Origin: Chryseolinea lacunae
Lineage (GTDB): Bacteria; Bacteroidota; Bacteroidia; Cytophagales; Cyclobacteriaceae
DNA: 64,000 nucleotides
Assembly: GCF_016735595.1 (NCBI RefSeq)
Contig: NZ_JAERRB010000003.1
Location: 485,401 to 549,400, forward strand
Direction of reading: 5' to 3'
The position numbers were made by a program, and so were the translations under genes. The notes under the pieces are model-generated. The model was not told where the DNA came from. It searched no databases and worked only from the letters and a program-made list of their open reading frames with translations. Within the stretch, counting starts at the first letter, position 1, and each line of letters starts with the position of its first letter. Of this stretch, positions 1-64,000 are shown in pieces.

Positions 1-2637
1 CTGCTGCAGGAGCAGATTGAAGACTACATGGAAAAACGCCGCGCCAAGATTCTGGAAAAGATGAAAGGTAAAGTGCTCTTCGAAATGGGCAACGACGGCG
101 AACCCACCTGGCGACGCATTGAGGTGCTCGACAAACGTGCCACCATCCAGTTCCATTTCATGCGCACGGAAGATCACACCAACTACTACCCTACCATTTT
201 CTTTCAGGGCAAAAAACTGGAGCTCCCCAACACCACGGCCTACCTCATTTGCAAAAGCCCGGCGTGGATGGTGCTGAACGGAAAGCTCTATGGCTTTGAA
301 AAACATGTGGACGGCAAGAAGCTCATTCCATTCTTCTCCAAAAAATATGTGGTCATTCCCAAGAATGTGGAGGAGACCTACTACAATCGTTTTGTGGCGC
401 CACTCATCGCATCGTTCGACGATGTGGAGGCCAGCGGCTTTGAGATAAACAAAAGCACTTACGATCCGCACCCGGTGCTCACCTTGTCGGAATTGCATTC
501 GGCACAGACTTCGTCGGCGCCATCGCTGTTTGAAGACCGGGCGCAAGCCGAAGACACCACCGACGAAACCGGCAAGATTGTTTTTGACCTGTCGTTTAAA
601 TATGGCAAGCATCGTTTTCGCGGCGATCATTTGGGACCCGTGAGTGTGTCGTTAGAGAAACAAGGCGAAGGCTACGTGTTTCACCGTGTGTCGCGCCGCA
701 CCGACGACGAGAAAAATTTTCTGCACACGCTGCAGAAGCTTGGGTTGCCCATGAAAGGATTTCGCGTGGCCATTCCCAAGTCGGAAGCGTTTTCGTGGCT
801 CAACGAAAATCGTGTGAATCTCCTCAACCTCGGCTTTGAAGTGAGCCAGCCGGAGAGCCGCGACAAAAAATATTTTGTAGGCAAGGCCGTGATTGAAGTG
901 GAGGTGAAAGAGAACATCGACTGGTTCGACATTCACGCCAAGATTCGTTTCGGAGAATTTGAAATTCCCTTCAAGGATTTACGCAAGCTCATTCTTCGCA
1001 AGAAGGTGGAATTCAAATTGCCCAACGGCGAAATCGCCATCATACCCGAAGCGTGGCTCACCAAGTATGCCGACCTTTTTGCCTTAAGCGAAACTGACGG
1101 CGACAACGAGAAGCCGGTGCTGCGCAAACATCACCTCAACCTGGTGAAGGAGCTTGAAGAAGGCAACCTCGCCAAGGTGCACCTCAGCGAAAAGCTGCGC
1201 TCGCTCAATTCGTTTAGCGGCATCAAAAACTATCCGGTGCCCGAAGGATTTGAAGGCGAACTTCGCCCCTATCAGAAAGCGGGCTACAACTGGTTGCGCT
1301 TCTTAAATGAATATCGCCTCGGCGGATGTTTGGCCGACGACATGGGTCTGGGAAAGACCGTGCAGACGCTCACCATGCTGCAAGCCGAGAAAGAATTGGG
1401 ATCGGGCACATCGCTGCTCATCATGCCCACGTCGCTCATCTATAACTGGGAAATGGAAGCGGCCAAATTCACACCCGGCCTTCGTATTCTCAACTACACC
1501 GGCACGATGCGCAACAAAGACGTGAAGCGCTTCGAAAAATACGACCTCGTGCTCACCTCCTATGGCATCACACGCCTGGATGTGGAATTGCTCCGTGAAT
1601 TCTATTTTAACTATGTGATCCTCGACGAATCGCAGGTCATAAAAAATCCGACATCAAACATCGCCAAGGCCGTGCGCGAACTGAAGTCGCGACACAAGCT
1701 GGTGCTCACGGGCACGCCCATCGAAAACACTACGCTCGACCTTTGGTCGCAGATGTCGTTTATCAACCCGGGCATTTTGGGAACACAGACGTATTTCAGA
1801 AACGAGTTTCAAAACCCCATTGAGAAGAAAAACGACGAAGCCCGTTCGCGCAAATTGCATTCGGTGATTAAGCCGTTCATTTTGCGTCGTCACAAATCGC
1901 AGGTGGCCACCGAGCTTCCCGAAAAGGTGGAGAACATTCAGTATTGCTCCATGACCACCGAGCAGGAGAAGCGCTACGAAGAAGTGAAGACGCACTATCG
2001 CGAAAAAATATTCAAGCTCATCGAGCAGGAAGGTCTGGGCAACAGCCGCTTCATGATTCTGGAAGGTCTCACCAAGCTGCGTCAGATCGCCAACCATCCG
2101 CGCATGGTGGAACAAGGCTACACGGGCGACTCCGGAAAGATGGAAGACATTACGCACATGCTGGAGAATGCCATCGCCGAAGGTCACAAGGTGCTGGTGT
2201 TTAGCCAATATGTGAAACATCTGGAGCTGGTTCGTCAATACCTGAAGACAAACAAGATCGACTATACCTACCTCGACGGTTCCAGCACCGACCGCAAGGA
2301 GCAAGTGGAACGCTTCAATCGCGACGTGAACCTGAAAGTGTTTTTGATCTCCATCAAAGCAGGTGGTCTGGGATTGAACTTGACCGAAGCCGACTACGTG
2401 TTTATTCTCGATCCCTGGTGGAACCCCGCCGTGGAAGCACAAGCGGTGGATCGCGCACACCGCATCGGGCAGAAACGCAAAGTGTTCACCTACAAATTTA
2501 TTACGCGCAACACGGTGGAAGAAAAAATTCTGACGCTGCAGCAACGAAAGCTTCGCCTCACCACCGAACTCATCACCACCGAAGAGAGCTTCATGAAACA
2601 GCTCACTAAGGAAGACATCGAACAGATGTTGCTGTAG
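1..2637 (+). CDS. SNF2-family DEAD/DEAH helicase, 5' partial
   Basis: Superfamily 2 ATPase of the SNF2/RapA kind, an ATP-driven translocase on duplex DNA acting in the cytoplasm. The reading frame is open to base 1, and the first ATG (base 28) lies inside a charged helix, so the true start is upstream of the window. Counting from that ATG, the N-terminal ~400 residues resemble the bacterial SNF2-associated region. The ATPase core follows: motif I DMGLGKT at 438-444, a DEAH-box variant DESQ at 533-536, and motif VI DRAHRIGQ at 808-815. The last residues are a normal C-terminus. The physiological role of these long Bacteroidota SNF2 proteins (repair or transcription recycling) is not established. 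Family assignment is sure; the role is not. Confidence 0.93.
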   Translation: MLQEQIEDYMEKRRAKILEKMKGKVLFEMGNDGEPTWRRIEVLDKRATIQFHFMRTEDHTNYYPTIFFQGKKLELPNTTAYLICKSPAWMVLNGKLYGFEKHVDGKKLIPFFSKKYVVIPKNVEETYYNRFVAPLIASFDDVEASGFEINKSTYDPHPVLTLSELHSAQTSSAPSLFEDRAQAEDTTDETGKIVFDLSFKYGKHRFRGDHLGPVSVSLEKQGEGYVFHRVSRRTDDEKNFLHTLQKLGLPMKGFRVAIPKSEAFSWLNENRVNLLNLGFEVSQPESRDKKYFVGKAVIEVEVKENIDWFDIHAKIRFGEFEIPFKDLRKLILRKKVEFKLPNGEIAIIPEAWLTKYADLFALSETDGDNEKPVLRKHHLNLVKELEEGNLAKVHLSEKLRSLNSFSGIKNYPVPEGFEGELRPYQKAGYNWLRFLNEYRLGGCLADDMGLGKTVQTLTMLQAEKELGSGTSLLIMPTSLIYNWEMEAAKFTPGLRILNYTGTMRNKDVKRFEKYDLVLTSYGITRLDVELLREFYFNYVILDESQVIKNPTSNIAKAVRELKSRHKLVLTGTPIENTTLDLWSQMSFINPGILGTQTYFRNEFQNPIEKKNDEARSRKLHSVIKPFILRRHKSQVATELPEKVENIQYCSMTTEQEKRYEEVKTHYREKIFKLIEQEGLGNSRFMILEGLTKLRQIANHPRMVEQGYTGDSGKMEDITHMLENAIAEGHKVLVFSQYVKHLELVRQYLKTNKIDYTYLDGSSTDRKEQVERFNRDVNLKVFLISIKAGGLGLNLTEADYVFILDPWWNPAVEAQAVDRAHRIGQKRKVFTYKFITRNTVEEKILTLQQRKLRLTTELITTEESFMKQLTKEDIEQMLL

Positions 2638-2640
2638 AAA

Positions 2641-3603
2641 TTATTTTGCAGCCTTCATCATCGATTCGAAGCTCACCCAATAAATATTTTCCGAACCATT
2701 GCTCACACCGGTGTAGGCTTTTAGCAACGCTGCGTAGCCGATTGCTTTTTCGTGTGCAGCTAAAATAGTATGACGGCCGCTGGTGAAGAAGAAAGCTTTT
2801 TGGTCGAACGACACAAACGGGCAATAGTCAAGGCGTGGAGAATTGAAGGCAGCAAGATTTTTCGCGGGTAGCCATTTGCCCGAAGTGTCGCGAAGGCTTA
2901 TGTAGAGATCGCCTCCACCCTGATCGTCTTTGCGACCATAGGACGTGAACACGATAAACTTCTCGTCGGGCGAAACAAACGCATTGAACTCCCAGAGTTT
3001 TGAATTCACGGCCGTATCCAAAGCAACGCTTGGGCCATACGTGCCGCCTTGCCCTGCCGACACATAAATGTCTTCTTTGCCCACACCCCTTTCGTATTCT
3101 GCCGTGAAATACAAATTTCCCGACGTGGCGGGCGACGGATAGAATTCGTTGGCAGATGTGTTCACAGGTGCGCCAAGATTTTTTGGCACAGACCACGAGC
3201 CGTCTCTTTGTTTTTCAACTACCCAGATGTCGAAGTCTTTTGTCTTGATGCCTGTGAGCGGGCGATTGGAGCTGAAGAAGAGCTTTTTTCCATCGGCCGT
3301 AAACGCAGGCTCCAGGTCGCTGAATTGTCCGGAGAAGGAAGCAACCTCAGGTGCCGACCAGGTGTTGTTCGCCGTTTTGTGGCGCCGCACAATGGCCGAG
3401 AATGCATTTTGATTTGCTTCAAGCGTATAGAACATTTCCAGTCCATCGGGCGAGATGGCCATGTCGCGTTCGTTGAGGTTGGTGCTCACCACACCTTCCA
3501 GGAAAAGCGTTGATGTGGCAGGTACAGCCGACGGTTGCGCCTTTGCAATCACAACGCAACACGCGAGTTGCAGCACGGTCATCGAAAATCTGAAGCGATT
3601 CAT
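2641..3603 (-). CDS. Secreted PD40/TolB-like beta-propeller protein
   Basis: A 320-residue protein with a signal peptide (basic start, hydrophobic stretch, AKAQ cleavage-like site near residue 22). Repeated PD40 blades follow, recognisable by motifs such as MAISPDGLEMFYT, PAFTADGKKLFFSS and FVSPDEKFIVFTS. Propellers of this type sit in the periplasm or on the outer membrane and usually bind proteins or peptidoglycan-associated partners. No enzyme motif is visible. It converges on the helicase gene, with 3 bases between the two stop codons, so it is not part of that transcript. The specific function is unknown. Confidence 0.85.
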   Translation of the reverse strand: MNRFRFSMTVLQLACCVVIAKAQPSAVPATSTLFLEGVVSTNLNERDMAISPDGLEMFYTLEANQNAFSAIVRRHKTANNTWSAPEVASFSGQFSDLEPAFTADGKKLFFSSNRPLTGIKTKDFDIWVVEKQRDGSWSVPKNLGAPVNTSANEFYPSPATSGNLYFTAEYERGVGKEDIYVSAGQGGTYGPSVALDTAVNSKLWEFNAFVSPDEKFIVFTSYGRKDDQGGGDLYISLRDTSGKWLPAKNLAAFNSPRLDYCPFVSFDQKAFFFTSGRHTILAAHEKAIGYAALLKAYTGVSNGSENIYWVSFESMMKAAK

Positions 3604-3739
3604 AGGGGAGATTTTAATAGCAACTTAAAGCAGCGGCGGCAATTTTGATATCCCCAGCCGGGGTATTTTCTGTTTGGACAACAGCGGCAACAGGTGTTGA
3701 AGTTTTGTAAATTCAGTATTTTAGAGAAACCGCGAACGC

Positions 3740-4138
3740 ATGAAAAGATTTCCCTTTCTCTCCACCTCGCAGGCCACGATGGTGCTACGGCTCTGTGTTT
3801 CACTTTTTCTTATTATTCACGGCGTTAGTCGGATCTATCATGGAGGCGTTGTGCCCTTTGGAGATTTTCTGAATTCGCAGGGATTCATGATCGGCCTTGC
3901 CCTTGCCTGGGCACTCACGATTTTTGAAATCGTGGGAGGCTTGTTGTTGGCCGTTGGCTATTATGTGAGGGCGATCACGGCCGTGTTCATTGCCGAAATT
4001 TTTATGGGCATTGTGCTGGTGCACGCACAGCACGGCTGGTTTGTGGTGGGTGGAGGATTGAACGGCGTGGAATACAGTGTGCTGTTGATCGTTTGCCTTG
4101 TGGTGATTGCCGCCCAGAGTTCGTCTAAAAAGTTTTAG
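3740..4138 (+). CDS. DoxX family membrane protein
   Basis: A 132-residue integral membrane protein with four predicted hydrophobic segments (about residues 12-30, 48-70, 75-95 and 108-126), typical in length and layout of the DoxX/SURF4-like family. The start has KRFPF after Met, followed by the first membrane segment. DoxX members associate with quinone or thiol redox systems in some bacteria, but no partner gene is adjacent here. The last 14 bases overlap the 3' end of the convergent acyltransferase gene, so transcription of each could interfere with the other. Confidence 0.8.
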   Translation: MKRFPFLSTSQATMVLRLCVSLFLIIHGVSRIYHGGVVPFGDFLNSQGFMIGLALAWALTIFEIVGGLLLAVGYYVRAITAVFIAEIFMGIVLVHAQHGWFVVGGGLNGVEYSVLLIVCLVVIAAQSSSKKF

Positions 4139-4997
4139 GCGGATTGGGATCTTCGAGGTGTCGTGTTTTCCAGCGGTTGTGCGACCACAGCCATTGTGAA
4201 GGATTTTGGCGGATCAGTTTTTCGAGTTCCTCCACATAGCGCGCAATCACCGTGGTGCTGTCTTTGCCGTAGGGTGGTGTGGAGAGTTCGATGATTGTTG
4301 TTTCGTAGTAGCCGCGTTTCACTTTCCGCAAGGCATAGAACATCACCGGATATTGGGTGAGCTGTGCCAGCATGTTGGAACCGTAGAAGAACACCGTGTC
4401 CTGGTTGAGGAAGCGCGTGGAATATTTTTTGTCGTGCCGGTAGCCGGGATATTGATCGCCCACCAGTGCGATGTTGCGAACGATGTGTCGCCGCTTAATG
4501 ATTTCGCGTGCCACCTCGTCGCGTTTGATGCCGTGTGCGCCGAAGCGCGATCGGCACTGAAGCGAGAATTCATCAAAAAATTTGCTGTTCACCGATTGAT
4601 ACACAAAGTCCATCTCGCCAGGAAGCGTGAACGACCCTGCCACCAACAACCATTCCCAATTGAAGTTATGCGATGCCAGGTTGAGCAGCGATTGCCCCTG
4701 GTGGATATAACGATTTGAAACTTCCGGATTTTTGAACACCATGCGCTGTCCCAGTTCTTCCTGGCTCACGGTGCAAAGCTTCAACATCTCCACGCCATAG
4801 TCGCAGAGGTTTTTGAAAAACTCTTTTTCGATGCTGCGGAGTTCGACGTCGGTTTTTTCTGGGAAGGCGTTTTTCAGGTTTTTCCACACCATGGCCCTGC
4901 GATAGCGGACCAGCCTGTAGCTGACAAAAAACAGAAAGTCGGAGAATGCATAAAGCACCGGGAACGGCAACCGGGATAGCAGGCGTATGAAAAACAT
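4125..4997 (-). CDS. LpxL/HtrB-like lysophospholipid acyltransferase
   Basis: A 290-residue inner-membrane acyltransferase of the lipid A biosynthesis (LpxL/LpxM) family, which transfers a secondary acyl chain to a Kdo-lipid A precursor. There is a hydrophobic N-terminal anchor (about residues 10-28). The catalytic HX4(D/E) motif is present as H110-NFNW-E115 (SHNFNWEW). A conserved R/G/D-containing acyl-acceptor region lies around GDQYPGYRHDKK. Length is typical. In Bacteroidota some members of this family acylate other lipids such as ornithine or glycine lipids, so the exact substrate is uncertain. It is convergent with doxX and overlaps it by 14 bases. Confidence 0.85.
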   Translation of the reverse strand: MFFIRLLSRLPFPVLYAFSDFLFFVSYRLVRYRRAMVWKNLKNAFPEKTDVELRSIEKEFFKNLCDYGVEMLKLCTVSQEELGQRMVFKNPEVSNRYIHQGQSLLNLASHNFNWEWLLVAGSFTLPGEMDFVYQSVNSKFFDEFSLQCRSRFGAHGIKRDEVAREIIKRRHIVRNIALVGDQYPGYRHDKKYSTRFLNQDTVFFYGSNMLAQLTQYPVMFYALRKVKRGYYETTIIELSTPPYGKDSTTVIARYVEELEKLIRQNPSQWLWSHNRWKTRHLEDPNPPKTF

Positions 4998-5033
4998 AGC
5001 ATTTTAGTGCCGGGCAAGTTAATCAACTATTGT

Positions 5034-5041
5034 TACTTTTG
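5034..5041 (+). promoter_or_regulatory. Bacteroidota -7 element TACTTTTG, leaderless
   Basis: TACTTTTG matches the Bacteroidota -7 consensus TAnnTTTG exactly. It ends 4 bases before the ATG of the SDR gene, so transcription would be expected to start at or next to the start codon. No clear -33 TTTG is seen at the usual spacing. Confidence 0.5.
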
Positions 5042-5045
5042 GCGC

Positions 5046-5852
5046 ATGAAGCACAAAGTTGTCGTCATCACCGGGGGCACCTCCGGCATTGGCCTGGCCT
5101 TGGCCCACAAATTCGGCGCCCAAGGTTCCAGAATTTTTATCACCGGAAGAAACGAAGCAGCGCTGGCCACCGCCTTGTCTGACCTGCGCGCCAAAGGCAT
5201 TGCCGCTGAGGGCATGAAGGCCGACGTGAGTCTTGAAGAAGACAATCGCCGCATGGCCCAGGAAACCATCCGCCACTATGGCACCATCGACGTGCTCATC
5301 AACAACGCCGGCATTTCGATGCGCGCGTTGTTTGCAGAAGTGGACATGGAGGTGATCCGAAAGGTGATGGACATTAATTTCTTTGGTGTGCTCTATGCCA
5401 CCAAATATTGCTTGCCCGAGATTGTGAAAAATAAGGGTTCCATTGTGGGCATGTCGTCTATTGCGGGCTACTGCGGACTGCCGGCACGCGCCGGCTATTC
5501 GGCTTCGAAGTTTGCACTGAACGGATTTCTGGACGTGCTGCGAACAGAATATTTGAAGAAAGGCCTTCACGTGCTCACGGCGTGCCCGGGCTTCACGGCA
5601 TCGGGCATTCGCGAACGCGCCCTGTTGAAAGATGGAACACCCCAGGGCTCGTCGCCCCGTGAAGAAACAAAAATGATGACAGCCGAAGAATGTGCCGACC
5701 ACATCTATAAGGCCACGGTGAAGCGCAAGCGCAACCTCATTCTCACCACCCAAGGCAAGCTTGCCGTGTTTCTGGTGAAGTGGTGGCCAAGTCTTTCAGA
5801 CAAGCTCGTGTTCAACACCATGGCCCGCGAAACAGACGCGCCCGCGAAATAA
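5046..5852 (+). CDS. Short-chain dehydrogenase/reductase (SDR)
   Basis: A 268-residue classical SDR, an NAD(P)-dependent oxidoreductase with unknown substrate. The Rossmann glycine motif is TGGTSGIG at residues 9-16, NNAG is present, and the catalytic triad is S138, Y151 and K155 (YSASK) in standard spacing. I place the start at ATG 5046 rather than the upstream GTG at 5007. The Rossmann strand begins directly after it, the extra 13 residues of the longer version look random, and a promoter element abuts this ATG. The C-terminal hydrophobic stretch near residues 235-250 is often seen in SDRs annotated as acting on lipids. It stands alone, divergent from the acyltransferase gene. Confidence 0.9.
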   Translation: MKHKVVVITGGTSGIGLALAHKFGAQGSRIFITGRNEAALATALSDLRAKGIAAEGMKADVSLEEDNRRMAQETIRHYGTIDVLINNAGISMRALFAEVDMEVIRKVMDINFFGVLYATKYCLPEIVKNKGSIVGMSSIAGYCGLPARAGYSASKFALNGFLDVLRTEYLKKGLHVLTACPGFTASGIRERALLKDGTPQGSSPREETKMMTAEECADHIYKATVKRKRNLILTTQGKLAVFLVKWWPSLSDKLVFNTMARETDAPAK

Positions 5853-5865
5853 GATAGTCGCCTGA

Positions 5866-7776
5866 TCAGGTTTTGCTGAGGAACACGATTTTGGTGGCAT
5901 CGGCGCGGTTCAGCGATTTGTAGAAATCGATGAGCTCGGCATAGGACTCGGGCGGATACACGCCCTTGTTCATTTTCAGACGACGTATGTAGATCACGTT
6001 GTTTTGTTCGATGGTGAACGAAGCTTCGTATTCGCCAAAACGCGACTTCAGCGTCACAGGCTTGGGCGTGAATTCGGGATAGATGCCTTCGGGCAAATGA
6101 TAGCGGATGGTGTCGAGATCGATGAACGGCATTTTCAGCACCACATTGGTTTTGCGTGTTTCCACTTTTTCGGGGATGGACGTTGAGCGATTCATGAGGT
6201 TGGGTGTTACAAAAACACGTTTGCCGCTCACGGTGGCAAAACGTTTCAAATCCAGATCGACCGAAACCACGGCCGACGGAATTTTGTCTTTGTGATTTTT
6301 TATCGAAAAACTTTTCACGTCAAAGCTTGGGATGTCGATCGTTTTTTGAAGCCACTTTTTCTGGTCGTCGGCCTGATCGTCGAGAATGAAATTGAGGTTG
6401 TCATTTTCATATTGGAGACCGGAGTAGGTTGTTTTCACTTTGGCCGTGGCGTCGCCGGTAGGCAACAGAAAAACTTCGCCGGTTCGCGATTGAATATTTT
6501 TTTCGGCGGGATAATGCACCGTGTTCACAACTTTGGCGCCGTTGTCTGTAATCATCAGCGCTTTTCGGTCGCCGGTGAACCGGCCTTGATAACCAAAAGG
6601 ATTTGTTTGGCTGGTGCACTCGAGCCATAGTGTGTCGCGTTGCATGGGCACACAGGCAATGGCGTGATTAAACTGAGATGTTGGAAAAAGCGGATCGATT
6701 TCACCTTCGTTTTTTCCGGCGCGAATCAGCACATAGTTCGCCTTGATGCCGACTTCTTTTAGCATGGCCACCATGTAGTTCGAAAGGGCCTTGCAGTCGC
6801 CATAGCCGGTTTGGTCAACAACAGAGGCTTCGAAAGGTTGAAACCCACCGATCCCCAACTGGATGCTCACATAGCGCGTTTTGCCCTGGAGGTATTCATA
6901 CAAAATCTTGATCTTCTCTTCGTCTGTTTTTCCTTTCTCGGCAAGGCTTCGGATTTTTCTTTTTGTTTCGTCCGACAAAACGTCACGGCCTTTGTTCAAG
7001 CTGTTTATCCATTTGCCAAAGCTGTCCCACGAGTCCATGGTGCCGATGTAGCTGTCGTATTCAAAATCTGTCGGTCCGGCTTGAACGTATTGAAACTGAT
7101 ATTGCGTCTTGCTGTAGGCTTCCAGTTCGAGCGGTTTGATGTTCTTGAACTCGAAGGATATCGAACCGCTGCCGTCGGGTCGATGCTCCACATGCGGCGG
7201 TTGAGCGATGTTGGTGGCTTTGTAGCGCGGCGCCAGCCCCGGCGCGTAGTTCAGCGTGTAGAGGCCGTGTTGTACAGAAACTTTTTCGTCGCCTTGCACA
7301 TAGAAGGAGGGCACAAAGAACAGAAACTTGTATTCTACTTCGTATTCAATTTCTACGGTATAGGGATAGGTGCCTTGAGACAGGTCTATGCTTTTGAAAC
7401 GGTTGTCGCTGAAGAGCGTCACACCATCGTAGCCACTCTGATCATAGATGTCGCTGTTCTTAAGCCTGGAAACCACAAAGCCCATGGCGTCATAGACCGT
7501 TGCCCGAAGGGTGGTGATCTTGCTCAGTTTGTCGTAGCCGATATCTTCTGAAGCATGACTCTTGCCGTTGGGGTTGAGGATGGTGACGACGGTGTAGACA
7601 CGGTGTGTCGCTTTGCTTCGCGTTTGTATGGTAAAGATCGATTGATCTTCGCGGTACACCACATTTACATCCTTCATCAAGTCGGCGGGAATTTCGCTTA
7701 CGGCGAACTTCGGACTTTCCTTGGCAAAGACAGCCCCCTGCAGGACGAGAAGGAAAAAAAAGAAAACCCTTTTCAT
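5866..7776 (-). CDS. Secreted DUF3857 / transglutaminase-like protein
   Basis: A 636-residue exported protein with a signal peptide (KRVFFFFLLVLQGAVFAKE). An N-terminal DUF3857 domain (about 60-240) precedes a transglutaminase-like core and a C-terminal DUF3858-like beta region. The core keeps a catalytic-type cysteine (C328 in GYGDCKA) and histidine (H371 in FNHAIA); the third triad position is Glu (E386 in LWLECTS) instead of the more usual Asp. The biochemical role of DUF3857 proteins is not established; a thiol-dependent hydrolase or binding function is inference. It is the last gene of a three-gene paralogous run and lies 12 bases after the preceding gene, so it is almost surely co-transcribed. 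Confidence 0.88.
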   Translation of the reverse strand: MKRVFFFFLLVLQGAVFAKESPKFAVSEIPADLMKDVNVVYREDQSIFTIQTRSKATHRVYTVVTILNPNGKSHASEDIGYDKLSKITTLRATVYDAMGFVVSRLKNSDIYDQSGYDGVTLFSDNRFKSIDLSQGTYPYTVEIEYEVEYKFLFFVPSFYVQGDEKVSVQHGLYTLNYAPGLAPRYKATNIAQPPHVEHRPDGSGSISFEFKNIKPLELEAYSKTQYQFQYVQAGPTDFEYDSYIGTMDSWDSFGKWINSLNKGRDVLSDETKRKIRSLAEKGKTDEEKIKILYEYLQGKTRYVSIQLGIGGFQPFEASVVDQTGYGDCKALSNYMVAMLKEVGIKANYVLIRAGKNEGEIDPLFPTSQFNHAIACVPMQRDTLWLECTSQTNPFGYQGRFTGDRKALMITDNGAKVVNTVHYPAEKNIQSRTGEVFLLPTGDATAKVKTTYSGLQYENDNLNFILDDQADDQKKWLQKTIDIPSFDVKSFSIKNHKDKIPSAVVSVDLDLKRFATVSGKRVFVTPNLMNRSTSIPEKVETRKTNVVLKMPFIDLDTIRYHLPEGIYPEFTPKPVTLKSRFGEYEASFTIEQNNVIYIRRLKMNKGVYPPESYAELIDFYKSLNRADATKIVFLSKT

Positions 7777-7788
7777 AAGTATAGTATA

Positions 7789-9723
7789 TTACTTTTTCTT
7801 TAATACAATCTGTTCGGCATGTTTGGCTACGATGAGATTATAGAACTCGCGTAGCGGCGGATACTCGTCTTGAACAAACATGCTTTTGTTTATCTGGAGC
7901 ACACTAACAACACTAATCACATCGCCCACTTGTGTTGTGGCGTAAGAGAACTTGGCTGCGTTGTCGGGCAGAACCGCCAATTTCGGCTTTGGCATTTCAT
8001 CCACAACAAATCCGGGCGGCACGGTGAAGCGCGCCAGGTATTTTATTTCGCTGGGTGTTCCGAAGTCGACCGGATACTCTCTTGTTTCGGCTTTAAAGAT
8101 GTTCTCTTTTGTTTGCTCGGAAAGCAGCGGGTTTATGTAAATGACATCTCCGGCCATCGTGGTGTGATCGCGTATGGTGAGCTCATGACTTTGACGCGGG
8201 CTCTTGTTAACATCTTTTATGTCTTGAATTTTGCTCGACCGAACGTCCCAGGACCGTGTAGAGAGAAAATCCTTTAAGTAATCGGCTTCGCCCTTGGTAG
8301 TATATTTTTCTCTTACCGTTTGGGCGGCATAGCCATCGTATGTATAGTTGATCGTGCCATTCAATTCGCCCGTATCGGTCAGCACGAGATCGGAATTTAT
8401 AGACGTGCGCGATTTGATCTTGGGTTCCAGATCGATCCAGCCGTGGCGTGTTGGTGAAATGACCAAGCCTTGTCCGTTGAGGCATCGTTCGGGTAATGTG
8501 CCCATGGGAAGGTATTTCTCCGTTGCATCGAGCAGGAACGTCTTGTCTTCAACACGTGCCAGGGCAATGGCGTAGTTTAGTTGCCGCTCCATGGGATACT
8601 CCGGTCGCACAAAGCCGTGGTCGCGCGTGCTGAGCAGAACCATGTCTACGGCAATGCCTGCCTTTTCTAACATCGATGCCAGCACAATGTTGATATCGGC
8701 AGCGGTGCCTTTTTGCTGTTCGACTACTTTCTTGAGATCGTCGTCGGGGTATTTGTCTTTACTTCCATTCCACTCCAGCGTTTGCTGTACGTAGTTGAAA
8801 ATCGCTTCCAACTTTTGCATTTGGTTGACCTTGCCATCGGTCAGTTCCTTGGTTTTTGCTTTGAGGAAATTCGATCCGGTTATGGTTCTGCCAAAGCCTT
8901 CGCTTTCCAGCAATCTGTCGTTGAGCTTTTTCCAACTCCCCATGATCTCGAACAACGGCGACCGTGGATAGCTTAAATGCGAAAGCGCCATGTTGATTTG
9001 GGATACATAGTCGTGTTCGGAAGTCATGAAGGGCTCCGTCTTGAATGCCGGAACATCTTTAGAAATCCAATGATGTGTATACACCCGATAGTTTGCCGAA
9101 CCCAGTCTCTCCTTTACCTCAAAAAGCGTAGGCGGAATGTAGCCTTGCATGAACTTTTGAAATACCAGATAGTCTGGAAGCACGGCCCAGTATTCGCTAA
9201 ATCGAACCGGAATTTTATATTGGAATTGCCAATTGGGAAAATTTGCAAGAAAGTCGGAAACAAGTGTGTACGAATACTCGATGATGGAACCCTCCTTCAC
9301 ATTGGGAAATGTGAATTTGTAGAGGTTGATGTTTGTGTTAAACTTTTCTTTGAAAACACTTTCTCCATCAAGCGAGGTTTCAACAAGCCGTCCGTTTTCC
9401 AGATTGAAAGTAGACGCTTTAAGCTTTGTCACTCTTTCTTCCAGCCCGGAAACACGAAACAGTGGGATCTGTACATCCGCCCAGCCCAAACCTTCTTTTC
9501 TTAAAATTTTGATGCGTACATGACGCTCAAACCGCAGCGAATGAAATTCGAGATACGCCTCACCATAGTCGGCAAGAATTACCGCGGCTGCGGATGAATC
9601 CTTGTCGTAGACCTCCATTTTCAAGTCTTCGAGTGGCAATATGCCGAATTTCATCGGCGACTTTTGGGCGTAGCCGCAACACGCAATGAGCGTTATCAAC
9701 AGTGCTACAGACAAGCCTTTCAT
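7789..9723 (-). CDS. DUF3857 protein with degenerate transglutaminase core
   Basis: A 644-residue exported protein (signal peptide ending near GYAQK) with the same layout as its neighbours: DUF3857, transglutaminase-like core, C-terminal beta domain, and a charged EQIVLKKK tail. In the core the catalytic Cys position is Ala (A341 in KGTAADIN) and the His position is Tyr (LNYAIA). The Asp-containing LLDAT segment is kept. It is therefore probably not a cysteine enzyme and may act by binding. It is much closer to the 9809-11824 protein (shared SPMKFGILPLEDL-type start, TRDHGFVR, LPERCLNGQGL and tail) than to the 5866-7776 protein. Confidence 0.88.
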   Translation of the reverse strand: MKGLSVALLITLIACCGYAQKSPMKFGILPLEDLKMEVYDKDSSAAAVILADYGEAYLEFHSLRFERHVRIKILRKEGLGWADVQIPLFRVSGLEERVTKLKASTFNLENGRLVETSLDGESVFKEKFNTNINLYKFTFPNVKEGSIIEYSYTLVSDFLANFPNWQFQYKIPVRFSEYWAVLPDYLVFQKFMQGYIPPTLFEVKERLGSANYRVYTHHWISKDVPAFKTEPFMTSEHDYVSQINMALSHLSYPRSPLFEIMGSWKKLNDRLLESEGFGRTITGSNFLKAKTKELTDGKVNQMQKLEAIFNYVQQTLEWNGSKDKYPDDDLKKVVEQQKGTAADINIVLASMLEKAGIAVDMVLLSTRDHGFVRPEYPMERQLNYAIALARVEDKTFLLDATEKYLPMGTLPERCLNGQGLVISPTRHGWIDLEPKIKSRTSINSDLVLTDTGELNGTINYTYDGYAAQTVREKYTTKGEADYLKDFLSTRSWDVRSSKIQDIKDVNKSPRQSHELTIRDHTTMAGDVIYINPLLSEQTKENIFKAETREYPVDFGTPSEIKYLARFTVPPGFVVDEMPKPKLAVLPDNAAKFSYATTQVGDVISVVSVLQINKSMFVQDEYPPLREFYNLIVAKHAEQIVLKKK

Positions 9724-9808
9724 TGCAACTGCTATTATTTGAAGTAGAAAATTATGGAGAGAGCAATCAATCTCTAACGTTGTTCGCCGCCGCGCAATCC
9801 TGCCAGGC

Positions 9809-11824
9809 CTATTGTTTTTTCTTCAATACAATCTGCTCTGCCTGCTTGGCCACCATTTGCGCATAGAACTCCCGCAGGTGAACATACTCGTCCTGTGTGA
9901 AAAGACTTCTGTTTACCTGCAGCTGGCTGGCCACGTTCAGCGTGTTGCCGAACTGGGTGATGTTGTAGGAATATTTGGCGCTGTTTTCGGGAAGCAAAAG
10001 GATTTTCGGCTTCGGAATTTCGTCGGCCACATAGCCCTCGGGAATCACGATCCGTGCGAGATACATTTCTTCGTAGGGACTGCCAAAGTCAACGGGGTAT
10101 TCGCGCTTTTCGGCTTTGAAAGGATTCTCCTTGTCGCGCGACAGTGACACCACATCAAGATAAATCACGTCGATGGCATCGGCGCCACCTTCTTCGAGCG
10201 TCACGTCGTATTCTTCTTTGAAGACCTGGGTCACGTCTTTGTGATTTTGAAACGTGCTTTTGTCTATTTGCCACGTGTGCTCATCAAAAACGTTTTTAAC
10301 ATAATCTTTCTCGCCCGAGGCAAAATATTCTTTGCGGCTCTTGCGCGCATAGTAGCCAGACTGATCAACCTTGAAGCTACCCTTGAGACCTCCGTTTTGA
10401 CTCACCACCAAATTGGCGCTCACAACTTTGCGCGACTTGGGTGCCTTCAACGCTACCCACTGCGGACCTGCTTTTGAAACCAACAGACCCTGGCCGTTGA
10501 GGCAACGCTCGGGCAACACGCCCGAGGGCAGCAGGTTGTCGGTGGCATCGAGCAACATCACTTTGTCGTTCAGTTTCACGGCGCAAATGGCATAGTTAAA
10601 CTGGTCGAGTATTGCAACCGATTCGCGCACAAAGCCGTGGTCGCGTGTGCTTATCAACACCGGGTAGGCTTCGAGCTCTGCTTTCTCCAGCATGGAGGCA
10701 AGCAACAGGTTTATTTCGGCTGAGTTTCCTTTTCCTTCTTCAAACACTTTTTTCAACGAAGACGCCGTATATTTTCTGCTCTCGCCGTTCCAGGTCATGC
10801 GGTCGGCCACAAACTTGTGAAGGGCGATCACTTTTTCTTCTGGTGTGGTGGCCTTGGCTGTGGCTTCCTCTACATATTTCTTCAGAAATCCATTGCCCCG
10901 TACTTCACCTCCAAAGTCTTCGTCGGTGTTTAGCTTTTCACAAATTTCTCCCCATGTGCCCAGGTAGGGTTTGATGGGTTGGTTGGGATACTTTATATAC
11001 GACAGTTCAAAATTTATTTTTGAAATATAGTCGCGGTAAGTGGTGAGAAACGGCTCCACCTTAAACGCAGGTGCGTCTTTCACAACCCAGCGGTGGCGGA
11101 TTTGCCTGAAGTCTAATTTGTCCTGGCTGTAGGTAGTAGTGCTCACGTTGCCGCCCGATCGTTCCTTGTTGTTGAAGGTGATGGAGCTGGCTTCTTCTTT
11201 TTGTTCGTTCACAAACAAGGTGAGATAGCCCTGCATGTATTTGTCGTAGCTGAAATATTCGGGAATGTTGGCCCGGTATTCACTGAGGCGAACCGGGATG
11301 GTGCGCTGAAATTCCCAGTCTTGAAGATTGACAAAGAAGTCGGAGTTTACTTTATAGGTGATCTCCACCACGGAGCCTTCTTTCACGGCGGGCAACGTCA
11401 CCTTCATGAGGTCGACGTTGGCATCGTATTTTTCTTTGAACACGTTGTCGCTTTTGCCACGAGTCTCAACCACCTTTCCATTTTCGAGGTTGTAGGTTGC
11501 CGTCTTCAGACCCGAGACTTTTTCGTCGGCCGAGCCATTGTGATAGAGCGGGATTGTGAAGTTGGCTTCGTCCAATCCTTCTTTCGTGAGAATCTTGATG
11601 CGTGTGGTGCGTTCGAAGAGAAGAAAGAATCCGTTGGTCTGATCGAATTCAAGCGTAGACTGTCCATAGTCCGCCAGCACCACGGCCGAAGCAGAGGAGT
11701 CGAGCGGGTAGCGTTTCATTTGCAAATCTTCGAGCGGAACATCGCCAAATTTGACAGGAGCTTTTTGAGCGGAGGCGTGGCTCACAACGAGGGCCAATAA
11801 CAGCCCCGAAAACAACGTTTTCAT
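9809..11824 (-). CDS. DUF3857 protein with degenerate transglutaminase core
   Basis: A 671-residue paralogue of the next gene downstream. I choose the ATG at 11824 because a clean signal peptide follows (MKTLFSGLLLALVVSHASAQ); the frame extends 40 residues further upstream but that part has no signal sequence ahead of it. Domain order is DUF3857, transglutaminase-like core and beta domain, with tail EQIVLKKKQ. The Cys position of the core is Ser (S368 in KGNSAEIN) and the His position is Tyr (FNYAIC); LLDAT is retained. It is first in the three-gene run, with 85 bases to the next gene, and carries a TATCTTTG element upstream. Confidence 0.87.
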   Translation of the reverse strand: MKTLFSGLLLALVVSHASAQKAPVKFGDVPLEDLQMKRYPLDSSASAVVLADYGQSTLEFDQTNGFFLLFERTTRIKILTKEGLDEANFTIPLYHNGSADEKVSGLKTATYNLENGKVVETRGKSDNVFKEKYDANVDLMKVTLPAVKEGSVVEITYKVNSDFFVNLQDWEFQRTIPVRLSEYRANIPEYFSYDKYMQGYLTLFVNEQKEEASSITFNNKERSGGNVSTTTYSQDKLDFRQIRHRWVVKDAPAFKVEPFLTTYRDYISKINFELSYIKYPNQPIKPYLGTWGEICEKLNTDEDFGGEVRGNGFLKKYVEEATAKATTPEEKVIALHKFVADRMTWNGESRKYTASSLKKVFEEGKGNSAEINLLLASMLEKAELEAYPVLISTRDHGFVRESVAILDQFNYAICAVKLNDKVMLLDATDNLLPSGVLPERCLNGQGLLVSKAGPQWVALKAPKSRKVVSANLVVSQNGGLKGSFKVDQSGYYARKSRKEYFASGEKDYVKNVFDEHTWQIDKSTFQNHKDVTQVFKEEYDVTLEEGGADAIDVIYLDVVSLSRDKENPFKAEKREYPVDFGSPYEEMYLARIVIPEGYVADEIPKPKILLLPENSAKYSYNITQFGNTLNVASQLQVNRSLFTQDEYVHLREFYAQMVAKQAEQIVLKKKQ

Positions 11825-11844
11825 ACAACCTAGGTTTATGGACG

Positions 11845-11852
11845 CAAAGATA
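11845..11852 (-). promoter_or_regulatory. -7 element TATCTTTG for the DUF3857 run
   Basis: On the minus strand TATCTTTG fits the TAnnTTTG consensus and lies 20 bases upstream of the ATG at 11824, giving a short leader. No convincing -33 motif is seen. It would drive all three DUF3857 genes. Confidence 0.45.
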
Positions 11853-11931
11853 AAAAAAAGCGTGAGTTTCTTAAATATTCCTGTTGCGCGCTCGTGGGCT
11901 GGCCTGCAGACTTTAGTATGTTTACGATTCG

Positions 11932-13305
11932 ATGGCGAAAACAAAAACTACATTCTTTTGTCAGTCCTGCGGCTACGAATCGGCCAAATGGTTGGGCAAA
12001 TGCCCGTCTTGCAGCGCGTGGAATACCTTTGCAGAGGAGGTTGTGAAAAAAGATGATGGCAACAAAAACGAATGGCGCCAGGAATCTCCACGCTCCAAAA
12101 CCGTGAAGCCAAAAACGCTCACGCAAATTGAAACCGCCGAAGAAATACGCATCAATTCAATCGACGAAGAATTGAATCGCGTGCTGGGCGGTGGCATTGT
12201 GCCCGGATCGTTGGTGCTCATTGGCGGCGAGCCCGGCATTGGCAAATCTACACTCATGCTGCAGGTAGGCTTGCTGTTGCAATCGCAGCGTGTGCTCTAT
12301 GTGTCGGGAGAAGAAAGCGAACAGCAAATCAAAATGCGCGCCGAGCGCCTGGGCAGTTCGTCCGACAATTTTTATATCCTCACAGAAACCAACACCAAAA
12401 ATATTTTTCTGGCGGTGGAAGCCGTGGAACCGGATGTGCTCATCATAGACTCCATCCAAACCCTGCATTCGTCGCAGCTGGACTCAACTGCCGGAAGTAT
12501 TGGCCAGGTGCGGCAGTGTGCGGGAGAGCTCATGAAGTTTGCAAAAGAAACCGACACGCCCGTGTTTCTCATTGGCCACATCACCAAAGACGGCATGCTG
12601 GCGGGTCCCAAGGTGCTCGAACACATGGTCGACACTGTGCTGCAGTTTGAAGGCGACCGCCACCTTGCCTATCGCATATTGCGCACAACGAAAAACCGTT
12701 TCGGATCTACGTCAGAGATTGGAATTTATGAAATGTTAGGCACCGGGTTGCGACAAGTGTCGAACCCGTCGGAGATTCTTATCTCCCAAAAAGACGGACC
12801 ACTCAGCGGCGTCACCATTGGCGCGACCATAGAAGGCAACCGGCCGTTGCTCATCGAAATTCAGTCGTTGGTGAGCCCGGCTTCCTACGGCACACCGCAG
12901 CGCACACCCACGGGCTTTGATCAGAAGCGTCTCAACATGTTGCTTGCCGTGCTCGAAAAACGCTGTGGCTTTCGCATGGGCACACAGGATGTTTTCCTGA
13001 ACATGGCGGGCGGCATCTATGTGGAAGACCCGGCGATCGATCTCGCCGTGTGCATCTCGATCATTTCGTCGATGGAAGAAATTTCGCTGTCGGACAAAAT
13101 TTGCTTTGCGGCCGAAGTGGGTTTGGGCGGCGAACTTCGTGCGGTGAATAAAATCGATCAGCGTATTTCGGAAGCCGAGAAGCTTGGTTTCCAGGAAATT
13201 TATATTTCGAAATTCAGTCAGCGTGCCGTGGGGCTGAAGAACACGAAGATCGTCATAAAGTCGTTTGGAAAACTCACCGAAGTATTCGAGGATTTGTTTG
13301 GCTAA
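11932..13305 (+). CDS. radA: DNA repair protein RadA
   Basis: A 457-residue RecA-like ATPase that promotes branch migration and processing of recombination intermediates. An N-terminal four-cysteine zinc finger (C10, C13, C24, C27) is followed by the Walker A motif GGEPGIGKST, the RadA-specific KNRFG motif (in TTKNRFGST), and a C-terminal Lon-protease-like domain lacking the protease dyad. Length is standard. A TATGTTTA element at 11917-11924 ends 7 bases before the ATG, suggesting a very short or absent leader. The UPF0316 gene follows after 12 bases and may be co-transcribed. Confidence 0.97.
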   Translation: MAKTKTTFFCQSCGYESAKWLGKCPSCSAWNTFAEEVVKKDDGNKNEWRQESPRSKTVKPKTLTQIETAEEIRINSIDEELNRVLGGGIVPGSLVLIGGEPGIGKSTLMLQVGLLLQSQRVLYVSGEESEQQIKMRAERLGSSSDNFYILTETNTKNIFLAVEAVEPDVLIIDSIQTLHSSQLDSTAGSIGQVRQCAGELMKFAKETDTPVFLIGHITKDGMLAGPKVLEHMVDTVLQFEGDRHLAYRILRTTKNRFGSTSEIGIYEMLGTGLRQVSNPSEILISQKDGPLSGVTIGATIEGNRPLLIEIQSLVSPASYGTPQRTPTGFDQKRLNMLLAVLEKRCGFRMGTQDVFLNMAGGIYVEDPAIDLAVCISIISSMEEISLSDKICFAAEVGLGGELRAVNKIDQRISEAEKLGFQEIYISKFSQRAVGLKNTKIVIKSFGKLTEVFEDLFG

Positions 13306-13317
13306 CCATCAAGCGTT

Positions 13318-13926
13318 ATGGAAAGTTTTTTCACAGAAACATTGGGTGTGCCTGAGCAGGTGTTCAGCTATCTGTTGCTGCCGCTGTTGATTTTTCTGGC
13401 GCGCATTGGCGACGTGTCTATCAACACCATCCGCATCATCTATGTGTTGGGCGGAAGAAAGTGGACGGCCACCGTGCTGGGTTTTTTCGAATCGTTTATC
13501 TGGCTCATGGCCATACGCCAGATTTTCGAACACCTCGACAACTGGATTTGTTATGTGGCCTATCCGGCCGGTTTTGCATCGGGCATTTTTGTGGGCATGA
13601 TCATTGAAGAGCATATTGCCTATGGCAAAGTGATTGTGCGGATCATTACCCGCAAAGACGTGCACGAACTTTTGGCGTATCTTTCCAAAATGAATTTCCG
13701 CTACACGCGTGTGAGTGCCGAGGGCCCCAGTGGTGAAGAAAACCTGGTGTTCACGGTGCTGGAACGCGAAAATCTGGACGAGTTGTTGTTCACGCTAAAA
13801 GACATGCTTCCGTCGGCTTTCTATACCGTAGAGAAAGTGAACCGCGCTGCCGAAAGTGGCACTGTTGTGGAAGAGACCACACGGTGGAGCATTGCGTCGT
13901 GGCTGAAAGGAACACGCCGTCAATAG
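13318..13926 (+). CDS. UPF0316 (DUF5698/DUF2179) membrane protein
   Basis: A 202-residue protein with three hydrophobic segments (roughly residues 15-35, 50-70 and 78-98) followed by a soluble DUF2179 domain (about 110-180), the arrangement of the UPF0316/YebE-like family. The motif ARIGDVSINTIR at the end of the first membrane helix is characteristic. The DUF2179 domain resembles small ligand-binding domains; cyclic dinucleotide binding has been discussed for related domains but is not shown by this sequence. It lies 12 bases after radA on the same strand. Confidence 0.85.
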   Translation: MESFFTETLGVPEQVFSYLLLPLLIFLARIGDVSINTIRIIYVLGGRKWTATVLGFFESFIWLMAIRQIFEHLDNWICYVAYPAGFASGIFVGMIIEEHIAYGKVIVRIITRKDVHELLAYLSKMNFRYTRVSAEGPSGEENLVFTVLERENLDELLFTLKDMLPSAFYTVEKVNRAAESGTVVEETTRWSIASWLKGTRRQ

Positions 13927-13983
13927 AAAAATACTTTGCGAACGTTTCAGAAAATAGAATCATCACCACCAACTTTGTAAAAA

Positions 13984-14916
13984 ATGAATACCATGAAAAG
14001 ATACAGCTTGTTTTTTGTTCTGCTTGTTGCTTCAGCGTTCACCTTTCCTCCGGCCGATGTGAAGCTGGAATATTCGTTTCGCGTGGGCGATGAATACACA
14101 ATGGTGCAGTCGACAAAACAAACCATCAAACAAACCATTATGGGCATGGACCAGGTTGCCGAAAATGCCATGAGCGGCAACGTGAAATATAAAGTGGTTG
14201 CCGTCACCGCCACGGGTGCAAAGTTGGAAACCCAATTCACCCAAATGAAAAACACCACGAAGTCTGTGATGGGCGAAATGGTGATGGACAGCCAGGGCGA
14301 AGAACAAACGGTGCAGAACAAATTGTTTAAATCCATGATGAACAAAGTTTTTTATGTGATTCTGAACAAGCGCGGTTTTGTGGAGGACATCGAGAACTCC
14401 GAAAATCTTTGGTCGGGCATGAAAGACCTGGGCCTCGATGCAGAAAAAGAAGCCGAGGTGAAAAAATCGATGGAGCAAATGATGGGTAAAAATTCGTTGA
14501 AGAACAGTTTCGAACAGGCCATGGTCTATTATTCAGACAAGAAGGTGAAGCAGGGCGACACATGGGTTTCGAAAAATGGTTTTCCCATGGAGTTTCCCAT
14601 TCAGGCCGACAACACGTGGAGCCTGGTGAGCCTGGCCGGCGCCGATGCCAAAGTGAACAGCGACGGTGTGTTCAGCACCATTGACAAGAATAAAAAAGTG
14701 ACGCTGCCCGGCGGCTTTGAAGCAAAGGTGGATCTTTCGGGAAAACAAAACACAAAAGCCAGCGTGAACGCCAAGAGTGGATGGCCCTCTAACCTCGCCA
14801 TCTCTTCAACCTTGAAGGGAACAATGACACTGCTGGCCGGCGGCATGATTCCCCAGGACATGGATGTGCCGATGGAAATTTTAACCGAGACCACCTACAC
14901 CATCACAAAAAAATAG
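13984..14916 (+). CDS. Secreted DUF6263-like protein
   Basis: A 310-residue exported protein: signal peptide in the first ~20 residues (KRYSLFFVLLVASAFTF), then a mixed beta-rich domain starting LEYSFRVGDEYTM. That pattern and the KQGDTWVS segment fit the DUF6263 family as I know it. No catalytic residues are apparent. A second ATG at 13993 (MKRYS) is an equally possible start. Function is unknown; an envelope or periplasmic location is inferred from the signal peptide. Confidence 0.7.
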   Translation: MNTMKRYSLFFVLLVASAFTFPPADVKLEYSFRVGDEYTMVQSTKQTIKQTIMGMDQVAENAMSGNVKYKVVAVTATGAKLETQFTQMKNTTKSVMGEMVMDSQGEEQTVQNKLFKSMMNKVFYVILNKRGFVEDIENSENLWSGMKDLGLDAEKEAEVKKSMEQMMGKNSLKNSFEQAMVYYSDKKVKQGDTWVSKNGFPMEFPIQADNTWSLVSLAGADAKVNSDGVFSTIDKNKKVTLPGGFEAKVDLSGKQNTKASVNAKSGWPSNLAISSTLKGTMTLLAGGMIPQDMDVPMEILTETTYTITKK

Positions 14917-14923
14917 TCGGCCT

Positions 14924-15382
14924 TCACAACCAGTCGTTTTTTTGATAGAGTTTGTAGCCGGCGCGCAGCAGCGACTTTAATTGCCGCACCAGAGCGTCGT
15001 CTATGTGCGTGAGGTGGAAACACGACTTGCCTTTGAGCATGACCCGCAGCGTGTTGCTTAACGATTTTTTCAACTCCGGATCAAAATAGACGGGCATGAA
15101 GTAGAGACCTACATAGTTTTTTTGGAGCACCAGCGATAGAAACGGAATGTCTTTTCGTCGTCGGCCGAACAACGTGTTTTCTTTTTCTGAAAACAAATCA
15201 TAGCGTGTGCAGTAGTTTGTGTTCAGTTTCAACCGGGGCTCGTAGGCAATCAGCAGCGGCGTGATGGTGTTGAAAACGATGTTTAGATTATAGCGCGAAT
15301 GAACGGCCGTGTCAACCGATTTGTTGACACTCGGTTTTGGTGGTTTGGTTGCGGATAGGGTTGTGAATCGTACGGGCTGCAT
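14924..15382 (-). CDS. DUF1801-like hypothetical protein
   Basis: A 152-residue soluble protein. The second half (FLSLVLQKNYVGLYFMPV, then LKGKSCFHL, then LVRQLKSLLRAGYKLYQK) follows the pattern of the DUF1801/YdhG-like fold, in which a conserved GKSCF motif precedes a C-terminal helix. The first ~25 residues are low in conservation signals and the start could lie further in. It converges on the DUF6263-like gene, 7 bases apart. No function can be assigned. Confidence 0.6.
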   Translation of the reverse strand: MQPVRFTTLSATKPPKPSVNKSVDTAVHSRYNLNIVFNTITPLLIAYEPRLKLNTNYCTRYDLFSEKENTLFGRRRKDIPFLSLVLQKNYVGLYFMPVYFDPELKKSLSNTLRVMLKGKSCFHLTHIDDALVRQLKSLLRAGYKLYQKNDWL

Positions 15383-15443
15383 GACTGCCGGATCAAGTTG
15401 GCAAAAGTGAATGTACTAAACTTTGCCGATCCGGTAAAGGTAG

Positions 15444-16967
15444 TCACGATTCGCGCATCATCTTCAGAATGTCGTCCACATATTCGCGCGAATTGGCGAG
15501 GCGGGGCACTTTGTTTTGACCACCCAGTTTGCCGCGGCGTTTCATCCAGTTATAGAATGTTCCTTCGCGCACGCTGTGCACTTTTGGCGCAATGAGTGCG
15601 AGGTTACGGTGCCGCTTGGCGTCGTAGTCGGAGTTGATGGAACGCAATGCCTGGTCCAATTCGTGCGTGAAATCGGGAAGCGTGCTGGGGGCTACTTTAA
15701 ATTCGATGATCCACTCATGACAACCCTGTCGCCCTTCGGCAAGATAGACGGGTGCCGCGGTGAAGTTGTCGATCACGGCGCCGGTCACTTTGCAGGCGCG
15801 CGTAATGGCCTCTTCGGCATTTTCAACAATCACTTCTTCGCCAAACGCATTGATGAAATGTTTGGTGCGGCCGGTAATTTTTATGCGATAGGGCGATAGC
15901 GATGTGAACTTTACAGTATCCCCCAGGTTGTAGCGCCAAAGGCCCGAATTGGTGGAAATCACCATCGCATAGTTCTTGTCAAGCTCCACTTCGCCAAGCC
16001 GTAAGGCACGCGGGTGTTCTTTGTCGAGCTCGTGGGCGGGAATGAACTCGTAAAAAATTCCGTAGTCGAGCATCAGCAACAGCTCTTCCGAATTTCGTTG
16101 ATCCTGTATTCCAAAAAAGCCTTCGCTGGCATTGTAGGTTTCCCAATACTGCATCTTGTCAGACGGGATGAGCGACTCGAACAGCGAACGGTAGGGTGTG
16201 AAGGAAACGGCGCCGTGGAAAAACACTTCCAGGTTGGGCCACACTTCGAGGATGTTGTTTTTCTTTTCCAGCTCCACCACTTTTTGAATGAGCAGCACCG
16301 TCCAGGTGGGCACGCCGGCAATGTTGGTCACATTGTCTTTCACGGTTTCGCGTGCGAGCTTTTCAATTTTCTCTTCCCAGTTGCCCATCAACGCTGTTTC
16401 CAGGCTTGGTGTGCGGATGAACTGCGCCCACGATGGCAGGTTCTGCATGATCACCGCCGACACATCGCCATAGTAGGATGTGGCCGACGGATCGAATTCG
16501 TTGATCTGATGACTGCCCCCCACCGCCAGGCCCTTGCCGTCGAACAGTTTTGTTTCGGGAAAGTTGTTGACGTAGATCGACAGCAGGTCTTTGCCTCCCT
16601 TGAAGTGGCAATCTTCAAGCGCCTCCTGCGACACAGGAATGAACTTGCTGCGTGCATTGGTGGTGCCCGACGATTTTGAAAACCATTTTATTTCCGAAGG
16701 CCACAAAATGTTTTGCTCGCCCTTCATGAGGCGCTCAATGTAGGGATAGGTTTGCTCGTAGGTGTGAATGGGCACACGATCGCGAAATTGATCGTAGGTG
16801 TAAATGCTGGAGAAGTCGAACTGTTTGCCGAACTCGGTGTAGCGGGCGGTTTGAATTAATTTTTTGAAAATCTCTTCCTGTACCTCAATAGGATATTTGA
16901 TGAAAAGCTCCATCTGATGAATGCGCTTTTGCATGACCCACGTCAATATCGAATTGATCAGTCCCAT
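15444..16967 (-). CDS. GH3-family acyl-acid-amido synthetase-like enzyme
   Basis: A 507-residue member of the GH3 family of the adenylate-forming superfamily. The ATP-binding motif is SSGTTNARSKFIP near residues 96-108, and LWRYNLGDTVKF and GRTKHFINAFGEE occupy the usual positions for substrate and hinge motifs. Plant GH3 enzymes join amino acids to jasmonate or auxin; the substrate of the bacterial ones is unknown. The gene follows recJ and lptB on the same strand, 76 bases after lptB, which hints at a lipid or envelope acid as substrate; this is inference from position only. Confidence 0.88.
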   Translation of the reverse strand: MGLINSILTWVMQKRIHQMELFIKYPIEVQEEIFKKLIQTARYTEFGKQFDFSSIYTYDQFRDRVPIHTYEQTYPYIERLMKGEQNILWPSEIKWFSKSSGTTNARSKFIPVSQEALEDCHFKGGKDLLSIYVNNFPETKLFDGKGLAVGGSHQINEFDPSATSYYGDVSAVIMQNLPSWAQFIRTPSLETALMGNWEEKIEKLARETVKDNVTNIAGVPTWTVLLIQKVVELEKKNNILEVWPNLEVFFHGAVSFTPYRSLFESLIPSDKMQYWETYNASEGFFGIQDQRNSEELLLMLDYGIFYEFIPAHELDKEHPRALRLGEVELDKNYAMVISTNSGLWRYNLGDTVKFTSLSPYRIKITGRTKHFINAFGEEVIVENAEEAITRACKVTGAVIDNFTAAPVYLAEGRQGCHEWIIEFKVAPSTLPDFTHELDQALRSINSDYDAKRHRNLALIAPKVHSVREGTFYNWMKRRGKLGGQNKVPRLANSREYVDDILKMMRES

Positions 16968-17043
16968 TGAACAGCCTTACTTTCAAAAATAACAAACTTG
17001 AGATGAAATGTGCAGCGGCGAATTTGAAGAAAAGCAATAAATC

Positions 17044-17823
17044 TCACCGTGCTTCCGAGGGGTCAGGCCAGTTGTCGCTGGGTTGTGCGGCCAGCTTTGA
17101 ACGTCGCAGTTCGAAGTTTTGACCGAGATATACTTTGCGCACGAGCGGATCGCTGGCCAATTCTTCGGCGGTGCCCGCTTTAAACAGTTTGCCATCCACC
17201 ATCAGGTATGCACGGTCGGTGATCGACAGCGTTTCGTCCACATTGTGGTCGGTGATGAGGATGCCGATGTTTTTATTCCTGAGCCGTGCCACGATGGATT
17301 GGATTTCTTCTACGGCAATGGGATCTACGCCGGCAAAAGGTTCGTCGAGCAACACAAAGTTTGGATCCACAGCCAGTGCACGGGCAATCTCGGTGCGGCG
17401 GCGCTCGCCACCCGAAAGCGACATGCCGCGGTTCTTGCGCACTTTGTGCAGACTGAACTCGTCAATGAGCATGTCTACCTTGTCTTTGCGCTGTTGCTTG
17501 GTGAAGTCGCGCATCTCCAGCACCGACATGATGTTCTCTTCCACGGTGAGCTTTCGAAACACCGAAGCCTCCTGCGCGAGGTAGCCAATGCCTTTGCGCG
17601 CGCGCTGATACATGGGCAAGGGTGTGATCTCTTCGTCGTCGAGAAAAATTTTCCCTTCGTTGGGTTTGATGAGGCCCACCATCATGTAGAACGATGTGGT
17701 TTTGCCGGCGCCGTTGGGGCCCAGCAGTCCCACAATCTCGCCCTGACCCACCTGAACGGAGACGTCGTTCACCACGGTGCGCGTTTTATATTTTTTGATA
17801 AGGTGTTCTGCCCGCAAAATCAT
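17044..17823 (-). CDS. lptB: LPS export ABC transporter ATPase LptB
   Basis: A 259-residue cytoplasmic ATPase that powers LptFG extraction of lipopolysaccharide from the inner membrane. Walker A is GPNGAGKT at 35-42, the ABC signature LSGGE at 136-140, and Walker B LLDEP at 158-162. The sequence [19 protein letters not shown] is characteristic of LptB. About 15 residues at the C-terminus ([17 protein letters not shown]) extend beyond the core family. The gene starts 3 bases after the recJ stop codon, so translation is probably coupled. LptF, LptG and other Lpt genes are not in the window. Confidence 0.95.
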
Positions 17824-17826
17824 GAC

Positions 17827-19527
17827 TCAATGAAATTTGATGTCCTTAATTCTTAATTGAATAGACGTGGTGCCGTTGAACGTATTTTCTTCGATGGTGA
17901 AAACCATCTTGAACGTGTCGCCTTTGGCAAGCCGTTCATAATGATCGGCCATGTCGAAGCCTACGGCCTGGAATATGTTTTCGTTTTTATACTGCGCCAC
18001 CAGGAACCGCACGTGGCGATCTTTGAAGCTCGACAGCGAGTTGAACACGTAGAGGCCACTTGATTCGAAAATGGGTCGTTGATTTTCCGGACCAAAGGGT
18101 GCCATTTGTTTTAGCACTGTGAGAAACTTGGGCGTGATCATGTCGAAGTGCAACGGCATGTCCACATCGATCACGGGTGTGAGCATATCTTCGGTTATGG
18201 TAGACGACACCACCTGTTCGAATTTCTGTTGGAACAGCGCCAGGTTGGTGATGTCGAGCGTGAGGCCTGCTGCATATTTATGACCACCAAATTTTTCGAG
18301 GAGGTCGCTGCATTCCAGAATGGCGCCATAGAGGTCGAAGCCATTCACGCTGCGGGCAGAGCCTGTCACTTTGTTGTTCGATTCGGTGAGGATCACGGTG
18401 GGTCTGTAATATTTCTCTACACATCTAGCAGCAACTATGCCAATAACACCTTTGTGCCATGTGTTTTTGAAAAGCACCGTCGATTTTGCCGAGCGCAGTG
18501 TGGCGTCGCCTTCAATCATGGCAATGGCTTCTTCGGTGATGTCGGAATCAAATTGTTTGCGGACCTCGTTTTTGAGGTTCAGCTTTTCGGCCAGGGAGTT
18601 TGCTTCTTCTTCTGTTTCAGCAATGAGCAGATCCACCGCGGCACGTCCATGGGCCACACGGCCGGCGGCGTTGATGCGGGGACCAAGTGTGAACACGATG
18701 CCCGACACGTCGAGCTCATTTCGCAAGCCGGCAATGTCTTTCAGCGCTTTCAGCCCGGGACTTGGATCGTCGTTGAGTTTCTTCAGACCGAAGTTGGCGA
18801 GGATGCGGTTCTCGCCGGTGATGGGCACAATGTCGGAAGCAATGCTCACGGCAACGAGATCGAGAAAGGGATAGACCTCTTTTTCGTCGCGGTATTTTTG
18901 GGCATAGGCCTGCATGAATTTGAAACCCAGTCCACAGCCGCTCAATTCCTTGTAGGGATAGGGACAGTCGTGTTGCTTGGGGTCCAGCACGGCCACGGCC
19001 TCAGGAATAAATTCGTCCGGAAGGTGATGGTCGCAGATGATGAAGTCGATGCCTTTCAAACGGGCAAGTTTCACCAACTCCGACGATTTAATGCCACAGT
19101 CGAGGGCGATGATGAGTGTGTAGCCATTTTGTTCGGCCCACTCCACACCGGCCAGCGACACGCCATAACCCTCGGCATACCGGTCGGGGATGTAGGCTTC
19201 GCAGTGGGAATAGAAATTTCGGAGATAACTATAGACAAGGGCCACCGACGTGGTGCCATCCACATCGTAGTCGCCATAGATCAGAATTTTTTCGGTGTTG
19301 TCGAGTGCATGCTTGAGGCGCGCCACGGCCTTGTGCATGTCTTTCATGAGAAACGGATCGTGCAAATGATCAAGCGAAGGGCGGAAGAAGCTCTTGGCCG
19401 CCTCAAAATCTGTGATGCCTCGTTGAATGAGGATGGACGTTAAATAGGCATTTGTATTGATGGCTTTCGACAGCTGTTCGATCTGCTCTTGGGCAGGAAT
19501 GTCTCTTAACAACCATCTTTTATCCAT
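17827..19527 (-). CDS. recJ: Single-strand-specific exonuclease RecJ
   Basis: A 566-residue 5'-3' single-strand DNA exonuclease of the DHH family, acting in RecF-pathway recombination and mismatch repair. Metal-binding motifs are in order: DYDVD at 86-90, DCG at 143-145 and DHH at 166-168. The DHHA1 motif GGHKYAAG and a C-terminal OB-like domain follow. Length is standard. It starts 3 bases after the collagen-like gene stop and ends 3 bases before lptB, the middle of a tight minus-strand unit. Confidence 0.96.
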   Translation of the reverse strand: MDKRWLLRDIPAQEQIEQLSKAINTNAYLTSILIQRGITDFEAAKSFFRPSLDHLHDPFLMKDMHKAVARLKHALDNTEKILIYGDYDVDGTTSVALVYSYLRNFYSHCEAYIPDRYAEGYGVSLAGVEWAEQNGYTLIIALDCGIKSSELVKLARLKGIDFIICDHHLPDEFIPEAVAVLDPKQHDCPYPYKELSGCGLGFKFMQAYAQKYRDEKEVYPFLDLVAVSIASDIVPITGENRILANFGLKKLNDDPSPGLKALKDIAGLRNELDVSGIVFTLGPRINAAGRVAHGRAAVDLLIAETEEEANSLAEKLNLKNEVRKQFDSDITEEAIAMIEGDATLRSAKSTVLFKNTWHKGVIGIVAARCVEKYYRPTVILTESNNKVTGSARSVNGFDLYGAILECSDLLEKFGGHKYAAGLTLDITNLALFQQKFEQVVSSTITEDMLTPVIDVDMPLHFDMITPKFLTVLKQMAPFGPENQRPIFESSGLYVFNSLSSFKDRHVRFLVAQYKNENIFQAVGFDMADHYERLAKGDTFKMVFTIEENTFNGTTSIQLRIKDIKFH

Positions 19528-19530
19528 GCA

Positions 19531-20313
19531 CTAGTTCGCTTCAATTTTAACACTGCCCTTGATGCCCGTCAATCCGCTCACGCTGTCGGAGCCCGGCTCA
19601 CCATCTTTACCATTCTTGCGAGAAGGACCTAGGCCCGCGCCGCCATGATAGCCCGCACGTCCGCTGAGCCCTGCCGCACCGCCGTTGTTGTTCACAATAA
19701 TTTTTGTGCCCAGCATGTCGCGCAACAATTGCGTCTTTTTGCTGGTGAGTGTGAGCACGCCGCCGTTGGCGCCGTTTCCACCCTGCCCGGCGTTGCCGCC
19801 ATTCGAGCCATTGCCTCCCACACAGTGCACGGTGCCCGGACTGCCGCCACCACCGTTGCCGCCGTTTCCACCGCGTCCACCGTTTCCGCCGGAGATGTCT
19901 ATGGTGAGCACGCCCTTCAGGCTAACTCTTTCAAGATACAGAAAAAGATTTATCCCCGGTGTGCCGTCCAGTCCTTTCGTGCCGTCTCTTCCCGCCGAGC
20001 CATCCATGCACGGTCCCACGGGGGTAACGCCCGCTTTTCCGTTCCGCCCCGGTTGCCCGCTGATGCCTTTGCCGTCTATGACGCAATGATTGCCAAAGAC
20101 GGCCACCTGCACGCGGATGAAGTTGTCGGGCTTGAGTTTGTTCAGCACCAAACGCGAAGAGTCCATCATGATGAGCGTATCGGCCACCAAAATGTCGGAC
20201 TGACCAAGGTCGTAAGATTGGTTTGCTTTGATGACCAGTTTGCCAACCCGAACCTGCGCTGTAACGAGCGAGGGAAAAATCATAACGGTAAGCCAGAACA
20301 GTAGACGCCCCAT
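19531..20313 (-). CDS. Secreted collagen-like glycine-rich protein
   Basis: A 260-residue protein with a signal peptide (GRLLFWLTVMIFPSLVTAQ), a ~70-residue beta-type domain (VGKLVIKANQSYDLGQSDI), and then a glycine-rich region of about 150 residues. This contains collagen-like G-X-Y runs and GGNGG clusters (for example GRGGNGGNGGGGSPG). Two cysteines fall inside the glycine region. There is no sortase or lipobox signal, nor a type IX secretion domain I can recognise. It is unusual to find such a gene at the head of a recJ-lptB unit, only 3 bases upstream of recJ. Function is unknown; an extracellular or surface structural role is inference. Confidence 0.75.
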   Translation of the reverse strand: MGRLLFWLTVMIFPSLVTAQVRVGKLVIKANQSYDLGQSDILVADTLIMMDSSRLVLNKLKPDNFIRVQVAVFGNHCVIDGKGISGQPGRNGKAGVTPVGPCMDGSAGRDGTKGLDGTPGINLFLYLERVSLKGVLTIDISGGNGGRGGNGGNGGGGSPGTVHCVGGNGSNGGNAGQGGNGANGGVLTLTSKKTQLLRDMLGTKIIVNNNGGAAGLSGRAGYHGGAGLGPSRKNGKDGEPGSDSVSGLTGIKGSVKIEAN

Positions 20314-20317
20314 TTCA

Positions 20318-20325
20318 CAAAAATA
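20318..20325 (-). promoter_or_regulatory. -7 element TATTTTTG abutting the collagen-like gene
   Basis: TATTTTTG on the minus strand ends 4 bases before the ATG at 20313, the same spacing as the SDR promoter at 5034. It predicts a leaderless transcript for the collagen-like gene, recJ, lptB and perhaps the GH3 gene. Confidence 0.5.
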
Positions 20326-20379
20326 ATCCAGTATTGTTCTTAAGAAAATTTGTTTCCTTCTGAAACGGTAGAAATAAAG

Positions 20380-20405
20380 AAAGCAGTGCGTTTGGGCACT
20401 GCTTT
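20380..20405 (-). terminator. Rho-independent terminator of the SPOR gene
   Basis: A perfect 10-bp stem (AAAGCAGTGC with GCACTGCTTT) and a 6-base loop, followed on the minus strand by CTTTATTTC. It lies about 25 bases downstream of the stop codon at 20429 and separates this gene from the collagen-like gene promoter. Confidence 0.8.
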
Positions 20406-20428
20406 CGCACTATAAATTTTTTTCGATG

Positions 20429-21073
20429 CTATTCGCCCGAGCCAGCAGCAGGCTTGTCGGCCACTACACCTTCGAGCACGTCTTTGATTTCAACACGCTG
20501 CCCGTCTTTGTAGGGCACGATCCAGGCGTCTTTCACACCCATTTCGCGCATGTATTTTTTGAACGTGTCGGCTTCCCAATAGTCGCGGAAGATGCCGATG
20601 GTGAGTTTTTGAGGTTCGCCATCTTTGGCTTCGCCACCGAAGTTGGGATTGTTGTCGAAATACTTTTGCAGGTTCTTATTTTTGAACGCACCGATCTGCA
20701 CTTTGAACACCACTCCTTTCGAGAAATCCATCGAGTTCACTACTGGAGCTTCTTTCAACTGGGCCAGTTCGGCTTTGGCCGATGTGAGCTGACCTCTCAA
20801 TTGTGTGAGCTGATCTTCGAGTTCGGCAATCTTTGCATCCTTGTCGCTGATGCTGGACTGCATCTGCGTCACTTTCTGATTGAGCGACGACACCGTGTTG
20901 TCTGCGGATTGTTTGTCTTCAATGAGTTGCTTCAGGTTGGCGGGGTTCTTCCCGTATTCCTTTGCTTTCTTCTTCCACTCTTTCTTTTCTTTTTTAGAAA
21001 GCTGTGCGAAGCTCTGCGTTGAAGCAGCAGCCATCAACGTGAGACAGAAGAATAGTACAATTCTTTTTTTCAT
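20429..21073 (-). CDS. Exported coiled-coil protein with SPOR-like domain
   Basis: A 214-residue protein. The start at 21073 (MKKRIVLFFCLTLMAAAST) gives a clean signal peptide; a 7-residue upstream extension is possible but has no support. A lysine-rich stretch follows, then a coiled coil (about 45-105: SSLNQKVTQMQSSISDKDAK onward). A C-terminal SPOR-like domain starts VVFKVQIGAFKNKNL and ends near residue 200. SPOR domains bind denuded peptidoglycan strands at septa. A periplasmic or cell-wall role is therefore likely. The gene has its own terminator. Confidence 0.78.
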   Translation of the reverse strand: MKKRIVLFFCLTLMAAASTQSFAQLSKKEKKEWKKKAKEYGKNPANLKQLIEDKQSADNTVSSLNQKVTQMQSSISDKDAKIAELEDQLTQLRGQLTSAKAELAQLKEAPVVNSMDFSKGVVFKVQIGAFKNKNLQKYFDNNPNFGGEAKDGEPQKLTIGIFRDYWEADTFKKYMREMGVKDAWIVPYKDGQRVEIKDVLEGVVADKPAAGSGE

Positions 21074-21128
21074 CCTCGGCTTGGTTAAAATCAAATTAAA
21101 GGTACAAATATTTTGTAAATATCATCGC

Positions 21129-22526
21129 CTAGTCCAGGCTGCCCACCATTTTCTCGGGTCGCACCCACTCGTCGAACTGCGCCGAGGTGAGCAGTCCCAA
21201 CTCCACTGCCGCTTCGCGCAAGGTCTTGTTTTCCTTGTGTGCTTTCTTGGCAATCTTCGCGGCATTCTCATAGCCGATGTGGGTGTTGAGGGCAGTCACC
21301 AGCATCAGGGAGTTCTCCATGTGTTGTTTGATGATGGCCAGGTTAGGCTCGATGCCCGCGGCACATTTGTCGTTAAACGATACACAAGCATCGCCGATCA
21401 GCCGTGCCGACTGAAGCACGTTGGCCGCGATGACGGGCTTGAACACGTTGAGTTCGAAATGTCCGGTGGCGCCGCCAATGGAAACCGCCACGTCGTTGCC
21501 CATCACCTGTGCGCACACCATGGTGAGTGCCTCGGGTTGGGTTGGGTTAACTTTGCCGGGCATGATGGACGAGCCGGGCTCGTTGTCGGGTATGATAATT
21601 TCGCCGATGCCCGAGCGCGGGCCCGAGCTGAGCATACGAATGTCGTTGCCGATTTTCATGAGGCTCACCGCCACACGCTTCAGCGCGCCCGACAGTTCTA
21701 CCATGGCATCGTGGCCTGCCAGGGCCTCAAACTTGTTAGGGGCTGTCACAAACGGAAGACCCGTGAGGTCGGCGATTTTTTTGGCCACCAGCACGTCATA
21801 GCCTTTGGGTGTGTTCAACCCGGTGCCCACGGCAGTGCCGCCCAGCGCAAGTTCGCGCACCATTTCCAATGCATTGTTGATGGCACGCATGCCGTTGTCG
21901 AGTTGCTGCACATAGCCCGAAAACTCCTGGCCCAACGTGAGGGGCGTGGCATCCATGAAGTGGGTGCGGCCGGTCTTCACAATGTTTTTATACTCGGCCG
22001 ATTTCTGGGCCAGGGTGTCGCGCAATTTTTTGATGCCGGGCAACGTCACCTCCACCGCTTGCTTGTAGGCCGCAATGTGCATGGCCGTGGGGAAGGTGTC
22101 GTTAGACGATTGCGATTTGTTCACATCGTCGTTGGGGTGAAGGGCCTTCTTTTCGTCTTCCAGTTTGCCGCCGTTGATCACGTGGGCGCGGTAGGCGATC
22201 ACTTCGTTCACGTTCATGTTGCTTTGCGTGCCCGACCCGGTTTGCCAGATCACCAGGGGAAATTCGGCGTCGAGTTTGCCAGCCAAAATTTCGTCGCAGG
22301 CTTTTGCTATGAGATCCACCTTATCGGCCGAGAGCAATCCCAGCTCGTGGTTGGCCTGGGCTGCCGCCTTCTTGAGATAGCCAAAAGCATAGATAATTTC
22401 TTTTGGCATGCTGGCCTCGGGACCAATCTTGAAGTTGTTGCGGGACCGTTCGGTTTGAGCACCCCAGTATTTGTCTGAAGGTACCTTCACTTCGCCCATG
22501 GTATCTTTCTCGATGCGATAATTCAT
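21129..22526 (-). CDS. fumC: Class II fumarate hydratase
   Basis: A 465-residue iron-independent fumarase that interconverts fumarate and L-malate in the TCA cycle. The family signature [11 protein letters not shown] is present, together with the catalytic-loop histidine in [12 protein letters not shown] and the substrate-binding [13 protein letters not shown]. Length fits homotetrameric class II fumarases. It is separate from its neighbours and carries a TATTTTTG promoter element just upstream. Confidence 0.97.
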
Positions 22527-22545
22527 AGCGTTTTTAATTTGAGGG

Positions 22546-22553
22546 CAAAAATA
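22546..22553 (-). promoter_or_regulatory. -7 element TATTTTTG for fumC
   Basis: TATTTTTG on the minus strand, 19 bases upstream of the fumC ATG. A weak TTG lies 22 bases further upstream, at the long end of allowed -33 spacing. Confidence 0.45.
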
Positions 22554-22676
22554 GGAAAAGGTTAAAAAGAAAAATCAATCTGAAGAATTTTAAGCTGAGC
22601 GGCGTCTCATTCGTTTGAATTAGGTTGACGAAATGCAGGGAACGGCGTGGATTTGACGACGGATAGGTGATTTGTG

Positions 22677-22708
22677 TTTGTGAGGCCTACTGCGAATTCG
22701 TACCTTTA
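22677..22708 (+). promoter_or_regulatory. Promoter TTTG-N20-TACCTTTA for the 2H gene
   Basis: TTTG at 22677-22680 and TACCTTTA at 22701-22708 are separated by 20 bases, matching the Bacteroidota -33/-7 arrangement with one change in the last base. The ATG at 22717 is 8 bases downstream, so the leader is expected to be only a few bases long. Confidence 0.55.
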
Positions 22709-22716
22709 ACAATACT

Positions 22717-23301
22717 ATGCCGCGGCCCTTATCTGACGATTCGAAAGAAGAGAAGCTCTATTTTATTGCGATAATCCCGCCCGCTCCCATCTATGCCGAG
22801 GCGCTGGAGCAGAAGGAATATTTTAAAACACACTACAACAGCAAGGCTTCCCTCAATTCGCCGCCGCACATCACCTTGCACATGCCGTTCAAGTGGAAGG
22901 AGAAAGACGAGGCCGAACTGAAAGACCAGCTCCTCAACTTTTCGCGCACTACGCCGCCCGTGGCTGTGAAGCTCGACAACTTTTCGTCGTTCCCGCCACG
23001 GGTCATCTTCATCAATGTGGTGATGAGCCAGGAGCTCGACAACCTTCAGAAGAATCTTCACCGGTTTTGCAAGCGCGTGCTCAATTTGTTCAACGCCAAC
23101 TATAAAGAAATGCCCTTCCACCCGCACATGACGCTGGCGTTTCGCGACCTCAAGAAGCCAAACTATCAGCGCGCCTGGGAAGAGTTTCAACAAAAAAATT
23201 TTCAGGCCGAGTTCGTGGCCGATAAGGTGGCCCTGCTCAAACACGACGGCCGGGTGTGGAAAGTGTTTGAAGAGTTCAAGCTTCAGGAAGCCGTGGCTTA
23301 A
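22717..23301 (+). CDS. 2H phosphoesterase / 2'-5' RNA ligase-like protein
   Basis: A 194-residue protein with the paired H-x-T motifs of the 2H phosphoesterase superfamily: HITLHM near residue 50 and HMTLAF near residue 132, at the expected separation. Members cleave 2',3'-cyclic or 2'-5' phosphodiester bonds in RNA or nucleotides. The substrate cannot be told from sequence. It is a single gene with its own promoter. Confidence 0.87.
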   Translation: MPRPLSDDSKEEKLYFIAIIPPAPIYAEALEQKEYFKTHYNSKASLNSPPHITLHMPFKWKEKDEAELKDQLLNFSRTTPPVAVKLDNFSSFPPRVIFINVVMSQELDNLQKNLHRFCKRVLNLFNANYKEMPFHPHMTLAFRDLKKPNYQRAWEEFQQKNFQAEFVADKVALLKHDGRVWKVFEEFKLQEAVA

Positions 23302-23326
23302 CCACCACACGCGGCTTACATGCCTT

Positions 23327-24199
23327 TTAGTATTTCCCCTGCAATCCTCCGGTGTGCAACGCAAGCAACGTTGAACCCCTTTCGAAAAAACCTTTCTTCA
23401 CCAGATCGAAAATGCCGGCCATCATTTTTCCGGTATACACAAACTCAAGCGGCACGCCGTGTTGTGTTTTGAAGGCTTCGATGAACTGCAGCAGTGCCGG
23501 AGTTGATTTTGCATAGCCTCCAAAATGGTAGTCTGTGAGAAGTTGCCAGTTCTGGCGGTGCAGGTTCCATTGACTGATGTCGTGTTGCAAAGATCCTTCG
23601 CCCTTCAATACCGAAAACCCGATCACCTTTTTTGTGTCGGGCACGCCGCGGATAATTCCCGCCAGCGTACCACCAGTTCCCACCGGACAGCAGTAATAGT
23701 TGAACGATTGATCGAGTGTTTCCGCAAATTCGGTCACACCCCTCACCGCCTCGATGTTGGTTCCTCCTTCGGGCACGGCCACAAACGAACCGAATTGTTT
23801 GGCGAGGGCTTCCAGAAATCCGTAGTCCTCTTTTTTCCGGTAGTCGTCCCGTGACACGTAGTGAAGATGCATGCCCTGTTCCCTGGCAAACTGGAGTGTG
23901 GTGTTGAGGGGCAGCGTTTCTTCGCCACGAATAACACCGATGGAGGTGAAGCCCAGCTCGCGGGCGGCGGCGGCCACAGCAAAAATGTGATTGGAGTAGG
24001 CACCGCCAAACGTGAGCACCGTGCGTGAAAGATGCTGTGAAACATTTTCCAGATTATACTTCAGCTTCCACCATTTGTTTCCCGACACCAGCGGGTGATT
24101 GAGGTCTTCGCGCTTCACAAAAAGCTGCACGCCGGCCGTGGCCAGAAGCGGGTCCCGGATTTCGTGCACAGGTGTGGGTCGATACGATAGTGTGGCCAT
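23327..24199 (-). CDS. PLP enzyme, ACC deaminase/D-cysteine desulfhydrase family
   Basis: A 290-residue fold-type II PLP-dependent enzyme. The cofactor lysine is in SGNKWWKLKYNL near residue 41-45, SNHIFAVAAAARELGF follows, and a glycine-rich phosphate-binding loop reads CPVGTGGTLAGI. The family contains 1-aminocyclopropane-1-carboxylate deaminase and D-cysteine desulfhydrase; most members outside plant-associated bacteria are the latter, so I prefer that. ATG 24199 is chosen over the in-frame TTG at 24214. Length is slightly short for the family (about 300-340). It converges on the 2H gene. Confidence 0.82.
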   Translation of the reverse strand: MATLSYRPTPVHEIRDPLLATAGVQLFVKREDLNHPLVSGNKWWKLKYNLENVSQHLSRTVLTFGGAYSNHIFAVAAAARELGFTSIGVIRGEETLPLNTTLQFAREQGMHLHYVSRDDYRKKEDYGFLEALAKQFGSFVAVPEGGTNIEAVRGVTEFAETLDQSFNYYCCPVGTGGTLAGIIRGVPDTKKVIGFSVLKGEGSLQHDISQWNLHRQNWQLLTDYHFGGYAKSTPALLQFIEAFKTQHGVPLEFVYTGKMMAGIFDLVKKGFFERGSTLLALHTGGLQGKY

Positions 24200-24310
24200 T
24201 GTTGAAAGGCTCAAAGTATCTGAAATATTCTCCTTTTAAAAATTGCAGACGTGAAAAGACAACACTAATATTGTTAGAGATATTACTAAAATAATTAGTG
24301 AACAACAGCC

Positions 24311-25366
24311 ATGGACGAGGAGGAATATTTTAAGGGACGCGGCGCACAAATCAAAACCGGAAACAAGTTTCTGAAGGCCCAATATGTGGAGGAACATATT
24401 GAAGGGCTTGATGAGCCGTTGTTGACCGCACCCACCACCCAGCTTTTCTATGAAACGCCCAAGAAGATTGTCAACAAAGTGACCAGCCCCGATCTGGGCA
24501 TGGCATATTCCACAAATCCGTATCAGGGTTGTGAGCACGGTTGCATTTATTGTTATGCGCGAAATAGCCACGAATATTGGGGCTTCAGTGCGGGGCTTGA
24601 TTTTGAATCGAAAATTGTGGTGAAGAAAAACGCCGCGTCGTTGTTGGAAAAATTTCTGCTTAATCCCAACTGGGAACCGGTGCCCATCAGCGTGAGCGGC
24701 AACACGGATTGTTATCAGCCCATAGAGAAAAAACTGGAAATCACCCGCAGCATGTTGAAGGTGTTTGCACAGTATCGCCACCCGCTGGGCATGATCACGA
24801 AAAATAGTTTGGTGTTGCGCGACATCGACTTGCTCACAGACCTGGCAAAAGATAACCTTGTTCATGTCTACATCTCCATCACCACGCTCGACGAATCGCT
24901 TCGCCGAGTGATGGAGCCGCGCACGGCCAGCGCATTGAAGCGACTTCAAACTGTGGAGGCTTTGGCAAAGGCTGGTGTGCCGGTGGGCGTGATGAATGCG
25001 CCCATCATTCCCGGTCTCAACCACCACGAAATTCCTGCTGTGCTGAAAGCCGCGGCCGATCATGGCGCGCAGACCGTGGGCATGACTATTGTGCGGCTAA
25101 ACGGTTCTATCGGACAAATTTTTGAAGACTGGCTCCGCAAGAATTTTCCAGACCGATTTGAGAAAGTGTGGAATCAAATCTGCTCCATGCATGGTGGGCA
25201 GGTAAACGACTCGCAGTTTGGTCGACGCATGTCGGGCGAGGGAAATTTTGCCGAAGCCATTCATCAACTCTTCAGAACCTCGAAAGCGAAGTATTTCAAG
25301 GATCGGCGTATGCCTCCCATCGATCTCACCAAATTCAGGAAGGGTGGAAATCTGAGTTTGTTCTAA
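24311..25366 (+). CDS. PA0069-type radical SAM protein
   Basis: A 351-residue radical SAM enzyme with the cluster motif CEHGCIYCY (C74, C78, C81). The PYQGCEHGC context and downstream NTDCYQP, SITTLDE and HPLGMITKN segments are characteristic of the spore-photoproduct-lyase-like PA0069 subgroup. The substrate is unknown; a DNA repair function has been suggested by the similarity to SplB only. The gene is divergent from the PLP enzyme gene. Confidence 0.87.
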   Translation: MDEEEYFKGRGAQIKTGNKFLKAQYVEEHIEGLDEPLLTAPTTQLFYETPKKIVNKVTSPDLGMAYSTNPYQGCEHGCIYCYARNSHEYWGFSAGLDFESKIVVKKNAASLLEKFLLNPNWEPVPISVSGNTDCYQPIEKKLEITRSMLKVFAQYRHPLGMITKNSLVLRDIDLLTDLAKDNLVHVYISITTLDESLRRVMEPRTASALKRLQTVEALAKAGVPVGVMNAPIIPGLNHHEIPAVLKAAADHGAQTVGMTIVRLNGSIGQIFEDWLRKNFPDRFEKVWNQICSMHGGQVNDSQFGRRMSGEGNFAEAIHQLFRTSKAKYFKDRRMPPIDLTKFRKGGNLSLF

Positions 25367-25401
25367 GAAAATTACATCACTGCCGTTGGGCCTTTTCTTT
25401 C

Positions 25402-25433
25402 TTGTCAGGGAATGAATCGGGGCTTTAATTTTG
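25402..25433 (+). promoter_or_regulatory. Promoter TTG-N21-TAATTTTG for the GAF kinase
   Basis: TAATTTTG at 25426-25433 fits TAnnTTTG exactly; a TTG at 25402-25404 is 21 bases upstream. The ATG follows 14 bases after the -7 element. Confidence 0.45.
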
Positions 25434-25447
25434 TTTAAGGCTTATAT

Positions 25448-26650
25448 ATGATAATTCCCTCGAAACCTGAAAATGAAAATCTGCGCCTGCAGGCCCTCCA
25501 CTACTACGACATTCTGGACACTGCGGCAGAAAAGGACTTTGACGACATCGTTGAACTGGCCTCGCAGCTGTGCGAAACGCCCATTTCGCTGGTGAGTCTC
25601 ATCGACGCCGATCGCCAGTGGTTCAAGGCCAGGAAAGGACTGGATGCACAAGAAACTTCACGCGACTTCGCGTTCTGCGCCTATGCCATCGGACAGGAAG
25701 ATGAAGAAGTGATGTCGGTGGCCGATGCCTCTCGCGATGCTCGGTTCAGCGGCAACCCCCTGGTTAAGGGCCATCCCGACATTCGCTTTTATGCAGGCAT
25801 GCCGCTGGTGACACCCGAAGGTTTCAAGCTTGGAACTCTTTGCGTGATCGATCGTAAACCAAAAGCCCTCACAGAATCCCAACTTTTTGGATTGAAAATA
25901 TTGGCGAAGCAGGTCATGAAACAACTCGAGCTTCGCGCCACCGTGAAAGAACTGAAGCGTCTTAACGAAGCCAACAGCAAGATGCTTTCCATTCTGGGTC
26001 ACGACCTGCGCGGGCCAATCAAAAATCTTGAAAGCGTGGTCACACTGGCCCGACAGGAAGCCGTGTCGCCGCAGGAGTTCAGCGAACTTCTGGGCATGGT
26101 GAGCAAATCGTTGAGCACCGCCGATGTGTTGTTCACCAACCTCATGCAATGGGCCGTCACGCAGTTTGAAGATGGTGGCCCCCAATGGCAACAAATAAAC
26201 ATTGCCGCGTTGATTGCCGACGAAATTGGCAGCCACAGCGCTGTGACCGACAAAGGAAATGCAATCATGTTAAATCTCGACGATGCCGCCAGGGTGTGGG
26301 CCGATCCGAACATGGTGCGTTTTGTGGTTCGCAATCTGGTGCACAACGCAAACAAATTCACCACACAGGGAAACATAGCCGTGTCGATAAAACAACATGA
26401 CCAGCACGCCGAAATTTGTCTCGCCGACACCGGCATGGGAATGAATGCCGAAACCGTGTCGCGATTGTTTGATTGGAGTAAACGCAGAAGCACCGTGGGC
26501 ACCCATGGCGAAAAAGGCACGGGACTGGGCCTGCAGGTTTGCAAAGAGGTGATTGAAAAAATGCACGGCAAGATTTGGGTGGAGAGTGAACCCGGGATCG
26601 GCTCCCGTTTCTATTTCACACTCCCCCTAACCAAGCTCTCGATTTACTGA
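25448..26650 (+). CDS. GAF-domain sensor histidine kinase
   Basis: A 400-residue cytoplasmic histidine kinase with no membrane segment. A GAF domain occupies about residues 25-165 (DDIVELASQLCETPISLVSL, then FYAGMPLVTPEGFKLGTLCV). A short coiled linker follows, then a phosphoacceptor helix with H185 in GHDLRGPIKN, and an HATPase_c domain with the G-box GTGLGLQVCKEVI. The GAF subtype with PLVTPEGFKLGTLCVID is common in bacterial sensors of unknown ligand. No response regulator gene is adjacent. Confidence 0.92.
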   Translation: MIIPSKPENENLRLQALHYYDILDTAAEKDFDDIVELASQLCETPISLVSLIDADRQWFKARKGLDAQETSRDFAFCAYAIGQEDEEVMSVADASRDARFSGNPLVKGHPDIRFYAGMPLVTPEGFKLGTLCVIDRKPKALTESQLFGLKILAKQVMKQLELRATVKELKRLNEANSKMLSILGHDLRGPIKNLESVVTLARQEAVSPQEFSELLGMVSKSLSTADVLFTNLMQWAVTQFEDGGPQWQQINIAALIADEIGSHSAVTDKGNAIMLNLDDAARVWADPNMVRFVVRNLVHNANKFTTQGNIAVSIKQHDQHAEICLADTGMGMNAETVSRLFDWSKRRSTVGTHGEKGTGLGLQVCKEVIEKMHGKIWVESEPGIGSRFYFTLPLTKLSIY

Positions 26651-26655
26651 TTCGT

Positions 26656-28014
26656 TTATTTCTTCGCGAAGAATTTGAAGAACGACACAATGGTTTCAAT
26701 GCCCAGCGTGAAGTTCTTCACACCGTAGTGTTCGTTGGGCGAATGGATGGCGTCGGTATCAAATCCAAAACCAAGCAACACCGTGTCGAGGTGAAGCTCT
26801 TTCTTGAACAACGCCACAATGGGAATGCTTCCGCCGTCGCGCGTAGGGATGGGCGTTTTGCCAAAAACTTCTTCGAAAGCATGACTCGCCGCCTTGTAGG
26901 CTGGCGATGCTGTTGACGTCACCGCTGGTTCGCCGCCGTGGTGGGCTTTCACGCTCACCTTCACATAGGCTGGTGCTATAGATTCAAAATGTTTTGTGAA
27001 CAGCGCAGTGATGTCTGCGCTCACCTGATTGGGCACGAGGCGCATCGAGATTTTTGCGTGAGCCTTCGAGGGCAACACGGTCTTTGCCCCTTCGCCGGTG
27101 TAGCCACCCCAGATGCCGTTCACATCGAGTGTTGGTCGCACGCCCGTGCGCTCCAAGGTTGTGTATCCTTTTTCGCCTTTGATCTCGCCTATGCCCAGTT
27201 CGTGTTTGTATTCATTGAGGTCGAACGGTGCTTTGTTCAAAGCTTCGCGTTCGGCGGCACTCAGCTCAGACACTTTTTCGTAGAAGCCGGGAATGGTTAC
27301 GCGTCCATTTTCGTCGTGCAACGAAGCGATCATGCTGCAGAGAATGTTGACGGGGTTGGCCACCGCGCCGCCATACACACCCGAGTGCAGGTCGCGGTTG
27401 GGTCCGGTCACTTCCACTTCCATGTAGCTCAAGCCGCGAAGGCCCGTGGTGATGGACGGATGTTCTAACGAAATGAGTGCCGTGTCGGAAATGAGAATGA
27501 TATCGGCCTTGAGCTTTGTTTTGTTTTCTTTCACAAACGTGCCCAGGTTGTCGGAGCCAACTTCTTCTTCTCCCTCCACCATAAACTTCACGTTGCAGGG
27601 AAGCAGGTTCAGCTTCATCATGGTCTCGAAAGCTTTCACGTGCATATACACCTGGCCTTTGTCGTCGCACGCACCACGGGCAAAAATCTTGTCGTCTTTA
27701 ACGACCGGTTCAAACGGCGGCGAAGTCCACAACTCAAGCGGGTCGGCCGGTTGCACATCGTAGTGTCCGTAGACTAAAACGGTGGGCAGCGAAGCGTCAA
27801 CAATCTTTTCGGCATACACAATCGGGTGTCCTTTTGTTTCGCAGATCTCAACCTTGTCTACACCGGCGTGCGATAGTTTGTCGCGCAGAAATTCTGCGGC
27901 TTTCCGAACATCGTTTTTGTGACGGCTGTCGGCGCTCACAGAGGGAATGCGAAGCCAGTCGAAAAGTTCGGAAAGGAAACGGTCTTTGTTAGTGGAAATA
28001 TATTCTTTAACCAT
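26656..28014 (-). CDS. M20-family dipeptidase
   Basis: A 452-residue dinuclear-zinc peptidase of family M20. Metal-site motifs are YGHYDVQPADP (His and bridging-Asp region), EGEEEVGS (general base Glu and metal Glu) and HSPNEHYG near the C-terminus. A dimerisation (lid) domain lies in the middle. Members hydrolyse dipeptides such as carnosine-like or Cys-Gly substrates; the sequence does not decide which. It converges on the GAF kinase gene with 5 bases between stop codons. Confidence 0.92.
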   Translation of the reverse strand: MVKEYISTNKDRFLSELFDWLRIPSVSADSRHKNDVRKAAEFLRDKLSHAGVDKVEICETKGHPIVYAEKIVDASLPTVLVYGHYDVQPADPLELWTSPPFEPVVKDDKIFARGACDDKGQVYMHVKAFETMMKLNLLPCNVKFMVEGEEEVGSDNLGTFVKENKTKLKADIILISDTALISLEHPSITTGLRGLSYMEVEVTGPNRDLHSGVYGGAVANPVNILCSMIASLHDENGRVTIPGFYEKVSELSAAEREALNKAPFDLNEYKHELGIGEIKGEKGYTTLERTGVRPTLDVNGIWGGYTGEGAKTVLPSKAHAKISMRLVPNQVSADITALFTKHFESIAPAYVKVSVKAHHGGEPAVTSTASPAYKAASHAFEEVFGKTPIPTRDGGSIPIVALFKKELHLDTVLLGFGFDTDAIHSPNEHYGVKNFTLGIETIVSFFKFFAKK

Positions 28015-28125
28015 GATGATGAAGTTAGGATAATGAGTTAGGGGCGCAAATTATGCTTTGGTCCTTGCGCCTGCAAGCATTGGTGCGTGAATAAAAAGGT
28101 CACGCGGCTAACATCAGAATCCTCC

Positions 28126-28893
28126 CTAAGGCGCAGGGCTTTTTGGAGACGAGTTCCAGAATAGTTTCATGCGAACAATACGCTGGTTGGCTTCACCAAG
28201 TTCCGCGTCGCGATAGACCTGATTGCCAAACACCACATCGTCTTTTGCCCAGATCAGACTTTCGGCGCCCCAGTCGGTAAGTTCTTTGTCCCAAAGCTTT
28301 GTGGGTTTGCCGTCTTGGAACGTCCACAGTTGAAAACCGTTGGGAACAAAACCGGCTTCGATATCGGCCGAGCCACAGAGAAAATATTTTTTGTCGGGCG
28401 AAAAGGTCGGCTCACTCCACATCCAGGTTTCTGTTCCATCGTTCTGGTCGATCATCACAAAGCCGTGACTTTCGAAGAAGATGGCAAAGACCAGCCATTG
28501 GTTCACGTCATCAAATTTCTTTTGAAAAACGTATGACGCATAATCCTGGTCTTGGGTGTCAGTGTTTTTGAGCGTTTTGGTTTGTCCGTTTTTCAGCTTG
28601 AAGATCAGACCTTCTTCTGTGCGCTTCACACGCGAATCTGTTTTTATACTTTCTGGTTCTTCCAGGTCGTGAGGCCCGTTGTAGGCAGGGTCGGCAAAAG
28701 TTATCGTGGTGTCTGTATAGGAATACGTTTTGATGTGTTCAATATCCAGGTCAAGCCACGGCCCGCTGGCGACGGCAAGTGTGTCGGTGGTTTGTGATAC
28801 TGTGGTGGAGTCGGTGGTTGTTTCTGTTTCCTTTTTGGAAACGCACGAAACGATACACAAAACAAAAAGAAGATAGCAGGAGTATCGGAACAT
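28126..28893 (-). CDS. Hypothetical lipoprotein downstream of gldD
   Basis: A 255-residue predicted lipoprotein. The start at 28893 (MFRYSCYLLFVLCIVSC) puts a lipobox-like IVSC at the end of a hydrophobic stretch. A Thr/Ser-rich linker follows (ETETTTDSTTVSQTTD), then a beta-rich domain with blade-like pieces (TFSPDKKYFLCGSADIE). It lies 8 bases after the gldD stop codon, so it is likely co-transcribed with the gliding genes. I do not recognise it as any named Gld or Spr protein. Function is unknown. Confidence 0.72.
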   Translation of the reverse strand: MFRYSCYLLFVLCIVSCVSKKETETTTDSTTVSQTTDTLAVASGPWLDLDIEHIKTYSYTDTTITFADPAYNGPHDLEEPESIKTDSRVKRTEEGLIFKLKNGQTKTLKNTDTQDQDYASYVFQKKFDDVNQWLVFAIFFESHGFVMIDQNDGTETWMWSEPTFSPDKKYFLCGSADIEAGFVPNGFQLWTFQDGKPTKLWDKELTDWGAESLIWAKDDVVFGNQVYRDAELGEANQRIVRMKLFWNSSPKSPAP

Positions 28894-28901
28894 AAATCGT
28901 C

Positions 28902-29507
28902 TTATTTTTTCTTCCACTGCAACGTATTGATGAGGTGCATAATATCCTTCTTCATAAACTCAATGGCAGGCGCCAGCGAATCGTTGGCAACTTTTGTGTT
29001 GAAGTATAGCGCACCACGCATAAAGTTTTTGGTGGAGTCTGTCATCGTAAACTGAAACTGGCTTGGCACTTCGCCTTCCAGCTCGGCAATGACGGCTGTT
29101 TTTCCACTGGGTGTTTTTGTGATCACTTCGTTGATCGCATAGGCCTTGATCTGATGTTTTGACGTGAGCGTGTACGAATCGTCGAAGTATTCTTTCAGCA
29201 ATTTTTGATTTTGAATGGGCTTGTAGGTGATGTGCACGTTGGCCTTGAGTGTGGGATAATAAATTTCCACCCACGATTGCTCGCGGATGCGCGACGTGTC
29301 TGCCAGCAGTGTGGCATGTTTGGAATACTCAAACGTGTAGGGCAGCGTGTCGGGCAAACTGCGGTATTCATGTTCGGGCAATATCAAACGATTATAGCCC
29401 AGCGGCTTTGGCAAATATTCGCGTTGACATGACGAAAGCACAAAGCCAATCGCCACCACAGCGCTTATGGGAAAGGAAAGATTCAGAAAATGTTTAAGCC
29501 TGCTCAT
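28902..29507 (-). CDS. gldD: Gliding motility lipoprotein GldD
   Basis: A 201-residue lipoprotein with a signal peptide and lipobox (FVLSSC, Cys near residue 27). The conserved start of the mature protein, PKPLGYNRL, is typical of GldD, as are the middle segment TYKPIQN and the end region [19 protein letters not shown]. GldD is required for gliding motility in Flavobacterium johnsoniae and functions with the type IX secretion/gliding machinery. The start codon overlaps the gldE 3' end by 14 bases, indicating translational coupling. Confidence 0.93.
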
Positions 29508-30819
29508 GGACGTTTACTCTCACGCGTTTTATTCGGTTGTGATCGATCGATTCGATCACAAAGGTAAGGTGTTCGAAGCTTAGTTGGTCGCCGGGTTTGG
29601 GTTCTTCCTTTCCCAGCGTCAGAATAAATTCACCCAGCGATTCGCGTTTGCCAGGACGGCTATTAAAAACGGCAGGCGACACTTCCATGGTTTTGCAAAA
29701 GTCGGCAAGCGATGTCTTGCCTTCAAAAATATAGGTGCGGGCGTCGATGCGTTGAAACGGCGAGGTCACTTCATCAAATTCGTCGTTGATGTCGCCGATA
29801 ATTTCTTCGATAATGTCTTCCAGTGTGATGAGCCCGGTGGTGTGGCCCTGTTCGCTTTGCACCACGGCAATATGCACCCGTTTCTCCTGGAAGTCTTTGA
29901 GAAGCTGATCAATTTTTTTTCCTTCGGCAACCACGTAGCCTGGCCGTAGCAACGACTGCCATCCATAGTCGGCGCCCATTTCCAAAAAGGGCAGCAGGTC
30001 TTTGATGTAGAGAATACCCTCAACCCTGTCCAGCGAGCCACGGTAGACGGGGATGCGCGAGAAGCCCGATTTTTCCACGTGGTCCATGAGCATATGAAAA
30101 TCAAGAGAGATGTCGACGGCCGATATTTCTGAACGCGGGCGCATAATTTCGCGGGCGGTGAGCGTGCCAAAGTTCACGATGCCGCGCAGAATTTCTTTTT
30201 CGCCTTCGGGTGTGGCATCGTCGGCCGAAGCCAGTTCGATGGCTTCCTGCAATTCGCTGGAAAGACTTCGCATTTTTTTGGGATCGAACAGGCGTTCTAC
30301 AAACTGGTTGAGCCGGCGCATGGGCATGTGCACGGGCGTGAACAGGTTGGTCAGAACCTTCCACGATGCAATGGCCCGCCGGGCAATGGCTTTGTTGTGC
30401 GGAACGGCAATCATCTTTGGCAAGATTTCGCCGACAATCGCGATGATCGCCGCTGCCGACAAAATGGTGACAAAGACTTTCCAAACGGATGGGTTATACG
30501 CATCGTTCAAAATCCACCATTGCAAGGCAGAGAAGGTGATCATGCACACATTCACGAAACCGTCCAGAATAAGAATGGTGACCAGCACCACGCGGGGTTT
30601 ACTCATGAGCGTGGCCACGTCTCGTTCGCGTTTGTCGGTGCTTTCGCGAAAGGCGTCGAGCTCTTCGGTGGTGAGCGAGAAAAAGGCGGCTTCGCAGGCA
30701 GAGATGATCGCCGACAAAATCAAGAGCAGCAAGAGAAAGGACAGGCTCAACACATGTTGCAAAACCTGTCCTGCAAAAAGTTCAACAAATGAGGGCGTAT
30801 AACCGGGGGGATCGTCCAC
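29494..30819 (-). CDS. gldE: Gliding motility-associated protein GldE (CNNM/CorC-like)
   Basis: A 441-residue membrane protein beginning at a GTG. A CNNM (DUF21) domain with about four hydrophobic segments in residues 15-160 is followed by a CBS pair (about 215-335, with [18 protein letters not shown]) and a C-terminal CorC_HlyC domain. The family resembles Mg/Co transport accessory proteins, but the order gldE-gldD directly downstream of ssb matches known gliding loci. No other gld genes are present here. Confidence 0.92.
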
Positions 30820-30842
30820 GTGATGTTAGCGTTGGTGAAACA

Positions 30843-31283
30843 TCAGAACGGCAAGTCGTCTGTGCTGCTATCGGCTCCTGCGCTGGCGCGGAAGCTGTCC
30901 GATGAGCTGCTTTCGGCGGCAGAATAGCCGCCACCCGAACCGCCGCCACTGCCTTTTGTGGAGAGCATGGTCATGTTGTCGCCCACCACTTCGGTGGTGT
31001 AGCGTGTCACGCCTTCTTTTTCCCATGAGCGGGTGCGGAGTTTTCCTTCCACAAAAACCATATCGCCTTTGTGCAAATATTTCTGTGCTATTTCGGCCAA
31101 CCCGCGCCACAACACAATGTTGTGCCACTCGGTGATCTCTTTTTTCTCTCCCGTGGTTTTGTCTTTATAGCTTTCGGATGTGGCAATGGTGAAGTTCGCC
31201 ACCGTGGCGCCGTTTTCCAGGTTTCGCACTTCCGGGTCTTTACCGAGGCGACCTACAAGGATTACTTTATTTACTCCTGACAT
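30843..31283 (-). CDS. ssb: Single-stranded DNA-binding protein
   Basis: A 146-residue SSB: N-terminal OB fold (residues 1-108, [16 protein letters not shown] at the start), a glycine/serine-rich linker, and the acidic protein-interaction tip DDLPF at the very end. It binds single-stranded DNA and recruits repair and replication proteins. It is 23 bases upstream of gldE and 77 bases downstream of mutY on the same strand. Confidence 0.96.
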
Positions 31284-31360
31284 AAAATTTAGTTGGGTTC
31301 TTCTGTCTACAAATAACGGACTCTTACCAGCAAAACCAAAAAATACCCAGGTCCACCCGG

Positions 31361-32425
31361 CTATAAAAGCTGGCGATCGGCGAGAAAACGGCTAATGAGA
31401 ACCGGCTTGGGCAAGTCCGCGATTTTTTTCAAGGAATAGAATTTTAACCCCGGCTCGCCCGCCACGGCTTGCGAGGCTGATGCGGCAACAACAATGAATC
31501 GCGCGAATATGATTTGGTGACTCAGCACGTGTTTATAGACCGTGGAGGTGTCGGCTTCGCTTGCGTCGAGCGTTGCCACACCAGACGCGCTCAGCTCGGC
31601 CAGCAGCTTTTCTGTTTTCACCGCCTTGGTTTTTTCAATGAGGTAGAAGTCAAACAGGCCGTGCCAGATGTCTTTGGCCTCACGTTTTTTCATGAGGAGC
31701 GACTTCCCCTTCTGCATCACCACATAATAAAAGTAGCGTTTGCGGGCTGCTTTGGCCTTCGCCTTCACCGGAAGCTGAGCCTGCAGGCCATGTTGTGCGG
31801 CAAAACACGAGGTGCGAAAAATGCACGCAGGGCAATCGGGATTTTTGGGTGTGCAAAACAGCGCCCCAAACTCCATGATGGCCTGATTGAACACATCGGG
31901 GTGTTTTTTCGAGATGAGTTCGTTGGCGAGCTGGGTGAATATTTTTTTTCCCTCGGGGCTGTTAATTTCTTTTTCGATGCCAAACACCCGCGCCAGCACC
32001 CTGAACACATTGCCATCGACCACGGCCACGGGTTCGCGAAACGAAAACGAGGCGATGGCGGCGGCGGTATAGTCGCCGATGCCTCTCAGTTTTTTGAGAT
32101 CTTCAAAATTGTCGGGAAAATGGCCGCCAAAGGTGTTCACCACCTCTTGTGCGCACTTGTGGAGGTTTCGTGCCCGCGTGTAATAGCCCAACCCTTGCCA
32201 AAGCCGGAGCACATCCTGCTCGGCGGCGGCAGCCAAAGCGTGGACGGTTGGAAATTTTTCTGTGAACCGTAGATAGTAGGGCAAACCCTGTATCACACGC
32301 GTTTGTTGCAGGATAATCTCCGACAGCCATACTTTATAAGGGTCTTTTGTTTGGCGCCAGGGCAGGTCCCGTTTGTTTTCCTCATACCATTTAACGACTT
32401 TATCAGAGAAATATCGCTTGTCCAT
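31361..32425 (-). CDS. mutY: A/G-specific adenine glycosylase MutY
   Basis: A 354-residue base-excision repair enzyme that removes adenine mispaired with 8-oxoguanine. HhH-GPD motif [15 protein letters not shown] near residue 110, catalytic Asp in [12 protein letters not shown], and the iron-sulfur loop C-X6-C-X2-C-X5-C ([17 protein letters not shown]) are visible. A NUDIX-like C-terminal domain recognises 8-oxoG. Length is normal. It heads the mutY-ssb-gldE-gldD run on the minus strand and is divergent from HU. Confidence 0.95.
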
Positions 32426-32460
32426 CTTGCTGATTATCAGATTTTTTCAATATTCATTTT

Positions 32461-32487
32461 TAATTTTGGGGGCAGCCTTTAAATTTG
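32461..32487 (+). promoter_or_regulatory. Two candidate -7 elements upstream of HU
   Basis: TAATTTTG (32461-32468) and TAAATTTG (32480-32487) both match TAnnTTTG. Either would give a leader of about 35-55 bases before the GTG start at 32525. Neither has a good TTTG 19-21 bases upstream. Confidence 0.4.
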
Positions 32488-32524
32488 CCCTCCCGAAAAT
32501 TTTTCGACTTAAAAATATAACACT

Positions 32525-32830
32525 GTGACCAAAGCAGACATCATTAATGAAATCGCTGAAAAGACCGGAGTAGACAAAGCCGATGTTACCGCATCGGTGG
32601 AAGCGTTCTTCAGCGTTGTGAAAACGTCCATGTCGAATGGCAACAACATCTACATCCGTGGTTTTGGCAGCTTTATTAACAAAAAGCGCAAGAAAAAGAT
32701 AGCCCGCAACATCTCCCGCAACACCGCTTTGGTCATCGACGAGCATTTTGTGCCCAGCTTCAAACCGGCAAAGATCTTCGTGAACAAGATCAAGAACAGT
32801 GACAAGGTTAAGCAACTGGAAGAAAAGTAA
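32525..32830 (+). CDS. HU/IHF-family DNA-binding protein
   Basis: A 101-residue histone-like protein beginning at GTG. The start TKADIINEIAEKTGVDKADV is the HU dimerisation helix, and GFGSFINKKRKKKIARN leads into the DNA-binding arm, which is more basic than usual. A C-terminal tail (KNSDKVKQLEEK) is present. It organises the nucleoid and bends DNA. It is divergent from mutY, as seen in related genomes where the HU gene sits next to mutY. Confidence 0.93.
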   Translation: MTKADIINEIAEKTGVDKADVTASVEAFFSVVKTSMSNGNNIYIRGFGSFINKKRKKKIARNISRNTALVIDEHFVPSFKPAKIFVNKIKNSDKVKQLEEK

Positions 32831-32890
32831 CGCATGATTCCGGAGGGCGCCATTCAGCGTCCATCCTGAACCAGCTGTCCACCCGCCCAC

Positions 32891-33703
32891 ATGTTCAAAA
32901 CCAGGATCATTCTATTTGTCGCCAGCGCCATCATCATTTGGCTCATCTTTCTATTGCCCAAAGTGGTGGTGGATAACGACAGTGCACTCACCGACAACCC
33001 GCAGGATTCTGCGAAGAAGGACGCGCCGGCCATGCACAGCCAGGCGCCGAAGGAAGTGATGGCCAGCATCCGAAATTTACGGGTTCAACTCAGAGAGGGT
33101 GCTGCAAAAGAAAAAAATGCTATCTTTGCCGACTCTTTAGCAAAATTGTACCAGATCGCTGGAAAATTTGACAGCGCAGCATGGTTTGCCGAAGAAGCAT
33201 CGACGTTCTTAAATACTACTGAAAGTTGGATCCAGGCCGGTGATCTCTATTACCAGGCTTATTCGTTCGCGGTCGACAAGGGCAAACAAAATGTTCTTGC
33301 CGAAAAAACCCGGGAGCTTTATGGAAAGGCTTTGGAAGCAAACCCAAAGAACCTGGACATAAAAACGAAGATGGCCATGACCTACGTTACCTCGGCAAGC
33401 CCCATGGCGGGCATCACGATGTTGCGCGAAGTGTTGGCCGAAGATCCGAAAAACGAATTGGCGCTCTATAATATGGGCATGCTGTCGTTTCAATCCGGTC
33501 AATACGACAAAGCGGTTGAGCGACTCGAGGCGTTGGTGAAAATCAACCCGAAGCATACACAGGCGCAAATGTTGTTGGGCATTGCCTGGATAAACCTGGG
33601 CGACAAAGCGAAAGCAAAGGCCCAACTCGAAAAAGTGAAACAGATGGATGATGATCCGGCCGTGCAAGCCACGGTGGATTCGTATCTGAAGGATTTGAAA
33701 TAA
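32891..33703 (+). CDS. Membrane-anchored TPR protein
   Basis: A 270-residue protein with an uncleaved N-terminal membrane anchor (RIILFVASAIIIWLIFLLP) and a periplasmic or extracytoplasmic portion. The rest contains tetratricopeptide repeats, the clearest being ELALYNMGMLSFQSGQYDKA and HTQAQMLLGIAWINLGDKA. TPR proteins serve as protein-interaction scaffolds. It lies between HU and the small ribosomal protein gene in the same direction and is likely part of one transcript with rng. Confidence 0.8.
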   Translation: MFKTRIILFVASAIIIWLIFLLPKVVVDNDSALTDNPQDSAKKDAPAMHSQAPKEVMASIRNLRVQLREGAAKEKNAIFADSLAKLYQIAGKFDSAAWFAEEASTFLNTTESWIQAGDLYYQAYSFAVDKGKQNVLAEKTRELYGKALEANPKNLDIKTKMAMTYVTSASPMAGITMLREVLAEDPKNELALYNMGMLSFQSGQYDKAVERLEALVKINPKHTQAQMLLGIAWINLGDKAKAKAQLEKVKQMDDDPAVQATVDSYLKDLK

Positions 33704-33748
33704 TTGTTAAACCGTTCGCCACCTGGTGGACAAATTAAAAACATTACT

Positions 33749-33838
33749 ATGCCAAGCGGTAAGAAAAGAAAGAAGCACAAAATGGCAACGCACAAGCGTA
33801 AGAAGCGTCTCAGAAAAAATAGGCACAAGAAGAAATAA
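33749..33838 (+). CDS. 29-residue AURKAIP1/COX24-like (bTHX-like) ribosomal protein
   Basis: A very small gene encoding 29 residues, MPSGKKRKKHK-MATHKRKKRLRKNRHKKK, of which about 60 percent are Lys, Arg or His. This matches the tiny basic AURKAIP1/COX24-domain proteins that Bacteroidota encode, related to Thx/bS22-like small-subunit ribosomal proteins. A short AT-rich leader precedes the ATG. The gene sits 45 bases after the TPR stop and 74 bases before the rng start. It is too short for most gene finders, so its position could be missed. Confidence 0.85.
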   Translation: MPSGKKRKKHKMATHKRKKRLRKNRHKKK

Positions 33839-33858
33839 TCGGGTCACCGGTTACTAAT

Positions 33859-33879
33859 GCGGGCCATCATTTGGCCCGC
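33859..33879 (+). terminator. Stem-loop between small ribosomal gene and rng
   Basis: GCGGGCC, 7-base loop ATCATTT, GGCCCGC: a perfect 7-bp GC-rich stem. It is followed by TATACACATCATTTATTTT, not a pure U-tract, so termination would be partial. It could equally be a processing or protection site in the rng leader. Confidence 0.55.
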
Positions 33880-33912
33880 CTATACACATCATTTATTTTA
33901 ATCAACAAAGTT

Positions 33913-35469
33913 TTGAGTAATGAACTAATTATTAGTGCCACTCAGGACGGATGTCGTATAGCCCTTCTCAAAGACAAGACACTGGTTGAATTCCACAATG
34001 AAGAAGAAGGAACCAAGTTTACAGTAGGTGATATATACCTGGGCACCGTGAAAAAGGTAGTTCAGGGGCTCAATGCAGCTTTCATCGATGTAGGCTATGA
34101 TAAAGACGCCTTTCTTCATTACCTCGATCTTGGTCCTCAGTTCAGCTCGTTGCAAAAATTTACGAAGCTGGTACGGGCCAAAAAGATCAATGGTGGAAAA
34201 CTAGACAAATTCACCCCGGAAGCAGACATCGACAAGCATGGGAAAATCACCCAACAGCTGTCGAAGAACCAATTGATACCGGTCCAGATTGTCAAAGAGC
34301 CTATCTCAACTAAAGGGCCCCGATTATCCTGCGAGTTATCCCTGGCTGGGCGATACCTGGTGTTGGTTCCATTTTCCAATGCCGTAAGCGTTTCGAAAAA
34401 AATCACCAGCAGCGAAGAGCGCAAGCGCCTTCTTCGTCTCATCCAATCCATTAAGCCACCCAACTTCGGGGTGATCATCCGCACCGTAGCCGAAAACAAG
34501 GAAGTAGCCGAACTCGACCGCGACCTGCGCTCGATGGTGACCACCTGGGAAGAAGGCATGACCCGTCTGGTCAACGCCCAACCCCGCGAGAAGATCATCG
34601 GCGAGCTGGACAAAACATCGTCGCTGTTGCGCGACATGCTCAACGAGTCGTTCGACAACATTCAGGTAGACGACAAGAAGATCTATGATGATGTGAAGAC
34701 CTACATTCACACCATTGCCCCCGACAAAGAGAAGATTGTGAAGCTCTATAACGGCAAGGCAAAGATCTTTGAACACTTTGGCATTGAGCGGCAAATCAAA
34801 TCGGCTTTCGGACAAACCGTGAGTCTGCGCGCCGGCGGATACCTGATTATTGAGCACACGGAAGCCCTTCACGTTATTGACGTGAACAGCGGCAACAAAT
34901 CCAACCGCGAAGAGAACCAGGAAACCACGGCCCTCTCTGTGAACATGGAGGCCGCCAAAGAAATTGCCCGCCAGCTTAGGCTGCGCGATATGGGCGGGAT
35001 CATTGTGGTGGACTTCATCGACATGAAGAACCCCGAGAACAAAAAGCTCATCTTCAAAATCATGAAAGATGAGATGCAGGACGACAAAGCAAAATCGACG
35101 GTGCTGCCGTTGTCTAAGTTCGGGCTCATGCAAATCACCCGCGAGCGTGTGCGCCCGCAGATGAACATTGCCACCAAAGAGGTTTGCCCCACGTGCAACG
35201 GCACCGGCAAAATCACGGCATCCATTCTGGTTTCCGACCTCATCGAGAAAAATATTGAACACCTGCTCGTGAAGCAAAACGAGAAAGACCTGGTGCTGGC
35301 GTTGCATCCCTATTTGTTCGCCTACTTCACCAACGGCTTCATCTCCGAGCGCATGCGCTGGTATTTAAAATACAAACGTTGGGTGAAAATGGTGAAAGAC
35401 ACCTCTATGGGTATCACCGAATACAAATTCCTCAACAAGGAAGGCGAAGAAATTCAACTCACTTCCTGA
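33913..35469 (+). CDS. rng: Ribonuclease E/G family endoribonuclease
   Basis: A 518-residue endoribonuclease for rRNA 5'-end maturation and mRNA decay. I place the start at TTG 33913, since SNELIISATQDGCRIALL is the usual RNase G N-terminus; the preceding in-frame codons look random. The S1 domain lies at about residues 35-120. Catalytic aspartates are in ALHVIDVNSG and IVVDFIDM, and the zinc-link CPTC follows. No long C-terminal scaffold region is present, so it is G-like rather than E-like. The use of TTG may keep expression low. Confidence 0.95.
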   Translation: MSNELIISATQDGCRIALLKDKTLVEFHNEEEGTKFTVGDIYLGTVKKVVQGLNAAFIDVGYDKDAFLHYLDLGPQFSSLQKFTKLVRAKKINGGKLDKFTPEADIDKHGKITQQLSKNQLIPVQIVKEPISTKGPRLSCELSLAGRYLVLVPFSNAVSVSKKITSSEERKRLLRLIQSIKPPNFGVIIRTVAENKEVAELDRDLRSMVTTWEEGMTRLVNAQPREKIIGELDKTSSLLRDMLNESFDNIQVDDKKIYDDVKTYIHTIAPDKEKIVKLYNGKAKIFEHFGIERQIKSAFGQTVSLRAGGYLIIEHTEALHVIDVNSGNKSNREENQETTALSVNMEAAKEIARQLRLRDMGGIIVVDFIDMKNPENKKLIFKIMKDEMQDDKAKSTVLPLSKFGLMQITRERVRPQMNIATKEVCPTCNGTGKITASILVSDLIEKNIEHLLVKQNEKDLVLALHPYLFAYFTNGFISERMRWYLKYKRWVKMVKDTSMGITEYKFLNKEGEEIQLTS

Positions 35470-35477
35470 TGCCTTAC

Positions 35478-35510
35478 GCTTAGCGTTTCCACTTATCGGA
35501 AACGCTAAGC
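35478..35510. terminator. Bidirectional hairpin between rng and mutM
   Basis: A perfect 13-bp stem (GCTTAGCGTTTCC / GGAAACGCTAAGC) with a 7-base loop. It begins 8 bases after the rng stop and overlaps the last two codons of mutM, so it can end both convergent transcripts. No U-tract follows on either side. Confidence 0.65.
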
Positions 35511-36299
35511 ATAACGCTTCTGACACGACGGACAGAAGTAGGCCGACCGGCCACCGATCGTTTTAAACTCCGTAAATCCTCTGCAACCCTCCGGACACTT
35601 CAGGTCTGCACGTCGGTTTTCCAAAAAGAAATACTGACGCAATTTGTCGCGGTCGGCATTTTGTTTCACCGCTTCCTTGAGAATGGTTTTCATATGACCA
35701 TAAATCGTTTTGAGCTGCGCCGCGGTGAGCACATTGGCGGTGCTCTCCGGATGAATGCGCGCCTGAAACAGAATCTCATCCGAAAACTCATTGCCCACTC
35801 CCGCCACCACGCGCTGATTCATGAGCACGGTCTTGATCGCCGTTTTTCTTTTATGCACAACGGCCACAAAATCTTTCTCCGAAATCTTCAATGCATCCGC
35901 ACCATACCCCTGCCGTTGAATAAATTCATCCACATCCCTTACCCACCCAATCATACCCAGCCGACGCGAGTCCTGAAAGGCCAGACAATTCCCATTCTCA
36001 AATTCAACAAGCAACGCGAACGACCTGTGCGATTTTTTATCGGGCGTGTAGTATAAAAACTTTCCCGTCATGCCGAAATGAAGGAGCAGCGCACCATTCT
36101 TCTTCAGAAGCGCAAAGAAAAATTTTCCATGCCGACGAGTCTCCACAAAGATGTTCCCTTCAAGATTGTCGAGCACATCTTTTTCTTGAGTGTAAAACAA
36201 CATATCAGGCGCACTAAGCCTGACTTTTTTTATTTTTTGATGAAGCGATGTCTTATCAAAATAACGCTTGAAGCTCTCTACCTCTGGCAATTCAGGCAT
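35505..36299 (-). CDS. mutM: Formamidopyrimidine-DNA glycosylase family (Fpg/Nei)
   Basis: A 264-residue base-excision repair glycosylase/lyase. The catalytic Pro2 and Glu3 begin the protein (MPELPEVE), the HGKFFF lysine is in place, and the H2TH region is MNQRVVAGVGNEFSDEIL. A C-terminal four-cysteine zinc finger is present (CPEGC...CPSC, with a spacing of three rather than two residues in the first pair). Removal of 8-oxoguanine or oxidised pyrimidines cannot be told apart from this sequence. It works in the same oxidative-damage pathway as mutY encoded nearby. Confidence 0.9.
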   Translation of the reverse strand: MPELPEVESFKRYFDKTSLHQKIKKVRLSAPDMLFYTQEKDVLDNLEGNIFVETRRHGKFFFALLKKNGALLLHFGMTGKFLYYTPDKKSHRSFALLVEFENGNCLAFQDSRRLGMIGWVRDVDEFIQRQGYGADALKISEKDFVAVVHKRKTAIKTVLMNQRVVAGVGNEFSDEILFQARIHPESTANVLTAAQLKTIYGHMKTILKEAVKQNADRDKLRQYFFLENRRADLKCPEGCRGFTEFKTIGGRSAYFCPSCQKRYA

Positions 36300-36350
36300 A
36301 CTAATTTTTTAAGATTAACGCCCCGGAGATTGCCATTGTTCAAGAGGCGC

Positions 36351-36531
36351 AAATGCCAGACGCTTGTATACCCTTGGCCTCCACACACTCACACCCACAC
36401 TAATTCCAGCATGTTCCCATCAGGGCCTGATTCTATCTTTGGCCTGGCATTGGCATGTGCGGATCGAATCAAGCCCTGATGGGAACATGCGGGGCCACCG
36501 CGGCCCAGGAGCGGGGCTATGAAATGCCAGA
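36351..36531. repeat. Gene-free stretch with 25-bp inverted repeat
   Basis: Between mutM and the serine hydrolase (36300-36595) I see no gene. It holds an inverted repeat with arms 36409-36433 and 36466-36490, 25 bp with one mismatch, separated by 32 bases. Read on the minus strand the mismatch becomes a G-U pair, so RNA from that strand folds fully. A 10-base direct repeat, AAATGCCAGA, lies on both sides (36351-36360 and 36522-36531). A short GGGCC/GGCCC palindrome is at 36491-36507. No transposase or U-tract is present. It could be a small non-autonomous element, a REP-like repeat or a structured leader of mutM; the last two are guesses. Confidence 0.6.
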
Positions 36532-36595
36532 TAATAGATCCCCCGAAAACCCGACTATCTCACAAAATCCAGCAGCACAATCATAGTGTTAACAA

Positions 36596-37831
36596 TCATT
36601 TTTCAATCGCCTCCAACACCCGTTGCACAAACCCATCCAAAGAAGAATTATCAATCCATCGCGCCACAACAACAAGATCATTTTCATAATCCACATAAAT
36701 CATGTTTGTGCCATTACCAATATGAGCAAACGCAGTAGCCGGCGCACTCGGCAAATATTTTTTGTCAGTATTCACAAACCAATTCATAAAACCATAAGTC
36801 GGTTGCGCCGGAGTAGGCGTAAGCGACCACTTCACCCATTGCTCCGAAAGCAACTGCGTATTGTTCCACTTGCCACGTCGCAAAGTGAGATACCCAAAGC
36901 GCGCCATGTCGCGTGCAGTAATAAACATGCCTCCTCCCCAATGGCCACCACCACCCACAGCCTGAATCAATTGTCCATCCAACACCACCCATGAATTGTC
37001 ATAGCCCATCCAACGCCACGATGCTGAAGCGCCAATGGGGTCCATAATATTTTCTTTCAACACCTGTGGCAACGGCTTTCGCCAGATGTTGAGGGCGGCG
37101 AGGGCCAGCACGTTCACGCGAACGTCGTTGTATTCATAAACCTCACCTGGCTTCACGCGTGGCCGTGTGGTCCACTCGGCAGCATTGGGCCCGGGCCGGT
37201 CGGCCCATTCGGGTTTGCCCCATAATGTTCCTTCCCAGTCGCTGGTTTGGCGCAGCAGGTCGTTCCAGGTGATGGTGCGGTTGTGCGGTGTGTCGAAAAG
37301 ATTGATGAGCGTGGGCTCGCCAAAATGGTCGGCTTTATTGTTTCCGGTAGGCATGGCGTTGTATACATTCACCGGCGCCATCGCCTTATAAACCGAATCA
37401 TAAATGTTCGGAATCAATCCCTTGTCATAGGCAACGCCTACCACCGACGACAGAAAACTCTTTGTAACGCTAAAGGTCATGTCCACACGCAGGGGCTCTC
37501 CCCACTCGGCCACGATGTAGCCGTTGCGGATCACCACGCCCGTGGGTTCGCCACGTTCTTTGAATGGACCGATGGCATCGCCAAAGGGCTCCTTGCCAAA
37601 TGTTTGATAGTGGGTGACCTCAAGGTTGCGCGCACTTTTTGTTTCCTTCTCTTTTGCAAAGGCAATGGCCAGGGCAAGTTTGCCGGCGTCCATGCCAACC
37701 TGTGCGGGAGTTTTGGTTTGCCATTGTGTGGCCGACGGAAAGTAGGGGGCGGGTGCATTTTTCTTTTGCGCCGACAGAGACGCACAGGTGCCAACAAAGG
37801 CAACGACAAGCAACAATCGCATAGCATTCAT
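36596..37831 (-). CDS. Class C beta-lactamase-like serine hydrolase
   Basis: A 411-residue exported protein (signal peptide LLLVVAFVGTCASLSAQ) with the class C penicillin-binding fold. The catalytic S-x-x-K motif is SVTK in MTFSVTKSFLSSVVG and the Y-x-N motif is YND in YEYNDVRVN. Such proteins are often esterases or peptidases rather than resistance enzymes, and I see no reason to call resistance. It is a single gene on the minus strand, followed by the gene-free repeat stretch. Confidence 0.88.
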   Translation of the reverse strand: MNAMRLLLVVAFVGTCASLSAQKKNAPAPYFPSATQWQTKTPAQVGMDAGKLALAIAFAKEKETKSARNLEVTHYQTFGKEPFGDAIGPFKERGEPTGVVIRNGYIVAEWGEPLRVDMTFSVTKSFLSSVVGVAYDKGLIPNIYDSVYKAMAPVNVYNAMPTGNNKADHFGEPTLINLFDTPHNRTITWNDLLRQTSDWEGTLWGKPEWADRPGPNAAEWTTRPRVKPGEVYEYNDVRVNVLALAALNIWRKPLPQVLKENIMDPIGASASWRWMGYDNSWVVLDGQLIQAVGGGGHWGGGMFITARDMARFGYLTLRRGKWNNTQLLSEQWVKWSLTPTPAQPTYGFMNWFVNTDKKYLPSAPATAFAHIGNGTNMIYVDYENDLVVVARWIDNSSLDGFVQRVLEAIEK

Positions 37832-37868
37832 AGGGCCACAGGTTTAGGGGTTGTGTAGTGCTAAATAG

Positions 37869-37899
37869 AAAAAGCCCGACATTTTTGGCCGGGCTTTTA
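37869..37899 (-). terminator. Terminator of pyrH-frr
   Basis: A stem AAAAGCCCGG/CGGGCTTTT with loop CCAAAAATGT, read on the minus strand, followed by a T-rich tail. It sits about 20 bases after the frr stop codon. The flanking A-tract on the other side lets it act in both directions. Confidence 0.75.
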
Positions 37900-37921
37900 T
37901 AAGATTCCGTTGAAATGATTT

Positions 37922-38476
37922 TTAAACGGTCATGATTTCGACTTCTTTCTTCTTCATCACGCCGTCGATCTTGATGATATAGTCATCGGTCAGTTTCTGC
38001 ACGGTCTCTTCGGCGTTCTTCACGTCGTCTTCCGACACGCCTTTTATTTTCTTGAGCTGTTCGTTAGTTTCTTTGCGAATGTTCCGAATGCTCACCTTGC
38101 CGTGTTCGCATTCCTGGCCTACTTGTTTCACCAGTTGCTTGCGTCGTTCTTCGGTGAGCATGGGCACATTGATGATCACTTGCTGTCCGTCGTTTTGCGG
38201 ATTCAGGCCGAGGTTGGAGTTGATGATGGCGCGCTCGATGTCGGGAATGGTGCCGCGTTCCCAGGGTTTGATAAAAATGGTGCGCGGATCGGGAGTGGTG
38301 AGCGAGGCCACCTGATGGAGGGGAGTCATGGCGCCGTAGTATGACACCATCACGCCGTCGAGCATGGTGGGGTTGGCTTTGCCGGCTCTGATTTTGGTGA
38401 GTTCTTGGCCCACGTGTGCAAAGGCTTTTCCCATGAGCTCCTTTGCCTCTTCCAGAAACATCTCAATTTCGTCCAT
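37922..38476 (-). CDS. frr: Ribosome recycling factor
   Basis: A 184-residue factor that, with EF-G, splits post-termination ribosomes. Three-helix-bundle pattern with the signature IRAGKANPTMLDGVMVSYYG near residues 29-48 and VKQVGQECEHGKVSIRNIR later. Length is exact for the family. It lies 42 bases downstream of pyrH on the same strand, the common pyrH-frr pairing, and is closed by a terminator. Confidence 0.97.
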   Translation of the reverse strand: MDEIEMFLEEAKELMGKAFAHVGQELTKIRAGKANPTMLDGVMVSYYGAMTPLHQVASLTTPDPRTIFIKPWERGTIPDIERAIINSNLGLNPQNDGQQVIINVPMLTEERRKQLVKQVGQECEHGKVSIRNIRKETNEQLKKIKGVSEDDVKNAEETVQKLTDDYIIKIDGVMKKKEVEIMTV

Positions 38477-38518
38477 ACGTAATTATCCAGTTAAGCTAAA
38501 AGTATTCTTGTGATGCGA

Positions 38519-39226
38519 TCAGCTGATGAGTGTGCCGGCTTCTTCGCCTTTCACTACTTTCAGCAGGTTTCCTTTTTTGTTCATGTCAAAAACAATGATC
38601 GGCAAATTGTTCTCCATGCAAAGCGTGAAGGCCGTCATGTCCATGATGTTGAGATTTTTTTCGTAGGCTTCCTGAAACGACAGCTTGGTGTAGCGTGTGG
38701 CGTCGGGAAATTTCTCGGGGTCTTTGGTGTACACACCGTCTACGCGGGTGCCTTTCAACACCACGTCGGCTTGCACTTCCACTGCGCGAAGGCTGGCGGT
38801 TGAGTCGGTAGTGAAATAGGGGTTGCCAATGCCGGCACCAAAAATCACGATCCTGCCTTTTTCGAGATGGCGAATAGCGCGGCGGCGAATGAACGGCTCG
38901 CATACCTGCTCCATCTTGATGCCCGACATGAGCCGCGTGTAGACGCCGTGACGTTCCAGTGCGCTTTGCAGGGCCATGGCGTTGATGACGGTGGCCAGCA
39001 TGCCCATGTAGTCGCCTTGCACGCGGTCGATGCCCAGGGACTCGGCCTGGCCGCCACGGAAAATGTTTCCGCCGCCAATAACAATGGCGATTTCCACTTT
39101 TTCGTCGCGCAGCGTCTTGATTTCGGCGCAATATTGTTCCAGCACCTCCTGGTTAATGTTGGTGTTTTTGGAAGTCCCTTGCAGGGCTTCGCCACTGAGT
39201 TTGAGGAGGATGCGTTTGTATTTCAT
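38519..39226 (-). CDS. pyrH: UMP kinase
   Basis: A 235-residue hexameric kinase that phosphorylates UMP to UDP in pyrimidine synthesis. The start [26 protein letters not shown] and the C-terminal [20 protein letters not shown] match the PyrH amino-acid kinase fold. Length is typical. It is first in the pyrH-frr pair. Confidence 0.97.
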
Positions 39227-39349
39227 TCAGGATGAGTTAATGAGACCGTAAAAAGTGTCGCAATATATTCAGAAGCGACAAGGTTTGAAAAAACAGTGCC
39301 CTTCAAATTGTTTAAAATCATGTCGAGAAGGCTGTTTTTGCCGCTGCCG

Positions 39350-39844
39350 TCAGAACTCGATGAGCACCTGGTTTTTCTCTACGCTTTCGCCTTTTTTCAC
39401 CTTCACGGTTTTCACCACGCTGTCGCCCGAGGCTTTGATGATGTTTTCCATTTTCATGGCTTCCAGTATCAACAACGGATCGCCGGCCTTCACCGTGTCG
39501 CCCTCTTTCACGCGCAGGTCTATGATGAGACCCGGCATGGGTGCCTTCACGTGATTCACCTTGGCGCCGGCACTGCTGTTCATGCCCATTTGTTCGAGCA
39601 GCAAATCGAACTTGTCTTTCAGCGCCACCGTGTAAATTCTTCCGTTGATTTTGAAGCTGAACGACTTTGTTTCTTTTTCAACAGCCACCACTTCGGCGTT
39701 ATATCCTTTGCGGTCGACCTGAATGTGAAACCTGCCTTCCGAAATTTTTGCAAGATCCCACGCCAGTGGTTTTCCATCGACTTGAAACAAACCATCGTCG
39801 GGCACGATGTCGAAAGTCTTTTGATTGACTGTGGCTTTATACAT
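39350..39844 (-). CDS. Biotin carboxyl carrier protein
   Basis: A 164-residue protein ending in a biotinyl domain with the attachment motif EAMKMEN (biotinylated K131) and PMPGLI upstream. The N-terminal ~85 residues form the extra domain seen in acyl-CoA carboxylase carrier subunits. It carries CO2 for a propionyl-CoA or acetyl-CoA carboxylase or related decarboxylase, whose other subunits are not nearby in this window. The promoter is probably upstream of 39844, overlapping the control region of the TonB receptor. Confidence 0.85.
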   Translation of the reverse strand: MYKATVNQKTFDIVPDDGLFQVDGKPLAWDLAKISEGRFHIQVDRKGYNAEVVAVEKETKSFSFKINGRIYTVALKDKFDLLLEQMGMNSSAGAKVNHVKAPMPGLIIDLRVKEGDTVKAGDPLLILEAMKMENIIKASGDSVVKTVKVKKGESVEKNQVLIEF

Positions 39845-39951
39845 GAAGTGAGCAGGTTTAAAGACTGGCTTAAAGTTGCAATTTTTCTACGGGGAAATAC
39901 AGAGCCCCGGGCATAAGATTGCGGGGTCCCGGAAAGTATTTTGCCTCAAGG

Positions 39952-39984
39952 TTTGATAATCTGAAAATTGTGAGCATACCTTTG
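39952..39984 (+). promoter_or_regulatory. Promoter TTTG-N21-TACCTTTG for the riboswitch transcript
   Basis: TTTG at 39952-39955 and TACCTTTG at 39977-39984, 21 bases apart, both match the Bacteroidota consensus. Transcription is expected to start near 39990, a few bases before the riboswitch. Confidence 0.6.
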
Positions 39985-39995
39985 TGCGTCCAAAA

Positions 39996-40078
39996 GACAA
40001 GGGGTGCCATAAAACAACGGGCTGAGATCATACCCAAAGAACCTGATGCCGGTAATGCGGCCGAAGGGAAGGCAAGGT
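39996..40078 (+). promoter_or_regulatory. TPP riboswitch (THI element)
   Basis: Conserved segments of the thiamine pyrophosphate aptamer occur in order: GGGGTGCC (40001), GGCTGAGATCATACCC (40019), GAACCTGATGCCGGTAATG (40039) and CCGAAGGGA (40061). These are the P2/J2 core, the CUGAGA pyrimidine-sensing loop and the GAAGGG pyrophosphate helix. The start codon of the TonB receptor is about 58 bases downstream. No clear terminator lies between, so control by sequestration of the ribosome-binding region is more likely. P1 pairing was not checked rigorously. Confidence 0.92.
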
Positions 40079-40135
40079 TAAACGTAAGCAGGTGCATTCC
40101 CCTGTGCGCTGCAGGTTTAAACCATTTTTAACAAC

Positions 40136-42592
40136 ATGTTCAAAGTAGTAATGGTCGCCACGGCGCTGCTGTGGTCGACGGGCGCGTATGCGCAACAGTT
40201 TGTCATCGACGGAACCGTCGAAGATGCAAAAACACATCATGCCTTGCCGGGAGCAACCCTGGAAGTGCAGGAACTCAAACGGGTGGCCGTGGCCGATGAG
40301 TTCGGAAGATTCACGCTGCCAAAGGTTTCTGCTGGCGACTACACACTGGCCGTGAGGTTTCTCGGCTACACCGTGCGCCTCGAAAAAATTACGGTGCCCA
40401 CCAGCGGTGCCGTTGTCATTGCCCTCGAAGAATCGCCACAACTCACCGACGAAGTGGTGGTGTTTGCCACGCGGGCAAACGACAAATCGCCCACCACGTT
40501 TTCTACGGTGAACAAGCAGGCCATCCAGAAACAAAACTTCGGACAGGACTTGCCGATGCTGCTCAACTGGACACCCTCGGTGGTCACCACGTCTGACGCA
40601 GGCACGGGCATTGGCTACACCGGCATTCGCATCCGCGGAAGCGACGCCACGCGCATCAACGTGACGGTGAACGGCATTCCCTACAACGACAGCGAATCGC
40701 AGGGCACCTATTGGGTAGACATTCCCGACATCGCGTCGTCGTCGCAAAGCATCCAGGTGCAACGCGGCGTGGGCACGTCCACCAATGGTGCAGGCGCATT
40801 TGGTGCCAGCATCAATCTGCAAACCAACACACGCAACGATGCGCCCTATGCGTCCATCACAACGTCGGGAGGCTCGTTTGGAACCTTGCGCAACACGTTG
40901 TCGCTCGGTTCCGGTTTGCTCAACAATCATTGGGTGGTAGATGCACGCGTTTCCAAAATCAAGTCCGATGGTTTTATCGATCGCGGATCGAGCGACCTGC
41001 AGTCGTATTATTTTTCGGGTGGCTACTACAACAAGGGCACCATGCTGAAGGCCGTTGTGTTTGGCGGCAAAGAACGAACCTATCAGGCGTGGTATGGCGT
41101 GCCGCAATCACGCCTCAACAACGACGAAGAAGCGATGCTCACCACGGCATCGAACGAAGGCTGGAACGAAACGCAGACCCAGAACCTGCTCAACTCCGGC
41201 AGCCGCACGTTCAATCCGTATACCTATAAAAACCAGGTCGACGACTATCGTCAGGATCACTACCAGCTTCACTTTTCGCAACGCATCGGTAGCGCCTTCA
41301 CCGCCAACGCTGCGTTGCACTACACGAAAGGAAAAGGCTACTATGAAGAATATAAATACAACGAAAAGTTTTCGTCGTATGGCTTACCGGCCGTGCAGAT
41401 CGGCGACTCCACCATTGCTACATCAGACATCATTCGCCGTCGTTGGCTCGACAATGATTTTTATGGCGTCACCTATTCGTTGAACTATGATAAGGACAAC
41501 CTGAACATGATTCTCGGTGGTGCATGGAATCGCTACACGGGCGATCACTTTGGCGAAATTATCTGGGCACAGGTATCGGCCGTGCCCACGGAGTATCGCT
41601 ACTATTTCAACAATGCCGACAAGCGCGATGCGAATGTGTATTTGAAAACGAGCTATCAGTTCAGCAACAGGCTGTCGGGCTATGTAGACCTGCAGGTGCG
41701 CAAGATTCTTTATACAACATCGGGCATCGAGAACAAACAAAATGCTTTGGCGGTGGATGTTGATTTCCTGTTCTTCAATCCCAAAGCAGGTGTCACCTAT
41801 TCGCTTTCGCAGAGTCAGCAACTTTATGCATCGTTTGGCATCGCGAACCGCGAGCCCGTGCGCGACGATTTTGTGGACGCACCCAACGGCACGGTGCCCA
41901 AACGTGAAACGCTAAACAACCTGGAAGTAGGCTATCGCAAAGCAGGTAAGAACTATGCATTGAATGTGAACTACTACCTGATGGACTACAGCAACCAGCT
42001 TGTGCTCACCGGCAAAGTGAACGACGTGGGAGCATCGCTTCGGGCAAACGTAGACAAAAGCTATCGCACCGGCATCGAAGTTGACGGCACGATCAGACTG
42101 TCCGACAAATTTTCGTGGACGGCAAACGTGACCCTCAGCAAGAACAAGATCAAAAACTTCGACGAAGTGCTCTACGACTATGGCGCCGACTTTGATCAGT
42201 ACAACGAAGTGAAACGGACCTATGCCAGCACCGACATCGCGTTTTCTCCCAATGTGATTGTGGGCTCCGGTTTTTCTTATCGCCCCATCAAAAACCTGGA
42301 AGCGACATGGCTGGCCAAGTATGTGGGTTCACAGTATCTCGACAACACATCCAATAAAAACCGTAGCATAAACGACTATATGGTGAACGACCTGAGGATC
42401 ACCTACACGATTCACCCGTCGTTCATGCGTGAGATTGGGGTGAGCGGGTTGCTCAACAATTTTCTCAATGAGAAATACGAGTCCAACGGCTATACCTGGG
42501 GCTACCTTGGGGGTGGCAGTGAATACCGGGAAAACTATTATTTCCCGCAAGCCGGCACCAATTTTCTGCTGATGCTGACCTTGAAGTTCTAA
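40136..42592 (+). CDS. TonB-dependent receptor under TPP control
   Basis: An 818-residue outer-membrane receptor: signal peptide (FKVVMVATALLWSTGAYAQ), carboxypeptidase-regulatory-like domain (about 22-110, GRFTLPKVSAGDYTLAVRF), TonB plug (about 115-230, with RIRGSDATRINVTVNGIPYND), and a 22-strand barrel ending in a C-terminal aromatic signal LKF. The upstream TPP riboswitch shows it is repressed when thiamine pyrophosphate is plentiful, so it probably takes up thiamine or a precursor such as HMP. That substrate is inference from regulation. No inner-membrane transporter or thi gene is adjacent. Confidence 0.93.
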   Translation: MFKVVMVATALLWSTGAYAQQFVIDGTVEDAKTHHALPGATLEVQELKRVAVADEFGRFTLPKVSAGDYTLAVRFLGYTVRLEKITVPTSGAVVIALEESPQLTDEVVVFATRANDKSPTTFSTVNKQAIQKQNFGQDLPMLLNWTPSVVTTSDAGTGIGYTGIRIRGSDATRINVTVNGIPYNDSESQGTYWVDIPDIASSSQSIQVQRGVGTSTNGAGAFGASINLQTNTRNDAPYASITTSGGSFGTLRNTLSLGSGLLNNHWVVDARVSKIKSDGFIDRGSSDLQSYYFSGGYYNKGTMLKAVVFGGKERTYQAWYGVPQSRLNNDEEAMLTTASNEGWNETQTQNLLNSGSRTFNPYTYKNQVDDYRQDHYQLHFSQRIGSAFTANAALHYTKGKGYYEEYKYNEKFSSYGLPAVQIGDSTIATSDIIRRRWLDNDFYGVTYSLNYDKDNLNMILGGAWNRYTGDHFGEIIWAQVSAVPTEYRYYFNNADKRDANVYLKTSYQFSNRLSGYVDLQVRKILYTTSGIENKQNALAVDVDFLFFNPKAGVTYSLSQSQQLYASFGIANREPVRDDFVDAPNGTVPKRETLNNLEVGYRKAGKNYALNVNYYLMDYSNQLVLTGKVNDVGASLRANVDKSYRTGIEVDGTIRLSDKFSWTANVTLSKNKIKNFDEVLYDYGADFDQYNEVKRTYASTDIAFSPNVIVGSGFSYRPIKNLEATWLAKYVGSQYLDNTSNKNRSINDYMVNDLRITYTIHPSFMREIGVSGLLNNFLNEKYESNGYTWGYLGGGSEYRENYYFPQAGTNFLLMLTLKF

Positions 42593-42608
42593 GTAGGTCG
42601 GGAATGTG

Positions 42609-42664
42609 GGGCGGAAGCGGGATGGTGAAAGTTCACTTTAGCCTTGCTTCCGCCCTTTTTCTTT
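42609..42664 (+). terminator. Terminator of the TonB receptor
   Basis: Stem GGGCGGAAGC/GCTTCCGCCC, with an inner small GTGAA/TTCAC hairpin, followed by TTTTTTTTC. It lies 17 bases after the stop codon, so the riboswitch-receptor unit is monocistronic. Confidence 0.8.
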
Positions 42665-42779
42665 CTTTGGGCTCACGAACCGGTCAAAAATGCCGTTTTG
42701 TCATAGAACCAAGTTTGGCGCAAACCTTGTTATAACAGTGTAGTAAAGATTTTTGAACAAACCTTAAATACAACTATAC

Positions 42780-43478
42780 ATGGGAGCCTTAATTATTGGT
42801 CTTGTTTTTATGGCCATTGGCTGGATGGTAAGTGCCAGGCTGAAAAGCAAATTTCAACAGTATTCTCAAATACAGCTTGCCCGCGACCTCACGGGCGCTG
42901 ACGTGGCCCGGCTGATGCTGGCCGACAACGGCATCACAGATGTTCAGGTAACAAGTGTTCAGGGGGAACTGACCGACCATTACAACCCGGGCACAAAAAC
43001 CGTGAACCTCAGCCAGAATGTTTATTACGGTCGCAACGCGGCTGCCACTGCTGTGGCGGCGCACGAGTGTGGTCACGCGGTGCAACACGCCAATGCCTAT
43101 AGCATGCTGAAATTGCGCTCAGCATTGGTGCCCATTGAAGCCATCAGTGCGAAGATCATCAACATCCTGTTTATGATTTCGATTTTTGGCTCGTTTGCAG
43201 CATCACAAATATTTCCATTCCAAACGGCCATTCTGGTCATCATTGGATGTTACGGTGTGTTTGCCCTGGTAGCCCTGGTGACATTGCCCGTTGAATTCGA
43301 TGCCAGCCGACGTGCACTGGCGTGGGTACAAGCCCGCGGCATTGTGAACAACTCGGAATATGGCATGGCCAAAGACGCTTTGAAATGGGCGGCTATGACC
43401 TACGTGGTGGCTGCTATTGGTGCCCTCACAACCTTGTTCTACTATGTCATGCTTTTCATGGGATCGCGCGACGAGTAA
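42780..43478 (+). CDS. YugP-like zinc metallopeptidase
   Basis: A 232-residue membrane metallopeptidase of the DUF/YugP group. An N-terminal membrane helix is followed by the zinc motif H95-ECG-H99 in AAHECGHAVQH, then two or three further hydrophobic segments (about 125-165, 205-225) and the conserved LPVEFDASRRAL. The biological substrate is unknown. It stands alone behind its own terminator. Confidence 0.88.
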   Translation: MGALIIGLVFMAIGWMVSARLKSKFQQYSQIQLARDLTGADVARLMLADNGITDVQVTSVQGELTDHYNPGTKTVNLSQNVYYGRNAAATAVAAHECGHAVQHANAYSMLKLRSALVPIEAISAKIINILFMISIFGSFAASQIFPFQTAILVIIGCYGVFALVALVTLPVEFDASRRALAWVQARGIVNNSEYGMAKDALKWAAMTYVVAAIGALTTLFYYVMLFMGSRDE

Positions 43479-43537
43479 CAAATCGTTGTTAGGTTTTAAA
43501 TAAAATTCAGACACGCGCATTGCGTAATTTATTCTTG

Positions 43538-43568
43538 AAGGCCTGGGGATTTCCTCAGGCCTTTTTTG
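43538..43568 (+). terminator. Terminator after the metallopeptidase
   Basis: Stem AAGGCCTG/CAGGCCTT with inner pairing of GGGA with TCCT, followed by TTTTTTG. It begins 60 bases after the metallopeptidase stop codon. Confidence 0.75.
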
Positions 43569-43587
43569 TTTCTTTCGGTCAACCTCA

Positions 43588-44730
43588 ATGCCTATGAATT
43601 TCCAACTTACCGAAGAGCATTTTGCCGTTCAGCAGGCCGCCCGCGACTTTGCGCAAACCGAATTGCTGCCCGGCGTGATTGAACGCGATGCGCATCAAAA
43701 ATTCCCCACCGAGCAAGTCAGAAAGATGGGCGAATTGGGTTTCCTCGGAATGATGGTAGACCCGAAATATAACGGTGGCGGAATGGACTCCATCTCCTAC
43801 GTGCTGGCCATGGAAGAGATTTCGAAAGTAGATGCATCGGCCTCGGTGTGCATGTCGGTGAACAACTCGCTGGTGTGCTGGGGTCTTGAAAAATATGGCT
43901 CCGAAGAACAAAAAGAAAAATACCTGAAGAAACTCGCGGTGGAGGGAATCGGAGCGTTCTGCCTTTCCGAACCCGAAGCGGGCTCCGACGCTACCAGCCA
44001 ACGCACCACCGCCGAAGACAAAGGCGACTACTATTTGCTAAACGGAACAAAAAACTGGATCACCAACGGCAGCACAGCCAGCGTATACATCGTGATCGCG
44101 CAAACCGACGCTTCCAAAAAACACAAAGGCATCAACGCCCTCATTGTCGAGAAAGGCATGCCTGGCTTTGTGGTCGGGAAGAAAGAAGATAAGATGGGCA
44201 TCCGCGGATCGGACACGCACTCCCTCATGTTCACCGATGTGAAGGTGCCCAAAGCAAACCGCATAGGCGACGATGGCTTTGGCTTCAGCTTCGCCATGAC
44301 CACCCTCAACGGTGGACGCATTGGCATCGCCTCGCAAGCATTGGGTATTGCAGCCGGTGCCTACGAACTCGCCGTGAAATATTCAAAAGAAAGAAAAGCA
44401 TTCGGAAAGATGTTGGCCGAACACCAGGCCATTCAATTTAAGCTGGCCGACATGGCTACCAAGATCGACGCAGCACGTTTGCTTGTGCACCAGGCCGCGT
44501 GGCTAAAGGATCAGAAGAAAGACTTCGTGAAAGCCGCCGCGATGGCGAAACTTTTTGCATCTCAAATTGCGCAGGATGTAACAACCGAAGCTGTACAAAT
44601 TCACGGCGGCTATGGCTACGTGAAAGAATATCACGTGGAACGCCTTATGCGTGACGCCAAGATCACACAGATCTATGAGGGCACAACCGAAATCCAGAAG
44701 ATGGTGATTTCAAGAGAACTCCTACGATAA
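43588..44730 (+). CDS. Acyl-CoA dehydrogenase
   Basis: A 380-residue FAD-dependent acyl-CoA dehydrogenase. Substrate and FAD motifs include AFCLSEPEAGSDA, TKNWITNGSTASVYIV and the C-terminal QIHGGYGYVKEY and YEGTTEIQ. Length and pattern fit the short/medium-chain (butyryl-type) group, with catalytic Glu expected in the YEGTTE segment. It oxidises acyl-CoA and passes electrons to ETF. It is a single gene; no ETF or thiolase genes are near. Confidence 0.93.
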   Translation: MPMNFQLTEEHFAVQQAARDFAQTELLPGVIERDAHQKFPTEQVRKMGELGFLGMMVDPKYNGGGMDSISYVLAMEEISKVDASASVCMSVNNSLVCWGLEKYGSEEQKEKYLKKLAVEGIGAFCLSEPEAGSDATSQRTTAEDKGDYYLLNGTKNWITNGSTASVYIVIAQTDASKKHKGINALIVEKGMPGFVVGKKEDKMGIRGSDTHSLMFTDVKVPKANRIGDDGFGFSFAMTTLNGGRIGIASQALGIAAGAYELAVKYSKERKAFGKMLAEHQAIQFKLADMATKIDAARLLVHQAAWLKDQKKDFVKAAAMAKLFASQIAQDVTTEAVQIHGGYGYVKEYHVERLMRDAKITQIYEGTTEIQKMVISRELLR

Positions 44731-44783
44731 TCCAATTCATGCAATGAATTTATTGCCGGCCTCTGGCCGGCAGACAAAAAAAC

Positions 44784-44812
44784 AGAGGCTGTCTTTTCAA
44801 GGACAGCCTCTT
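44784..44812. terminator. Bidirectional terminator
   Basis: A perfect 10-bp stem (AGAGGCTGTC/GACAGCCTCT) with an 8-base loop. On the minus strand it is followed by GTTTTTTTGTC, so it best ends the 44856 gene; it can also stop the acyl-CoA dehydrogenase transcript. Confidence 0.75.
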
Positions 44813-44855
44813 TCACTTAACCCTAGCTTAACCTAAACCCGAACTTTCTATTTTT

Positions 44856-45356
44856 TTAGTACGACCAGTCGCTATCGAGATATTGCGGAAAGTCGTCGTC
44901 ATAATAATCTACGTCCATATACACAGCTTGCGCACGATTCACGCGATGCATCACCACGGGCACGCTGGTGGTCACTACCCAATGACGGCCCGACAACGAA
45001 ATGTAGGCATTGCGTCGACAATCGTAATACACGTTATAGTCTTGATAATAAACATAGCGGGGTGATACGTTTCTATACACGACCCGTGGAGCAGGAAGAC
45101 GACGGTAGTGTGGTGCGGGTGCATAGTGTTCGCGATAGCGCACCTCGCTGCGGCGGTTGTTGTTGCGATAGTGATCTTGTTGACGGGAAGGACCTTGTTG
45201 TGAATGATGAGAAGGACCTTGCTGTTGTGATGAAGGCTGATCGTTGCGATCGTGACCTCTGCCGCGTCCGCGGCCTTGTGCGCTGGCTTGTAAACTCACT
45301 CCCGTAAAAACCATGGCCACCGCAAGGATGGTAAGTTTTGTCGTCGTCGTTTTCAT
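44856..45356 (-). CDS. Secreted basic His/Arg/Gln-rich hypothetical protein
   Basis: A 166-residue protein with a signal peptide (LTILAVAMVFTGVSLQASAQ), a low-complexity basic segment (GRGRGRGHDRNDQPSSQQQ, then QGPSHHSQQGPSRQQDH), and a C-terminal Tyr-rich domain (YVYYQDYNVYYDCRRNAYISL ... VDYYDDDFPQYLD). Such a composition suggests an extracytoplasmic binding or matrix protein. I do not recognise a family. Its ATG lies in an inverted repeat with the upstream leader. Confidence 0.65.
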   Translation of the reverse strand: MKTTTTKLTILAVAMVFTGVSLQASAQGRGRGRGHDRNDQPSSQQQGPSHHSQQGPSRQQDHYRNNNRRSEVRYREHYAPAPHYRRLPAPRVVYRNVSPRYVYYQDYNVYYDCRRNAYISLSGRHWVVTTSVPVVMHRVNRAQAVYMDVDYYDDDFPQYLDSDWSY

Positions 45357-45400
45357 ACTGCACTTGGTTTATTTTCTCAGGATTGCTCCGTTGCAGTATG
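45354..45400 (-). promoter_or_regulatory. Stem enclosing the start codon of the 44856 gene
   Basis: CATACTGCA (45392-45400 read on the minus strand) pairs perfectly with TGCAGTATG (45354-45362), whose last three bases are the ATG. The 9-bp stem would hide the start codon in the mRNA and could control translation. Confidence 0.45.
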
Positions 45401-45468
45401 AAAGACAAAGAGGATGCCAGAAAATTATTTCCGGCGCGTTGCGATGAAGGAAGGAATGTTAATTAATG

Positions 45469-46635
45469 TTAAGAATAAACAAACTCGCCATAAGGCCCGC
45501 GCACCGTCACTTGTTTTTGCTGTGCGGCTTCCACGCGGCCAATAACTTTAGCCTCCACGTTGAAGCCACGCGCTACGTCAATGACATGCTGCGCGTGTTG
45601 TTCGGGCAGGTAAAGCTCCATGCGATGGCCCATGTTGAAGACCTTGTACATTTCTTTCCAGGCGGTGCCGCTTTCTTCGTGGATGATTCTGAACAGCGGA
45701 GGCAAATCGAAGAGATTGTCTTTGATGATGTGCACACCGTCTACAAAATGTAAAACTTTTGTTTGTGCACCGCCACTGCAATGCACCATGCCGTGAATGT
45801 GTGCGCGAATGTTTTTGAGCACTTCAATGATGATGGGCGCGTAGGTGCGCGTAGGCGACAACACCAGCTTGCCTACGTTCACGGGCGCATCGGCCACGGT
45901 GTCGGTAACTTTATATTTGCCGGTATACACCAGGTCGGCAGGAACAGTTTTGTCGAAGGATTCGGGGTAGGCTCCGGCATAGTCTTTATGGAACACATCG
46001 TGTCGCGCCGACGTGAGACCGTTGCTGCCCATGCCGCCGTTGTATTCACTTTCGTAGGCGGCCTTGCCGTAGGAAGCCAGGCCCACGATTACATCGCCCG
46101 CGGCAATGCGGCTGTTGTCTATAACAGACTCGCGACGCATGCGGCTCACCACCGTGCTGTCTACCACAATGGTGCGCACGAGGTCGCCAAGATCGGCTGT
46201 TTCGCCACCGGTGCTGGTAATGTCCAGCCCATGTTTGCGCAGCATGTCTAGCACTTCTTCCGTTCCGTTGATGATGGCGGAAATGACTTCGCCGGGAATG
46301 AAATTTTTATTGCGACCAATGGTAGACGAAAGCAGAATATTTTCTGTGGCGCCCACGCAAAGCAGGTCGTCGATGTTCATGATGATGGCGTCCTGGGCAA
46401 TGCCTTTCCACACCGACAGGTCGCCAGTTTCTTTCCAGTACAAATAGGCCAGCGACGATTTTGTTCCGGCGCCGTCGGCGTGCATCACCGTGCAATAGGC
46501 CGGGTCGTTGCCCAGATAGTCGGGCACGATCTTGCAGAAAGCTTTTGGAAACAGTCCCTTGTCAAGCTTGCTGATGGCCTGGTGAACATCTTCTTTGGAG
46601 GCGGACACACCGCGTTGCGAATAGCGATCGGACAC
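45469..46635 (-). CDS. purM: Phosphoribosylformylglycinamidine cyclo-ligase
   Basis: A 388-residue enzyme of purine synthesis that closes the imidazole ring to make AIR, of the diverged Bacteroidota type. The start SDRYSQRGVSASKEDV, HADGAGTKSSLAYLYW, GGETADLGDLVRT and PTRTYAPIIIEVLKN match the PurM fold (AIRS N and C domains). It begins at GTG. No other pur genes are in the window. Confidence 0.92.
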   Translation of the reverse strand: MSDRYSQRGVSASKEDVHQAISKLDKGLFPKAFCKIVPDYLGNDPAYCTVMHADGAGTKSSLAYLYWKETGDLSVWKGIAQDAIIMNIDDLLCVGATENILLSSTIGRNKNFIPGEVISAIINGTEEVLDMLRKHGLDITSTGGETADLGDLVRTIVVDSTVVSRMRRESVIDNSRIAAGDVIVGLASYGKAAYESEYNGGMGSNGLTSARHDVFHKDYAGAYPESFDKTVPADLVYTGKYKVTDTVADAPVNVGKLVLSPTRTYAPIIIEVLKNIRAHIHGMVHCSGGAQTKVLHFVDGVHIIKDNLFDLPPLFRIIHEESGTAWKEMYKVFNMGHRMELYLPEQHAQHVIDVARGFNVEAKVIGRVEAAQQKQVTVRGPYGEFVYS

Positions 46636-46705
46636 GTTGATTTGTAGAGCTAAGTGAGAGGCAAAGGTGCGAAATAATTTGAAAAGCCGACGGCAGCAAA
46701 AGGGA

Positions 46706-47236
46706 TCAGAGCGTCAGTTTTTTAAACAGTTCCCACACCACAATGCCCAGGCAAACCGACACATTGAGCGAATGCTTGGTGCCCTCTTGCGGAATTTCCA
46801 GCGCAAGGTCGGCCAGTGCCACGGCCTCATCGCTCACGCCATTCACCTCGTTTCCAAAAACCAGGGCATATTTCGCGGTTTTGTCGGGTTGAAACGTGTG
46901 CAGGGGAACGCTGGCCGATGTTTGCTCCACCACCACAATGGTGTAGCCCTGTTGCTTTAAAGCCTGCACCGCATCGGCCGTGTGCTCAACATGCTCCCAG
47001 GCCACCGATTCGGTTGCGCCCAACGCTGTTTTCTGAATTTCGCGGTGTGGCGGTGTGCCGGTGATGCCCGTGAGGTAAATTTTTTCGATACGGAAGGCGT
47101 CGGCCGTGCGAAACGACGAGCCCACGTTGTGCAGACTCCGGAGGTTGTCGAGCACCAGGCAAACGCCTATTTTTTGTGAGGCCTTAAATTCATCTACCGA
47201 GATGCGGCCAAGCTCGTCCAGCGACAATTTTTTCAT
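46706..47236 (-). CDS. TrmH-family RNA methyltransferase
   Basis: A 176-residue SPOUT-class RNA 2'-O-methyltransferase. The knot motifs are present: LDNLRSLHNVGSSFRTAD, VFGNEVNGVSDEA and HSLNVSVCLGIVVWEL. The family modifies tRNA or 23S rRNA; the substrate is not determined by sequence. It is divergent from mutS, with about 128 bases between. Confidence 0.88.
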   Translation of the reverse strand: MKKLSLDELGRISVDEFKASQKIGVCLVLDNLRSLHNVGSSFRTADAFRIEKIYLTGITGTPPHREIQKTALGATESVAWEHVEHTADAVQALKQQGYTIVVVEQTSASVPLHTFQPDKTAKYALVFGNEVNGVSDEAVALADLALEIPQEGTKHSLNVSVCLGIVVWELFKKLTL

Positions 47237-47364
47237 GGCGCGAAATTACAATTGTGCCACCACATTGCCGTCAAAAAATCACGCATGCGGCACCCTTAAA
47301 TTAAACCAGAAAGTCGGCCCTCAAAAATTCCGAAGTATCGATTCCGACTTCTAAATTGCGGTTT

Positions 47365-49974
47365 ATGGCCACAACCACGAGCACAGTAGAAACCCCGTTG
47401 ATGAAACAATACAACGCCATAAAGGCGAAGCACCCCGGAGCACTCCTGCTCTTCAGGGTGGGCGACTTTTATGAAACCTTCGGCCAGGATGCCGTGGCAG
47501 CCAGCAAGGTGCTCGACATCGTGCTCACCAAACGCGGCGCCGGCTCGGCTTCGGAAACGGAACTGGCGGGCTTTCCCCACCACTCCCTCGACACGTATCT
47601 GCCCAAGCTTGTGCGCGCCGGTCATCGCGTGGCCATCTGCGACCAGCTGGAAGATCCGCGTTCGGTGAAGGGCATTGTGAAACGTGGCGTCACAGAATTG
47701 GTCACGCCCGGCCTTTCGTTCAACGACAACGTGCTGGAGCGCAAGCAAAATAATTTTCTCGCGTCGGTGTTTGGCAACAAAGACAGCTGTGGCATTGCCT
47801 TCCTCGATGTGTCGACCGGCGAGTTCTATGCCGCCCAGGGAAATGAGAATTATGTTTTGAAACTCATTCAGGGATTTGCACCGTCGGAAATAATTTTCAG
47901 CAAAGGAACACGTGTGCACTATGAAAGTCTGTTCCGCGATCAATACAGCATCTATGCGCTCGACGATTGGGTTTTTGCATTTGATTATGGCTACGAAAAA
48001 CTGATCAATCAATTCAAGACCGCTTCGGTGAAAGGCTATGGCATCGACGGCATGGGCGAAGCCGTGATTGCCGCAGGCGCCATTCTGCACTATCTGGAGG
48101 AAACCGAACACAAAGACACGTCGCACATCGCCACCATATCGCGCATCGACGAAGACAAGTTTGTGTGGCTCGACAAGTTCACTATCCGCAACCTCGAGAT
48201 CGTGCACTCGCAACACGAAGGCGGCGTGCCCCTCATCAACATACTCGATCGCACGTTCACACCCATGGGCTCGCGCCAGCTGCGCAAGTGGATGATACTT
48301 CCCCTCAAAGAAAAAGCTGCCATCGACGAACGTCTGGCGGTGGTGGATATTTTTTATAAAGATCAAAGCCTTGCCGACAGCATCATCGAACCGTTGAAGC
48401 AGATCTACGACCTGGAGCGCCTCATCTCTAAAGTCGCTGTGAACCGCATCAATCCGCGCGAGATGTTGCAACTGAAACGATCGCTCAAATGCATTGTGCC
48501 CATCAAACAAATTCTGGAAGCGCAAACATCGCCCGCACTAAAAAAACTGGGCGAGCAACTCAATTTTTGCGAAGCCCTGCTCGCAAAAATTGAACTCGAA
48601 TTGCGCGAAGATGCACCGCTCAACATTCACCAGGGCGGCCTCATCAAAGAAGGCATCGACGCCGAACTTGACGAGTTGCAGAAAATTGCTTTCTCGGGCA
48701 AAGACTACCTCTTGCAGATTCAGAAACGCGAGGTGGAACGCACGGGCATCAACTCGCTGAAAATATCCTACAACAAAGTGTTTGGCTACTACCTCGAAGT
48801 GAGCAACGCCAACAAGGACAAAGTGCCCAACGATTGGATTCGCAAGCAAACGCTGGTGAATGCCGAACGCTACATCACCGAAGAACTTAAAGTATACGAA
48901 GAAAAAATTCTTCACGCCGAAGAGAAACTCGGTGTGATCGAGCAACGCATTTTCCTTGCGCTCATTCAGGAAGCCATGAAATTTGTTCCGCACATTCAGC
49001 AGGATGCGCGCGTGCTGGCCCAGCTGGACTGCCTTGTTTCGTTTGCCCTCACGGCCCGTGCCAACCGCTATGTGAAACCGGAGATCAACGAATCGCTCAC
49101 GCTCACCATCACGGCGGGTAGACACCCCGTGATTGAAAAGCAATTGCCCGTGGGCGAATCGTATGTGCCCAACGACATTTTGCTCGACAGCGAAAAAGAA
49201 CAGCTGCTCATCATCACCGGTCCCAACATGGCCGGTAAGTCGGCATTGCTTCGCCAAACGGCGCTCATCGTGCTGATGGCGCAAATGGGCAGCTTTGTGC
49301 CGGCCGATGCCGCCGTGATCGGCATTGTAGACAAAGTGTTCACACGCGTGGGCGCATCCGACAACCTGTCGCGAGGCGAATCGACTTTCATGGTGGAGAT
49401 GACGGAAACGGCGAGTATCCTCAACAACCTCAGCGAGCGCAGCCTCATTCTCATGGACGAAATTGGTCGCGGCACCAGCACCTACGACGGTGTGTCTATT
49501 GCCTGGGCCATTGTGGAATACCTGCACAATCACAAAGACTGCAGACCGAAAACTTTGTTTGCCACACACTATCACGAACTGAATCAGCTGGCCGAAGACC
49601 TGGTGCGTGTTCGGAATTTTAATGTGTCGGTGAAGGAAGTGGGCGACCGCATCATTTTTATGCGCAAGCTAAAAGAAGGGGGCAGCGAACACAGCTTTGG
49701 TATTCACGTGGCGCAGCTGGCAGGCATGCCCAACAAGGTGGTGTTGCGGGCAAACGAAATTCTTCATTTCCTGGAGAAGGATAAGCACAAAAACGAAGGC
49801 CGTGCAAAAATTCAGGATGCACCAAAGCCCACGCCGCAAATGAGTCTGTTTGTGACCGACCCACGCTTTGGCGAAATACAGGAACTGTTGGCCAAGGTAG
49901 ACATCAACACCGTGAGCCCCGTAGAAGCTTTGCTGAAGCTCAACGAGGTGCTGACGGCCTTGAATAAAAAATAA
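47365..49974 (+). CDS. mutS: DNA mismatch repair protein MutS
   Basis: An 869-residue mismatch-recognition ATPase. The mismatch-binding F-x-E is F35-Y-E37 in GDFYETF. Core and clamp domains follow, and Walker A is GPNMAGKS at 619-626, with STFMVEMTETASIL and LILMDEIGRGTST downstream. Start ATG 47365 (ATTTSTVETPLMKQYN) is preferred to the TTG 9 bases upstream. The C-terminal ~70 residues (PTPQMSLFVTD) include a clamp-interaction-like QMSLF segment. Confidence 0.97.
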   Translation: MATTTSTVETPLMKQYNAIKAKHPGALLLFRVGDFYETFGQDAVAASKVLDIVLTKRGAGSASETELAGFPHHSLDTYLPKLVRAGHRVAICDQLEDPRSVKGIVKRGVTELVTPGLSFNDNVLERKQNNFLASVFGNKDSCGIAFLDVSTGEFYAAQGNENYVLKLIQGFAPSEIIFSKGTRVHYESLFRDQYSIYALDDWVFAFDYGYEKLINQFKTASVKGYGIDGMGEAVIAAGAILHYLEETEHKDTSHIATISRIDEDKFVWLDKFTIRNLEIVHSQHEGGVPLINILDRTFTPMGSRQLRKWMILPLKEKAAIDERLAVVDIFYKDQSLADSIIEPLKQIYDLERLISKVAVNRINPREMLQLKRSLKCIVPIKQILEAQTSPALKKLGEQLNFCEALLAKIELELREDAPLNIHQGGLIKEGIDAELDELQKIAFSGKDYLLQIQKREVERTGINSLKISYNKVFGYYLEVSNANKDKVPNDWIRKQTLVNAERYITEELKVYEEKILHAEEKLGVIEQRIFLALIQEAMKFVPHIQQDARVLAQLDCLVSFALTARANRYVKPEINESLTLTITAGRHPVIEKQLPVGESYVPNDILLDSEKEQLLIITGPNMAGKSALLRQTALIVLMAQMGSFVPADAAVIGIVDKVFTRVGASDNLSRGESTFMVEMTETASILNNLSERSLILMDEIGRGTSTYDGVSIAWAIVEYLHNHKDCRPKTLFATHYHELNQLAEDLVRVRNFNVSVKEVGDRIIFMRKLKEGGSEHSFGIHVAQLAGMPNKVVLRANEILHFLEKDKHKNEGRAKIQDAPKPTPQMSLFVTDPRFGEIQELLAKVDINTVSPVEALLKLNEVLTALNKK

Positions 49975-49980
49975 TGATTG

Positions 49981-51231
49981 CTATTTAGCGCGGGGAGGAC
50001 CCTTGCGGAAGTTACGGCGCTTCTTGTTGAACGATCCGTTTCCTCCTCCTCCGCCATTTCCACCACCACCACTGCGCTTGGCCCGTGGCTCGTAGGCCGG
50101 TCCTGCGCCGATGGCTTCGGGCAAAGGAAGCTTGGGAATAGTGTCGCCAATCAGGTTTTCGATGCTGTAGAATTTTCCCTGATCTTTTTCATTGATGAAG
50201 GTGATGGCCGTTCCCGTGGTTTCGGCGCGGGCCGTGCGACCCACACGGTGAACATAATCTTCCGGATCGGGCGGCACATCATAGTTGATCACCATGCTGA
50301 TGCCTTCCACGTCTATGCCGCGCGACAACACGTCGGTGCCGATGAGCATGTTCACTTTCTTGTTTTTGAAGGCGCGCAGAATTTCTTCGCGCTCGGTTTG
50401 ATCAAGGTCGGAGTGAAACGCTTTGGCGCCTAGCCCGGCCCGTTGAAAGGCAATGTCCAGTTTCTTCACCGTTTCTTTGGTGGAGGCAAAAAGAATCACG
50501 CTGTTCCACGTGTTGGTGTTGAGTACGTGTTTGATGAGGGCTGCCTTCTGGGCGTCGTAAACCACGTAGGCCTGTTGCAAAATGCCCGCGGCCGGTTTGG
50601 CGATGGAGATGTTTATTTCTTTGGGCTGATTCAGAATTTTGGTAGCCAGTGTGCGGATCTTCGGCGGCATGGTGGCCGAGAACAAAACCGTTTGGCGGTC
50701 TTTGGGAAGATAGTTGATGATCTTCACGATGTCGTCATAAAAACCCATGTCGAGCATGCGGTCGGCTTCGTCCAGAACCAAATGTTCCAAATGGTCGAGC
50801 ACAATTTTGCCGGTGGCCAGCAGGGCAATGAGGCGCCCCGGTGTGGCGATGATGATGTCTGCACCTTCTTCCATGGCGCGACGTTGTTGGTCCCACGTGG
50901 CACCGTCGCCACCACCATATACCGATATGGAGCTAACGCCCACGAAGTAGCCAAACCCTTCGACCTGTTGATCGATTTGCTGGGCCAGTTCGCGCGTAGG
51001 TGCAATCACCAGCGTGTTCAGATGTCGCTTTTCGGCGTGGATGATTTTGTTGAGTATAGGCAACAGGTAGGCGGCCGTTTTTCCGGTGCCGGTTTGCGCG
51101 CAGGCAATCAAATCATGTCCTTCGAGAATGATGGGAATGGCTTGCTCCTGAATGGGTGTAGCGTTGTTGAAACCCATGGACGAAAGCCCATCTAAAAGTT
51201 TCTCGTCAAATTTAAATTCCTGAAAAGTCAA
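49981..51231 (-). CDS. DEAD-box ATP-dependent RNA helicase
   Basis: A 416-residue RNA helicase. Motifs Q (ATPIQEQAIP), I (CAQTGTGKTAAYLLP), II (VLDEADRMLDMGF), III (SATMPPKI) and VI (HRVGRTARAE) are all present. A C-terminal tail rich in Gly, Lys and Arg (SGGGGNGGGGGNGSFNKKRR) binds RNA. It begins at TTG 51231; the frame upstream runs only 12 codons to a stop and has no ATG, so TTG is the best start. It is a candidate partner of RNase G in RNA decay. Confidence 0.93.
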   Translation of the reverse strand: MTFQEFKFDEKLLDGLSSMGFNNATPIQEQAIPIILEGHDLIACAQTGTGKTAAYLLPILNKIIHAEKRHLNTLVIAPTRELAQQIDQQVEGFGYFVGVSSISVYGGGDGATWDQQRRAMEEGADIIIATPGRLIALLATGKIVLDHLEHLVLDEADRMLDMGFYDDIVKIINYLPKDRQTVLFSATMPPKIRTLATKILNQPKEINISIAKPAAGILQQAYVVYDAQKAALIKHVLNTNTWNSVILFASTKETVKKLDIAFQRAGLGAKAFHSDLDQTEREEILRAFKNKKVNMLIGTDVLSRGIDVEGISMVINYDVPPDPEDYVHRVGRTARAETTGTAITFINEKDQGKFYSIENLIGDTIPKLPLPEAIGAGPAYEPRAKRSGGGGNGGGGGNGSFNKKRRNFRKGPPRAK

Positions 51232-51350
51232 AGGGAGATAGTGTTTTGCTGTTTGAATAATTTCATTTTAAAAAACCGGCGGCTGGCCAAATCGATTTGT
51301 TTCTACCGGAGCATGCAACGTGATTCTGATGCTTTGTTTTTTTAATCGTG

Positions 51351-51387
51351 CTTTATAAAAAAAGTAGCGGCCTGAAAAACAGGCCGC
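51351..51387 (-). terminator. Terminator of the first desaturase
   Basis: GCGGCCTG, AAAAA loop, CAGGCCGC: 8-bp stem, followed on the minus strand by TACTTTTTTTATAAAG. It lies just after the stop codon at 51393. Confidence 0.8.
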
Positions 51388-51392
51388 GCCTT

Positions 51393-52331
51393 CTATACCA
51401 TATTTACTTTTTCGGCTTCGTATTCTTTTCGAAGCTCGGCAGCCTCCTGCTTGTTCTTCGAGTGTTTGATGTGCTTCGGCACTTCCTTCAAATCCCAGAT
51501 AAGGCCTACGGCTGCGAAGCTTCTCAGAATGTAGTAGGTGATGTCGATCTCCCACCAGAAAAATCCCTGGCGCGCCGCCACTTCATAGTAGTGGTGGTTG
51601 TTGTGCCAGCCTTCGCCCATGGTGAGCAATGCCAGCCATACGCTGTTGCGCGACTCATCGTGCGACTCGTAGCGTTGTGTGCCGAACTTGTGCATGATGG
51701 AGTTGATCGAGAACGTGGCGTGATAGAGAATCACGGTGCTCAAAAAGAATCCAATAAAAAGAGACGAGAAGCCCGCCGAGGTAAACATCGCGAGAATGCT
51801 TCCGCCGTTCACGATGCCACCGAGGGCCATGACCACCAGCGCAAGGATGGTGGGTGGAACCAGGTAGTGTTTGTTCAGCCAAACCAGTTCGGGATATTTG
51901 GCATAGTCGCCAATCACTTTATAGTCGGTTTCTTTGAAGTCGGGACCAACGATCCAGCCGATGTGCGAATACCAGAAACCATAGATCTTCATGGAGTGAG
52001 GATCGGCCGGTGTGTCGCTGTGGCGATGGTGATGGCGGTGATGAGCAGCCCACCAAAGGGCGCCTTTCTGTGCTGTGGTTTGCGACATGAATGCAATCAC
52101 GAACTGAAACCAGCGCGAGGTCTTATAGGACTTGTGAGCAAAATAGCGGTGATATCCTCCGGTCACCCAAAACATGCGGGAGAAGTAGAGGAAAGCGCAA
52201 ACGATCCAATCGAACATCGTTGCGCCGGTGAAGAGCGCTCCCAGAGGAAGCAGGTGGACACCCGCAAAGGCAATCTCCTGTGCGAGAATCGGTTTTCTCC
52301 GTGCTTCCGGTGATAATGTTGAATTTGTCAT
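51393..52331 (-). CDS. Acyl-CoA (stearoyl-CoA-type) delta-9 desaturase
   Basis: A 312-residue integral membrane di-iron desaturase that adds a cis double bond to acyl chains. The three histidine boxes are present: H61-RYFA-H66 with neighbouring K, HHRHHH at 97-102, and HNNHH at 243-247. Four hydrophobic segments flank the boxes. The substrate may be acyl-CoA or phospholipid. It is divergent from the sigma factor gene with 210 bases between the start codons, and has a TACCTTTG promoter element. Confidence 0.93.
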   Translation of the reverse strand: MTNSTLSPEARRKPILAQEIAFAGVHLLPLGALFTGATMFDWIVCAFLYFSRMFWVTGGYHRYFAHKSYKTSRWFQFVIAFMSQTTAQKGALWWAAHHRHHHRHSDTPADPHSMKIYGFWYSHIGWIVGPDFKETDYKVIGDYAKYPELVWLNKHYLVPPTILALVVMALGGIVNGGSILAMFTSAGFSSLFIGFFLSTVILYHATFSINSIMHKFGTQRYESHDESRNSVWLALLTMGEGWHNNHHYYEVAARQGFFWWEIDITYYILRSFAAVGLIWDLKEVPKHIKHSKNKQEAAELRKEYEAEKVNMV

Positions 52332-52396
52332 ACCGACTAAACCAAAAAAGAGGGAAACAAGTGCGTTAAAAAATCAATAGTTCAAGTGCCAGGCTG

Positions 52397-52404
52397 CAAA
52401 GGTA
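52397..52404 (-). promoter_or_regulatory. -7 element TACCTTTG for the first desaturase
   Basis: On the minus strand TACCTTTG matches TAnnTTTG. It would start transcription near 52391, giving a leader of about 60 bases. One arm of the inverted repeat (52410-52420) lies directly upstream, where the -33 region would be. Confidence 0.5.
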
Positions 52405-52409
52405 ATGCA

Positions 52410-52519
52410 TTCGGCGAGATGGTTCCGGAAAGATTTTTAGAAACCCCGGCAAACAACTGTATGGTAGCGAATTATCTCGCCGAAAACACGGATAATCGTG
52501 GTGTGTTATCGGCGATAAC
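52410..52519. promoter_or_regulatory. Operator-like palindromic cluster
   Basis: An 11-bp perfect inverted repeat (TTCGGCGAGAT at 52410-52420 and ATCTCGCCGAA at 52474-52484) and a palindrome GTTATCGGCGATAAC at 52505-52519. TTATC/GATAA half-sites occur at 52472-52476, 52491-52495, 52506-52510 and 52514-52518. The palindrome abuts the sigma gene -7 element and one repeat arm abuts the desaturase -7. A regulator binding here could control both genes. The regulator is not identified. Confidence 0.6.
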
Positions 52520-52523
52520 GTCG

Positions 52524-52531
52524 TATCTTTA
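52524..52531 (+). promoter_or_regulatory. -7 element TATCTTTA for the sigma factor gene
   Basis: TATCTTTA fits TAnnTTTR and ends 10 bases before the ATG at 52542. There is no TTTG at the -33 distance; the palindrome at 52505-52519 occupies that region. Confidence 0.45.
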
Positions 52532-52541
52532 CTACCATTTT

Positions 52542-53162
52542 ATGAGCCGCGACCAAGCCATCACTCTCTATCAACCGATGCTCCACGCTATCGCCTACAA
52601 CATTGTGCGATGCAAGGAGGATGCGGAAGACATTGTGCAGGAAACTTTCCTGAAATGGCTGAGCCTCGGTCCCAAGAAAGTTGAGGACACGCGGGCCTAT
52701 CTCATCAAGGCTGTGCGCAACAACTGCCTCAACCACATCAGCACCCTGCGTCACAAAAAAGAAGAGCTGCTTAACCAGCACACCATTGCCGAAATCATTG
52801 GCCGATTCAAAGAAACCAGCTTTGCCCACCTCGACCTCGATGTGGAGCTCGACAAGGCCATGAAAGTGCTACACACCAAACTTGAACCGCTGGAACGGGC
52901 TGTGTACTTATTGAAGGAGGTATTCGACTTCGACTACGAAGCCCTTCAGGAAACACTCGACAAGAAGAAAGACCACTGCCGCCAACTGCTGTGCCGCGCC
53001 AAAAAGAAGCTTAGCGACGAGACAGCCAAACTCAATTTCGAACTGCCCGACACCTCCAAGCTGATGGACAGCTTCCGGAAAGCCTGCGATTTCGGAAACG
53101 CCGCCGACCTCATTCAAGAGCTCAAAAACGACGTTTCTGCAGCCCCTCAAAAGAAATCGTAA
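52542..53162 (+). CDS. ECF-type sigma-70 family RNA polymerase sigma factor
   Basis: A 206-residue extracytoplasmic-function sigma factor. Region 2 is DAEDIVQETFLKWLSL, which binds the -10 element and core polymerase; region 4 includes YEALQETLDKKKDHCRQLLC. A ~50-residue C-terminal tail extends past region 4. The start at 52542 is chosen because region 1/2 begins there; the frame extends 52 codons upstream without conserved sequence. No anti-sigma factor gene lies beside it, unusual for ECF genes; the neighbours are two desaturases. Confidence 0.87.
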   Translation: MSRDQAITLYQPMLHAIAYNIVRCKEDAEDIVQETFLKWLSLGPKKVEDTRAYLIKAVRNNCLNHISTLRHKKEELLNQHTIAEIIGRFKETSFAHLDLDVELDKAMKVLHTKLEPLERAVYLLKEVFDFDYEALQETLDKKKDHCRQLLCRAKKKLSDETAKLNFELPDTSKLMDSFRKACDFGNAADLIQELKNDVSAAPQKKS

Positions 53163-53272
53163 TATTTTTATCAAAATCTGTCACAAAACGAGTTTCATCT
53201 TGTCTTGCAGTAAAACCCCCAGTGGTTTTGTAGATCTTTGTTGAACTTTTTAAAAAACCTAAAACATTTTTC

Positions 53273-54043
53273 ATGACCGTCATTCTGATCTTCTTCATAG
53301 CACATTGGTATTTGTCCCTTTTCTTCCAGACATTTTTCCTCCACCGCTATGCCGCGCACAAGGCCTTTACGATGAGCCCTTTTGCGGAAAAGGTAACGTT
53401 CATCCTCACGTGGATTTTTCAGGGAGCAAACTACCTTAGCGCCTACGGCTATGGCGTGATGCACCGCATGCACCATGCGTATGCCGACACCGAAGACGAT
53501 CCCCACTCGCCTAAATACGACGAGACCATCTGGAACATGATGTGGAAAACGAAAACCATCTATTCCGACATTGCAAACCGCAAGCTCGTTCCTGAAAAGC
53601 GTTTCACCGAAGGCGTGCCCACCTGGGAAGCTTTCGACAAATTTGCCCGCTCGTGGCCGTCCAGAATTTTCTGGGCTGCTATCTATATCAGTGTATACGC
53701 TGTTTATGCCAACCATTGGTGGCTGTGGCTGTTGTTGCCCATCCAATTTTTGATGAGCCCCGTTCATGGTGCTGTTATCAACTGGTTCGCACACAAATAC
53801 GGCTACAGAAACTTTGAAGTAGGCGACACGTCCAGAAACTTCCTGCCATTCGATTTTCTGATGATGGGCGAAAGCTATCACAACAACCACCACAAAAACG
53901 GTTCGCGTGCAAACTTCGGCGGCATCCGCTGGCACGAAATTGACCCGACCTACATTGTGATAAAAGTATTGCACAAGCTTGGCGCCGTTCAAATTGTGCG
54001 CTACAAAGAAATCAAAATGGAAAATGTGAAGAAGGCGGCATAA
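53273..54043 (+). CDS. Fatty acid desaturase
   Basis: A 256-residue membrane desaturase with histidine boxes H24-RYAA-H29, HRMHH at 64-68 and HNNHH in GESYHNNHHKNG near residue 205. It is shorter than the first desaturase and only distantly similar, so it is not a recent duplicate. It follows the sigma factor gene by 110 bases on the same strand and may be co-transcribed or directly controlled by that sigma factor. Confidence 0.92.
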   Translation: MTVILIFFIAHWYLSLFFQTFFLHRYAAHKAFTMSPFAEKVTFILTWIFQGANYLSAYGYGVMHRMHHAYADTEDDPHSPKYDETIWNMMWKTKTIYSDIANRKLVPEKRFTEGVPTWEAFDKFARSWPSRIFWAAIYISVYAVYANHWWLWLLLPIQFLMSPVHGAVINWFAHKYGYRNFEVGDTSRNFLPFDFLMMGESYHNNHHKNGSRANFGGIRWHEIDPTYIVIKVLHKLGAVQIVRYKEIKMENVKKAA

Positions 54044-54065
54044 GCCTTTCATGTGAATGATATTG

Positions 54066-54097
54066 AAAGAGGTTGTCTGTGAAGACAACCTCTTTTG
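54066..54097 (+). terminator. Terminator of the second desaturase
   Basis: A perfect 12-bp stem AAAGAGGTTGTC/GACAACCTCTTT with a 6-base loop, then TGTTTTTAG. It lies about 20 bases after the stop codon. Confidence 0.8.
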
Positions 54098-54460
54098 TTT
54101 TTAGATATTTCTATGCTAACAACGATCTCAAGAACCGAGGTGACAGACAGATCATTGTCAATCAAGCGCCACTGTTGAAAATCAGTGAGAGTACTCTGTA
54201 CCCTTCAAAAGGTTATCTACTCGTGTTGGTCTGCGTTGAAGGAAGGCAAGCATGCTGCATGACGGACGCGATGGATAATCGTGTTATAATGTTGCATGAG
54301 CAGGTGTACTTCCAAGATGGTACTTTTTTTGATTGTGGCTAGGATCGTTTTTATGGGGACCTCGCCATGAAGACACTCGTACATCCTTGTGATTGCGACT
54401 TCTGAAATTATCGCATTAGTGGACTCATTCGAAACGAACTCCATCAACGGGCACAAATGA
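54098..54460. other. Gene-free stretch, no supported coding sequence
   Basis: About 360 bases between the desaturase terminator and the OmpA-gene terminator. It appears lower in GC than the surroundings. Short frames exist on both strands, but none has a plausible start, a known domain or codon use like its neighbours. The minus-strand frame 54217-54588 has a helix-rich stretch (AIISEVAITRMYECLHGEV) faintly like a helix-turn-helix fragment; I do not call it a gene. Confidence 0.5.
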
Positions 54461-54488
54461 AGAAGGCCACTCAAACAAGTGGCCTTCT
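54461..54488 (-). terminator. Terminator of the OmpA gene
   Basis: A perfect 11-bp stem (AGAAGGCCACT/AGTGGCCTTCT) with a 6-base loop, 44 bases after the OmpA stop. The T-rich tail on the minus strand (TCATTTGTG) is weak, so termination may be partial. Confidence 0.65.
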
Positions 54489-54532
54489 GTAATATCGAAT
54501 CAAGATGATTTAAACCGGGAATCTCTGCTCCC

Positions 54533-56533
54533 CTAATTCCCATCTGTTTTGAAGTATTTGTCTTCGTCAAAGCCGTCTTCGGTCTCAAGCGTTTTGGGAA
54601 TCGCGCTTATGCCCAGGATTTTGAATTCTGTTCTCCGGTTCTTTTGCCTACCCACCGGGTTGTCGGTTCCGTCGGGATTGGTGTTGCGAGCAATGGGCTT
54701 TGATTCGCCATAACCTTTGGCCACAATGCGGTCGGGAGAAATGCCGTGCTGGATGATATACTGCACGGCAGCGTTGGCGCGTCGTTGCGACAGGTCAAGG
54801 TTATACGATTCCGTATCCACACTGTCGGTGTGCGATCCAAGCTCGATCTTGATTTCCGGATTGTCTATAAGCAACTGCACAAGGTTGTTAAGTTCCTTCG
54901 CGGCGTCTTCACGAATCTCCCAGCGGGCAAAATTGTAATAGATATTTTCCAGCGGGAAGATTTTGTTGATCTCGATCTTGTCGAGCACCACAATAGTGTC
55001 GAGCGTGATCGTGGTCAGCAATTCTTTCAGAGTGGTCACATCAACCGATTTGCCTTTAGTGGTGTAGCCTTCGCGTTTCATCAGGTAGCCGTCGGTTTGC
55101 CCCATAAGCGTGTAGTCTTCATTCTCATACACTCTGAACAGAAACTTTCCGTCATTACCCGTCACAAAGTCTTGCATGATCTCGCCTTTGCCGTCGAGCA
55201 GCGAAACTTTGGTGTTGGGCAGGAGCACCAGTTGGTCTTCCTTGTCTTTGGTGTAGGTGATGCCTTGCAGATAGTAGTTTACCACCTTCAGGTTGGGATC
55301 TTCATTAATAAACGTATAGATGTCATCATCACCCTTGCCACCCTCACGGTTGGAAGTGTAGAAGCCGCGGTCGGGGCGGAACAGGAAAAGTCCGAAGTCG
55401 TCGCCGGTGGAGTTCATGGGCTGGCCCAGGTTCTCGATGGTGTTTTTTCCATTCAAACGTTTCACCACAAAAAGGTCGAGACCGCCATAGCCGGGATGTC
55501 CGTCGGACGAAAAATACAATTTCATGTCTTCGGCTACATAGGGGAAAAGCTCGTTGCCGGGGGTGTTGATTTCCGGGCCGAGGTTGCGGGGCTTCGAGAA
55601 CCTGCCGCGTGAGTCCATCTGCGCGGAGTAGATATCATCGCCTCCATAGCCACCCTTGCGGTTTGACGAGAAATACAGTGTGCGGCCGTCGGGGCTAAAT
55701 GCCGGCGATGAATCCCACGCGTTGGGCTGGTTGATGTTGATCATGACCGGCTCGCTCCACACGTTGTTTCTGAACCGGGAGATGTAGAGGTCCACATCTT
55801 CTGTGCCTTTGCGTTTGCCGCTGTTTCCTTTGGCAAACACCATGGTCTTGCCGTCGGGCGAAAACGTGATGCAGCCGTCGTTGATGCTTTCGGAGTTTAT
55901 GCCGGCCGGCATGGGCGCAACGGTGGCGATATCCACATTGGCGCCACGGCTGGTCACTTTATAGATGTCTGTGAATGGCGTGCCGGTGGCTTCATAGATC
56001 CGGTCTTTGCCGCGCGAGGAGGTGAAATACAATTCGTTGTTCAGAAACACGGGCGAATATTCGCTTGAGGGCGTGTTGATCAACTCCAGATTTTTGATTT
56101 TGTAGAAGTTCGTTTTTGCCTCCAGCTTTTCGATGTAGCTGATGCCGTCAACCTGGGCCTTGGCGCGATCTTTCAAGCCGGGAATGGTCGTTTCGTTGGC
56201 CAGGGTGCTCATCACCTGTTTGGCTTCGGCATATTTTCCGTTGGCCTTCAGGGCTTCGGCATAATAGAATTGAACGCTGTCTTTGTCAATGCCCTTGCCA
56301 CCGGCCTTGGCATAGTAGGCTTCGGCGTCTTTGATGCGATTGGACTGGCGGAACGATTCGGCCACGAAATAGTTGGCCTTTCCGTTGTTAGGGTTCTTGG
56401 CAAGAATCTTTTTATAGAGGTCGATAGAAGTCTGAAACTTTTCGTAGAGAAAAGCCTTCTTCGCTTTCTTTTCAATGCTGCAGGCCGTCAGCAGCAAAAC
56501 AGCAACCGTCCATAGTAAAAATCTTAACCTCAT
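54533..56533 (-). CDS. OmpA-family protein with TPR and PD40 domains
   Basis: A 666-residue envelope protein: signal peptide ending in a lipobox-like LLLTAC (Cys near residue 18), TPR-like repeats (about 35-130, KAKKAFLYEKFQTSIDLYK), PD40 propeller (about 170-390, e.g. FSPDGRTLYFSSNRKGG), a carboxypeptidase-like region (400-520), and an OmpA peptidoglycan-binding domain with GSHTDSVDTESYNLDLSQRR (555-640). This architecture is typical of Bacteroidota and is related to gliding/type IX secretion protein SprE/PorE. The exact role cannot be told. Confidence 0.9.
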   Translation of the reverse strand: MRLRFLLWTVAVLLLTACSIEKKAKKAFLYEKFQTSIDLYKKILAKNPNNGKANYFVAESFRQSNRIKDAEAYYAKAGGKGIDKDSVQFYYAEALKANGKYAEAKQVMSTLANETTIPGLKDRAKAQVDGISYIEKLEAKTNFYKIKNLELINTPSSEYSPVFLNNELYFTSSRGKDRIYEATGTPFTDIYKVTSRGANVDIATVAPMPAGINSESINDGCITFSPDGKTMVFAKGNSGKRKGTEDVDLYISRFRNNVWSEPVMININQPNAWDSSPAFSPDGRTLYFSSNRKGGYGGDDIYSAQMDSRGRFSKPRNLGPEINTPGNELFPYVAEDMKLYFSSDGHPGYGGLDLFVVKRLNGKNTIENLGQPMNSTGDDFGLFLFRPDRGFYTSNREGGKGDDDIYTFINEDPNLKVVNYYLQGITYTKDKEDQLVLLPNTKVSLLDGKGEIMQDFVTGNDGKFLFRVYENEDYTLMGQTDGYLMKREGYTTKGKSVDVTTLKELLTTITLDTIVVLDKIEINKIFPLENIYYNFARWEIREDAAKELNNLVQLLIDNPEIKIELGSHTDSVDTESYNLDLSQRRANAAVQYIIQHGISPDRIVAKGYGESKPIARNTNPDGTDNPVGRQKNRRTEFKILGISAIPKTLETEDGFDEDKYFKTDGN

Positions 56534-56576
56534 AACTGTTTTTAAAAATCTGGAATAAAGCTACGAAATATCCCGT

Positions 56577-57080
56577 TTAGCCCGATATGGTTTCCTTTGG
56601 TAAATAGCGTTTCAGCCACGATGACCCTGCCGGGGTGAGCCACTGCGACGACAGGTTTCCTTTTTTGTCAACCAGCGTGTTGAAGAAAAGCGTCTCGGCT
56701 GTCCACAATCCTTCTTCAAATTTGCGTTTCAAATCTCCGAGGGGGATCGTCACCACCTCGTCGTGGATGCGGAAGGCCACCTGCGCGCGGTCAAAGAAAT
56801 CGGCATTCAATTGTTCACCCAGTGCTTTCAGCGTGCGCACCGATCCGTCGATCGAGCAACCGCTCGCGGCGTTGTAGCCCTCGTCGGCAGCCAGCAAAAC
56901 AAACCGGTTGTCAACAATGTCGAACGAGGCTTTCATGGGCTCACCATGCACCAGCCATTGCTCAGTAAACGCACGGAGGGCTTCGGAAAGTATTTCAATT
57001 TCGGTGCTGCTGAATTTTTTATTGGAAGTATAAATCCAGAGCCGTGAATGGTCGGGGAGAGTTTGGAAAGGTACGAACAT
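56577..57080 (-). CDS. Conserved hypothetical (often labelled ABC transporter ATPase)
   Basis: A 167-residue soluble protein beginning MFVPFQTLPDHSRLWIY. It has no Walker motif; related Bacteroidota proteins are commonly labelled ABC transporter ATPase, which the sequence does not support. It lies 13 bases downstream of the iron-sulfur protein gene and is probably part of that transcript. Function unknown. Confidence 0.7.
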   Translation of the reverse strand: MFVPFQTLPDHSRLWIYTSNKKFSSTEIEILSEALRAFTEQWLVHGEPMKASFDIVDNRFVLLAADEGYNAASGCSIDGSVRTLKALGEQLNADFFDRAQVAFRIHDEVVTIPLGDLKRKFEEGLWTAETLFFNTLVDKKGNLSSQWLTPAGSSWLKRYLPKETISG

Positions 57081-57093
57081 GGCACTATCGTTT

Positions 57094-57894
57094 TCAGCTT
57101 AAACCTTGCGCTTCGGCAATAAGTTCGGCGAGATCTTTCACCTGAACGTCGGCCTCGCGCTCTTTATTTTTCACGCCGTCGCTCATCATGGTCATGCAAA
57201 ACGGGCAGGCCACGGCAATGGTGGTGGCCCCGGTGGCCAGCGCCTCTTCGGTGCGCTCTACGTTGATGTCTTTGGTTCCTTTCTCAGGTTCCTTAAACAT
57301 CTGTCCGCCCCCTGCGCCACAGCACAGACCCGTGGTGCGGCAGCGTTTCATTTCCACCAGGTCGGCGTCGAGGGCTTCGAGCACGGCACGGGGTGCTTCA
57401 TACACGTTGTTGGCGCGACCCAGATAACACGAGTCGTGATAGGTGATTTTTTTTCCTTTGAACGAACCGCCTTCCTTCAGCGTGATGCGACCTTCGCCGA
57501 TCAGGGTTTGCAGGAACGTGGAATGGTGGATCACCTCATAGGTGCCGCCCAGTTCGGGATATTCATTTTTGATGGTGTTGAAACAATGCGGGCAGGCCGT
57601 CACCACTTTTTTCACGCCATAGCCATTCAACACCTGGATGTTGCTCATGGCCTGCATCTGAAAAAGAAATTCGTTGCCGGCCCGGCGCGCCGGATCGCCC
57701 GTGCAGGTTTCTTCGGTGCCCAGCACGGCAAACTTCACGTTCACCGTGTTCAGTATTTTAACAAAGGCTTTTGTCACGCGCTTGTAGCGTTCGTCGAAAG
57801 AGCCGGCGCAACCCACCCAAAAAAGAACTTCCGGAGTTTCTCCTTTGGAGGCCAGTTCGGCCAGCGTGGGAACGGAATAGGAAACGTCTGACAT
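57094..57894 (-). CDS. CCG-domain iron-sulfur protein (HdrB/LutA-like)
   Basis: A 266-residue protein with two CCG-like regions: the second has CRTTGLCCGAGGGQ and CPHCFNTIKNEY, binding a [4Fe-4S] or noncanonical cluster; the first (WVGCAGSFDERY) is partly degenerate. It resembles the cysteine-rich subunits of heterodisulfide reductase, GlpC and LutA. It begins 21 bases after the larger iron-sulfur gene, so the two form one complex by inference. The electron donor and acceptor are unknown. Confidence 0.87.
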   Translation of the reverse strand: MSDVSYSVPTLAELASKGETPEVLFWVGCAGSFDERYKRVTKAFVKILNTVNVKFAVLGTEETCTGDPARRAGNEFLFQMQAMSNIQVLNGYGVKKVVTACPHCFNTIKNEYPELGGTYEVIHHSTFLQTLIGEGRITLKEGGSFKGKKITYHDSCYLGRANNVYEAPRAVLEALDADLVEMKRCRTTGLCCGAGGGQMFKEPEKGTKDINVERTEEALATGATTIAVACPFCMTMMSDGVKNKEREADVQVKDLAELIAEAQGLS

Positions 57895-57915
57895 GCCCGT
57901 ATAAAGTTTTCGTAC

Positions 57916-59235
57916 TTATTTCTTCAATTCGTTGGCCCAGTTGAAGCGATCGCTGGGAGAGAATTTCCAGGGTGCAAAGCTGGTTTCGATGTTCTGAAAC
58001 ATGGCGTTCCACGACGGTGGCGATCCCGATTCTTCCATGGCTACATAGCGCTTCAGTTCCAGAATTATTTCAAGCGGGTTAATCATTACCGGGCAGGCCT
58101 CCACGCAGGCGTTGCAGCTGGTGCAGGCGTTGATTTCTTCTTTGGTGATGTAGTTGCCCAGCAATGTTTTGCCATCGCCCAACCCAGGGCCACCGGCCTG
58201 CAGGCTCTTGCCCACTTCTTCCATGCGGTCGCGGGTGTCCATCATGATTTTGCGGGGCGAAAGTTTTTTGCCGGTCAGGTTGGCCGGGCATTCCGACGTG
58301 CAGCGGCCACACTCGGTGCAGCTGTAAGCGGCCAGCAGATTGTTCCAGGCCAGGTCGTTCACATCTTTGGCGCCAAACCGCCCGGGTTCAGCGGGTGGCG
58401 TGGTGGCAGCAGGTGCTTCGGCAAGGCCCAGCATCATCTTCACTTCGTTGGTCACCACGGGCATGTTTTGGATATGGCCCTTGGCCTCCACGTTGGCAAA
58501 GTAGGTGTTGGGAAAAGCCAGGAAAATGTGGAGGTGTTTGGAGTAGGTCACATACACGGCAAAGCCAAGAATGCCGATGATGTGGAACCACCAGGCTACA
58601 CGCTCCAGCACAATGAGCACTGTGGTGTCGGTGTTGACCAGCAGGGGCACAAGGTATGAGCTGAAGAACAGCGTGCCGGTGTTGTGATAGTGTTCGGGCA
58701 GTTGGCCTTGCAACACGCGGTCGGCGGCGTTCATGGTGAAGATGGCCATCATCAGCACAATTTCTGTGGTGAGAATGAGGTTGGCGTCCAGCCTGGGCCA
58801 GGCGGTCATCTCGGCCGACCAGAAGCGTTTTATTTTTAATACGTTGCGGCGGATCAGCATGATGGCGCAGGCGAGCAGCACGGCCATGGCCAGAAACTCG
58901 AACAGGTTCATCAGCACGGGATAGAGATTTCCCAGGATCGGCGCAAATATCCGGTGGGTGCCGGCCACGCCATCGATCACAAATTCGAGCACTTCCAGAT
59001 TGATGATCAGAAAACCGATATAAATAAAGAAGTGGAGAAATGCAGGGATAAATCTTTTAAACATTTTCTTTTGGCCAAACGCCACCAGCAACATGTTGCG
59101 CAGGCGAACGTTGGCATGATCCTTAATTTCTTTGGCTTTGCCCAGGTTGATATTGGCCCGGATGGCCAAAAAGCGTTTCCGGATGAAGTACCCGGCAATG
59201 CCCAATGTGATTACAAAAAGGATTTGCTGAATCAT
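57916..59235 (-). CDS. Membrane iron-sulfur protein (HdrE/HdrC-like fusion)
   Basis: A 439-residue protein with six or so hydrophobic segments in residues 1-260 and a C-terminal ferredoxin-like module with two [4Fe-4S] motifs, CTECGRCTSECP and CTSCNACVEACP. The membrane part contains conserved histidines and may bind heme, as in nitrate-reductase gamma/HdrE proteins. Together with the downstream CCG protein it probably transfers electrons between the quinone pool and a soluble partner; this is inference. It is divergent from the tRNA gene. Confidence 0.87.
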   Translation of the reverse strand: MIQQILFVITLGIAGYFIRKRFLAIRANINLGKAKEIKDHANVRLRNMLLVAFGQKKMFKRFIPAFLHFFIYIGFLIINLEVLEFVIDGVAGTHRIFAPILGNLYPVLMNLFEFLAMAVLLACAIMLIRRNVLKIKRFWSAEMTAWPRLDANLILTTEIVLMMAIFTMNAADRVLQGQLPEHYHNTGTLFFSSYLVPLLVNTDTTVLIVLERVAWWFHIIGILGFAVYVTYSKHLHIFLAFPNTYFANVEAKGHIQNMPVVTNEVKMMLGLAEAPAATTPPAEPGRFGAKDVNDLAWNNLLAAYSCTECGRCTSECPANLTGKKLSPRKIMMDTRDRMEEVGKSLQAGGPGLGDGKTLLGNYITKEEINACTSCNACVEACPVMINPLEIILELKRYVAMEESGSPPSWNAMFQNIETSFAPWKFSPSDRFNWANELKK

Positions 59236-59294
59236 AATCCGATTTAAACTGTAAAAACTTATCCTGCAATCGGTAGTTAATAAATCGTGTTCCT

Positions 59295-59326
59295 TTTTGG
59301 ATGCAAACTAAAAATACATACTTTTG
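59295..59326 (+). promoter_or_regulatory. Promoter TTTTTG-N19-TACTTTTG for tRNA-Phe
   Basis: TTTTTG ending at 59299 and TACTTTTG at 59319-59326, separated by 19 bases, match the consensus at both boxes. Transcription should begin near 59332, 8 bases before the mature tRNA. Confidence 0.7.
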
Positions 59327-59339
59327 TGCCTCATTTTTA

Positions 59340-59412
59340 GGTGATGTAGCTCAGTTGGTAGAGCAAAGGACTGAAAATCCTTGTGTCGGGGGTTCAATTC
59401 CCTCCATCACCA
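59340..59412 (+). tRNA. tRNA-Phe (GAA)
   Basis: A 73-nucleotide cloverleaf: acceptor GGTGATG pairs with CATCACC, D-arm TAGCTCAGTTGGTAGAGC, anticodon loop CTGAAAA with anticodon GAA, T-loop GGTTCAATTCC, discriminator A. The 3' CCA is not encoded and must be added after transcription. It is a single tRNA with its own promoter and terminator. Confidence 0.97.
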
Positions 59413-59417
59413 CAGAT

Positions 59418-59446
59418 AAAAGCCTCCTGTCCGGAGGCTTTTTCTT
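59418..59446 (+). terminator. Terminator of tRNA-Phe
   Basis: AAAAGCCTCC, 5-base loop, GGAGGCTTTT, followed by TTCTTTTTT. It lies 6 bases after the tRNA. Confidence 0.85.
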
Positions 59447-59535
59447 TTTTCTCGGTGCGCTCGTGCCATTTTTAGTTATTTTTAGTGATGAAAGTACCAC
59501 CCTCGGGCGTGAGGGTATTTTAACTTCCTATTGGA

Positions 59536-60915
59536 ATGGGTCCGCTTAACCTCTTTGAAGACCACACCCGTTTGCTCTACATCTATCTGGCCGAAGTAAT
59601 CCTTGGTCTGATCTTCTATTTTATTTTCAGACATTTTGGCAAGCTGGCACGTCGCCGCTTTCTTTTCACCTGGGCACTCAGCTGGATGGCCTTCACCATC
59701 TATATCGGAAGCTCGGGCGTGATCGCCGTGTTTATGGACGTGAATGGATCGCTCATTCGAAAGGCGGTGAGCGTGGTGGCCCAGCTTTCGTGCTTCCTGC
59801 AGATCATCTTGATTTTGCGCGGCACCTATGAACTGGTGTATGAACGCGCGTTTCCCCGCCGCCGCTTCAACATGATCCTTATTGCGTCGGCGGTGCTGGC
59901 GTTTTTTTCGGTGGTGGCGTTTAGCCAATCGGGCCCGTTCTCTTATTATCTGCTGAGCTTTGGGAGCCGCGCCATCATTACCGGCATCGGGTTTTTGCTG
60001 GCAGGCATGGTGGTGTGGACGAACAAGAAATTTTCGAAGGGGTTTGGTCAGCAATTGTTGAGTAGCTCGCTCATCATCTTCAGCGCCTACCAGCTTTATT
60101 ATTTCACCATCAAGCTTTTTAATGTGCTCGGCATCAAAGTGAATGCGCTCGATCTTTTTGGAGCCGTCGATCTGCTGCTCATTTCGCTGATGGGCATGAG
60201 CATGGTGATGTGGTTTCTGGAAGACGAACGCGAAAACCTGAACCGCGAGAACAAGGAGCTCGACAGTTTTTTGTCGAGCACATCGCACGATTTGCGCACG
60301 CCCATCGCATCTATTCTGGGACTTACCTATCTGGGCAAAATAGAATTGCAGGAAGAAAAGGCGCGTTCGTTCATGGACATGATTGAAGAGCGCATCAAGA
60401 AGCTTGACCTGGTGATGGGCGACATCCTCAGCTTGTCGCGCAGCAAGAAAATAGATTTGAAAGTGGAAGAGCTTGATCTGACAAGGCTGCTCGACGACAC
60501 CATTGCCGACATCCGTTTCAACAAGGGAGCATCGGCCATTTCGCTGGACTATAACTACGAGGGCAACCACGTGTTCAAGTCTGACTATAATCAGATGAAA
60601 ATTATTCTGAACAACCTCATGGCCAACGCCGTGAAATATCACAACCTCGAACAGCCCAATCCATTCATACGCGTCACCTTTAAACGCGCAAAACAAGTGG
60701 TGGAGATTTCCGTGGAAGACAACGGCAAGGGTATTGCCAAGGAAAACGTGCCGAAAATATTCGACATGTTCTATCGCGCTTCCAAAGACACCGAAGGCAC
60801 CGGCCTGGGCCTTTACATTGTGCAGGAAGCCCTGCGCAAAATTAAAGGCATCGTGCTGGTAGACTCCGAGCTTGGAAAGGGAAGTGTGTTTAAGATAATT
60901 CTGGAGAACGCCTGA
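59536..60915 (+). CDS. Membrane sensor histidine kinase
   Basis: A 459-residue kinase with about seven hydrophobic segments in residues 10-225. No large extracytoplasmic domain lies between them, so the membrane part itself may sense. A short coiled coil follows, then the HisKA domain with H251 in STSHDLRTPIA and HATPase_c with N-box NNLMANAVKYHN and G-box GTGLGLYIVQEAL. Signal and partner regulator are not known. An ACCCTC/GAGGGT hairpin (59500-59517) precedes the start. Confidence 0.9.
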   Translation: MGPLNLFEDHTRLLYIYLAEVILGLIFYFIFRHFGKLARRRFLFTWALSWMAFTIYIGSSGVIAVFMDVNGSLIRKAVSVVAQLSCFLQIILILRGTYELVYERAFPRRRFNMILIASAVLAFFSVVAFSQSGPFSYYLLSFGSRAIITGIGFLLAGMVVWTNKKFSKGFGQQLLSSSLIIFSAYQLYYFTIKLFNVLGIKVNALDLFGAVDLLLISLMGMSMVMWFLEDERENLNRENKELDSFLSSTSHDLRTPIASILGLTYLGKIELQEEKARSFMDMIEERIKKLDLVMGDILSLSRSKKIDLKVEELDLTRLLDDTIADIRFNKGASAISLDYNYEGNHVFKSDYNQMKIILNNLMANAVKYHNLEQPNPFIRVTFKRAKQVVEISVEDNGKGIAKENVPKIFDMFYRASKDTEGTGLGLYIVQEALRKIKGIVLVDSELGKGSVFKIILENA

Positions 60916-60922
60916 GCGAAGC

Positions 60923-62680
60923 CTATTTAAAGTGCTTCAGCAGGATGAGTTCCTCTTTGGTGAGGAAACGCCAGTCGCCGCGACTCAGGTCTTTCTTGTT
61001 GAGCCCTGCATACACCGAGCGGTCCAGTTTCACCACCTGATACTCCAGCGATTCGAAAATTCTTCTCACCACGCGGTTCCAGCCGATGTGAATTTCAAGA
61101 CCGATGGTTTTGCGGTCTTCCGAAACAATGGCCAGATCGTCTACCATGGCGCGGCCTTCTTCCAGCTTCACGCCGTCGAGTATGGCCTGCGCATCGTTTT
61201 TGGTGAGCGGTTTGTCGAGCTCCACTTTGTAAATCTTCTTCACATTGTAGGAGGGGTGCATCAGTTTGTCGGCCAGGTCGCCGTCGTTGGTGAGCAGCAG
61301 CAGACCCGTTGTGTTTCGGTCGAGACGGCCCACGGGATAGATGCGTTCTTTCACCTTGGCGCCAATGATGTGCATCACGGTGTTGCGTTCCTGCGGATCT
61401 GCGGTGGTGGTGAGAAAACCCTTCGGTTTGTTCATCAGGATGTAGACGGGTTTTTCGGCGCGCAGAACTTTGCTTTCGTGGCGCACTTCGTCGGTGGGGT
61501 TCACTTTGTAGCCCAGTTCCGTAATGGTTTTTCCATTCACGGAGATGAGGCCCATGGTGATCAGTTCGTCGGCTTCGCGTCGTGAGCAAACACCGCTGTT
61601 GGCGATGAATTTGTTGAGACGGATTTTGCCGGTTTGTGCCGGGGCAGCCACATCGTTTGTGTTGACTTTCTCGGCAGCTGCTGCTTTGGAAGCGGCGCCG
61701 CGGCGCACGATGTTTGCCTTGTCGAATTTTTCGAATGGACGATCGGCGCGTTCCGGGCGTGCTTCTTTGTCGGCACCGGCATCTTCACCTTTTCGGGTAT
61801 ACGTTCTTTTGAAGGGACGGCTCATGTTGCCGTCGTCAAATTTTTTGCGGAATGTTTTTTCTTCACCACCGTCGGCCGACGTTTTTTTGTCGAACGATTT
61901 CCGGGGACGTTCTTCGCGGTCGCCAAACGATTTTCTTACGGGTCTATCACCTTTGGCATCGCTGTCAAACTTCTTGTAAGGTCTGTCGCTCTTGCCTTCG
62001 CCATACGACTTCCGCACGGGTCTGTCGCCTTTGGCGTCGCCATCAAACTTCTTGTAGGGTCTGTCGCTTTTGCCTTCGCCATACGTTTTCCGTACAGGTC
62101 TGTCGCCTTTAGCGTCGCTATCAAATTTCTTATAGGGTCTGTCGCTTTTGCCTTCGCCATACGTTTTCCGTACGGGTCTGTCGCCTTTGGCATCGCCATC
62201 AAATTTCTTGTAGGGTCTGTCGCTCTTGCCTTCGCCATACGTTTTCCGCACAGGTCTGTCGCCTCTGGCATCGCTATCAAACTTCTTGTAAGGTCTGTCG
62301 CTTTTGCCTTCGCCAAACGATTTTTTAAAAGGGCGTTCTGTTTTTCCTTCGGCGTTAAATTTCTTGAACGGGCGCTCGCTGCGGCCTTCACCAGCATCTT
62401 TGCCAAACGACGATTTTCTCGGGCCTGAAGACGCCGAAAAGCTTTTCTTCTTGTAGGCAGGTTTGTCGTCGCGGTCTTTGCCAAAAGGCTTCGACGTGCG
62501 TTTTGAAGAAAATGAGGAGCTTGAATCGGAATCTTTGCGGAAAGATTTTCCGGCAGGCTTTCCTGCTTTCTTATAGGGCTTGTCGTCAGATTTGCGCGCA
62601 GAAGACTTGCCTCCTGGAGTGGTTCTGGATGATGAAGTCTTGCGACCTCTTGATGAACTGGAGGAATCAGATCTGGGCAT
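60923..62680 (-). CDS. RsuA/RluB-family rRNA pseudouridine synthase, long repeat tail
   Basis: A 585-residue protein. The C-terminal ~240 residues hold an S4 RNA-binding domain (KIRLNKFIANSGVCSRREAD) and a pseudouridine synthase domain with the catalytic Asp in GRLDRNTTGLLLL. The N-terminal ~340 residues are highly basic and low in complexity, including five tandem 26-residue units (122-251). Bacteroidota members often have such an extension, but the regular repeats are notable. The last 14 bases of scpB overlap its start. Confidence 0.92.
   Translation of the reverse strand: MPRSDSSSSSRGRKTSSSRTTPGGKSSARKSDDKPYKKAGKPAGKSFRKDSDSSSSFSSKRTSKPFGKDRDDKPAYKKKSFSASSGPRKSSFGKDAGEGRSERPFKKFNAEGKTERPFKKSFGEGKSDRPYKKFDSDARGDRPVRKTYGEGKSDRPYKKFDGDAKGDRPVRKTYGEGKSDRPYKKFDSDAKGDRPVRKTYGEGKSDRPYKKFDGDAKGDRPVRKSYGEGKSDRPYKKFDSDAKGDRPVRKSFGDREERPRKSFDKKTSADGGEEKTFRKKFDDGNMSRPFKRTYTRKGEDAGADKEARPERADRPFEKFDKANIVRRGAASKAAAAEKVNTNDVAAPAQTGKIRLNKFIANSGVCSRREADELITMGLISVNGKTITELGYKVNPTDEVRHESKVLRAEKPVYILMNKPKGFLTTTADPQERNTVMHIIGAKVKERIYPVGRLDRNTTGLLLLTNDGDLADKLMHPSYNVKKIYKVELDKPLTKNDAQAILDGVKLEEGRAMVDDLAIVSEDRKTIGLEIHIGWNRVVRRIFESLEYQVVKLDRSVYAGLNKKDLSRGDWRFLTKEELILLKHFK
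61928..62317 (-). repeat. Five tandem 78-bp coding repeats
   Basis: Within the pseudouridine synthase gene, five in-frame 78-bp units encode the 26-residue pattern GEGKSDRPYKKFD(S/G)DAKGDRPVRK plus one variable residue at each end. Ser and Gly alternate at one position over the five units (S, G, S, G, S), which suggests growth by duplication of a 156-bp pair. Near-identical DNA makes the copy number prone to change. Confidence 0.9.
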
Positions 62681-63404
62681 CGTTGTCGGTTTCGGGTTGG
62701 TCGGAGCCGGGCTCGGGTTGTGATTCGGAGCTGCTCTCGGGTTGTTCTAATGTTTCGGTTTCGGTGTGTGTCTCGGATTCGAACGATGCTTGCGTTTCGG
62801 ATTCGGCACGTCCCTCCAATTCAAACGCCGACGGTGCGTCGCTGATCTCGGGGTTTTCGCCAATGGTGTTCACCTCGTTGGCGAAGTCTTTTGGCACGGG
62901 CAGTTCATTGATGTCGTTGATGCCAAAATACTCCATGAACTTGGGCGTGGTGCCATAGAGCATGGGGCGGCCGATGGTGTCGGCCTTGCCGGTGATTTCG
63001 ATGAGGCTTTTATCCAGCAGTTTTTGAACGGCATAGTCGCAGTTCACACCGCGAATGTTTTCGATCTCTGTTTTTGAGATGGGCTGTTTGTAGGCAATGA
63101 TGGAAAGTGTTTCCATCGCCGAAGTAGACAACCGTTTTTTGGATTGCTGCTTCAGCATGATGCCGATGCTGGCCTGGTAGGCCGGCTTGGTCAGGAATTG
63201 ATAGCCGCCGCCGGCGCGGAAAAGCTGGAACGAAAACTCTTCGCCCAGAAATTTTTCCTCCAAACGTTGAATCGCGCCCATGATGTCTTCTTCCGGAACA
63301 TCGGCATTAAACATCTCGGAAAGACACGCTTTGATGTCGACCACTTTGATGGGCGACGGCGTGCAGAAAATGAGGGCTTCTATATGGTTTTGAAGAAAAT
63401 CCAC
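62667..63404 (-). CDS. scpB: Segregation and condensation protein ScpB
   Basis: A 245-residue winged-helix protein of the SMC-ScpAB chromosome condensation complex. The first ~165 residues form the two winged-helix domains (HIEALIFCTPSP start, ETLSIIAYKQPISKTEIENI, LLYGTTPKF-like motif as RPMLYGTTPKF). The last ~80 residues are acidic and low-complexity (ESETHTETETLEQPES). It begins at GTG. scpA is not in the window. Confidence 0.92.
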   Translation of the reverse strand: MDFLQNHIEALIFCTPSPIKVVDIKACLSEMFNADVPEEDIMGAIQRLEEKFLGEEFSFQLFRAGGGYQFLTKPAYQASIGIMLKQQSKKRLSTSAMETLSIIAYKQPISKTEIENIRGVNCDYAVQKLLDKSLIEITGKADTIGRPMLYGTTPKFMEYFGINDINELPVPKDFANEVNTIGENPEISDAPSAFELEGRAESETQASFESETHTETETLEQPESSSESQPEPGSDQPETDNDAQI

Positions 63405-63453
63405 GGGTAGTCGGCGGTTAATAAAGATACGCTAAAATTCCGGAAGTAAAGTT

Positions 63454-63483
63454 CCCTCGCCGGTGGGTCCACACCGGCGAGGG
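63454..63483 (-). terminator. Hairpin downstream of the DksA-like gene
   Basis: A perfect 12-bp GC-rich stem (CCCTCGCCGGTG/CACCGGCGAGGG) with a 6-base loop, about 15 bases after the stop codon at 63498. The tail AACTTTACTT is not a full U-tract. Confidence 0.7.
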
Positions 63484-63497
63484 CAAAGGGAAAGACG

Positions 63498-64000
63498 TTA
63501 GTCTTGTTGCATCATTTTCGCTTCGATCGACTGTGTTGTGTGGGGCACAGCGATGAGGCGTTCTTTGGGGATGAGTTTGCCCGTGACAGAGCAAATTCCA
63601 TAGGTTCCGTTCTTGATTCTCACCAGCGCGTTTTCGAGGTTGGTGATGTATTTCTGCTGGCGTGCGGCCAGTTGGCTCAGGTTTTCTTTTTCTGCTGTTT
63701 CGGCGCCGTCTTCCAGCACTTTCGTGTTTCCACCCGAGGTGGCGTCGGTGCCCTCGTCGTTGTTACGATTCAGGGTTTCTTTCAGGATGCGATATTCGTC
63801 GCGGGCTTTGTCGAGCTTCTTGTTGATGAGCGCTTCAAATTCCTTCAACTCGTCTTCGGAATAACGTGTCCGGTCGTCGCCGGTCGTTGATTTCGGTTGC
63901 TTATGCGCAATAGGTCTCTGATTTGGCACAGGAAAAATGTTTAATTGTGGCGGTGCCGGCTTCGTTACAACCGGAGCGGGTTTTGGTGTTGCCGGCCTTT
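63498..64000 (-). CDS. DksA/TraR-like protein, 5' partial, zinc cysteines lost
   Basis: The frame runs to the window end without a stop, so the gene starts outside. The visible part ends with the DksA/TraR C-terminal fold (YSEDELKEFEALINKKLDKA coiled coil, then NGTYGICSVTGKLIPKERL). Upstream of a GTG at 63929 the frame stays open and encodes a Pro/Ala-rich segment (PATPKPAPVVTKPAPP). Of the four zinc cysteines of typical family members only one (in GICSVTGK) remains; the second pair is replaced in HTTQSIEAK. It may bind RNA polymerase without zinc. Confidence 0.82.
   Translation of the reverse strand, partial: RPATPKPAPVVTKPAPPQLNIFPVPNQRPIAHKQPKSTTGDDRTRYSEDELKEFEALINKKLDKARDEYRILKETLNRNNDEGTDATSGGNTKVLEDGAETAEKENLSQLAARQQKYITNLENALVRIKNGTYGICSVTGKLIPKERLIAVPHTTQSIEAKMMQQD

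Follow-up and report, generated by a model that had tools for sequence, protein, structure and literature searches.

We focus here on a three-gene locus in the window (the whole stretch of 64,000 nucleotides that was analysed), in which the gene for an ECF σ factor is followed by a membrane fatty-acid desaturase gene, desB, its proposed direct target, and faces a second membrane desaturase gene, desA, on the opposite strand (Table 1). All three reading frames are intact and have Pfam matches, and the arrangement of two desaturases around one σ factor, as put forward in the original prediction, therefore stands. The translation of desB contains the histidine boxes HRYAAH, HRMHH and HNNHH. A strong terminator-like hairpin follows desB, and no terminator-like site was found on the + strand of the gap between the σ gene and desB. 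The outer neighbours encode DEAD-box-helicase-like and OmpA-type lipoprotein-like proteins, and an 89-aa reading frame at 54073-54342 has no Pfam match. The original prediction had also noted the lack of an adjacent anti-σ gene, and a limited check in the window, with the outer neighbours judged by eye, revealed no anti-σ-like gene beside the trio. Among the relatives surveyed, the constant neighbour of the σ gene is desB, not desA, and desB lies within 1.5 kb of it in 34 of the 51 σ-carrying genomes that have desB.

Table 1. Features of the σ factor and desaturase locus, in window coordinates
Feature	Position	Strand	Details
desA, second membrane desaturase, divergent neighbour of the σ gene	51393-52331	-	intact ORF, 312 aa; Pfam FA_desaturase
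desA -7 element	52397-52404	-	TACCTTTG; sequence; aligned in relatives
11-bp perfect inverted repeat	52410-52484	none	arms 52410-52420 / 52474-52484
15-bp gapped palindrome	52505-52519	none	GTTATC-GGC-GATAAC
σ gene -7 element, Bacteroidota-type	52524-52531	+	TATCTTTA; just upstream of the σ start
σ gene, ECF σ factor	52542-53162	+	intact ORF, 206 aa; Pfam Sigma70_r2 + Sigma70_r4_2
Predicted ECF41-type promoter of desB	53179-53205	+	TGTCACA (-35, 53179-53185), 15 nt, TGTCT (-10 region, 53201-53205)
desB, membrane fatty-acid desaturase, proposed direct σ target	53273-54043	+	intact ORF, 256 aa; Pfam FA_desaturase
Intrinsic-terminator-like hairpin, strong, after desB	54064-54097	+	

The predicted promoter upstream of desB recurs in the corresponding gaps of relatives, where TGTCACA and the TGTCT that follows it are separated by a spacer that is 15 nt long in most cases. 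In the available text of PMC3426412, the published ECF41 promoter is given as TGTCACA, 16±1 bp and CGTC; the window's TGTCACA-N15-TGTCT fits this pattern, with a -10 block that among desB promoters is mostly TGTC, not CGTC, a form also seen in some published ECF41 promoters. In an alignment of 50 upstream regions on the heptamer, whose identity is thus given by construction (49 TGTCACA and one TGTAACA, with G010 left out), the -10 block stands at a fixed distance with G at 78%, T at 76%, C at 74% and T at 90%, and the spacer scarcely departs from background. The -10 block of family f19 has drifted to GTTT, GGTTT or ATTAT. This conserved promoter had been missed by the first reading of the DNA. 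The exact pattern has three matches in the organism's own 7.9-Mb genome, only one of which, that of desB, is intergenic, the other two lying inside ORFs. Ten genomes gave 23 exact matches, of which nine are those of desB, one per genome in nine of the ten (the match of L243 being identified by coordinates); the tenth genome has TGGTCT, and no recurrent noncoding target other than desB is found among the 23. A wider regulon was rejected on exact sites, the extra ones being inside ORFs in the own genome and, in two species (L031 and L253), antisense in similar glycosyltransferase-like ORFs. Judged from exact sites, the σ regulon seems to consist of a single gene. In addition, desA was considered as a second target and, judged by its promoter region, is not a supported one: the exact pattern gives no ECF41-type promoter at desA in the own genome, and where the genes are apart, the motif goes with desB. 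In G179, for example, the σ gene adjoins desA in a 3.6-kb locus (L175) with no motif, while desB, which lies on a different contig, is preceded by a 13/13 motif. The proposed coupling of the σ factor to membrane desaturation is thus supported for desB, through the ECF41-type promoter in the σ-desB gap, and is not supported for desA. Autoregulation was likewise rejected, since no ECF41-type motif is present upstream of the σ gene in any of 24 loci (best score 8-10 of 13); in 18 of these 24, a -7-like site lies within 30 nt of the σ start.

The presence of the σ factor and that of the promoter motif go together across genomes. Of the 51 σ-carrying genomes with desB, 49 have TGTCACA in the 200 nt preceding that gene, versus one of 28 without the σ factor, and the heptamer is there both where the σ gene lies within 1.5 kb (33/34) and where it does not (16/17). 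Second desB copies have no TGTCACA upstream, neither the five in σ-carrying genomes nor the one in a σ-free genome. One of the two misses, G010, has a desB contig that ends 71 nt upstream of the gene and a σ contig whose last 17 nt begin with TGTCACA; it is counted as a miss in the 49/51 and was left out of the desB tree. The other, G278, has the variant TGTAACA upstream of desB. The single σ-free genome with TGTCACA, G024, reaches at most 10/13 for the full motif in its upstream region, and the desB of σ-free genomes mostly belongs to a different branch, being 50-62% identical. Within one genus, G216 has the σ factor and desB, and G154, G167, G275, G289 and G295 have neither a short σ factor among the up to 10 candidates scored per genome nor a desB at E<=1e-40; G154 carries a long form. 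In two further σ-carrying genomes, G023 and G033, desB was not found at the thresholds used. Five desB copies (G044:C3, G046:C63, G051:C19, G051:C21 and G004:C2) were left out of the upstream count, and ten named loci with a σ-desB pair (among L034-L046), all of which have TGTCACA in the gap, were left uncounted because several seem to duplicate genomes that the count includes under G labels. The Fisher value of the association is 1e-17, a figure that overstates its weight because σ presence and absence are phylogenetically clustered. The phylogenetic independence of the association is weak, the desB tree (55 rows, part of the desB set) containing one independent contrast on starred branches and three in all.

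As far as its sequence tells, the σ factor is an ECF41-derived protein that has been shortened at its C terminus and lacks the SnoaL_2 sensor. First of all, its σ2-σ4 core shows sequence kinship with ECF41: the nearest PDB chain by sequence is SigJ (5xe7, E 1.6e-20, aligned over SigJ residues 16-205), and the best NCBIfam matches, both below their cut-offs, are SigX4/TIGR02957 (148.5 vs 323.25 bits) and SigJ (124.2 vs 271 bits). Second, the window σ factor has no Pfam match to SnoaL_2 at E<=0.001, and the lengths of 151 locus sequences, with the window's own copy among them and several genomes entered twice, are bimodal, with 68 short forms of 197-210 aa and 83 long forms of 279-322 aa. Third, WxPEP is found in none of the 68 short forms versus 79 of the 83 long ones, and NPDKL-type motifs in none versus 72. 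The DGGG-type motif, which we take to be that of the ECF41 extension and which is visible in the long sequences here, is likewise confined to them (0/68 vs 79/83), and the DGG motif of the long forms begins at a median query position of 203 (range 193-229, n=75), approximately where the short forms end. Finally, in a quick tree of 61 short and 83 long distinct cores (8 of 152 σ cores having been dropped as identical), the short forms make up one side of a branch with an SH-aLRT of 100. L095, which is cut by a contig end and bears DGGGK, was recoded by hand from short to long, and the uncorrected tree needs two changes vs one. The position of three long branches, L025, L045 and L046, is unsure. 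With up to 10 candidates scored per genome, at least 54 of 291 genomes in the order sample match, 33 of the 54 being short by open-frame length, and at least 19 of 296 in the phylum sample, of which four, all in the window's family, are short. The named loci include 13 short forms from Bacteroidota. Most of them carry Cytophagales names, and one, from a Saprospiraceae MAG (L044), has no desB beside the σ gene. As the searches started from short queries, they may have overlooked short forms in other groups. The structural model of the σ factor (mean pLDDT 77.8, pTM 0.38) matches σ factors mostly over residues 1-165, and at its C terminus two helices are predicted, spanning residues 171-184 and 188-199 (tail pLDDT about 55-71). 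SigJ is not among the 50 structure matches listed for this model, which excludes nothing.

In comparison with known systems, the σ factor resembles ECF41 (SigJ of M. tuberculosis, Ecf41Bli and Ecf41Rsp) in its sequence kinship, in the -35 TGTCACA with 15-16 nt spacing and in having one adjacent target gene. ECF41 σ factors have no adjacent anti-σ gene, and the limited check in the window showed none. Unlike ECF41, the window clade is without SnoaL_2, the WLPEP linker, DGGG and NPDKL, and no autoregulation is seen. In the available text of the sources, WLPEP is the motif of the ECF41 σ2-σ4 linker (PMC3426412) and NPDKL a motif named for the ECF41 extension (PMC7730460); here both the SnoaL-like C-terminal extension of ~100 aa, with its motifs, and the WLPEP of the linker are missing. 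ECF41 is further described, in the available part of PMC3426412, as linked to a COE gene, with orphans making up about 30% of the published members, whereas the σ neighbour here is a membrane desaturase, at the distance and in the proportion of genomes given above (<=1.5 kb, 34/51). On these grounds, the σ factor belongs with ECF41 by promoter and ancestry, and is not an ECF41 member by published protein features and gene context. According to the same available text (PMC3426412), ECF41 σ factors act on no gene or operon but the neighbouring one, which is the sole detectable target, and the present σ factor probably works like them on a one-gene regulon. The classical ECF σ/anti-σ pairs share the σ2-σ4 architecture with it and differ in the adjacent anti-σ gene, which is not seen here. 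As reported in the available text of PMC3426412, the B. licheniformis Ecf41 cut to 204 aa is about 20-fold, and the R. sphaeroides Ecf41 cut to 206 aa about 120-fold, more active than the full-length protein, while removal of the whole extension abolishes activity and a further cut of the B. licheniformis protein to 192 aa lowers it. Ecf41Bli-204 and Ecf41Rsp-206 resemble the window σ factor in that they are of similar length, keep the start of the extension and have lost most of the regulatory domain; they are, on the other hand, laboratory-made, whereas the shortened form here occurs naturally throughout a clade, likened to them by length and not by exact cut site.

We consider it highly probable that the locus is explained as a whole by a shortened ECF41 descendant with one strong genomic site, which drives desB, has a housekeeping-type promoter of its own, is not autoregulated and is probably active once made, with desB following the supply of σ factor. 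The σ gene would be transcribed from its own promoter, and its product would then direct RNA polymerase to the TGTCACA-N15-TGTCT site at 53179-53205, leading to transcription of desB, its chief target and perhaps its sole one. The σ factor would need neither a fused sensor nor an adjacent anti-σ factor to become active, and desB output would follow its transcription and turnover. We strongly infer direct recognition of the desB promoter by the σ factor. Constitutive competence is put forward less firmly: the σ factor is probably active once made because the SnoaL_2 sensor, the linker contact motif and an adjacent anti-σ gene are all missing, and this reading also draws on the missing inhibitory interface together with the higher activity of the published 204/206-aa truncations. 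Since no ECF41 motif lies upstream of the σ gene and its -7 element is of the Bacteroidota type, the supply of σ factor is the likely control point. Furthermore, with no terminator-like site between the σ gene and desB and a strong one after desB, read-through from the σ gene may add a basal level of desB expression. From the enzyme family only, we infer a role in membrane fluidity.

Bacterial desaturase control is exemplified by DesK-DesR of Bacillus, a two-component system, and FabR of E. coli, a repressor; these share with the present locus the control of membrane-lipid unsaturation and differ in that a dedicated σ factor is proposed here. What we describe appears to be an ECF41-derived switch without a built-in sensor, dedicated to one membrane-lipid enzyme gene, and could be one way in which this Bacteroidota group controls the desaturation of its fatty acids. 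Published ECF41 σ factors are described as answering to a signal that is not known (PMC3426412, available text), and their control by the fused domain is not settled in the available text of PMC3426412, PMC8999054 and PMC7730460. The clade offers a natural experiment in which the fused domain and the contact motif are gone and promoter specificity appears to be kept, with a membrane-lipid enzyme as the output, and the desB promoter together with the fatty-acid profile could serve as a simple reporter for a sensor-less ECF41 σ factor. Literature searches that combined Bacteroidetes or Cytophagales with an ECF σ-desaturase pair, or Bacteroidetes with ECF41 or TGTCACA, returned no title or abstract opening that describes such a pair, most subscription literature lying outside the search, and the word 'desaturase' has 0 occurrences in PMC3426412, PMC8999054 and PMC8103513 as available.

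It is conceivable, at somewhat less than even chances in our estimation, that an ECF41 σ factor lost, on a single occasion in an ancestor within Bacteroidota, both halves of its self-inhibition interface, SnoaL_2 and the WLPEP linker, giving a constitutively competent σ factor for one desaturase, with unsaturation set by σ abundance alone or by sensing through the residual two-helix tail. A related variant, compatible with the σ factor driving desB and rather unlikely in our view, holds that it is gated by an unlinked anti-σ factor or partner that binds this tail. The tail is kept and partly conserved, with C182 nearly invariant, which suggests a function, and SigG1 of group ECF56 has an anti-σ partner (PMC7730460, available text); however, no partner gene was noticed when the ORFs of seven loci were inspected by eye, a weak check, the wider neighbourhood surveys having been directed at desA, desB and the helicase gene, and the tail may be no more than the stretch required for the activity of ECF41 σ factors, as the available text of PMC3426412 would allow.

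Direct control of desB by the neighbouring σ factor also has to be weighed against the proposal that TGTCACA-N-TGTCT is read by another σ factor, or is a repressor operator, the window σ factor being a mere neighbour. Some relatives do carry full-length ECF41-like paralogues, one of which has an exact match 61 nt upstream (G004:C121). However, the motif is kept in the own genome though a second ECF41-like protein was not found there, either when all 46 candidates were scored (next best E 2e-7) or among the 10 of 47 candidates scored in a second search, which gave one match at E<=1e-25. The motif is also kept where the short σ gene lies elsewhere, σ-free genomes are mostly without it, and its arrangement in two blocks at this distance suits a -35/-10 promoter, all of which makes this proposal improbable.

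The gap between desA and the σ gene contains the repeats on which the original prediction was built. Both the 15-bp palindrome and four TTATC/GATAA half-sites (TTATC at 52472 and 52506, GATAA at 52491 and 52514) exist, whereas the placement of the 11-bp repeat, said to have an arm beside each -7 element, is right for the first arm, next to the desA element (CAAAGGTA, 52397-52404), and wrong for the second, which is ~40 bp from the σ element, a type whose consensus in Bacteroidota we take to be TAnnTTTG. In 2000 mononucleotide shuffles of the 210-bp gap, a palindrome with 6-bp arms and a spacer of up to 5 appeared in 20%, so that the 15-bp element is chance-like, and a perfect repeat of at least 11 bp in 5%; four or more such half-sites appeared in 0.35%, a figure that is flattered because the half-site was picked post hoc. 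The gap was aligned for ten divergent desA-σ loci: the window's own (L001), L002-L006 from its genus, L171, L176 and L178 from further genera within the family, and L035 from a named MAG. Conservation of the palindrome in relatives that keep the gene order had been set beforehand as a test, and the TTATC-N-GATAA palindrome is present in none of the nine other loci, the window alone having one, while the 11-bp repeat recurs only as a shifted 10-bp version in one close relative, L002. The half-sites are likewise scattered, with two TTATC each in L002 and L003, three half-sites in L004, one each in L006 and L178, and none in L005, L171, L176 and L035. Given these absences, the palindromes are ruled out as conserved operators and are not what couples the σ factor to the desaturase, and the proposal of a shared operator cluster, in which one regulator binding the palindromes and half-sites gates the σ factor and both desaturases, is very improbable despite the existence of the repeats and a number of half-sites above that of the shuffles. 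The elements that do align across the genus in this gap are CAAAGGTAA, the desA -7 element, TGTATGGTA, and CGTA-C/T-CTT, the σ -7 element.

The desaturase gene desB lies far from the short sigma gene, which encodes an ECF41-derived factor without the C-terminal SnoaL_2 domain, in two genomes of relatives (G031 and G034), and in both the predicted ECF41-type promoter motif is present upstream of desB. The short sigma genes of these genomes (loci L019 and L020, respectively) are adjoined by a gene other than desB, which at L020 begins nitroreductase-like when its sequence only is read by eye. In family f19, the genomes carrying loci L184 and L187 also have desB elsewhere, away from the short sigma gene; the latter is followed by a gene that, again by eye, resembles glyceraldehyde-3-phosphate dehydrogenase.

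At further f19 loci (L214-L219 and L221-L224), the -35 element is unaltered despite a drifted -10 block, now GTTT, GGTTT or ATTAT, and it is possible that this drift reflects co-change with region 2.4 of the sigma factor.

At G004:C121 (L254, L255), an exact match to the motif stands 61 nt upstream of a full-length ECF41-like paralogue and a second match, ~2.7 kb away, stands upstream of a gene judged by eye to be cytochrome-c-like. In two species of the genus (L031 and L253), TGTCACA-N16-TGTCT is matched antisense within a glycosyltransferase-like ORF.

Conserved element between the divergent desA and sigma genes
Element	Region	Window position
TGTATGGTA	desA-sigma gap	52459-52467

The tabulated element is kept, in alignment, in all six genus members examined.
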